A stretch of DNA of 34,745 bases, from the NCBI GenBank assembly GCA_016650245.1, contig JAENWD010000171.1, forward strand, positions 1-34,745. The letters run 5' to 3'. Origin of the DNA: Vicinamibacteria bacterium. Lineage in GTDB: Bacteria; Acidobacteriota; Vicinamibacteria; Vicinamibacterales; JAENWD01. The notes under the pieces were generated by a model. That model had not been told where the DNA came from. It made no database searches and saw only the letters and a program-made list of their open reading frames with translations. The translations under genes were made by a program, and so were the position numbers. Below are positions 1 to 34,745 of this stretch, in pieces (the stretch's first letter is position 1; the number at the start of each line of letters is the position of its first letter).

Positions 1-49
1 CCGAGGACAGGGCCAAACTGGCAATAGCGAGAGCGGTGACCCCGCGCAC
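1..49 (-). CDS. 5' fragment of an exported protein (possible GTG start, MRGVTALAIASLALSS...)
   Basis: Minus-strand reading from GTG at 49 gives a signal-peptide-like N-terminus; runs off the window edge. Confidence 0.3.
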   Translation of the reverse strand, partial: MRGVTALAIASLALSS

Positions 50-67
50 GGGGGAAGCCTATCAGAA

Positions 68-838
68 CTACTTGACCAGACGCACGTCGCCGCTGAACGT
101 CTTGAACGTCATCTCTCCGCCGGAGGCGTTGCTGAGGTTTGCCCGCATCTTCCGCTTCGATTTGCTCTGCAGCGTCAGCGGCACGGCGCTGTCGACGTCG
201 CCGCTGAACGAGTCGAACTCGACCGTCCCCGCGGCGCTCTCCGGCAGCCGTACTTCGATGTCGCCGCTGAACGTCTTGGCGTGCACCGACTGCCCCTGCT
301 GCCACGTCGCCGGCGCCAGGTAGATCTGGCCGCTGAAGGTCTCGGCATCCACTGACCCGGTGACCTGGTCGAGCCGCAGGTCCGACGAGAAGCCGTGCAC
401 CTTGTGGGTGCCGGTCACGCCGCTGATCTGCACGGGGCTGCTGAACACCTGCAGATCCAGGTTCGCGCTTTGTGGCACCTTGATGGTGAACTCGGTCTCG
501 ACGACGTTGTCGTCTTTCTCTTCCCAGTCCTTGTCCCGCTTGTTGGCCTCGATGGTGACCGAGCGGCCATCGGACTGGATGTCGAGCTTGATGCGGTCCA
601 GGCGATCGCGGGTCGCTTTGCGGATCGCGACAATCGCGACGTCCGATCGCGGTTCGCCGGTGATCTGGACGCGGCCCGAGAAGTTCTTGAGCGTCAGCGT
701 GCCGCCCGCCTGCATGGGCACGGTGCGCTCGACGCGTTCGGTTTCCTTGACAGCGCCCGTGGCGAGGGCCGGGATGCCCAGCGCCAACAGCGCCAGGGCG
801 GCGGTCAACGGGGCACGAGGGGTGAAGCGATGTGTCAT
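68..838 (-). CDS. DUF4097-family beta-strand repeat protein (exported)
   Basis: Signal peptide; repeated 'FSGDVxL/FSGxI' strand motifs typical of DUF4097; SD-like GGAGG upstream. Confidence 0.75.
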   Translation of the reverse strand: MTHRFTPRAPLTAALALLALGIPALATGAVKETERVERTVPMQAGGTLTLKNFSGRVQITGEPRSDVAIVAIRKATRDRLDRIKLDIQSDGRSVTIEANKRDKDWEEKDDNVVETEFTIKVPQSANLDLQVFSSPVQISGVTGTHKVHGFSSDLRLDQVTGSVDAETFSGQIYLAPATWQQGQSVHAKTFSGDIEVRLPESAAGTVEFDSFSGDVDSAVPLTLQSKSKRKMRANLSNASGGEMTFKTFSGDVRLVK

Positions 839-912
839 GGTTGTTGCGGTTCCTCCAGTCGCCTAGGTGTAGACGGAAGTGGTCCGGCTAAGGTTGCCCG
901 CCTTCGCGAAAG

Positions 913-1605
913 CTACGGCGCGGCAGGCCCTCGGGGGATCAGGCGCCCCGTGTAGATGGCCATCCCCACCACGGCGTCCACCCCAAGGGCGTCGAGCTGG
1001 TCGATCTCCTCCTGGGTCGTGATGCCTCCGGCGGCGACGACCCGCCGGATGGTCGCGTCCCGCACAGCCCGTATCGCAGCCATGTCGGTGCCCTGCATCA
1101 GGCCCTCCTTGTCGACGTGGGTGTACAGGAACTCGGAGCAGTACGGTTCCAGGGCCCGCACGGCCTCGACGGCCGTGAGCGGCACCGTCTCGCGCCAGCC
1201 CTTCACGGCGACGCGGCCCCCCTTGGTGTCGACGGCGGCAATGACGCGGTCAGTGCCGACGGCCTCGGCGAGCTCGGCGGCGAAGTCCAGCGCCGGGCGA
1301 CCGTCCTTGAACAGGGACGAGCCGACGATGACGTGCGTGGCGCCCTGCGCCAGCACGTCGCGGGCGCGCTGGATCGAACGGATGCCGCCGCCCACACGGC
1401 ACACCCGCTGGCCGCAGACGTACTGCACCAGGGCGTCGTTGTTGCCCGTGCCGATGGCGGCGTCGAGATCGATCAGCTGCAACCTGGGAAACGCGGCGAA
1501 GCGCCGGATCCACGCGTCGAGGTCGGCGTCTTCGAGGGCCAGACGCTCACCCTGGACGAGCTGGACGACTTTGCCGTTGCGGAGGTCAATAGATGGAATC
1601 AGCAT
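913..1605 (-). CDS. hisA: Phosphoribosylformimino-5-aminoimidazole carboxamide ribotide isomerase
   Basis: [20 protein letters not shown]..., VVAAGGITTQEEI; TGATG overlap with hisF; within his operon. Confidence 0.92.
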   Translation of the reverse strand: MLIPSIDLRNGKVVQLVQGERLALEDADLDAWIRRFAAFPRLQLIDLDAAIGTGNNDALVQYVCGQRVCRVGGGIRSIQRARDVLAQGATHVIVGSSLFKDGRPALDFAAELAEAVGTDRVIAAVDTKGGRVAVKGWRETVPLTAVEAVRALEPYCSEFLYTHVDKEGLMQGTDMAAIRAVRDATIRRVVAAGGITTQEEIDQLDALGVDAVVGMAIYTGRLIPRGPAAP

Positions 1606-2360
1606 CAGAGTCGAACGGGAATTCCTCTTTCCCGCAGGTGTGCCTTCAACGCACTCACACTGTGCTCCGCGTAGTGAAAGATCGAGGCCGCCAGCGCGGC
1701 GTCGGCGCGGCCGGAGGTGAACACGTCCACGAAGTCGTCGAAGCCACCGGCGCCGCCAGAGGCGATCACCGGGATGTTCACGGCAGTCGAGACGGCCGCC
1801 GTCATCTCGCAGTCGAAGCCGGACCGCGTGCCGTCACGGTCCATCGAGGTCAGCAGAATCTCGCCCGCGCCGCGCTGCTCGGCCTCGCGGGCCCACTCGA
1901 CGGCATCGCGCGACGCCGCCGTGGTGCCGCTGCGCGAGTACACCGCGAAGTGGCTGCCTTCGCGCCTCGCGTCGATGGCGACGATGACGGCCTGGCTGCC
2001 GTACTGCCGGGCAAGCCTGGTGATGATGGCCGGGTCGGCCAGCGCGGCCGAGTTCAAGCTCACCTTGTCGGCCCCCGCCTCTACGACCGCTGCCGCATCG
2101 CCGGCATCGCGGATGCCGCCGCCGACGCAGAGCGGGATGAACAACTCGCCGGCGACCGCGCGGACGGTGCGCGCCATGGCGAGGCGCTTTTCGAGTGTGG
2201 CCGTGACGTCAAGAATCACGAGCTCGTCGATGCCCTCGACGTTGTAGCGTCGCGCGAGCGCGGCCGGATCGCCCGCCGAGCGCAGGCCCTCGAACTTGAC
2301 GCCCTTGACGACCTGCCCGTCGCGAACGTCGAGGCACGCGATGATTCGTTTGGCCAGCAT
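1605..2360 (-). CDS. hisF: Imidazole glycerol phosphate synthase cyclase subunit
   Basis: [53 protein letters not shown]. Confidence 0.96.
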
Positions 2361-2989
2361 CAGCGGGACACCTGTGTGGTCCTGGCCACGAGCCGCAGGA
2401 AGTTGCGCAGGATCGCCAGGCCGGTCTCGCTCGACTTCTCAGGATGAAACTGCACGCCCATGATCAGGCCGTCTTCGACGGCCGCGGCGAAGCGCTCGCC
2501 GCCGTACTGGGTCGCGGCCGCCGTGGCATCGTTCACCGGGCCGGCAAACGAATGGGTGAAGTACACGTTGCTCTGGTCGGCAAGACTCTCGAGCAGGTGC
2601 GAGGCTTTGGCCAGTTCCAGAGTGTTCCACCCGACGTGCGGCACCTTCAACCGATCGGCACCACCCGTCAGCTTCGTGCAGCGGCCCTCGACGACACCCA
2701 GTCCCGGACACTCCGGCGCTTCGGTGCTGCCCTCGTAGAGCCACTGCATCCCGACGCAGATGCCCAGGAGCGGTCTGCCAGCCGAAAGCCCCTCACGCAC
2801 GGCGGCGTGCCAGTCGGGCGTGAGCGAGCGTGTCGCCGAGAAGTGCCCGACGCCGGGAACGACGACGGCCGAGGCGCGAGACAGATCGGCGGGAGACTCC
2901 GGCGTGTAAATCTCAGCACCGAGGTGCGTGAAGGCCTTGCGCACGGAGGTGAGGTTCCCCGCACCGTAGTCAACCAGTGCGATTGCCAC
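2360..2989 (-). CDS. hisH: Imidazole glycerol phosphate synthase glutamine amidotransferase subunit
   Basis: [46 protein letters not shown] start at 2989 shares a base with the hisB TAG (TAGTG), so the ORF-track start at 3046 is probably too long. Confidence 0.93.
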
Positions 2990-3576
2990 TAGATCAGTCC
3001 CTTGGTACTCGGCAACGCCTTTGCCAGTTGCTTGTCCTTGCTGCACGCCACGCGCAGCGCCCGCGCGAACGCCTTGAACACGGCCTCGATGTGGTGGTGG
3101 CTGGACCTGCCGTACAGCACCTTGGCGTGCACGTTGGCGCGCGCGCCGATCGCAAAACCCTCGAAGAAGTCGTGCACCAGCTCGGCCTGCAGGTCGCCGA
3201 CGTAGCGGACCTTGACCTTCAGGTCCACGGTGGCGTGCGGCCGCCCGCCGAGGTCGAGCGCGACGACGGCCAGGGTCTCGTCCATCGGCATGACGAAGTA
3301 GCCTGCCCGGTTGATGCCGCGGCGATCGCCCAGGGCCTGCGAGACGGCCTCGCCAAGCGCGATGCCGAGGTCTTCGACCGTGTGATGCTGATCGACATCG
3401 AGATCGCCGGTGGCCTTGACGTCGAGGTCGAAGGCGCCGTGCCGGGTGAACAACTCCAGCATGTGATCGAGAAACCGGATGCCGGTCGAGATGGCATAGC
3501 GCCCGCGTCCCTCGATCGTCAACTTGAGCTGGATCCGGGTCTCGTTCGTCTTGCGATCGATTACGGCGCGCCGCAC
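2989..3576 (-). CDS. hisB: Imidazoleglycerol-phosphate dehydratase (monofunctional)
   Basis: [52 protein letters not shown]. Confidence 0.95.
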
Positions 3577-4607
3577 AGGTACTCCTCCATCGCGGCCACG
3601 GCCGCCTCGGTGGCCTCGACGGTCCCGGTCGTCACTCGGATGCAGCCGCGGCAGCCAGGATCGGCCGACTTGTCCCGAATGTAGATGCCCTTGCCCTGAA
3701 GGGCATCGGTCAACGCCGTGGCGTGGTCGCCGACGCGGGCCAGCACGAAATTCGCGCCGCTCTCCCAGTACTGGAAGCCGTGCCTCCGGCAGAACGCGTA
3801 GTAGCGCTCGCGCGAGTCACGCACCTGTCCGACGTACCAGGTGTGGTACTCGTGATCGGCCAGGGCGGCACGCAGCGCCGCGGCAGCCGCGACGTTCAGA
3901 CTGTAGGGCGGGATCAGCGGCCTGAACGGTTCCAGCGTCTCCGGCACGGCGACGATCGCGCCAGCCCTCAGCGCTGCCAGGCCCTGCGCCTTGGCGAAGG
4001 TACGACCGACGACGACGTTGGGCAGGCTGCCCAGCTCGTGGACGACGGTGTCGCCGCAGAAGTCGTGATACGCCTCGTCGACCAAGACGAGGGCGCCCGG
4101 CGGCAGGGCGCGCGCGACGGTCCTGATGTCGTCGTTGCTCACGCGTACTCCCGTCGGGTTGTTCGGGCTCGTGATGTAGACGACCCGCGTGCGCGGGGTG
4201 ATAGCCGCCAGTGTGCCGTCAAGGGGGAACGTGAAGTCCGCCCGAGGCGACACGAACACGACGCGCCCGCCGACAGCTTCAACGCTGATCGCGTACATGT
4301 CGAACGCCGGCAGAATTACGATGCTCTCGGCGTCGCCATCGGCGGGGCGGCGCTTCTGCCCGAGCACGGCGGTCAGAAAGATCCCCTCGTCAAGACCGTT
4401 GGTCAGCAGGAGCGATGACTGCGGCACGCCGAGGTACTGCGCGGTCTCGCGATAGACCGCGTCGTAGTCCGGGTAGAGCGCGATGTCGTTGCGTTCGAGC
4501 GCGCGCAGCGCTTCGAGCACCTTCGGCGAACACCCCGCGGTGTTCTCGTTCAGGTGCAGCCGCAGAGCGCCAGCGGCGGTCACTGGACGGTCGTACGCGT
4601 GGCTCAC
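3561..4607 (-). CDS. hisC: Histidinol-phosphate aminotransferase
   Basis: [50 protein letters not shown] start at 4607 in a GTGA overlap with the hisD stop; the N-terminal ~195 aa of the ORF-track entry are out-of-frame hisD sequence. Confidence 0.93.
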
Positions 4608-5845
4608 ACACCCCTCACGATCATGGACTGCGCGTGCGCGGTCAACCCCTCGGCCAGCGCCAGGGCGCGCACGGTCGGTCCCAGTGCCCTGAGTCCCTTT
4701 GCCGTCACACGCTGCACCGAGACGACACGGACGTAGTCTGCGGTGTGCAGGCCACCGCGCAGGCGCGCAGCGCCGCCGGTGGGCAACACGTGGTTGGACC
4801 CGATGGCGTAGTCGCCAGCCACCTGCGCGGTGTGCGGGCCGATGAAGATTGCTCCAGCGCGGCCCACGGCGGCAGCGGTCTTCTCGTCGTCGACGACCAG
4901 GTGCTCGGGAGCCATCCGGTTGGCCAGCGACACGGCCTCTGCCGGCGTACGCGTGACGATGACGCCGCCGTGCCGCGCAAGCGCTTCTCGTGCGGGGCCA
5001 CTGGCCGGCATCTGACGGACGACCTCCCTTGCGACCGCCGTGGCAAGCTGCGCCCTCGACGTGATCAGAATCGCGCGGGCGTCGGGATCGTGCTCGGCCT
5101 GCGCGATGAGATCGGCGGCCAGCCACACTGGATTTCCTCGATCCGAGAGCACCAGGATCTCGCTGGGGCCGGCCTGCATGTCGATGCCGCACTCAGCCGA
5201 GACGTATGTCTTGGCGGCCGCGACGTATCTGTTGCCGGGCCCGACGATGCGGTCGACGCGCGGGATGGCCTGCGTGCCAAACGCCAGTGCCGCGATCGCG
5301 TGTGCGCCGCCGAGTTGAAACAGGCGCGTGACGCCGGCAGCGTCCGCCGCTGCCAACACCGCAGGCTCGGGACGCGGACAGACGGCGATGATCTCGGCGA
5401 CGCCGGCCACACGCGCCGGAATCGCCGTCATCAGGAGCGACGAGGGCAGGGGGTACCGGCCACCCGGCACGTAGCAGCCCACCCGGTCGAGCGGGCGGAC
5501 CCGCTGCTCGACGGTGACACCTGGCGCGACCCGGACGCGAAACGACCGCGGCACCTGCGCGCGGGCGACCCGTGCGATGTTGCGGGCCGCCGTGGCGATG
5601 GCCAGCCGTACCTCGCGCGACGCCTGACGCGCCCCGCGCGTCCACTGGTCGCGAGGGATCTCGGCCGGGCCGCTGAGCCCGTCGAACTGTCGCGCGTATC
5701 GCGCGACCGCCTCGTCGCCACCCTTCCGCACGGCCTCGACGATGGCGACGACCGCCGTGCGTGTGGCGGCGTCGTCGTCATGCCGGGGCGAGAGCAAAGC
5801 GTCAACCGCGGCAGTGTCGGTCGACTTGACGATCCGGATGCTCAT
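4604..5845 (-). CDS. hisD: Histidinol dehydrogenase
   Basis: RVAPGVTVEQRVRPLDRVGCYVPGG, FQLGGAHAIAALAFGT, DMQAGPSEILVL, GSNHVLPTGG. Start trimmed to MSIRIVK at 5845. Confidence 0.95.
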   Translation of the reverse strand: MSIRIVKSTDTAAVDALLSPRHDDDAATRTAVVAIVEAVRKGGDEAVARYARQFDGLSGPAEIPRDQWTRGARQASREVRLAIATAARNIARVARAQVPRSFRVRVAPGVTVEQRVRPLDRVGCYVPGGRYPLPSSLLMTAIPARVAGVAEIIAVCPRPEPAVLAAADAAGVTRLFQLGGAHAIAALAFGTQAIPRVDRIVGPGNRYVAAAKTYVSAECGIDMQAGPSEILVLSDRGNPVWLAADLIAQAEHDPDARAILITSRAQLATAVAREVVRQMPASGPAREALARHGGVIVTRTPAEAVSLANRMAPEHLVVDDEKTAAAVGRAGAIFIGPHTAQVAGDYAIGSNHVLPTGGAARLRGGLHTADYVRVVSVQRVTAKGLRALGPTVRALALAEGLTAHAQSMIVRGV

Positions 5846-5855
5846 GGCAGCAGCC

Positions 5856-6746
5856 TTACACCACGATCTTGTTGAGCGGATACTCGACGATGCCCTGGCC
5901 GCCGGCAAGCTTCAGCCTGGGAATCAGGTCGCGCACGGTGCGCTCTTCGATGATGGTGTTGACGGCCACCCAGTCGCCGTCGCTGAGCGGCGAGATGGTT
6001 GGCCGCTGCAGGGCGGGCAGGAGGCTGAGGATGCGGTCGAGGTCGCTGCGCCGTACGTTGAGCATCATCCCCACCTTGCCGTGGGCTTCGATGGCCGCCT
6101 TCAGCAGCAGCGCGATGTTGTCGATCTTCGTGCGCTTCCAGGGGTCGCCGAGCGCTCCCTTGTTGGCGATGAGCTGCGTGTTCGATTCAAGCAGCGTCTC
6201 GATGATCCGCAGGCGATTGGCGCGCAGCGTCGAACCTGTCTCGGTCGCCTCGACGATCGCATCGGCGAGGACGGGGGGTTTGACTTCGGTCGCGCCCCAC
6301 GAGAACTCGACATCCACCGGGACGCCGCGCTGCTCGAAGTAGGCGCGGGTCACCCGCACCAGCTCGGTTGCGATGGTCTTGCCTGCCAGGTCCTCGGGGC
6401 ACTTGAACGGCGAGTCCTCCGGGACGGCAAGCACCCAGCGCACTTTGCCGAAGCTCTGCTTGGCGTAGATCAGATCGCAGATGGGCTCGAGGGCGTCGTC
6501 GCCCGGATGGCCGACCTCGTGCTCGCGGATCCAGTCCTGTCCCGTGAGGCCGGCGTCGATGACGCCATCGGCGACGTAGCGCGCCATCTCCTGCGCGCGG
6601 ATCAGCATGCACTCGATCTCCGGGTCGTCAATCGACGGGAAGTACGAGCGCGAGTTGACGTAGATGGTGAAGCCGGCGCGTGCGAACAGCTGCACGGTGG
6701 CGTCCTGGAGGGAGCCCTTGGGAATGCCGAGTCGTAAGGTGGCCAT
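5856..6746 (-). CDS. hisG: ATP phosphoribosyltransferase, long form with C-terminal regulatory domain
   Basis: [32 protein letters not shown], and a C-terminal ~75-aa region consistent with HisG long form (296 aa). Confidence 0.94.
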
Positions 6747-6782
6747 AGTCTTGGTCCGTAGTCCGTGTTGGTTTCTACAGAA

Positions 6783-6840
6783 GATCAGGAGATCAGGAGA
6801 TGTCTCTTGAAGGAAATTCTCCTGACCTCCTGTTCTCCTG
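6783..6840. repeat. Inverted period-8 repeat between hisI and hisG
   Basis: agatcagg agatcagg agatgtct ... tctcctga cctcctgt tctcctgt; CAGGAGATCAGGAGA pairs with TCTCCTGACCTCCTG with one mismatch. Confidence 0.75.
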
Positions 6841-6878
6841 TTTTGAAACGACGTCCAAACTAATCTGAAGTTCGCACC

Positions 6879-7190
6879 CTACTCCAACATCCTGAAAAAG
6901 CACGTGCGCTGGCCCGTATGGCACACGTTGCCGTCGCCCAGCCTGCGTGCGCGCACGAGCAGCGTGTCGTCGTCGCAATCAACCAGCACCGCGACCACCT
7001 GCAGCCGGTTGCCCGAGGTCTCGCCCTTGGTCCACAGCGTGTTCCGCGATCGGCTGAAGAAGGTGACGTAACCGGAGTCGCGGGTCCGCGCCAGCGCTTC
7101 GGCGTTCATGAACCCGACCATCAGGACCTCGTTGCTTGCGTCGTCCTGGACAACCGCCGGGACCAGGCCATCGAGTTTCGTGAAATCCAC
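6879..7190 (-). CDS. hisI: Phosphoribosyl-AMP cyclohydrolase
   Basis: [51 protein letters not shown]...[11 protein letters not shown]...[15 protein letters not shown] start at 7190 preceded by GGAAGG. Confidence 0.95.
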
Positions 7191-7213
7191 TGCTGCCTTC
7201 CAATCATGGCTGC

Positions 7214-7243
7214 AAAAAAAACCCCCGCCGGTAACCGGCGGGG
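7214..7243 (-). terminator. Intrinsic terminator of the his leader (attenuator)
   Basis: Minus strand 5'-CCCCGCCGG-TTA-CCGGCGGGG-G-TTTTTTTT: perfect 9-bp stem (7223-7231/7235-7243), 3-nt loop, T8 tract; sits between the leader ORF and hisI. Confidence 0.93.
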
Positions 7244-7292
7244 CTGCATGACCTCTTACGTGTCTCTCGTCAGGTTTGGCGTGTTGTTCGCC

Positions 7293-7367
7293 TTACGCGC
7301 AGCTCGACGGGCCCGGGGCGGTGCCCAGGTGGTGATGATGATGCGCGTGATGGACAAAGCCAGCCAT
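7293..7367 (-). CDS. hisL: his operon leader peptide, MAGFVHHAHHHHHLGTAPGPSSCA
   Basis: ATG at 7367 to TAA at 7293; codons CAT CAC GCG CAT CAT CAT CAC CAC give 7 His in 8 codons; followed 50 nt later by a terminator and then hisI. Confidence 0.88.
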   Translation of the reverse strand: MAGFVHHAHHHHHLGTAPGPSSCA

Positions 7368-7378
7368 GACTGCCGAAC

Positions 7379-7408
7379 AGGCTAACGCACGCTTGCGCGC
7401 CGTGTCAA
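7379..7408 (-). promoter_or_regulatory. Putative his operon promoter
   Basis: TTGACA (7408-7403), 18-nt spacer, TAGCCT (7384-7379), just upstream of the leader ATG. Confidence 0.55.
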
Positions 7409-7438
7409 ATTCAGCCACAGAGCCGCAGGATTCTCGAA

Positions 7439-10189
7439 CTAGTGCGCGGCGGTCAGCACGCCGGCCCGCGTCAGGGCGTTCAACGCGCGGCCGCGTTCGA
7501 ACTCGCTGCCGATGCCCATGGCCGCATCAGCCAGCGCCTTCCTGGTGGCCGTGCCCAGCGGCGCGTTGTCGCTGAGGCCCACGATGGCCTGCGACCGCTC
7601 GAAGTCGCTGCCGATCCCGGCCGCCAGCTTGACGATCTCTGCCATCGCCGCGTCCGACAGCTTCACCTTCGACAGCGCCTGCACGACGTTCCGGCGCTCG
7701 AAGTCCGATTCCACCGCGCGCGCCGCGTCCAGGTAGGCCGCGACGTTGCTGTCGGTGACGTGCCCGCCCTTGGCCGACTCTTTCAGCAGTTGTGCGAGCT
7801 CGAAGTCGGACTCGATCCCTGCGCCGCCCGTGCCCGGCGTCGCGGCCCTGAAGATCTGACCGGCGGCCGCCGCCGTCAGGCCCGGCCGACCGACGGCACT
7901 GCCCAACACCTGGCGCTGCTCGAAGTCTGACTCGATGGACCGCGACGCCTCGATGAAGGCGGGCATCGCCGCGTCGATCGGCTGGTGCTCGACCGCTGCC
8001 TTCAGCGCCTGCGCCAGCTCGAAGTCGGATTCCATCTCGCGCGCGGCGAGCTGCAGACTCTGCGTCAGCATGGCCTGGTCGAGCTGGGTCTGCTTGTAGA
8101 GCTCCCTCAGGTAGACGCTCTTGGCAAACGAGTTGTTGGTCCTGCTGATCTCAGCGAGTACGAATGCCGGGCCGCCCTTGGCGAGCTGACGCGCGACGCG
8201 ACGATCGGCATTCAACGCCATGTTGCGGAGCATCTCCGGCAGGAAGGTGGTCAGCCACTTGCGGCCTTCGTCTGTACCGAGTTCCCGGCCGTCGACGAAG
8301 AACTTGCGCTCGACCGCGCCGTTGCGCTCGCGCGCTTCGAAGCGTTTGGTGTCCGAGGCGAAAAATCCGGCGATGCCTCCCACCCGCCGATCGACGATGA
8401 ACCAGCCGCCCGACGAGATGCTCTTGACGTCGCTCTCATCGTCAGTAAACTCCACGTCGCCCTTTGCGCTGATCTTCAGCGTCGTGCCGTTGCTGCTGTG
8501 GGTGGCGTTCCACGTCGATGTCTTGTCGCCCGACGACCAGAACCCGTGGGCCGGCGGCGCTGGAGGCGCGGGCGGGGCCGGTGGCGCCGGCATCGCCGCC
8601 GCGGCCGGCGGTGTGGGCGGCGCTGGCGGGGCAGGCGGGGCGTCGGGAGCTGGCGGCACCGGCGGCGCAGGTGGCGCAGGCCAGGCTTCATTGGCTTCGG
8701 GTGCTTCGGGTGCTTCGGGTGCTTGCGGTGGTTCGGGTGCGTCATCCGACCACCAGGACCAGGACACTGAGCGCGCGGCCCGCTGGGCATCCCGCATGGC
8801 GCGTGTCGCATCGCGTGCAGCCACCTGCGCGCTGCGCATCAGCTCGTGGGCCTGCCGCATGGCCTCGCGGGCGATCTGCCGACTCTCGGCGGATGCGCTG
8901 TACGCCTCGCTGGCGACCGTAGCCTGCTGCGCCTGTTCGACGGCACGCGCAGCGGCGGAGAGGGCGCGTTCCTGGTCCGCCATCGCGCGCTGCATGGCGC
9001 GTTGGGCCGACTGCGCCGTCTCGTCAAGAGCGACCGCCTCGTGACTCTCGGCTGCACGCGGCGGCCCGGTTGCGTGGATTGCAGGAGGGAGCGTCTGCTG
9101 CCCCTTGGTCCCTTCGGTAAACTCGACGGGCACACCGCGCATCCAACTGGTCACTCCCGCGCCGGACACCATCACGGCGGTGAGCAGCGCGACGATCCAG
9201 CCAGACGAGGCTGCGGTTGAGGGCGGCTTGGCGCCGAGCAAGCGCCGCACGCGCGCGAGCAGTGGCGATCCGGTGACGGCCATGGCAACTCCCATCCTTT
9301 CGTGTCGCAAGGTCTCGATGGCCGTCAGGGCACGCGCGTAGAGCACGGCGTCGCCGCAGGCGACAACCGCCAGGTCGTCGCAGCAATGCTCACGCTCGGT
9401 GCGCACGGCGCTGGACACCCACCAGACGGCGGGGTGATAGAACAGCAACGTCTCGACGGCGGACTGCAGCAGGTTGACGAGGTAATCGTGCCGCCGGATG
9501 TGTGCCAACTCGTGCGCGATGACCGCCTCGAGTTGTTGCGGCGACAGCCCGCCGAGTACCGCCGTCGGCACCAGCAGCACCGGACGCAGCCAGCCCACGA
9601 CGACGGGCACCTGCAGCCGCGTGGATTCAAGCAGTCGCACGGTGCGCGTCAGGTCCAGGCGCGCCGCGAGGGCGTCCTTCACCTGCTCCCAATGCGTCGC
9701 GACGGGCCGCGTGCCCAGCCGCACGAGCCGACGAGCCTGCCACCAGCCACCCGCCAGTCGCATGGAGCACAGAAGCACGCCGATCGTCCACGCCATGACG
9801 ACCCAAGGCAGGAGGCGATTGGCATCGACGACGAGACGCTGGTCGTCACGCCTGGAGGGTGTGCCGCGAAGCGGGGCCGTCGAGTCGCCCACGCGCTCGG
9901 AGCCGAGCGCGGGCGCCGGCACCATGGCGGCGGCGTGGAGGTCCTCGAAATACGGCGAGGCCGGATCGTGCGGGTCGGCCAGTTGCCAGATGGTAAAGGT
10001 CGGCGCCAGGAGCATCAGCGCAAGCGTCACACAGCCAGCGACGTAACGCGCCCGCGCGAAGCCGCGTGGCAAAACGAGCAATGTCAGGCCGAGCATGACG
10101 GCCAGCACGGTGCCTTGCCAGAGGAAATGGATCAGCCCCCAGCCGACCACTTCGGAGACACGGTCAAGGAGGGCAGGCATGTTCGTCAT
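7439..10189 (-). CDS. M56-family (BlaR1/MecR1-like) metallopeptidase with coiled-coil, Pro/Ala linker and C-terminal SDFE-repeat region
   Basis: HFLWQG transmembrane start; VIAHELAHIRRHDYLVNLLQ...EREHCCDDLAV; start at 10189 (MTNMPALLDRV) in ATGA overlap with the BlaI-like gene. Confidence 0.9.
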   Translation of the reverse strand: MTNMPALLDRVSEVVGWGLIHFLWQGTVLAVMLGLTLLVLPRGFARARYVAGCVTLALMLLAPTFTIWQLADPHDPASPYFEDLHAAAMVPAPALGSERVGDSTAPLRGTPSRRDDQRLVVDANRLLPWVVMAWTIGVLLCSMRLAGGWWQARRLVRLGTRPVATHWEQVKDALAARLDLTRTVRLLESTRLQVPVVVGWLRPVLLVPTAVLGGLSPQQLEAVIAHELAHIRRHDYLVNLLQSAVETLLFYHPAVWWVSSAVRTEREHCCDDLAVVACGDAVLYARALTAIETLRHERMGVAMAVTGSPLLARVRRLLGAKPPSTAASSGWIVALLTAVMVSGAGVTSWMRGVPVEFTEGTKGQQTLPPAIHATGPPRAAESHEAVALDETAQSAQRAMQRAMADQERALSAAARAVEQAQQATVASEAYSASAESRQIAREAMRQAHELMRSAQVAARDATRAMRDAQRAARSVSWSWWSDDAPEPPQAPEAPEAPEANEAWPAPPAPPVPPAPDAPPAPPAPPTPPAAAAMPAPPAPPAPPAPPAHGFWSSGDKTSTWNATHSSNGTTLKISAKGDVEFTDDESDVKSISSGGWFIVDRRVGGIAGFFASDTKRFEARERNGAVERKFFVDGRELGTDEGRKWLTTFLPEMLRNMALNADRRVARQLAKGGPAFVLAEISRTNNSFAKSVYLRELYKQTQLDQAMLTQSLQLAAREMESDFELAQALKAAVEHQPIDAAMPAFIEASRSIESDFEQRQVLGSAVGRPGLTAAAAGQIFRAATPGTGGAGIESDFELAQLLKESAKGGHVTDSNVAAYLDAARAVESDFERRNVVQALSKVKLSDAAMAEIVKLAAGIGSDFERSQAIVGLSDNAPLGTATRKALADAAMGIGSEFERGRALNALTRAGVLTAAH
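7442..8035 (-). repeat. Six protein-level repeats carrying (I/V/M)(E/G)S(D/E)FE, period 33-40 aa
   Basis: MESDFELAQALKAAV / IESDFEQRQVLGSAV / IESDFELAQLLKESA / VESDFERRNVVQALS / IGSDFERSQAIVGLS / IGSEFERGRALNALT. Confidence 0.9.
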
Positions 10190-10563
10190 CGCGTGTCTCC
10201 GTCGTGTTCGTCGAGTAGACGGCGAATCTCGGCCAGGTCGGCGCCCGACGTCTTGCGGCCCGACAGCGCGCGCATCACCAGTTGCATGGCCGATCCGCCG
10301 AAAGCGCGGTCCATCAGGTCGTCCAGGAGCTGGCGCTGCGTGTCGGCTTCGCTGAAGCGGGCGTGATAGATGTGGGTGCGGTCGGACTCGTCGCGCGCGA
10401 CCAGCTGCTTGTCCGTCATGATCTGCAGCAGCTTCAGCGCCGTCGTGTATCCGGTGACGCGCTCGACGTTGAGCGCGTCGAGCACGTGGCGCACGGTGCT
10501 GGGCCCGCGGGCCCACAGGACACGCAGGATGGCGAGCTCGGCGTCGGTCGGTCGTGGTGGCAT
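10186..10563 (-). CDS. BlaI/MecI/CopY-family transcriptional repressor
   Basis: PTDAELAILRVLWARGPSTVRHVLDAL...GYTTALKLLQIMTDKQLVARDESDRTHIYHA: BlaI winged helix. Confidence 0.93.
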   Translation of the reverse strand: MPPRPTDAELAILRVLWARGPSTVRHVLDALNVERVTGYTTALKLLQIMTDKQLVARDESDRTHIYHARFSEADTQRQLLDDLMDRAFGGSAMQLVMRALSGRKTSGADLAEIRRLLDEHDGDTR

Positions 10564-10618
10564 TTGTCGGGTGACGAGTTACGAGTTGATTGCGCAGATT
10601 TCAGAGTCTGGGGCGATC

Positions 10619-10658
10619 ATCTACGAGGTCCTTCGTAGATGTCAACGAAGATCTTCGT
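10619..10658 (-). promoter_or_regulatory. Tandem BlaI-type operators overlapping the blaI promoter
   Basis: ATCTACGA-N6-TCGTAGAT (10619-10640) and ACGAAGATCTTCGT (10645-10658); centres 22 bp apart. Minus-strand TTGACA (10645-10640), 16-nt spacer, TAGATG (10623-10618). Confidence 0.75.
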
Positions 10659-10727
10659 AGATTTGTTCCGTCGCGGTGTCTTATGTAGGGACGAATGGCG
10701 GGACGAATGAGCGCCCGAACGTTCGGG

Positions 10728-10769
10728 TAATCGTCAATCTGCAATCTGCAATCGTCAATCCTCAACGAT
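10728..10769. repeat. Period-7 array (taatcgt caatctg caatctg caatcgt caatcct caacgat)
   Basis: Six degenerate heptamers; overlaps the 3' end of the RidA gene. Confidence 0.85.
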
Positions 10770-11144
10770 CGCGTCGGCTTCGATCTCTACCAGCATCTCT
10801 GGCGACACCAGGCCCTTGACCTCCACTATGGTGCTGGCTGGGCGAATCGACCCGAACACGGCGCCGTGTGCGCGGCCCACGAGCTCCCACTGCGAGATGT
10901 CGGTGACATAGATACGGGTGCGCACCACGTGGTCGAGTCGCGCCCCGGCCTTCTCGAGTGCAGCGGCGATGTTCTGCAGCGCCTGCCGCGTTTGCGCCGC
11001 GGCATCGTCGACACCGACGACCTTGCCATCGGCCCCCGTCGCGGTGGTGCCAGCCACGTACACGTGCGCCCCCACGCGGACGGCCCGTGAGTAGCCGACG
11101 ATAGGTTCCCACGGTGCTCCCGATGAGATGTTGAGTCGGCTCAT
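10755..11144 (-). CDS. RidA (YjgF/YER057c/UK114) family protein
   Basis: [20 protein letters not shown]...[33 protein letters not shown]...[26 protein letters not shown]. Confidence 0.93.
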
Positions 11145-11185
11145 GTGGCTCTCACTGTCGGATGGCGATCAGTATAATCGCCGAT

Positions 11186-11542
11186 GTGCTGCGGGTGCTG
11201 CGGGTGCTCCTGGTGCTGCTGGCTGCGACGGCCGGCGTCCAGGCCCAGCCGCGAACGATTGCAGGCGAGGTCGTCGACGTGCGCTGTTACGAGAAGGCGG
11301 CGGATAACGCCGGCAACGCCCACGTGGACTGCGCGCTGAGCTGCGCCAGGCGCGGCGCCACGCTGGGCATCCTGACCGCCAATGGCGTCTACACCATCAC
11401 CGGCGAGTACACCGCCGAGATGAACAAGCGCCTGATCGAGTTCGTCGCCCGAACCGTCGAGGCCACAGGCGAAGTCACCGAACGCAACGGCCGCCGCACG
11501 ATCCGAATCCGCGAAATCAAACTCGTAACTCGTAACTCGTAG
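11186..11542 (+). CDS. Small exported protein of unknown function
   Basis: GTG at 11186 gives signal peptide MLRVLRVLLVLLAATAGVQAQ; the ORF-track start at 11162 lies upstream of the TATAAT box; C-terminal KLVTRNS is encoded by heptamer repeat. Confidence 0.6.
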   Translation: MLRVLRVLLVLLAATAGVQAQPRTIAGEVVDVRCYEKAADNAGNAHVDCALSCARRGATLGILTANGVYTITGEYTAEMNKRLIEFVARTVEATGEVTERNGRRTIRIREIKLVTRNS

Positions 11543-11555
11543 CTCGTAACTCGTA
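11521..11555. repeat. Period-7 array (actcgta x3, gctcgta, actcgta)
   Basis: Five near-identical heptamers; inverted partner with the same unit at about 10569-10586. Confidence 0.92.
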
Positions 11556-11596
11556 ACCCGCCCTATCCTGTCCTCCCCGGGCGTACAATCGAGCGC

Positions 11597-12841
11597 GTGA
11601 CGGCTGTGTGGATCGTCCTCGCGTTTGCCGCCGGTGCTGCGATCACCTGGGTGCTCGTGCGCCAGCAGGCCGCCGCGCGCATCGCCGCGCTCGAGGTGAG
11701 GTTGCAGGCCTCCGACCAGCGGCACACCATCCTCTCGAGCGCCGAGCAGACCCTTCGCGACGCCTTCCGCTCGATGGCCTCGGAGGCCCTGCAGGCCAAC
11801 AGCCAGTCGCTCACGGCGTTGGCGCAGGCCTCGCTCGAGAAAACCAACGAGCAGGTGAAAGGCGACCTCGACCGGCGTCACGCCGCCATGTCCGACCTGG
11901 TGCGCCCGCTGGCCGAGGCGCTGCAGGCCGTGGACCAGAAGCTGGGGGCGGTCGAGAGAGATCGCATCGCTGCCAACGCCTCGCTGGCAGAGCAACTCAA
12001 GCACGTGGGCTCCGGCCTGACGTCACTGCAAGGCGAAACCGGCAAGCTGGTCAAGGCGCTGCGTCAGCCGCACGTGCGTGGCCACTGGGGCGAGGTGCAG
12101 CTACGGCAGGTGGTCGAACTGGCGGGCATGATCGAGCACACCGACTTTCTCGAGCAGGTCACTGTCACCACAGAAGACGGTCGGTTCCGTCCCGACCTGG
12201 TGGTGCGCCTGCCTGGCGGCAAACGCGTGATCGTCGATGCCAAAGCGCCGCTGGCCGCGTACTTCGACGCTGTCGAAGCACAAGACGACGCCGAGCGCGC
12301 CGTCAAGCTGGGCGATCACGCCCGTCAGGTGCGCGACCACCTGAATCGCCTGGGCAGCAAGGCCTACTGGAGCCAGTTCGACGACACGCCCGAGTTCGTC
12401 GTGATGTTCCTGCCCGGCGAGGCGTTGTTCTCGGCCGCGCTGTCGCACGACCCGCTGCTCATCGAGCACGGCATCGCCAACCGCGTCGTGCTGGCCAGCC
12501 CGACGACCTTGATCGCGTTGCTCAAAGCGGTGTCGTACGGCTGGCGGCAGGATCGTCTCCAGGCCAACGCGCAGCAGATCTCGGACCTGGGCCGCGAGCT
12601 CTACCAGCGGCTGCTGGTGCTGGCCACGCACTACGACGACGTGAAGCGGGGACTGGATCGGGCCGTCGACGCGTACAACCGGTCGGTGGCCTCGCTTGAA
12701 ACGCGCGTGCTGGTCACAGCGCGTCGCTTCCGAGACCTCGGTGCCTCATCAGGCGACGACATCCCGGAAGTCGGGCCGATTGAGAAGACTACTCGCGAAG
12801 TCCAGGCCCCGGAGGTGCGGAGCTTATTCGACGATGAGTGA
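11597..12841 (+). CDS. rmuC: DNA recombination protein RmuC family
   Basis: GHWGEVQLRQVVELAGM, DFLEQVTVTTEDGRFRPDLVVRLPGGKRVIVDAKAPLAAYFDA, VLASPTTLIALLKAVSYGWRQ. Confidence 0.93.
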   Translation: MTAVWIVLAFAAGAAITWVLVRQQAAARIAALEVRLQASDQRHTILSSAEQTLRDAFRSMASEALQANSQSLTALAQASLEKTNEQVKGDLDRRHAAMSDLVRPLAEALQAVDQKLGAVERDRIAANASLAEQLKHVGSGLTSLQGETGKLVKALRQPHVRGHWGEVQLRQVVELAGMIEHTDFLEQVTVTTEDGRFRPDLVVRLPGGKRVIVDAKAPLAAYFDAVEAQDDAERAVKLGDHARQVRDHLNRLGSKAYWSQFDDTPEFVVMFLPGEALFSAALSHDPLLIEHGIANRVVLASPTTLIALLKAVSYGWRQDRLQANAQQISDLGRELYQRLLVLATHYDDVKRGLDRAVDAYNRSVASLETRVLVTARRFRDLGASSGDDIPEVGPIEKTTREVQAPEVRSLFDDE

Positions 12842-12898
12842 AGTGCGAAGTGCGAAGTACGTACTTTGCATTTCGCACTTTGCACTTTGCACTTCTTC
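12842..12898. repeat. Inverted period-7 array filling the rmuC/OMP convergent gap
   Basis: gtgcgaa gtgcgaa gtacgta ctttgca tttcgca ctttgca ctttgca cttcttc; centre AAGTACGTACTT; flanked directly by both stop codons. Confidence 0.9.
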
Positions 12899-13462
12899 TT
12901 ACCACATAAACCCAACGCCCACCGTCCCCCGCCAGAAGCGCAGCGTGCCTTTGATGACGTCCAGATTCAGGCCAAAATCGAGCCCGTCGTCGAAGTTGAA
13001 CGCCCGGAAGTAGCGCACGTCGGCACGTACGGTGACTGACTTGCCACCGGCGAAGAACCCGCCGCCGACGTTGCCGCCGAAGCTGTTCTTGGCGGCTTCC
13101 AGATCGGCCACGTCGCCAATCACCGTGATGTCGGTGCGGATGAGCCCGCCGCCGAGTGCGAAGTACGGCGAGAACCCACCGCGTTTGCCGCCGAACAGCA
13201 CGTTGCCCATCACGGTGACGAGCTTGCCGTCGACGTCCAGCGTGTCGTCGCCGAAGAACTCGGGCGTGTAGCCGAAGTCGACCTCGAAGCCGGCCTTCGC
13301 GCCGACAAACCCGATGGCGCCGCCATACACCGTGCTCTTCTTCGTGGTGTCGCCGCCGAAGTTCACGCCGACGTAGGGGGACAGAAAGCCATCGGCGCTG
13401 GCCGCGGCCGGGGCCGCCAACACCGCGGCGGCAGCGAGGAAAAACACCGTCAGTCGTTTCAT
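12899..13462 (-). CDS. Outer-membrane beta-barrel (porin-like) protein
   Basis: Signal peptide MKRLTVFFLAAAAVLAAPAAASA; alternating aromatic/glycine strands ending TVGVGFMW; SD GGAGATG. Confidence 0.78.
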   Translation of the reverse strand: MKRLTVFFLAAAAVLAAPAAASADGFLSPYVGVNFGGDTTKKSTVYGGAIGFVGAKAGFEVDFGYTPEFFGDDTLDVDGKLVTVMGNVLFGGKRGGFSPYFALGGGLIRTDITVIGDVADLEAAKNSFGGNVGGGFFAGGKSVTVRADVRYFRAFNFDDGLDFGLNLDVIKGTLRFWRGTVGVGFMW

Positions 13463-13599
13463 CACATCTCCTGGGGTCGAATGACACAGCAGCCCTGAAG
13501 GGCCGCCTCTACCACAGGCGACTATCAAGCCCCGTGCCAGCGCGCGCGGCCCGTGCGCGGTCTATTCCTGAAGTGGACGCGTACAGAGCCGGGTAAGTC

Positions 13600-15072
13600 T
13601 TACATCGACGGCAGCGCGGCCGCCGCTTCGGTCAGCAGCGCCCACACGCGTCGGACATGGCGCTCCTCCGTGCGGATGTTGCCGATCGCCAGCCTGAGCA
13701 CGTATCGACCGTCGAGCTTGGTGTGCGAGAGAAACGCCTCCCCCGAGGCATTCACCGCATCCATGATTGCGGCATTGTGGCTCTCGAGGACTGCCTCGTC
13801 ATCCATGCCGGCAGGATGATGCCGAAAGCATACGACGCTGAAAGGCACGGGCGCCAGACGCTCCCACCCCTGGGTGCTGTCGACCCACCCGGCAAACATC
13901 CTGGCAAGCTCGACGTGCGCTTCGAGGCGCTGGCGGATGCCCGAGGCGCCGAAGTAGCGCAGCACCATCCACAGCTTCAGCGCGCGGAAGCGACGCCCGA
14001 GCTGGATCCCTGTGTCCATCAGGTTCCTCACCGGCGCTGCCTCCGTGGTTTTCAGGTACTCGGCGACCAGCGAGAACGCCTGCCTCAGCATATCCATACG
14101 CCGGCAGTAGAGGACCGAGCAGTCAAACGGCGTGAAGAGCCACTTGTGCGGGTTGACGACGAGCGTGTCGGCACGCTCTGCGCCACGAAAGGCGTGGCGC
14201 CACGCCGGCAGCATCGCCATCACGCCGGCGTAGGCCGCATCGACGTGGAGCCAGATGCCTTCGGCCTCGCACAGGTCCGCGATCTCGTGCACCGGGTCGA
14301 TGGCCGTCGACGAGGTCGTGCCGATCGTTGCGATGATGGCCAGCGGCAGGATGCCGGCGCGGCGGTCCGCGGCGATGGCCTCGCGCAACAGATCTACGCG
14401 CATCGCGTGGTTGGCATCGCCAGGGATGTGCGCGAGGGCGTCCTTCCCCAGCCCCAGCAGGATCACCGACTTGTCGGCCGACGAGTGGGTGTGCGCCGAC
14501 AGGTAGACGCGCACCCGCGGCACATCGGACCGGCCCAGCAGGCCCTTCGTGCGCACGTCGGCAATCACGGCTTCGCGCGCCGCGGCCAGCGCGTGCAGCA
14601 CCGCCACCGACGCGGTGTCGTAGATCACGCCCTCGAAGGCTGGCGGCAGGTGCATCAGGTCGCGCAGCCAGCCAAGGGCGACTTCTTCGAGCTCGGTGGC
14701 AGCCGGCGAGGTGCGCCAGAGCATGGCCTGCACGTTCAGCCCGGCCGCCAGCATCTCGGCCAGCACGCCCGGACCGCTGCCGCTGATGGCGAAATACGCG
14801 AAGAAGCCGGGGTGATTCCAGTGCGTGATGCCCGGGACCACCAGCCTGGTGAAGTCGTCGAAGATCGCGTCGAACGACTCTGGACCTTCCGGCGCGCGGG
14901 AGGGCAGCGCTCGTACAAGATCGCCGGGCTGCACCTGCGCCAGCACCGGGAACCGTTCGGGATGCGCGAAGTAGTCGGCGAGCCAGTCGACGACCCGGTG
15001 GCCTTCACGGCGGAACTCCTCGGGGTCCATGTCGCCGCCGACGGCGGCGTCTCGGTCACGTGAGCCCGCCAT
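13600..15072 (-). CDS. PLP-dependent aromatic-L-amino-acid decarboxylase family
   Basis: GHRVVDWLADYF, THWNHPGFFAYF, WLHVDAAYAG, NPHKWLFTPFDCSVLY; TGATG overlap with the upstream gene. MDPEEF at 15030 is an alternative start. Confidence 0.92.
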   Translation of the reverse strand: MAGSRDRDAAVGGDMDPEEFRREGHRVVDWLADYFAHPERFPVLAQVQPGDLVRALPSRAPEGPESFDAIFDDFTRLVVPGITHWNHPGFFAYFAISGSGPGVLAEMLAAGLNVQAMLWRTSPAATELEEVALGWLRDLMHLPPAFEGVIYDTASVAVLHALAAAREAVIADVRTKGLLGRSDVPRVRVYLSAHTHSSADKSVILLGLGKDALAHIPGDANHAMRVDLLREAIAADRRAGILPLAIIATIGTTSSTAIDPVHEIADLCEAEGIWLHVDAAYAGVMAMLPAWRHAFRGAERADTLVVNPHKWLFTPFDCSVLYCRRMDMLRQAFSLVAEYLKTTEAAPVRNLMDTGIQLGRRFRALKLWMVLRYFGASGIRQRLEAHVELARMFAGWVDSTQGWERLAPVPFSVVCFRHHPAGMDDEAVLESHNAAIMDAVNASGEAFLSHTKLDGRYVLRLAIGNIRTEERHVRRVWALLTEAAAALPSM

Positions 15073-15584
15073 CAGGCCTTGCCGTGCGCCCTCAAGTACT
15101 CAAGGGCGAACGTTTTGAGGCGGGGGCTGCTCAGGCCGGCGCGTTCGGCCTCGGCCGTAGCTTTCTCGAGCGGCCAGCCGTCCACCACCACGCGTTTGAT
15201 CAGCCACATCATGCCGGCGCGGTTCGCCGAGGCGCAGTGGATGAAGACCGGGGAGTTGGCCGGATCCTTCACGGCGACCAGAAACTGGTCAACAGCGTCG
15301 CTTTTCGGATCGCCGCCGTTGAAGGGGATGTGGATGTACTTCAGGCCGGCCGCCGTCGCCGCTTGTTGTGCGGCCTCCACGTTGGCGCCCTCTTCGCTGG
15401 CCTGTCGCAGGTTGATGATCGCCTTGAAGCCGTCGGCCTTGATCGCGGGAATCGCGTCGACCGTTGTCGCGCCCGCGCAGGCAACCGTGGCGTCGATGCG
15501 CGTGTAGTTGGTCGTTCCTGGCGGCGCCGACTGCGCGCCCAGACCAATTGTGATCGCGAGGAGCACCAGCACCGTGCTGCGCAT
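15072..15584 (-). CDS. Exported dual-specificity/tyrosine phosphatase-like protein
   Basis: Signal peptide MRSTVLVLLAITIGLGAQSAP; INLRQASEEG; HCASANRAG loop (C-x4-R). Confidence 0.7.
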   Translation of the reverse strand: MRSTVLVLLAITIGLGAQSAPPGTTNYTRIDATVACAGATTVDAIPAIKADGFKAIINLRQASEEGANVEAAQQAATAAGLKYIHIPFNGGDPKSDAVDQFLVAVKDPANSPVFIHCASANRAGMMWLIKRVVVDGWPLEKATAEAERAGLSSPRLKTFALEYLRAHGKA

Positions 15585-15640
15585 GAGATCCGTTCCTTTC
15601 CGGGGACTCGCGGATCTTAACACCGCACGGCACGCGGGTC

Positions 15641-15749
15641 GTCAATCACAAAGACACAAAGTCACGGAGACGCACAGAACTTGCTTGGGTTGAGGGTGTC
15701 AACCAAATCCGTTTGTGCGTCTTTGTGCCTTCGTGTCTTTGTGGTTGAC
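15641..15749. repeat. Long intergenic hairpin, family copy C
   Basis: GTCAATCACAAAGACACAAAGTCACGGAGACGCACAGAA versus the reverse complement of the right arm, GTCAACCACAAAGACACGAAGGCACAAAGACGCACAAA. Confidence 0.9.
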
Positions 15750-15758
15750 TGGGAGGCA

Positions 15759-16808
15759 CTACTTTTCCACCGCCACCGTCACCGGCGACAGCACCTTGAC
15801 CGTCATCGGCGAGCCGGCCTGAATCTGCGCGGGTCGGCGTCCGCCAGCCATCACGGCCGCGGTACCTGCGCCGGCGCCGACGCCTGCGCCAATGGCTGCG
15901 CCCTTGCCGCCGCCGAGAATCGCGCCGAGGATGGCGCCGCCAATGGCGCCGCCGCCCACCTTGGCCGCACTCGCATTGCCCGGCGCCTCGCCCTCGCGCA
16001 ACACCGTCTGGGTCTGCAGGGGCAACTCGGTGCCGTCGGCAAGGATCACCGTGTGGAAGCGCAGGCCGAGGCGCGCGCGCTCACGCATCTTGCCGCCGCG
16101 TTCCACGACGCTCACCGATCCGAGCACGCGGGAACCGGCGGGGATGGCCACGCGGCCGTTGGCGCGCACGTCCCGCGTGACGCGCGCTTCGACGCGATCC
16201 TCGACGCGCGCCGTGTCACTCGACAGGCTCGACTCGAGCTGCAGTCCGATGACCGCGTCGGCAGGGACCGTCACTTCCTCGAACTGGGGCACCGGCGGAA
16301 GCGACGCCGCCTGGTCCACCGGGCGACGCTCTTCCCGCGCGATCGGCATGTCGGTCACTGGAACCGTCTCCACCGGCCGTTCCGGGGTCGCCGCGGGCCG
16401 GCTGGCCACGCGGTCCCGGCTTTCGATGGGTCGTGCTTCCGAAGGCGTCGACGCAGCCGTCGGCTGGTTGCGATCGTGCGAGACCTGAGCGGGCGGCACG
16501 CTCGGACGTGGGGCCTCCGCACGTCGTGGGGTCTGCTGCATGGGTCGGCTGGCCGGTTTGGCCGGCGCCGGGGTCGCGGCGGGCACGGGCGCGGCGGCCG
16601 GCGTGCTGGCCGGCGGGGTCATCTTGTCGTCGATGACAGCCTCGGTGGCTTCCACCCCTTGGGCGGTCACCGCGTCGGGTGACACACTCGCCCCGGCGGT
16701 CACGGCGGCCGGCTCGGCTCGACGCGAGGCCAGAAACGCCCCTGTCGCCGACGCCCCTACGAGAGCCACCACGCCGATTGCCGCCAACGCCGCCTTGTTG
16801 CTGAACAT
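15759..16808 (-). CDS. Membrane-anchored protein with TrbI/VirB10-like beta domain and glycine-zipper tail
   Basis: N-terminal TM segment; Pro/Ala linker; VTVPADAVIGLQLESSLSSDTARVEDRVEARVTRDV...IPAGSRVLGSV; GGGAIGGAILGAILGGGKGAAIGAGVGAGAG. Confidence 0.65.
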   Translation of the reverse strand: MFSNKAALAAIGVVALVGASATGAFLASRRAEPAAVTAGASVSPDAVTAQGVEATEAVIDDKMTPPASTPAAAPVPAATPAPAKPASRPMQQTPRRAEAPRPSVPPAQVSHDRNQPTAASTPSEARPIESRDRVASRPAATPERPVETVPVTDMPIAREERRPVDQAASLPPVPQFEEVTVPADAVIGLQLESSLSSDTARVEDRVEARVTRDVRANGRVAIPAGSRVLGSVSVVERGGKMRERARLGLRFHTVILADGTELPLQTQTVLREGEAPGNASAAKVGGGAIGGAILGAILGGGKGAAIGAGVGAGAGTAAVMAGGRRPAQIQAGSPMTVKVLSPVTVAVEK

Positions 16809-16963
16809 GACACACTCCTTACTCCACCCTGCTTCAGCAAGGGCCGTACCCACGCCCCGCCCTGACAGTGTCGGCCTAAAGTGCTGACCACGTTAGCCTT
16901 GTCTCGACCAGGCCGTGGTGGGCGTCCTGTCCTGAAGTCAGGGCGAGTGTCCTCAGGCAGTCC

Positions 16964-17026
16964 GTCGGTCTTCGGGCTTCAGTCTTCGGCCCTCGGAGGC
17001 AGAAGCCCGAAGGCTGAAGGCTGGAG
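16964..17026. repeat. Inverted period-7 array (ttcgggc/ttcagtc ... cccgaag/gctgaag)
   Basis: Nine degenerate heptamers forming a hairpin in a divergent intergenic region. Confidence 0.82.
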
Positions 17027-17068
17027 TGTTGGTCCGCTCATTGCAAACGGGCTTAGTTGGTGGTCACA

Positions 17069-17569
17069 ATGCAACCCGTGAGATTGTTCGTGCTCGTGGC
17101 GACGCTCCTGCTGGCCATGTCCAGCGGGGCCTCGGCTGTTACGCCGGAGGAACTGGCGGCACTCGCCAGGGCGGGGCTTGACGATGAGGTCCTGCTCGCC
17201 TTGATCGAATCGACTGGCTTGGACCGCGCCGTGGACGCGACGCAGTCGCTCGCGCTCAAGCGCGCGGGCGTCAGCGACCACGTGATCGCAGCCGCCGTAC
17301 GGGCCTCGTATCAGCCACCGGCGCCACTTCTCCCCGAGCCGGTTGCCGCCGCGCCCTGCATCGAATGCGAGGCCAACATCGCGGTCATTGGTGGTGGCAC
17401 GCTGCCGGTGGCCGTTGTCCAACACGAGGTCTACTACCTGCCGTGGATCTGGGGCGCGCCGGCGCGCCCGGCGCACACGCGCCGGTCAGGCCCATACCTG
17501 CCCGGCAACAAAGGCTTTGGCCGCTTCATCAACGATGGCTTCGTCGACCGCACGCCCGTCAGCCGCTGA
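17069..17569 (+). CDS. Exported protein of unknown function
   Basis: Signal peptide MQPVRLFVLVATLLLAMSSGASA; helical 'EELAALARAGLDDEVLLALIESTG' region. Confidence 0.6.
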   Translation: MQPVRLFVLVATLLLAMSSGASAVTPEELAALARAGLDDEVLLALIESTGLDRAVDATQSLALKRAGVSDHVIAAAVRASYQPPAPLLPEPVAAAPCIECEANIAVIGGGTLPVAVVQHEVYYLPWIWGAPARPAHTRRSGPYLPGNKGFGRFINDGFVDRTPVSR

Positions 17570-17608
17570 CCAGCCTGCGTGCGTCCTTGCGGCGCCGCGC
17601 ACCGACTC

Positions 17609-18709
17609 GTGAGTGACGTCCTGGTCATCGGCGGAGGGGTCATCGGTTGCGGCATCGCGCACGCCCTGACCACGCGCGGCGCGGAGGTGACCCTGGTCGA
17701 CCCGGGAACTGTGGGCGGCGGCGCCAGCCGTGCGTCCGCCGGAATGCTCGCGCCGTTCTCGGAAGGGCGGCATCACCTGGCGCTGCAGGCCCTGGGCGCG
17801 CTCAGCCTCTCGCGTTATGACGCCCTCGTGCACGCGCTCGTCGATGAGGGCTGGAGGGTCCCCTATACCCGCACGGGATCGATCGAGGTCGCCTTCGACG
17901 CCGCTGGCGCCACGGCCCTCGATGGCGTGGCCGCCGCCCTTGCGCGCGATCGGATCGCGTGCGAACGGCTCGATCGCCCCTCGTTGCTGGCCCTCGAGCC
18001 CGCAGTGTCCACCGACGCCGTCGCGGGTTTGAGGATCTTGGCGCACGGCGCGGTGGACGTGCCTGCGCTGGTCTCCGCGCTGTGGCGTTCGGCCGCCTCG
18101 CGTGGTGCTCGTCTGGTCCAGTCTCGCGCCCACCGCATCTCGAGCACGACGTCGGAGGTGCGCGTGGACACGGGCGTGGGCTCCTTCAAAGCGTCGCGTG
18201 TGGTGCTGGCCGCGGGTTGCTGGGCCGGGCAGGTGGATGTGGATGGCGTTGCGCCGCTTCCAGTGCAGCCGGTCCGCGGGCAGCTCCTCGCCCTTCGCAC
18301 CGAATCTCCGGCGTTGGACCACACGCTGTGGGGCCCCGACTGCTACCTGGTGCCGTGGGCTGACGGCACGATGCTGGTGGGGGCGACGGTCGAACACGTC
18401 GGGTTCGACCAACGCGCGACGGCAGCTGGCGTGCGTCAGTTACTGCAGGCGGCGACCGCGCTGCTGCCGCCGGTGGCAGACGCGGCGTTTCTCGAAGTGC
18501 GGGTCGGCCTTCGTCCAGCAACGCTCGACGAGCTGCCGATCGTCGGGGCTTCGCAGCGGGTGGATGGGCTGATCTACGCCACGGGCCACTATCGCAATGG
18601 CGCGCTGCTCATGCCGTTGACGGCCGAGGCCGTGGCTGAGCTGGTCGGCGGCACACCGCTCGACCCCATCTGGGCGCCGTGCGATCCTCAGCGCTTCGGC
18701 TCGTATTGA
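17609..18709 (+). CDS. thiO: FAD-dependent glycine oxidase/ThiO-like oxidoreductase
   Basis: SDVLVIGGGVIGCGIAHALTTRGAEVTLVD; ASRASAGMLAPFSE; LRPATLDELPIVGAS...YATGHYRNGALLMPLTAEAVAELV. Confidence 0.82.
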   Translation: MSDVLVIGGGVIGCGIAHALTTRGAEVTLVDPGTVGGGASRASAGMLAPFSEGRHHLALQALGALSLSRYDALVHALVDEGWRVPYTRTGSIEVAFDAAGATALDGVAAALARDRIACERLDRPSLLALEPAVSTDAVAGLRILAHGAVDVPALVSALWRSAASRGARLVQSRAHRISSTTSEVRVDTGVGSFKASRVVLAAGCWAGQVDVDGVAPLPVQPVRGQLLALRTESPALDHTLWGPDCYLVPWADGTMLVGATVEHVGFDQRATAAGVRQLLQAATALLPPVADAAFLEVRVGLRPATLDELPIVGASQRVDGLIYATGHYRNGALLMPLTAEAVAELVGGTPLDPIWAPCDPQRFGSY

Positions 18710-18720
18710 GGAGGAACGCC

Positions 18721-19005
18721 ATGTCACTTCTGACCGACGAAGTCATCACGCGCGAGCTCGGAACGCTGCCGGGCTGGACCAAAGACGGCAACGCGATCCG
18801 CAAGCAGTTCACGTTCAAGGGATTCCCCGAGGCCGTGGCGTTCGTGCAGAGGCTGGTGCCCGGTTGCGAGGCCGCCGATCACCATCCTGACGTGACGATC
18901 AACTATCGCAAGGTGACGCTGTCGTACTCGACGCACAGCGAAGGCGGACTGACGGGCAAGGACTTTGCTGGCGCGAGGGCGGCGGAGAGGGTTGTGGGGG
19001 CGTAG
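18721..19005 (+). CDS. 4a-hydroxytetrahydrobiopterin dehydratase (PCD)
   Basis: FKGFPEAVAFVQRLVPGCEAADHHPDVTINYRKVTLSYSTHSEGGLTGKDFAGA; SD GAGGAG. Confidence 0.92.
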   Translation: MSLLTDEVITRELGTLPGWTKDGNAIRKQFTFKGFPEAVAFVQRLVPGCEAADHHPDVTINYRKVTLSYSTHSEGGLTGKDFAGARAAERVVGA

Positions 19006-19035
19006 GGCTGGAGGGGCGTTGGGGGCTAGGGTTCC

Positions 19036-19356
19036 CTACAGGTTGATCGGGAACACGCGCTCGAGGTCTTCGGCGGGGCGCGGGATCACGTGCACCGCGA
19101 TGAGTTCGCCGACGCGTCGCGCTGCTGCGGCGCCGGCGTCGGTGGCGGCCTTGACCGAGCCGACATCACCGCGCACGAGCACGGTGACCAGGCCGGCGTC
19201 CACCTTCTCCCAGGCGACGATCGTCACGTTGGCCGTCTTGACCATCGCGTCGGCGGCTTCGATCAGCGGCACCAGACCGCGCGTCTCGATCATCCCCAGC
19301 GCTTCGCCCATCTGCAGCTTGGCGGTCTCGACCTTGACGACCTCGCTCTTCGACAT
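19036..19356 (-). CDS. Bacterial microcompartment (BMC-domain) shell protein
   Basis: [87 protein letters not shown]. Confidence 0.92.
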
Positions 19357-19373
19357 GGGGGGATTGTAGCAGC

Positions 19374-19401
19374 CTTCGGCCTTCAGCCCTCGGCCTTCAG
19401 C
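19374..19401. repeat. Period-7 array (cttcggc cttcagc cctcggc cttcagc)
   Basis: Four heptamers overlapping the stop and final codons of the acyl-CoA ligase gene. Confidence 0.85.
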
Positions 19402-20843
19402 AACTGCTTCTGGACCTTCCCCAAGGCGGTTCGTGGAAGCCGTTCGAGAAACACCACGCGCCGAGGCACCTTGAAGGACGCCAACTGGTCGCGGCAGTAC
19501 GAGATGAGCGCGTCGGGCGTGGCGACGGCATCGGCGCGGAGCACGACAAAGGCGACCGGCACCTCGCCACGGACAGGGTCGGGCACGCCGGCCACGGCCA
19601 CCTCGGCGACCGAGGGATGCTCCGCCAGCAGCTCTTCGATCTCGCGCGGGTAGACGTTGAAGCCCCCAGAGATGACGACGTCGCTGCGCCGGCCGCGGAG
19701 CGTGATGTAGCCATCGGCTGCGCGCTCGGCGATGTCGCCCGTCCTGAACCAGCCACCGTCAAATGCCGCGGCGGTGGCGTCGGGGCGATTCCAGTAGCCG
19801 GCACAGATCGTCGGCGACTGCACATGCAACTCGCCGCTCTCGTCGTCGCGAACCACCTGTCCGTGCTCGTCGACGATGCGGATGGAGACGCCAGGGAAGG
19901 GGAGGCCGACGGTGCCCGCTCGCCGCTCGCCGTCATACGGGTTGCCGAGCGTCATCAACGTCTCGGTCATGCCGTAGCGTTCCAGGACGCGCTGGCCGAA
20001 GAGGGCCTCGAAGTCCTCGAGCACCTGCGCCGGCAGCGGCGCCGATCCCGACACGCAGAGCCTGAACGCGCCGCCGATCTTGCGTGCGGCCGACCGCTCC
20101 ACCTCGAGCAGCCGTACATACATCGTCGGCACGCCAAAGAAGACGGTGGGACCAAAGTCGAGCAACGTCGCTGCGGCCGAGCCGTGCTCGAAGCGTTCGA
20201 GCAGGCGTGTGCGGCAGCCAGACAGCAGCCAGCAATGGATCCCATTGCCCAGGCCGTGCACGTGGAAGAGCGGGAGCGCCAGCAACAAGCGGTCGTTGGA
20301 GGTGAAGCGCCACGTGTCGACCAGCATCCGCGCGTTCGCGCAGAGGTTGCCGTGCGTGATCACGGCCCCTTTGGCCGGCCCTGTCGTCCCAGACGTGTAG
20401 ACCAGCGCGGCCGGCGTGGCCGCGTCGAGCGCAGCATCAACCGGCGTCAGCGGGCGAGCCGCGGCCCCTTTCGCCAGGGCGTCGACGCCCCACGCCGGCT
20501 GGTCCGCGCGGCTCCAACCCGCCTCATCGGTGACGACCACCGCCTTGGGCGTCGCATCGCCGAGGATGTGGGCCATCTCGCGGTCGCGATACAAGACGTT
20601 GATGGGCACGACGATCACGCCCAGACGCGTGCACGCAAGAAACAGGTCGATGTACTCGATGCGGTTTGGCAGGTAGAGCGCAAGCCGGTCGCCATGGCCA
20701 AGACCGCGCGCGTTGAGTTCGTGCGCCATCCGAGCGGCACGCCGGTCGAGGTCTTCGAAGGTGTACTCCTGGCACGCCCACTCGAGCGCGACCGCGTTGG
20801 GGCGGGCGGAGAAGGTGGGGGAGAACAGGGAGGGGAGAGTCAG
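19383..20843 (-). CDS. AMP-dependent acyl-CoA synthetase/ligase (malonyl-CoA synthetase-like)
   Basis: [53 protein letters not shown]. Family-like sequence continues upstream of the ATG at 20729 ([36 protein letters not shown]), so the start is extended to a possible CTG at 20843. Confidence 0.85.
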
Positions 20844-22084
20844 CTTCGCCCCATAAATCCTCGCCGATTCTCCGCTCTGATCGCATAGCCGGGAAAGATG
20901 CCCGACGGGTCACCGACGCCCAGGTGACTGGTCACTACTTCTGCGAAGACGTCGCGGAAGTCGGTCGTGACCTGGAGGTCGCGACCTTCAAACAGCTGAT
21001 CGCGTTCGAGGCCGGGCCACGCGCCGTAGACGCGACCGCCCTTCACGCCGGCGCCGATGGCCATCATGGCGTTGCCGTGCCCGTGGTCGGTGCCGCGACT
21101 GCCGTTTTCGGCGAGCGTCCGGCCGAACTCCGACATCGTCAGAATCACCGTGTCGCGCATCTGCTCGCCCAGGTCGGTGACCAGCGCGCCCATGCCGCGC
21201 GCAAAGTCGTCGAGTCTGGCGGCGAGCAGCCCCTGCGTGCCGCCCTCGTTCACGTGGTGGTCCCAGTTGCCGGTCTCGGCAAACGCGATCTCGAGGCCGA
21301 CACCCGACCTGGCGAGCTGTGCCACCTGGCGGAGCGCCTGACCAAACGCGCTGCGGGGGTAGTCGGCGCCTGCCGCGGGACGGTACTGCGACGGGTCGAC
21401 CTGCTTCATCAGCTTGATGGCGTCGAAGGCCTCGCGGCCTGGTGCCTGCAGCACGCGATCGGCCGCAGCGGCGTACTGCTCTTCGAACGACGTACCGACG
21501 CCCATGCCCCCGCGTCCGTCGCGTACACCGAACTGGGCGATCTGGCCGATGGCGAGTGCCGACGCCGTGCCTTGCAGTGAGCGCGGCAGCGTCGGCGCGA
21601 GCGCCACGGCGCGAAAGGGCGACGCTTTGTCGACGCGCCTGGCCTCGAGCGTCCGGTTCAGCCACCCATCGTCGGTGCTCTTCACGCCGGGCGTGCCCGA
21701 CTCCATGTAGTCCTGCGCGTCGAAGTGCGAGCGCGTGTGGTCTGGCGACCCGCAGGCGTGAATCACGGCCAGCTCGCCGCGGTCGTAGATCGGCTTGAGC
21801 GGCGCCAGCCGCGGATGGAAGGCGAAGAAGCCGTCGAGATCGAGAGCGGCGTCGGCGCGCCCTGGCCTGGGGACGGCAATGCTCGGACGGCTCTTGTAGT
21901 ACGCGCGCTCGCCGCAGGGCACGACCATGTTGAGGCCGTCCACGGCGCCGCGCTGGAAGATGGCGATCAGCAGCTTCTGGCGCGCGGCGCTGGCTGCCGC
22001 CGTTCGCGCCAGAAACGACGGCGCAAACCCCAGGCTGACCAGCGCGAGCCCGCCGTCGCGTAGGAAGATGCGTCTGGATTTCAT
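20840..22084 (-). CDS. DUF1501 domain-containing exported protein
   Basis: Tat-like MKSRRIFLRDGGLALVSLGFAPSFLA; LLIAIFQRGAVDGLNMVVPCGE; MSEFGRTLAENGSRGTDHGHGNAMMAIG. Confidence 0.93.
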   Translation of the reverse strand: MKSRRIFLRDGGLALVSLGFAPSFLARTAAASAARQKLLIAIFQRGAVDGLNMVVPCGERAYYKSRPSIAVPRPGRADAALDLDGFFAFHPRLAPLKPIYDRGELAVIHACGSPDHTRSHFDAQDYMESGTPGVKSTDDGWLNRTLEARRVDKASPFRAVALAPTLPRSLQGTASALAIGQIAQFGVRDGRGGMGVGTSFEEQYAAAADRVLQAPGREAFDAIKLMKQVDPSQYRPAAGADYPRSAFGQALRQVAQLARSGVGLEIAFAETGNWDHHVNEGGTQGLLAARLDDFARGMGALVTDLGEQMRDTVILTMSEFGRTLAENGSRGTDHGHGNAMMAIGAGVKGGRVYGAWPGLERDQLFEGRDLQVTTDFRDVFAEVVTSHLGVGDPSGIFPGYAIRAENRRGFMGRS

Positions 22085-22105
22085 GCCTCGCCTCGCTGGC
22101 AGTCC

Positions 22106-22227
22106 ACGTACGCCAACCACTGAGACACGGAGAACACGGAGGCCACATGGAGATCTTTTTGAAAGTCCGCAAAGACGAAGTTCTGTGCGTCCTCTGTGAT
22201 CTCCGTGTCTCCGTGGTTGGCGTACGT
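22106..22227. repeat. Long intergenic hairpin, family copy A
   Basis: Perfect 15-bp ends ACGTACGCCAACCAC/GTGGTTGGCGTACGT, followed by TGAGACACGGAGAACACGGAGG versus GGAGACACGGAGATCACAGAGG. Confidence 0.93.
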
Positions 22228-22234
22228 CGTCGAG

Positions 22235-23776
22235 CTACCGTCGCTGAAATTCTGGCGAACCCAGTGCCATCGCCACGGCCCGCGCGGACGCCTTACCGTT
22301 GGCCAGCTCCACCGCGAAGTTCATCCGGCTGATGAGTGCGCCGCTGTTCACCCATGCGTCCGCCGTGTCCTTGTACCCCGTAGGGGGCTGGCAAAGATAG
22401 AGGGGCATGCCCAATTGTTGAAGCGTCCGCGCCAACCAAAGCGTGTTCTGCACGTCCGCCTCGGTGGCGCGCAGCGCGGAGACGACGAACTCGAAGGGCG
22501 TCTTGACCTTGGCGCGCCTGGTGTCGGAGGCGAAGAACTCCGGCGCGGTCACGATCGCCCGCACGACTTCCCGCAGGTCGCCGTCGGTCTGGCGAAAGGT
22601 CGCCGCGGCGCGATCCACCAGTGCCGCCGGCGGCTCGTCGGCGACGAACCGACGCGCAAGCTTGGTGGCGATGAATCGCGCTGTGGACGGATGCCGCGCC
22701 AGCAGATCCAGCACACGCTCGCCGTCCTCGATGCCGCCGCCCGTGATCTTCTGCCCCAGCACGACCTTGTCACCCGTGTCGTGCATGCGTGGGTTGAACC
22801 AGAACTGTCCGGCCTCGGCGCTGCGCGGCCGGCCGATGGTCCAGCCCGTCAGGGCGCGCGCGACGTTGACGATGTCCTGCTGCGTGTAGCCGCCGTCCAC
22901 ACCAAGCGTGTGGAGCTCGAGCAGCTCGCGCGCGTAGTTCTCGTTGATGCCGGTCGGAATGTTCTGCCGCACCTGCTCCATCATCTCCGGCGTGGTCTCA
23001 CGCCCCTGCTGCCGCGCGCCGCCGCGACGACGGCCCGCGCGCTGCAGCCGGTCGAGATCGCTCTTGGCTTTCTCCGCAAACTTCGGATCGGCGCTGCGGG
23101 CGTTGTCGAGATAGAGGAGCATCGCCGGGCTCTTCGCGGTGGCGTCCAACAGGTCGCGGAATCGTCCCAGGACGTGAGGCCTGATGGCATCGCGCTCGTA
23201 TGCCGTGAGGTAGATGCGTGTGAAGCCTTTGTTGGCGAAGACGTTGAAGTGGTTGAACCAGAAGTCGGTGAGCACTTCCTGAAGCTGCCGCTCGCTGTAG
23301 ACGGCGCGGAGCACCTTCTGCGCGACGAGCTCCTGCAACAGCTCCTGCCGGCGCTGCAGGACGGGCCCGATCTCTGCCGGGCGCTTGCGCCGGCTGTCCA
23401 TGTCCGGCTCGCCTGACGCGGCGTCGCGCCCTCGCTGCTGGCGCTGCTCCAACAGGGGCTTCAAGTACTCCTGCGCGATCTGCTGCGACGTCATTCGAAG
23501 CGTCGCCAGGCCCGCGACTCGCGCGTCGACCGCGCCGTCGGCGATGCGCTCCGGGCGCAACTGCTGATCCATCCACGACGCCAGGCCCATTCGCCTGACG
23601 CGCTCGACGTCGCCCGGCCGTGGGCCAAAACCCAAACGGTTCAGCACGTGGACGATCGTCGCGTCATCGGGCGACCCGGGCACAGAGGAGCTGGCCGCCG
23701 ACAGCGCGTGCACGGCAAGGGCGAGGGCGGCGAGCACGGTAGCGATGTGAGCTAATCGCGAACGAATAGGGGGCAT
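22235..23776 (-). CDS. DUF1800 domain-containing protein
   Basis: HVLNRLGFGPRPGDVERVRRMG, DFWFNHFNVFANKG, NENYARELLELHTLGVDGGYTQQDIVNVARALTGW. Confidence 0.94.
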   Translation of the reverse strand: MPPIRSRLAHIATVLAALALAVHALSAASSSVPGSPDDATIVHVLNRLGFGPRPGDVERVRRMGLASWMDQQLRPERIADGAVDARVAGLATLRMTSQQIAQEYLKPLLEQRQQRGRDAASGEPDMDSRRKRPAEIGPVLQRRQELLQELVAQKVLRAVYSERQLQEVLTDFWFNHFNVFANKGFTRIYLTAYERDAIRPHVLGRFRDLLDATAKSPAMLLYLDNARSADPKFAEKAKSDLDRLQRAGRRRGGARQQGRETTPEMMEQVRQNIPTGINENYARELLELHTLGVDGGYTQQDIVNVARALTGWTIGRPRSAEAGQFWFNPRMHDTGDKVVLGQKITGGGIEDGERVLDLLARHPSTARFIATKLARRFVADEPPAALVDRAAATFRQTDGDLREVVRAIVTAPEFFASDTRRAKVKTPFEFVVSALRATEADVQNTLWLARTLQQLGMPLYLCQPPTGYKDTADAWVNSGALISRMNFAVELANGKASARAVAMALGSPEFQRR

Positions 23777-23868
23777 CGGTGTCAGTTCGGTCCTGCCACG
23801 TTAGACCATTCGGACGCGCTGGAGGTTGAGTGTTCGACTTCACGGATAGAATCTTGGCCAAACAACCT

Positions 23869-25386
23869 ATGAACACGTGCCGCGCCCTCATTGTCTCGTT
23901 GCTTGTGCTCGGTGGCTCGCTGGCTGTCGTGGGGCAGCAGGCCGGCGGCGGGCTGCTGATCCGCAACGGCCGCCTTGTTGACGGCACCGGAGGTCCCTCG
24001 CGGGCAGCCGACGTCCGCATCGAAGGCGACGCCATCGTCGAAGTGGGGCCGTCGTTGTCGCCCAGAACCGGCGAGCGCGTCATCGACGCCACGGGGCGCG
24101 TCGTGGCCCCGGGTTTCATCGACATGCACTCGCATGCCGACGGCGGGCTCGCCGAGTCGCCTGACGCGGCCACGCAGTTGCGACAGGGCATCACGACCAC
24201 TCTGGTCGGCCAGGACGGCGGCGGCGAGCTGCCGGTGGCGGACCTGGCCGACCGCGTCGGCCGCGTCAAGCCGGCCATCAACCTCGCGACCAGTGTCGGG
24301 CACGGCACGGTCCGGCGTCTGGTGATGGGCGAGGACTTCAGGCGCGCCGCAACGCCGGCGGAGATCGAGACGATGAAGGCGCTGGTGGAGCGCGGAATGA
24401 AGGACGGCGCCGTCGGCTTGTCGAGCGGTCTCGAGTACGACCCCGGCTTCTACGCGACCACCGACGAGTTGGCGGCGTTGGCCACCTCGATCAGGCCCTA
24501 CGGCGGCTTCTATTCCAGCCACGTGCGCGACGAGGAGAACGAGTACCTCGCGGCGTGGAAGGAGGCGATCGACGTCGGACGCCGCGCAGGCGTGGCTGTC
24601 GAGATCTCCCACATGAAGCTGGCCAGCAAGCCCGTGTGGGGCCGAGCGAAGGAAGGCCTCGCGATGCTCGACGCCGCCAGGCGCGAGGGCCTGACCGTGA
24701 TGGGTGACTGGTATCCCTATCCGTACTGGCAGTCGGCGATGTACGTCCTGATTCCTGACCGCGAGTTCGAGAACGTCGAGAAGTGGCGCGTGGGCCTTGA
24801 CGAGATCGGCGGCGCGGGTAACGTGCGCATCACCAATTACCGCGCTGACCCGTCGTGGAACGGCAAGACGCTGGCGGAACTGGCCGCGACGCAGAACATC
24901 GACCCACCGTCGCTCATCGTCTCGATGGTCAAGGCGGAGGGCCCGGCCATCGGCATCATCGGCACCTCGATGGACGAGGCCGACATGAAAGCCATCCTGG
25001 CGCACCCGCAGGTGCTCATCTGCTCTGACGGCCAATTGAGCGGCCGCCACCCACGCGGCTACGGCGCGTTCCCGCGTGTGCTCGCGCGCTACGTGCGGGA
25101 GCAGCAGGCGATCTCTCTGGAAGAGGCGATCGCCAAGATGACGAGCCGGTCGGCGGCGATGCTGGGCCTGGCCGATCGCGGCGTCGTTGCCGCAGGCAAG
25201 AAGGCCGACGTGGTGATCTTCGACGCGGCGACGATCGCCGACCGCGGCACGCCGCAGGAACCCGCGCAAGCGCCGGTTGGCCTGGACACGGTCATCGTCA
25301 ACGGGCAAGTCGTGCTCGATCGCGGAGAGGTGACCGGTGCGCGACCGGGGCGGGCGCTGCGGCGTACGGGGGCCAGGCCCCGTTAA
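23869..25386 (+). CDS. N-acyl-D-amino-acid deacylase family amidohydrolase (exported)
   Basis: RNGRLVDGTGGPSRAADVRIEGDAIVEVG, APGFIDMHSHADGG, GLSSGLEYDPG, HPRGYGAFPRVLARYVREQ. Confidence 0.92.
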   Translation: MNTCRALIVSLLVLGGSLAVVGQQAGGGLLIRNGRLVDGTGGPSRAADVRIEGDAIVEVGPSLSPRTGERVIDATGRVVAPGFIDMHSHADGGLAESPDAATQLRQGITTTLVGQDGGGELPVADLADRVGRVKPAINLATSVGHGTVRRLVMGEDFRRAATPAEIETMKALVERGMKDGAVGLSSGLEYDPGFYATTDELAALATSIRPYGGFYSSHVRDEENEYLAAWKEAIDVGRRAGVAVEISHMKLASKPVWGRAKEGLAMLDAARREGLTVMGDWYPYPYWQSAMYVLIPDREFENVEKWRVGLDEIGGAGNVRITNYRADPSWNGKTLAELAATQNIDPPSLIVSMVKAEGPAIGIIGTSMDEADMKAILAHPQVLICSDGQLSGRHPRGYGAFPRVLARYVREQQAISLEEAIAKMTSRSAAMLGLADRGVVAAGKKADVVIFDAATIADRGTPQEPAQAPVGLDTVIVNGQVVLDRGEVTGARPGRALRRTGARPR

Positions 25387-25446
25387 GGATTTGTAAAGGG
25401 AGACTCGATGACTTTACAAATCCTTAACGGGGCCTGGCCCCCGTAC
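25364..25446. repeat. Perfect 35-bp inverted repeat with 13-nt loop spanning the deacylase stop and GNAT start
   Basis: GTACGGGGGCCAGGCCCCGTTAAGGATTTGTAAAG (25364-25398) is the exact reverse complement of 25412-25446; loop ggagactcgatga holds the ATG at 25408. Confidence 0.97.
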
Positions 25447-26409
25447 AACCGACTCCTCGACCAGATCCTCGACGAGAGCTGGCCGCAGTGGGGCGATGGG
25501 CTCACGCGTGAGGCGTACGGGCAGTGGAACGCGGCGCAACTGCGTACCCCGTGGGGGCGATCACGCTTGGCACGCGTCGCGCTGGTCGATGACGGCCGCC
25601 TGCTGGCATCCGCCAAACGCTATCGCTTCACCGTCTTGCTGGATGGCCAGCAGGTGTCCGCCACAGGGATTGGCGCGGTGTTCACACCGCCGGCCGAACG
25701 GGGACGAGGGCATGCGTCCCGGCTGATCGAACAGCTCTGCGACGAGGGTCGCGCGGACGGATGCGCGCTGGCGATGCTGTTCTCGGAGATCGGATCGGCG
25801 TACTACGAGCGCCTCGGCTTTCGTGTCGTGCCGCACTCGACCAGCGACATCACGGTCAAGACCAAGGACGGCGCTCCTGCCGTGTTGGTGCGCGCCGGCG
25901 AGCAACGCGATGCCGCCAGCGTCGCCGAGACCCATGTGAGGCGCGTCGAGCACTATCGATTCGGCCTCGTGCCGGACGCGGATCAGGTCAACTACTCCGT
26001 CGCGAAGAAGCGCATGCTCGCGGGTCTGGACCCCACCGGCCGCCGCACGGTGGAGTACTTCGTCACCGAAGAAGGCTGCCAGGCCGTGGCTTTCGTGCTG
26101 CTGCAGGTCACGCGGCCCCAGCGGCCCGGCGATCCCGAAGGGTGGAGCCTCGCCGCGTGTGGTGACCGCGACCCCGAGGGCGCGCGCATCGGCGCGATGC
26201 TGCAGGTGCTGCTGGCCCGACATCCCGGCGAACGCCCGCCCGTCATCCGGGCCTGGTGGCCCGAGGGATTGCGCCCGCCGCAGCTCGAGATCACGCGACG
26301 CGGCCAGGCCGCCGAGATCATGATGATTCGACCCCTCCGCGAGGGCCTTCACGTCGAGCCCTGGCTCGACGAAGGCGACACCTTCTGGTGGCACGGGGAT
26401 GCCTTCTGA
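25408..26409 (+). CDS. GNAT family N-acetyltransferase
   Basis: ATGIGAVFTPPAERGRGHASRLIEQLCDEGRADGCALAMLFSEIGSAYYERLGFRVV: GNAT motif A and following strand. Confidence 0.87.
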   Translation: MTLQILNGAWPPYNRLLDQILDESWPQWGDGLTREAYGQWNAAQLRTPWGRSRLARVALVDDGRLLASAKRYRFTVLLDGQQVSATGIGAVFTPPAERGRGHASRLIEQLCDEGRADGCALAMLFSEIGSAYYERLGFRVVPHSTSDITVKTKDGAPAVLVRAGEQRDAASVAETHVRRVEHYRFGLVPDADQVNYSVAKKRMLAGLDPTGRRTVEYFVTEEGCQAVAFVLLQVTRPQRPGDPEGWSLAACGDRDPEGARIGAMLQVLLARHPGERPPVIRAWWPEGLRPPQLEITRRGQAAEIMMIRPLREGLHVEPWLDEGDTFWWHGDAF

Positions 26410-28070
26410 TGGCCTGGCGCGACATCGCGTCGCCTGTTCGTGACGGCGCGATCCTTCGCAGCGACCTGCACGCCGCGCCTGTCGCTGGCCGCCTCCCGGT
26501 CCTGCTGATTCGCACGCCCTACGGTCGTCACCAGTATCGCGACGGCTCATTGGTGGCGAAAGCCATCGAGCGTGGCTACGCCGTCGTCGTGCAGGACGTC
26601 CGCGGACGACACGAGTCCACCGGCGCATTCGATCCGTACAAGAACGAGGGCCGCGACGGCTACGACACGATCGAGTGGATCGCCGCCCAGCCGTGGTCCA
26701 ACGGTCGGGTGGCAACCGCGGGCCTGTCGTATCCGGGCGCCGTGCAGTGGCTGGCGGCCGTCGAGACGCCGCCACACCTGGTGTGTGCGTTCCCAGCCAT
26801 GTGCTTCTCGTCGGCCCGCCAGTTCTTCTACTTCGGCGGGGCATTCGACCTGTCGTGGCTGCCGTGGACGGCCAACAACATCGCTCCAGACGACAGGCGG
26901 CGCCGCAACGTCAGCGGGCCGCATACCACCCGCGAGGCGCGCGATTGGTGGCGCGACCACGGCGGCGAAGCCCTGCGGCGCGTTCCGCTGCGTGGCCACC
27001 CGCTGCTGGAGGGCGTCACGCCGTTCTACGACGAGTGGCTCGACCATCCAGACGATGGCCCGTACTGGGACTTCGCGGAGCTGGAACGACGCTACGCCAG
27101 CGTGAAGGTCCCCGTCTTCAACTTCAGCGGCTGGCACGACGAGGGTTACGGACCTGTCGGCGCAACGCGCAATTTCGCTGGCCTGTGTGCCAACGGCGGC
27201 ACGCCAGACGCGCGTCGGCCACGGTTGGTCATCGGGCCGTGGGTGCACGGCGAGCCGAAACCGGAAACGCGGAAGGTGGGCGATCGGGACTTCGGCGAGG
27301 GGGCGGGTCTCGACTACGACGCGCTGGTGCTTGATTGGTGCGACCTGCACGCTCGCGGCGTCGACCGCGGACTGCGGTCCGAACCCCCCGTGCGACTCTT
27401 CGTGATGGGCGCCAATCGCTGGCGCGCCGAGACGACGTGGCCCGTGCCGTCGACGCCGCGGACGCTGTATCTGCGCGCAGGGGGAGGGCTCACGTCCGAG
27501 CCTCCGGCAGCCGGAGAAACGCCCGCGCGCTTCGTGTTCGATCCGAACGACCCGGTCGAGGACCCGCACTTCGACGCCGGTCTCGGTGCGCACGACCAGC
27601 GCGCCATCGAAGCGCGGCAGGACGTGCTGGTGTTCTCGACGCCGCCGCTCGACCAGGACCTCGAAGTGGTCGGGTCCGTCGAGTTCCGCCTCTGGGTGGC
27701 CAGCTCGGCGCCTGACACGGACTTCTATTGCCGGCTGCTCGATCTGGATCGCGACGGCGCAGTGTGGAACCTGATGAGCCCGACCCTCGAGGTGGTGCGG
27801 GCGAAGTATCGCCACGGCGAGGAGGAGCCGGAGTATCTCGTGCCCGGCCAGCCGGTCGAGCTCGTGTTCCGGGCCGCGCTGACCGCCAACCGATTCCTCC
27901 GCGGGCACCGCATCCGCGTGCAGGTGACCAGCAGCTTCTTCCCGCACCTGGACCGCAACCCGAATACCGGGCGACCGTCAGCCATCGAGTCGACGCTCGT
28001 GCCGGCCCGGCAGGTGGTGTTTCATGACGCAGGGAGACCGTCCAGGGTCACCCTGCCAGTCGTGTCGTAA
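26409..28070 (+). CDS. CocE/NonD family hydrolase (S15-like)
   Basis: VVVQDVRGRHESTGAFDPYKNEGRDGYDTIEWIAAQPWSNGRVATAGLSYPGAVQWLAA; C-terminal jelly-roll SSAPDTDFYCRLLDLDRDG; TGATG overlap with the GNAT gene. Confidence 0.93.
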   Translation: MAWRDIASPVRDGAILRSDLHAAPVAGRLPVLLIRTPYGRHQYRDGSLVAKAIERGYAVVVQDVRGRHESTGAFDPYKNEGRDGYDTIEWIAAQPWSNGRVATAGLSYPGAVQWLAAVETPPHLVCAFPAMCFSSARQFFYFGGAFDLSWLPWTANNIAPDDRRRRNVSGPHTTREARDWWRDHGGEALRRVPLRGHPLLEGVTPFYDEWLDHPDDGPYWDFAELERRYASVKVPVFNFSGWHDEGYGPVGATRNFAGLCANGGTPDARRPRLVIGPWVHGEPKPETRKVGDRDFGEGAGLDYDALVLDWCDLHARGVDRGLRSEPPVRLFVMGANRWRAETTWPVPSTPRTLYLRAGGGLTSEPPAAGETPARFVFDPNDPVEDPHFDAGLGAHDQRAIEARQDVLVFSTPPLDQDLEVVGSVEFRLWVASSAPDTDFYCRLLDLDRDGAVWNLMSPTLEVVRAKYRHGEEEPEYLVPGQPVELVFRAALTANRFLRGHRIRVQVTSSFFPHLDRNPNTGRPSAIESTLVPARQVVFHDAGRPSRVTLPVVS

Positions 28071-28083
28071 GATCGCCCACGAC

Positions 28084-30468
28084 ATGGACTACGAAAAACT
28101 CGGCCTCTTCTACCTCGGACGCCCCTACGACCTCGACACCAAGTCGGCGCGCGACGGCCTGCTGCTCTACGACTCCAAGGATCTCGTGACGCACGCGGTG
28201 TGTGTCGGCATGACCGGCAGCGGCAAGACCGGCCTGTGTATCGACTTGCTCGAAGAGGCAGCCATCGATGGCATCCCCGCGCTTGCCATCGATCCCAAAG
28301 GCGACCTTGGCAACCTGCTGCTGACCTTCCCCGATTTGTCACCGGGCGAGTTCCGCCCGTGGATCGACGAGGACGAGGCGCGGCGCAACGGCAAGACTCC
28401 GGAGGAGTGGGCGGCGTCGGAGGCCGATACCTGGCGCAAGGGCCTTGAAAGCTGGGGCCAGAGCGGCGACCGCATCAAGCGGCTGCGCGCAGCCGTGGAC
28501 GTCGCGATCTACACGCCGGGTGCGCAGTCGGGGTTGCCCCTGTCGATCGTGAAGTCGTTCTCGGCGCCGGCGCCGGACTTCATCGAGGAATCCGATCTGA
28601 TGCGCGAGCGCGTCGCGACGACGGCGACGAGCCTGCTGGGCCTGCTCGGCATCGACGCGGATCCGATCAAGAGCCGCGAGCACATCCTGCTCTCCACCAT
28701 CATCGACTCCTGCTGGCGCCAGGGAGAGGATTTTGATCTCGCGCGGTTGATTCAGATGATCCAGACACCGCCCGTCCAGCGCATCGGCGTGCTCGAGCTC
28801 GAAGCGTTCTACCCGTCCGACAAGCGCTTCGAGCTGGCGATGGCGGTGAACAACCTGCTGGCCGCGCCGGGCTTCAGCGCCTGGATGGAGGGCGAAGCGC
28901 TGGACGTGCAGCGGCTGCTCTACACGCCCGAGGGCAAACCGCGCCTGACGATTCTGTCCATCGCGCACCTCAACGACGCCGAGCGGATGTTCTTCGTCTC
29001 GCTGCTGCTGAATCAAGTACTGGGCTGGATGCGACAGCAGCCAGGGACGACGAGCCTGCGGGCCATCGTCTACATGGACGAGATCGCCGGGTACCTGCCG
29101 CCGGTGGCCAACCCCGCGTCGAAGGCGCCGATGCTGACGCTGCTGAAGCAGGCGCGGGCATTTGGCGTCGGCATGGTGCTGGCGACGCAGAACCCGGTGG
29201 ATCTGGACTACAAGGCGCTGTCCAACGCGGGCACCTGGTTCATCGGGCGGCTGCAGACCGAGCGCGACCAGATGCGCGTTCTCGACGGGCTCGAAGGCGC
29301 GATGTCCAACGCCGGCGGCGCCTTCGACCGCGACAAGCTGCAGCGCCTGATCGGTGGTCTGGGCAAGCGCGTGTTCCTGCTCCACAACGTTCACGAAGAC
29401 GGCCCCGAGGTCTTCGAATCACGGTGGGCCATGTCGTACCTCCGCGGCCCGCTGACACGGACGCAGATCCGGACGCTAATGGCTGGGCGCAAGGCCACCG
29501 CCCCCGACAGCACCCCAGCACCCCCCAGCACCCGAGAGCACCAGAGGGCACCTGAGAGCACCCGTCCCGCCGTCTCCGCCCACTGGGTGCTGCCCCCGGG
29601 CATCCCGCAGTACTTCGCGCCGGCCAGGGCGGGGGCGCACTACGTGCCGATGATCGTCGGCGCGGCCAACGTGCGGTTCACCGACACGAAGGCGAAGATC
29701 GACAGCACCCGACCGCTCACCGTCGTCACGCCGCTCACCGCCGATCCGATCCCGGTGACCTGGGATCAGGCCCAGCCAGCGACGTTCGAGGTGGGGCAGC
29801 TGTCGACGGACCTGCCGTCGGGCGCAACCTTCGACGAGCTGCCGGGCCCGGCGAGCAAGGCCAGGAACTACGCCGACTGGACCAGGTCGTTTGTGACGTG
29901 GGTGTCGACCGCCGAGTCGCTCGACATCTACCGCAGCCCCTCGCTCGAGATCGTCTCGAACGCCGGCGAGTCCGAGGGCGACTTCCGCGCCCGCCTGCAG
30001 CAGGCGGCGCGCGAGCAGCGCGATGCCGAGGTCACGCGCCTGCGCCAGAAGTTCGCGCCCAGGGCCGCGGCGCTGCAGGAGCGGCTCCGCCGCGCGGAGC
30101 AGGCAGTGGAGAAAGAAGAGGAGCAGGCCTCCGCGCAGAAGACGCAGACGGCGATCTCGTTCGGGACGACCGTGCTGGGCGCGCTGTTTGGCCGCAAGTC
30201 GCTGAGCGCGTCGACGCTTGGCCGCGCCACCACCGCCGTGCGCGGCGTGGGGCGCGCGTCAAAGGAAGCGCAGGACGTCACGCGCGCGAAGGAGAACGTC
30301 GGGTCGGTGCAGTCGCAGATGGAAGAACTCGACGCGGCCTTGCAGGCCGCAATCGCCTCGCTCGACGCGACCTACCATCCCGCCACCGAACCGCTCGAGA
30401 CCATCAGCCTCAAGCCGATGCGGACGGGAATCCAGGTGAAACTCGTCGCGCTGGTCTGGGTTGGGTGA
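28084..30468 (+). CDS. HerA/FtsK-like ATPase (DUF853/DUF87 type) with long C-terminal extension
   Basis: VCVGMTGSGKTGLCIDLLEEAAIDGIPALAIDPKGDLGNLL (Walker A), RAIVYMDEIAGYLP (Walker B), LLKQARAFGVGMVLATQNPVDLDYKALSNAGTWFIGRLQTERD. Upstream ATG at 28024 overlaps the hydrolase. Confidence 0.85.
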   Translation: MDYEKLGLFYLGRPYDLDTKSARDGLLLYDSKDLVTHAVCVGMTGSGKTGLCIDLLEEAAIDGIPALAIDPKGDLGNLLLTFPDLSPGEFRPWIDEDEARRNGKTPEEWAASEADTWRKGLESWGQSGDRIKRLRAAVDVAIYTPGAQSGLPLSIVKSFSAPAPDFIEESDLMRERVATTATSLLGLLGIDADPIKSREHILLSTIIDSCWRQGEDFDLARLIQMIQTPPVQRIGVLELEAFYPSDKRFELAMAVNNLLAAPGFSAWMEGEALDVQRLLYTPEGKPRLTILSIAHLNDAERMFFVSLLLNQVLGWMRQQPGTTSLRAIVYMDEIAGYLPPVANPASKAPMLTLLKQARAFGVGMVLATQNPVDLDYKALSNAGTWFIGRLQTERDQMRVLDGLEGAMSNAGGAFDRDKLQRLIGGLGKRVFLLHNVHEDGPEVFESRWAMSYLRGPLTRTQIRTLMAGRKATAPDSTPAPPSTREHQRAPESTRPAVSAHWVLPPGIPQYFAPARAGAHYVPMIVGAANVRFTDTKAKIDSTRPLTVVTPLTADPIPVTWDQAQPATFEVGQLSTDLPSGATFDELPGPASKARNYADWTRSFVTWVSTAESLDIYRSPSLEIVSNAGESEGDFRARLQQAAREQRDAEVTRLRQKFAPRAAALQERLRRAEQAVEKEEEQASAQKTQTAISFGTTVLGALFGRKSLSASTLGRATTAVRGVGRASKEAQDVTRAKENVGSVQSQMEELDAALQAAIASLDATYHPATEPLETISLKPMRTGIQVKLVALVWVG
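29508..29563. repeat. GAGCACC/CAGCACC simple repeat inside the ATPase CDS
   Basis: cagcacc-ccagcacc-ccccagcacc-cgagagcacc-agagggcacc-tgagagcacc; encodes the linker DSTPAPPSTREHQRAPESTR. Confidence 0.8.
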
Positions 30469-30470
30469 TC

Positions 30471-30593
30471 ACGTACGCCAACCACAGAGACACGGAGACC
30501 ACGGAGGCCACACTGAGATCTTTCTTCTTGGCTTCCCAAGAAGAAACTCTGTGCGTCCTTTGTGGTCTCGGTGTCTCTGTGGTTGGCGTACGT
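30471..30593. repeat. Long intergenic hairpin, family copy B
   Basis: Perfect 23-bp ends ACGTACGCCAACCACAGAGACAC/GTGTCTCTGTGGTTGGCGTACGT; fills the convergent gap to within 2 nt of each stop codon. Confidence 0.95.
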
Positions 30594-30595
30594 CA

Positions 30596-32365
30596 TCAAT
30601 AAGCTTGAACGATTTTCAACGACACCGATCGCTGTTCGCCTTCACCGAGACTGAAGGCCGTTGCCAGCGAGCGCAGGCGTTCGAGGAACTCGGGATCGGT
30701 TTCCTGCCCCTCTTCGAGCGCCTCGACGGCGACCGCGAGGTAGCGTCCAGCCGGCAGGTTCTTCGCCTGGAAGCCGCCCTGCTGATCGGGCCTGGCCATG
30801 GTCACGTGGCGCGACATGTAGCCCCACTTCGCCGGGTCTTCCGAAAACACGATCGTCGCGTAGTCCACCACCGGCTTGCCGTGGTCGTCGGTGACCCCGC
30901 CCGTTACGCCGCTGCTGGTGGTGCTGAGCACGACTTGCAGTCCGGTCACCGGCTCGCCCTGTTTGAAGGCGACGCCGGTGTCGGTGACATCGGTGCCGTT
31001 GAGCAACACCGCCTTCAACGAGTAGCCGGCGGGCACGCGGAACGTGCGGATCAACACCGGGCTGAGCACTGCCTTCAGCTCGAACGTCCAGTCGTCGTCC
31101 AGCCGGTCGCGCATCTCGCCGCCCATGAAGATCATCGGCGCGTCCGGGTTCTTCGCCATCGCATTCACGGAGACGTCCGTCGGCTTGATGCCGGTCGCGG
31201 CCGAGGCGGGCTGCACGACGACCTGGCCGCGCAAGCTGGTGCCCTTGGTGCCCATCAACGTCACGCCGGTGACGTCCTCGCCGCCCACCGAGAGCGACGT
31301 GAACGCCGCTTCCGGGTCGTCGTCGCCGCCACCACGACGCGGGCCCATGCCCATCGTGCGCGCCTCGAGCACGTAGTCGCCCGGCGCGATATTGGACAGC
31401 ACGAACGTCCCGTCGTCGCGCACGCGGTTGCCCGCGCCGAAGGACATCATCATCATGCCGCCGTCGCCGGAACGGATGTCCTCGCGCAGCATCACGAACG
31501 CGCCCGCCATCGGTTTGCCCGACGAATCCACCGCCGTGCCGCTGACCTTCACGGTGCGGACTGGCAGCAGCGAGAAGGTGACCCCCGCCATCTCGGCCCC
31601 AAGCCCGACGTTGATGCGGTCGGCCTGCTGCGAGCTGGCCGTGCCCGGATAGTAGGTCGGGGCGTAGCCGGTGGTGCTGTCGCTCGACTCGGCGCCCATC
31701 ATGCCCATCGGGCGCAGCGTCGCGCTGATGTAGTAGTCGCCCGGCGCAAGGCCATAGAGCCGGAAGTGGCCCATGTCGTCGGTGGAGCCGAACCGCCCGA
31801 CCGGCACCAGCCGGCGGCGCCCGCTGAAGGTGCGGTAGTGCAGGGCCGAGACCATCGCGTCGGCGATCGGCTCGCCGAACTCGTCGACGATGCGCCCGGC
31901 GATCACCGATCCGCGTGGCAGGTTGAAGTTGACGTTCTCCAGCGTCTGGCCGTCGGCCAGTTCAATCGGCCGTCCGCGTTCGAAGGGCCGGCGCTGCCCG
32001 TAGTTCAGCTGCACGTAGCCGCCCTTGGACGCCGTGAGGTTGTAGCGGCCGGCCGGCAGATCCTTGATCTCCCAGCGGCCCTCTTCGTCGGTCGAGGCGA
32101 CGCGGCCCTCGCGGAACTCCTGGCCCTGCAACCGCACGACCGCGCGTCGGGACGCCTGACCGGCCTCGCCGCCGACGACACGGCCGCGCAGACGCGCGGT
32201 GCCCGTCTGCGGCGCCTGGTTGTCGCGCGGGCCCGTGCGGGGCCCCATGGGGCGCTGGCCCTCGATCCTGATTTGCTGGGCGCTGACCTCGATCCGCGAC
32301 GCTGCCGTCGAGGCGATGACGACAAGTCCGACAAGACTGGCGAGTGCGTACGCGAGTCGATTCAT
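30596..32365 (-). CDS. Carboxypeptidase-regulatory-like (CarboxypepD_reg/Ig-like) exported protein
   Basis: Repeated modules such as RLRGRVVGGEAGQASRRAVVRLQGQ, GSVIAGRIVDEFGEPIADAMVSAL, VKVSGTAVDSSGKPMAGAFVML. Confidence 0.85.
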   Translation of the reverse strand: MNRLAYALASLVGLVVIASTAASRIEVSAQQIRIEGQRPMGPRTGPRDNQAPQTGTARLRGRVVGGEAGQASRRAVVRLQGQEFREGRVASTDEEGRWEIKDLPAGRYNLTASKGGYVQLNYGQRRPFERGRPIELADGQTLENVNFNLPRGSVIAGRIVDEFGEPIADAMVSALHYRTFSGRRRLVPVGRFGSTDDMGHFRLYGLAPGDYYISATLRPMGMMGAESSDSTTGYAPTYYPGTASSQQADRINVGLGAEMAGVTFSLLPVRTVKVSGTAVDSSGKPMAGAFVMLREDIRSGDGGMMMMSFGAGNRVRDDGTFVLSNIAPGDYVLEARTMGMGPRRGGGDDDPEAAFTSLSVGGEDVTGVTLMGTKGTSLRGQVVVQPASAATGIKPTDVSVNAMAKNPDAPMIFMGGEMRDRLDDDWTFELKAVLSPVLIRTFRVPAGYSLKAVLLNGTDVTDTGVAFKQGEPVTGLQVVLSTTSSGVTGGVTDDHGKPVVDYATIVFSEDPAKWGYMSRHVTMARPDQQGGFQAKNLPAGRYLAVAVEALEEGQETDPEFLERLRSLATAFSLGEGEQRSVSLKIVQAY

Positions 32366-32530
32366 CCGGTTGGCTCCTGGGACCCCAAACCGTCAGGGCG
32401 CCCTCAGCATAGACGACCAGGGTGGTGTCTCGGACTGCCTCAGTCGTCCGTGAGACGCACGTTGGCTACGAGGGCAGCGCCGGATAAGATCCGCTAGGTT
32501 CATCCAACTGCCAATCACGGAGATCCAGCC

Positions 32531-33475
32531 ATGTTCACACGGGCACAGCTCGGACCACTTGCGCTCCTGACTCTGTTGACCACCGGCGCCGGCGCCGGCG
32601 TCGCGGCACAGGGACCCACGCTGTCGGCTCCGCCGATCGTCGGCCGGTGGGATCTCACCGTGCACGGCGCGCGCGGCGACTACCCGTCCTGGCTCGAGGT
32701 GTGGACCTCGGGCAACGTTCACCTGGTCGGCCAGTTCGTCGGCAGCGGCGGCAGCGCCCGGCCGGTTTCGCTGGTCGAGTTCGCCGACGGCAAGGTGCGG
32801 TTCTCGATTCCCCCGCAGTGGGACAAGCGGCCCGACAACGAAACCTACGAGGCCACGTTGAGCGGCGACACTCTCGAAGGCTGGACGACGGACCGTACTG
32901 GCAAGCGCCTGACGTTCAGCGGCAAGCGCGCGCCATCACTTGCGCGCACCGGCACGCCGACCTGGGGCGATCCGGTGAAGCTCACGATCCGTTCGAGCTG
33001 GCGTGAGCCCGCCAAGGGGTGGACGATCTCGGACGACGGCGTGCTCGCCAGCCTGGGGAAGGCCGACAATCTCGTCTCCACGCAGAGCTTCAACGACTTC
33101 ACGCTCCACGTCGAGTTCCGCCTGCCGAAAGGCAGCAACAGCGGCATCTACCTCCGTGGCCGCTACGAGGCGCAGATAGAGGACAGCGATGCCGCCGAGC
33201 CGCCGCTCAATCACATCGGCGGGATATACGGGTTCCTGGCGCCCACGTGGGACGCGCGGCGTCAGCCGGGCGAGTGGCAGACATTCGATATCACGCTGGT
33301 CGGCCGCGTCGTCACGATCGAGTTCAACGGCAAGCGCGTCATCTGCGACCGCGAGATTCCCGGCATCACGGGCGGGGCGATCGACAGCGACGAGGGATCG
33401 CCGGGGCCCATCATGCTGCAAGGGGACCACGGCGCCATCGAGTACCGAAACATCACGATTCGCCCGGCGCGGTAG
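32531..33475 (+). CDS. DUF1080 (3-keto-disaccharide hydrolase-like) exported protein
   Basis: DFTLHVEFRLPKGSNSGIYLRGRYEAQIEDS...GEWQTFDITLVGRVVTIEFNGKRVI...GPIMLQGDHGAIEYRNITIRP. Confidence 0.92.
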   Translation: MFTRAQLGPLALLTLLTTGAGAGVAAQGPTLSAPPIVGRWDLTVHGARGDYPSWLEVWTSGNVHLVGQFVGSGGSARPVSLVEFADGKVRFSIPPQWDKRPDNETYEATLSGDTLEGWTTDRTGKRLTFSGKRAPSLARTGTPTWGDPVKLTIRSSWREPAKGWTISDDGVLASLGKADNLVSTQSFNDFTLHVEFRLPKGSNSGIYLRGRYEAQIEDSDAAEPPLNHIGGIYGFLAPTWDARRQPGEWQTFDITLVGRVVTIEFNGKRVICDREIPGITGGAIDSDEGSPGPIMLQGDHGAIEYRNITIRPAR

Positions 33476-33527
33476 GCGCACTGGCGACGCGACGAAATGC
33501 TGGAATCCGCGCGGAAGCGACTCTGTC

Positions 33528-34397
33528 ATGGCGATGACCATTTCGGCGCGGCTGACGACGGCATGCTCGAAGACCCCCGATCGCGCGGCCTGGCTGGCTC
33601 GGCTGCCCGGCGTCGTCGCGGACCTGACCCGGCGATGGTCGCTGGCCCTGTCGGATCCCTTTGACACCGCCGGGGCGAGTTGCGCCTGGGTGGCGCCGGT
33701 CATGCGGTCCGATGGCACCCACGCCGTGTTGAAGCTCGGGATGCCGCACTTCGAAGGCGAGCACGAGACTCAGGGCCTGCGTTTCTGGAACGGCGACCCG
33801 ATGGCACGGTTGCTCGAGGCTGACGAAGAGCTCGGCGCGATGCTGCTCGAGCGATGCGAGCCTGGACCTTCGCTGCGCGGCGAACTCGAGTCCGAGCAGG
33901 ACGTCGTGGTCGCGCGGCTGCTCACACGTCTGTGGCGGGCGCCTGCGGCTCCACACGCCTTCCGGCCGTTGTCGACGATGCTGCAGTACTGGAGCGAGGA
34001 GACTGAGGCCGCGTCCGCGCGGTGGCGGGACCCGGGTCTAGTGCAAGAGGGCCTGCGCTTATTCCGCGATCTACCGCTGAGCCCGCCGCGGAACGTGCTG
34101 CTCGCCACCGACCTGCACGCGGGCAACGTCCTTCGCGCCCGGCGCGAGCCGTGGCTCGCTATCGACCCCAAGCCGTTTGTGGGCGACCCGGCCTACGACG
34201 CGACGCAGCACCTGTTGAACTGCGAGGCGCGCTTGCGTGCCGACCCTGGCGGGACGATCCGACGTTTCGCCGATCTGACCGAAGTCGCCGCCGACCGCCT
34301 TCGCCAGTGGACCTTTGCCCGCGCGGCCGCAGAGCCCCGCGACGACTGGACGTATGACCCGCTGACCGACCTCGCGCGTGTTTTAGCCAGAGCCTAA
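33528..34397 (+). CDS. APH(6)/hydroxyurea-type aminoglycoside phosphotransferase family kinase
   Basis: AVLKLGMPHFEGEHETQGLRFWNGDPMARLLEAD, GAMLLERCEPGPSL, LLATDLHAGNVLRARREPWLAIDPKPFVGDPAYDATQHLLN. Confidence 0.85.
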   Translation: MAMTISARLTTACSKTPDRAAWLARLPGVVADLTRRWSLALSDPFDTAGASCAWVAPVMRSDGTHAVLKLGMPHFEGEHETQGLRFWNGDPMARLLEADEELGAMLLERCEPGPSLRGELESEQDVVVARLLTRLWRAPAAPHAFRPLSTMLQYWSEETEAASARWRDPGLVQEGLRLFRDLPLSPPRNVLLATDLHAGNVLRARREPWLAIDPKPFVGDPAYDATQHLLNCEARLRADPGGTIRRFADLTEVAADRLRQWTFARAAAEPRDDWTYDPLTDLARVLARA

Positions 34398-34426
34398 AGC
34401 CCAGAGCCCAAAGCCCGAGGCTATCT
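34385..34426. repeat. Period-7 array (agccaga gcctaaa gcccaga gcccaaa gcccgag gctatct)
   Basis: Six degenerate heptamers overlapping the last codons (LARA*) of the kinase gene. Confidence 0.82.
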
Positions 34427-34486
34427 CCCCGTTCTCCGGAGGCTTGAGGCCAGGTGGGCTAGCTCCTGAGGCTGTCTGCGAAGCTC

Positions 34487-34745
34487 CTACGGCGCCAACC
34501 TCCCCGCCACCCGTCCGAGCGCCGCGATGAGCCGGTCCACCTGCTCGGTCACCTTGGTGCCATCGCCTGTCGCGACTGCTTCGGCCACCCCCGGCAGGAG
34601 CTCTGGCGCGTAGGTGAACTTCGGCGCGTAGATCTGGTGCCGGTACCACGGGCGGCCAGGGATGCCGGCCGGATCGAGCAAGGCCCGTTCGGCCTGCAGC
34701 AGGCGCGTGTTGATGGCGGCAAGCGCGGCGCGATCGCCGGCAGCC
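34487..34745 (-). CDS. 3' fragment of an M28-family peptidase with transferrin-receptor-like dimerisation domain
   Basis: LDPAGIPGRPWYRHQIYAPKFTYAPELLPGVAEAV...; truncated by the window edge. Confidence 0.7.
   Translation of the reverse strand, partial: AAGDRAALAAINTRLLQAERALLDPAGIPGRPWYRHQIYAPKFTYAPELLPGVAEAVATGDGTKVTEQVDRLIAALGRVAGRLAP

Follow-up and report, generated by a model that had tools for sequence, protein, structure and literature searches.

Leader locus and operon

Upstream of a histidine biosynthesis operon on contig JAENWD010000171.1 (Vicinamibacterales, Acidobacteriota) stands a short open reading frame (ORF) crowded with histidine codons and followed by a GC-rich hairpin, which raises the question of whether translation of this leader controls transcription of the operon. 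Comparison of the sequence with its relatives indicates, with a probability of about 0.9, that transcription of the his operon is attenuated here by a ribosome-mediated switch based on His codons. The whole 34,745-nucleotide stretch of the contig that was analysed is called the window here, and all parts of the attenuator lie on its minus strand. The original prediction had described a TTGACA promoter, a 24-residue ORF with seven His in eight codons, a 9-bp GC stem with T8, and then hisI, all of which were found; the distance from leader stop codon to terminator stem was revised from 50 to 49 nucleotides, and a -10 box and spacer were added to the promoter. The parts are as follows.

7379-7408, minus strand: putative promoter, with -35 TTGACA (7408-7403), an 18-nucleotide spacer and -10 TAGCCT (7384-7379), from sequence and order-wide spacing
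7293-7367, minus strand: His leader ORF of 24 codons, MAGFVHHAHHHHHLGTAPGPSSCA, predicted to be leaderless with a 5' UTR of about 0-4 nucleotides
7329-7352, minus strand: control codons HHAHHHHH (codons 6-13), the presumed ribosome stalling site
7342-7348, minus strand: putative protector segment 1, ACGCGCA, within the His-Ala-His codons, from the window fold and order-wide pairing
7295-7301, minus strand: putative protector segment 2, UGCGCGU, in the Cys-Ala-stop codons and overlapping the antiterminator, from the same fold and pairing
7298-7311, minus strand: antiterminator 5' strand, CCCGUCG-A-GCUGCG, in the final codons of the leader ORF
7235-7248, minus strand: antiterminator 3' strand, UGCAGC-C-CCGCCGG, in the terminator 5' arm and immediately upstream of it
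7223-7243, minus strand: terminator hairpin CCCCGCCGG-UUA-CCGGCGGGG, 9 bp, all G-C, from sequence and covariation
7214-7221, minus strand: T8 tract of the intrinsic terminator, with one G between stem and tract
6879-7190, minus strand: hisI, phosphoribosyl-AMP cyclohydrolase, first gene of the operon, GTG start at 7190 (NCBIfam NF000768, above cut-off)
5856-6746, minus strand: hisG (NCBIfam naming); the rest of the his operon spans 913-6746
4604-5908, minus strand: hisD (NCBIfam naming)
3561-4604, minus strand: hisC (NCBIfam best hit, below the curated cut-off)
2989-3576, minus strand: hisB (NCBIfam naming)
2360-3013, minus strand: hisH (NCBIfam naming)
1605-2360, minus strand: hisF (NCBIfam naming)
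913-1605, minus strand: hisA (NCBIfam best hit, below the curated cut-off)

The gene order behind the leader is thus hisI-G-D-C-B-H-F-A. The gap between hisI and hisG contains an imperfect inverted repeat of AGGAGA/TCTCCT units (6776-6842) that is dispersed, with eight further similar sites in the genome. On the other side of the leader, positions 7439-10563 hold genes for a BlaR1/M56-like membrane protease and a BlaI-like repressor.

Conservation and distribution of the leader

HisI was found in 44 of 60 Vicinamibacterales genomes, the window's own among them, and these served as the comparison set. A His-run ORF, defined as a short ORF with at least four His in eight codons within 500 nucleotides upstream of hisI, is present in 42 of the 44, whereas the reverse strand yields one in 2 of 44; the two exceptions (L022 and L023) also have a leader in this position, with 3-4 His and the same terminator. 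The leader region ends in a GC hairpin with a T-run in 40 of the 44 genomes. Outside the His run the peptide is variable, and leaders range from 15 to 31 residues in length. Both His codons are used in the 44 leaders (CAC:CAT = 150:123), so that the amino acid is conserved rather than the DNA. The original prediction had named a terminator retained without its His run as the pattern that would speak against attenuation, and the opposite was seen, with the His run conserved across order and phylum.

In hisI the corresponding codon counts are 53:9, and CAT thus makes up 45% of His codons in the Vicinamibacterales leaders versus 15% in hisI, an excess that may reflect sharper sensitivity or free codon choice. 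Five consecutive His codons occur at only four sites in the 4.26-Mb genome; the other three were considered as further attenuators and rejected, being in unrelated places.

Beyond the order, 30 further Acidobacteriota with a stand-alone hisI were hand-chosen from the matches, and 29 of them have a His-run ORF; the same arrangement occurs in Acidobacteriaceae, Bryobacterales and other Terriglobia. Ten lower-scoring Acidobacteriota loci (L145-L154) had no His leader directly before hisI, and hisI upstream regions of Bacteroidota and Spirochaetota gave no enrichment (1 of 29 forward, 3 reverse). A pattern scan for promoter, ATG and His run, for which the reversed pattern gave no match in either scan, located the leader in other families before hisG (L156, L166, L198) and before hisZ (L164, L165, L214, L215), along with chance matches in or before unrelated genes (L155, L157, L192, L194, L197). 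The proposed search of related genomes for His-run ORFs followed by terminators was thus positive upstream of hisI, hisG or hisZ, and the leader follows the his operon rather than hisI.

Three loci from these searches are of separate interest. In L191 (G402:C67:9313-9383), a leaderless-type His-run ORF, MQAMGTTRHHHHGPPRR, and a strong terminator precede a non-his gene whose translation, read by eye, resembles dehydroquinate dehydratase/shikimate dehydrogenase. L068 (JAIEMQ010000004.1) is titled Cyanobacteria bacterium, and its HisI locus equals that of the Vicinamibacterales genome G025, so it is probably mislabelled. L093 (CAMCUE010000054.1), titled with the actinobacterial name Ferrithrix thermotolerans, has a His-run leader and terminator before hisI, which may be due to a binning error, to transfer, or to a second phylum having the switch.

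Alternative pairings of the leader RNA

In the alignment of the 44 leaders, 92.7% of terminator cells are paired, with 12 double changes versus 3.5 in shuffled alignments, a contrast inflated to some degree by kinship among the sequences. A GC hairpin with a T-rich tract, as in the window and 40 of the 44 leaders, is typical of intrinsic termination and usually lies well before the start codon, which argues against translational control through sequestration of the hisI ribosome binding site by the hairpin. That reading draws on one subclade of family f10 (L129, L179, L180, L181), which has lost the T-run and in which a longer hairpin reaches the ribosome-binding region of hisI, adjacent to its start, and for the window we consider it very unlikely. 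The subclade keeps the leader and the antiterminator strand, and its sister genomes keep the terminator; it may have switched to control of translation, or may terminate transcription in some other way.

The antiterminator joins approximately the last 14 nucleotides of the leader ORF to the 5' arm of the terminator and the nucleotides immediately preceding that arm, as in the pairing of CCGGCGG-A-GUUGCG with CGCAAC...CCGCCGG from the set. Its cells are paired in 75.7% of cases, versus 27-53% when one strand is slid along the other, a control that leaves kinship among the sequences intact but is biased towards a structure that was itself drawn from them. There are 22 double changes versus 12.4 in shuffled alignments, with 1 of 500 shuffles as high, in a test where kinship again inflates the contrast and where the alignment was not fitted to the antiterminator, yet the structure was derived from the same sequences. 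Duplex energy is -23.4 kcal/mol for a leader's own partners, -21.2 for cross-paired and -18.6 for shuffled strands. Across the order, this pairing excludes the terminator and uses RNA in or just after the leader ORF, and it does so more weakly in the window, where the duplex is among the weaker ones (-16.7 kcal/mol, 11 of 13 pairs, two C-C mismatches in the outer helix). Of two antiterminator candidates put forward in the original prediction, GCUGC/GCAGC proved to be the core of the conserved pairing. The other, a GGCG-AACAACA-CGCC hairpin, was rejected on the leader alignment, as it lies in the antiterminator loop in the window and is not conserved.

The same covariation bears on the suggestion that the hairpin does no more than end transcription of the BlaR1/M56-like gene upstream, with the His run arising by chance in GC-rich intergenic DNA. 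The two ORFs do share a strand, and only about 70 nucleotides separate the upstream one, which ends at 7439, from the leader start; but a promoter lies between the two, the His-run ORF and hairpin recur before hisI far beyond the reverse-strand expectation and before hisG or hisZ elsewhere, and the leader end and the terminator arm change in concert; the suggestion is highly improbable. We give a similarly slim chance to the idea that the His-rich peptide is itself functional, for example as a metal-binding small protein, with the terminator only ending its short transcript. Histidine-rich peptides bind metals, and such a transcript would stand alone as a compact unit; against this, the peptide varies freely in sequence outside the His run and in length, the conserved 3' codons of the leader are explained by RNA pairing, and nearly all copies precede his genes. 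Attenuation by His codons remains the preferred reading, and the operon-level inference of the original prediction is supported by the His run, terminator and covarying antiterminator conserved in order and phylum.

In the ribosome-free fold of the window, ACGCGCA of the His-Ala-His codons pairs with UGCGCGU of the Cys-Ala-stop codons. In the same-order set, this protector pairing is present in 70% of cells, versus 15-60% when slid, with modest covariation; the helix is likely, with weaker support than the antiterminator. It would explain why an Ala or Val codon often interrupts the His run. Single-molecule folding of the full leader gave z = -1.5, which is not decisive alone.

Folding with a stalled ribosome

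Folding with the ribosome placed at the middle His codon gave a mean of -30.7 kcal/mol for the downstream RNA and a probability of 0.83 that the terminator arm pairs upstream, versus -4.3 kcal/mol and 0.46 with the ribosome at the stop codon, a contrast that is partly trivial since a longer stretch of unoccupied RNA will always fold more stably. For the window alone, the modelled stall gave 0.62-0.70 versus 0.43 at the stop, a small difference, and the terminator is favoured at equilibrium at most stall positions too. Since the terminator mostly wins at equilibrium, antitermination would have to be kinetic, decided during RNA synthesis. In known attenuators the switch is decided while the RNA is being made.

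Promoter position and translation start

The -10 box ends 7-11 nucleotides before the leader start in 39 of the 44 same-order leaders, and exactly 9 nucleotides before it in 22. Spacings of 7-12 nucleotides occur in 89% of leaders versus 5% of shuffled sequences; six leader start codons were reassigned to an in-frame upstream ATG for this count. The Terriglobia leaders have the same promoter-to-start spacing. Only 1 of the 44 leader starts is preceded by a match resembling a Shine-Dalgarno sequence. From the usual distances between -10 and +1, transcription is predicted to start within about 4 nucleotides of the leader ATG, and the short spacing together with the lack of a Shine-Dalgarno sequence makes it likely that the leader is leaderless. 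Leaderless genes have been predicted in several phyla, Acidobacteria included, with a mean of 13% in three acidobacterial genomes (PMC3160421).

A further proposal, which is possible but doubtful, is that leaderless initiation is built into the switch: the fixed distance from promoter to start would place a single ribosome at the 5' end, close behind RNA polymerase, and thereby couple the two in the absence of a 5' UTR; control would follow both histidyl-tRNA charging and conditions favourable to leaderless translation. The arrangement would be ancestral to Acidobacteriota and have been kept as hisI, hisG and hisZ replaced one another in first position.

Proposed mechanism

In the mechanism that we propose, transcription would start at or within about 4 nucleotides of the leader ATG, and a ribosome would initiate without a Shine-Dalgarno sequence. 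With ample charged tRNA-His, the ribosome would reach the leader stop codon and cover the 3' end of the ORF, leaving the terminator hairpin to form and transcription to end before hisI. With charged tRNA-His scarce, it would stall in the His run and the protector helix would melt; the freed leader end could then pair with the terminator 5' arm as antiterminator, and RNA polymerase would read into hisI-G-D-C-B-H-F-A. If the leader is not translated, the fold of the window suggests that protector and terminator would be favoured.

Comparison with known systems

The region and ten relatives had no match in Rfam, RF00514 included (cmscan, with E up to 5 for the region and the gathering threshold for the relatives), nor to the T-box covariance model upstream of the his operon. 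A tryptophan version of the leaderless pattern (TGGTGG) yielded no convincing trp attenuator in 149 genomes. In the open-access literature searched, no description of his attenuation in Acidobacteriota was found; earlier mention in subscription papers is possible (e.g. Lopatovskaya et al. 2010). Of the attenuators predicted in Acidobacteria, hardly any could be assigned a function (PMC2965389).

The type of switch is known, whereas its spread through Acidobacteriota and its start at the very end of the message appear to be undescribed. If the reading is correct, a large soil phylum, most of it uncultured, joins those with His-codon attenuation; the finding also supplies a set of antiterminator and protector partners, adds a phylum-wide histidine case to the few known leaderless attenuators, and offers an example of a regulatory leader staying with its operon while the first gene changes.

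The E. coli his leader has a more elaborate set of pairing segments than the approximately three of the Acidobacteriota leader. The enterobacterial HisL leader (RF00514) shares the short His-run ORF, the terminator before the first his gene and the structures set by ribosome position, whereas the Acidobacteriota leader has no Rfam match, is predicted to be leaderless, precedes hisI, hisG or hisZ, and belongs to another phylum. Descriptions of His attenuators exist for Proteobacteria and for some Firmicutes, those proposed in Firmicutes being from the B. cereus group, Peptostreptococcaceae and Erysipelotrichales (PMC9413887, PMC2965389). The Firmicutes attenuators, likewise recognised through sequence comparison, have His leader peptides of independent kind, a terminator and an antiterminator, and no match to RF00514; they differ in phylum and sequence, and a leaderless start is not mentioned for them in the passages considered.

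Among leaderless systems, the polycysteine attenuator ORFs of mycobacteria (Canestrari et al. 2020, as cited in PMC9031893) are, in that secondary account, leaderless short ORFs with a run of control codons before genes for the matching amino acid; they are cysteine-specific and actinomycetotal, whereas the Acidobacteriota leader has His codons and an intrinsic terminator. The trpL attenuator of Sinorhizobium meliloti is also leaderless, its attenuated transcript starting at the leader ATG (PMC7298713); it responds to tryptophan, belongs to Alphaproteobacteria and is unrelated in sequence, and what it shares with the Acidobacteriota leader is the start at the leader ATG, in the latter case predicted.

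Follow-up and report, generated by a model that had tools for sequence, protein, structure and literature searches.

A hairpin across the junction of an amidohydrolase gene and a GNAT acetyltransferase gene in a Vicinamibacteria bacterium very probably consists of two inverted copies of a REP palindrome associated with a transposase

The hairpin at the junction of two co-directional genes, encoding an amidohydrolase and a GNAT acetyltransferase, is very probably a REPIN that spans this junction, a pair of transposase-associated REP palindromes in inverted orientation. A dispersed 24-nt repeat makes up the outer part of both arms and also brackets a Y1/HUH transposase remnant. As judged from the reading frames, each REP is now translated, the left one as a new C-terminus and stop codon of the amidohydrolase and the right one as seven residues of GNAT after its native start.

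The inverted repeat has arms of 35 nt each (25364-25398 and 25412-25446), 100% complementary and with 13 nt between them (Table 1), and it is the sole perfect long repeat in the window (the whole 34,745-nt stretch of DNA analysed), the other three longer than 35 nt being 84-88% complementary. Folded as RNA, the 83-nt palindrome gives -72.4 kcal/mol against -26.1 +/- 3.4 for shuffles (z -13.8), and the z value is -11.2 when it is folded with its flanks. When the left arm is left out, the long stem is lost and the folding energy of the GNAT start region is no lower than that of shuffles (-21.6 kcal/mol, z 0.25). The perfect 35-bp inverted repeat with a 13-nt loop bearing a Shine-Dalgarno sequence (SD) and ATG, described in an earlier note on this DNA, is thus real according to both the arm coordinates and the fold. 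The note also read the arms correctly as coding: the left arm contains the amidohydrolase end (...RRTGARPR*), and the right arm gives the early GNAT residues MTLQILNGAWPPY.

Table 1. Features of the amidohydrolase-GNAT junction (positions in the window)
Feature	Position	Strand	Description
Amidohydrolase / N-acyl-D-amino-acid deacylase-like gene	23830..25386	+	Pfam Amidohydro_3, 2.5e-30
Left REP copy GTACGGGGGCCAGGCCCCGTTAAG	25364..25387	+	Encodes amidohydrolase C-terminus (last six codons) with TAA stop (25384-25386); further copies in genome exact or near-exact
Inner left arm GATTTGTAAAG	25388..25398	+	Inverse copy of early GNAT codons; unique to window among 162 genomes of the order
Loop GGAGACTCGATGA	25399..25411	+	SD-like GGAG and GNAT ATG (25408-25410), read from the sequence; predicted unpaired
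GNAT acetyltransferase gene	25408..26409	+	Pfam Acetyltransf_9, 4.1e-14; orthologues in relatives 45-50% identical
Inner right arm CTTTACAAATC	25412..25422	+	Early GNAT codons (MTLQI..), apparently native; orthologues have M[SA]LxVV/I
Right REP copy, reverse orientation	25423..25446	-	In-frame NGAWPPY in GNAT; orthologues have PATG there

The genome search proposed in the earlier note found the outer 24 nt to be dispersed and the whole 35-mer to occur only here: the latter was found once in its own genome, a 21-nt inner probe gave no second copy in that genome, and neither the exact 30-mer in genome_contigs nor the 26-mer in viral_contigs had a match. Near-full copies of the 24-mer (at most 3 mismatches) numbered 14 in the 4.26-Mb genome, and the core GGGGYCWGRCCCC was found 65 times, with none for a reversed-pattern control and about 7 predicted by base composition, the census being based on pattern searches and fetched stretches of a draft assembly in 448 contigs. 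Most cores are paired, inverted and 25-38 bp apart. Four further doublets (C110, C166, C273 and C430) have 24-bp arms with 0-3 mismatches and unrelated loops of 13 nt, and they are oriented as the window copy, with the GTAC feet outside. The window doublet differs from these four by an extra 11 paired bases on each side, and this inner 11-bp arm, when searched in 162 genomes of the order, was found only in the window, with no homologous hairpin. Long perfect palindromes can be fold-back artefacts, and in a draft assembly such an assembly or library chimera has to be considered. However, the limit of the arms coincides exactly with a REP boundary seen again at other loci, neither flank is an inverted copy of the other, and both genes are intact, in frame and unlike each other; an artefact is therefore very improbable and was rejected. 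Another inverted-repeat family that is dispersed in the genome (GTACGCCAACCACNGAGACACGGAGAACACGGAGG and its inverse) occupies intergenic gaps in the window (15641-15749, 22106-22227 and 30466-30598) and has 67 matches with at most 3 mismatches in the genome (control 0). In addition, a tandem and inverted repeat of the AAGTGCGAAGTGCGAAG type lies where two convergent genes have their 3' ends (window 12830-12898).

The genome has three Y1_Tnp matches, the best of which (C188:5010-5279) is bracketed by two cores, the upstream one being a near-perfect 24-mer, GTATGGGGGCCAGGCCCCGTTAAG, and the other lying just downstream. Its protein matches NF047646 REP_Tyr_transpos (REP-associated tyrosine transposase) with an E value of 3.4e-18, and we regard it as a remnant, because the N-terminal part is missing and the score is below the curated cut-off. 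In this genome, which is 91% complete, no cognate transposase was found in intact form. The link to a RAYT gene between copies of its REP is provided here by the remnant, and tyrosine transposase genes with GGGTCWGACCC palindromes, the palindrome core, on both sides were found in five related genomes (G001, G024, G035, G039 and G053). At two loci, L093 (G035:C9) and L094 (G001:C5), two or three such units abut on each side of the tyrosine transposase gene. Most other inspected transposase loci were without bracketing palindromes, as is expected if only certain transposases own the palindrome. The copy numbers of transposase and REP are not everywhere parallel, as two genomes (G016 and G017) have 29 and 18 cores, yet no Y1_Tnp match.

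A REPIN is a doublet of REPs that forms a hairpin (Bertels and Rainey 2011, PMC3116915). The element in the window resembles it in being an inverted REP doublet able to form one long hairpin, in having a variable spacer, in the dispersal of its REP in many copies over the same genome and in the link to a REP-associated tyrosine transposase. In contrast to the classical REP, its foot is GTAC and not GTAG (GTGG), and the element is not filed as a GTAG-class REP, although the REPIN doublet definition itself names no foot. The core sequences of this REP family are printed in none of the papers searched. Further differences are the 11 extra paired bases inside and the location: REPINs are usually, but not absolutely, extragenic, whereas here both REPs lie inside coding sequence, and the element straddles two adjoining genes and is read as protein in each. 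A transposase bracketed by its palindromes corresponds to the REPtron or TIRtron arrangement (PMC3733652), and TIRYTs, which include examples from Acidobacteria, are tyrosine transposases flanked by TIRs with a GGGGWSAS motif (PMC3733652; see also PMC6006769). The likeness to TIRYT/TIRtron lies in the palindromes starting with GGGGTCAG on both sides of the transposase gene; these copies in relatives match the motif, whereas the window variant GGGGCCAG has C at W. Here, however, the motif itself is a 13-nt palindrome of which up to 65 copies are dispersed. Intragenic REPs and Rickettsia palindromic elements (RPE) are similar as palindromic repeats read as in-frame short peptides or stop codons (PMC3733652), but their sequence is unrelated and the present element is tied to a tyrosine transposase.

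Comparison with relatives indicates what the doublet has done to the two proteins. The amidohydrolase ends in GARPGRALRRTGARPR in the window and in GARPGRVLYGPGRR in relatives, three of which end GARPGRVLY/FGPGRR/H*; the left REP provides the last six residues, TGARPR, and the stop. GNAT orthologues in related genomes begin M[SA]LxVVPATGxLLxQIL and have no palindrome, whereas the window has MTLQIL-NGAWPPYN-RLLDQIL, so that the REP insert NGAWPPY follows the native start and makes the protein about 4 residues longer (a search for a GNAT relative in genome_contigs gave none). The start and the first six residues (MTLQIL) seem to have been kept, and the start looks native because these match the orthologues without a palindrome.

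These comparisons bear on whether GNAT received its start from a mobile 83-bp palindrome carrying its own SD and start codon, which is close to the start-codon-bearing mobile palindrome among the options of the note. A loop of 13 nt as in the four other doublets, arms ending exactly at the REP boundary GTAC and an AT-rich inner segment (37% GC in a 68%-GC window) would all agree with insertion of such a unit. However, the inner arms and the loop were found nowhere else, the orthologues begin with M[SA]LxVV, which MTLQIL matches, and unit insertion would also need the loss of the native start region, which makes this origin unlikely. Of the note's option, mobility is the probable reading for the outer 24 bp in both arms, a transposase-associated REP whose dispersal is indirect evidence of it; a palindrome that brings a start codon is not supported, as no copy bearing one was found elsewhere and the GNAT start appears native.

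It is instead probable that the inner 11 bp of each arm are a local product of template switching. The right inner arm was taken as native GNAT coding sequence because it matches the orthologues, and the left as its inverse copy. The REPs would have spread as single-stranded hairpins by the transposase (the RAYT/TIRYT mechanism), and a template switch during replication across the palindrome would then have copied native GNAT codons to the other side, resulting in perfect arms. Template switching is described as both creating and maintaining hairpins (PMC8794818, PMC8604942), and across an existing palindrome it could yield such perfect arms in one step. Against it stand two observations, that the arms stop precisely at the REP boundary and that the loop is as long as those of the other doublets; a REPIN variant inserted as one unit would also fit both. 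We infer the order of these events, the nearest GNAT available for comparison being 50% identical.

In the mRNA, the stem would hide the GNAT start region unless the left arm is opened by a ribosome that terminates at 25386, at the end of the amidohydrolase. This stop is 21 nt upstream of the GNAT ATG, and therefore a ribosome finishing the amidohydrolase would melt this arm. Translation of GNAT would plausibly, and probably, be coupled to the upstream gene, and tighter translational coupling would be the most plausible consequence of the hairpin. The same geometry, in which the loop of the stem (z -13.8) displays precisely the SD and ATG and a terminating ribosome would open the left arm, could be expected of a dedicated cis-regulatory RNA (a switch, thermometer or coupling hairpin) selected for control of GNAT translation. 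However, the outer arms are a dispersed repeat present at unrelated loci, the hairpin is absent from orthologues, so that these genes have no conserved structured leader, an Rfam search gave no family, and the inner arm was found in no other genome of the order (162). A stem of -72 kcal/mol would also be far too stable for an RNA thermometer. The RNA switch, thermometer or attenuator of the earlier note thus finds no support in these data, and a dedicated regulator is improbable. The REPIN across the junction is probably tolerated rather than selected, and we propose only tentatively, as a doubtful sum of its parts, that a palindrome spread by a transposase, once it had landed on the junction and been perfected by template switching, sequesters the start codon in its loop and makes GNAT translation depend on upstream termination, so that a mobile repeat would have become a device for translational coupling.

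The repeat seems to be read inside other genes as well. According to a simple codon-usage test, which is crude and makes the number approximate, about 10 of 29 other REP loci have the same open frame flanking both sides. In ybeY (L047, G000:C124:16450-17050) a REP doublet lies in frame, and the REP-encoded GPGPRDAYGGQAPP replaces a similarly long loop that joins the conserved DVLSFP and LGDIVI, with these flanks unbroken. In glyS (glycyl-tRNA synthetase beta chain; L048, G000:C124:30150-30800) an in-frame doublet lengthens the protein by some residues ahead of the conserved C-terminal region. REPs within genes, and REPs that provide a stop codon, have been documented previously (PMC3733652).

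The kind of element is known (REPIN); what is unusual about this copy is that it spans a translation start. It indicates that a mobile palindrome of the REP type can simultaneously rewrite the C-terminus and stop codon of one gene and the N-terminus of the next, and it adds a REP family with a transposase remnant that is often found in frame inside genes, such as ybeY and glyS. It also cautions against taking a spectacular start-codon hairpin for a regulator, as it may be a mobile repeat instead.
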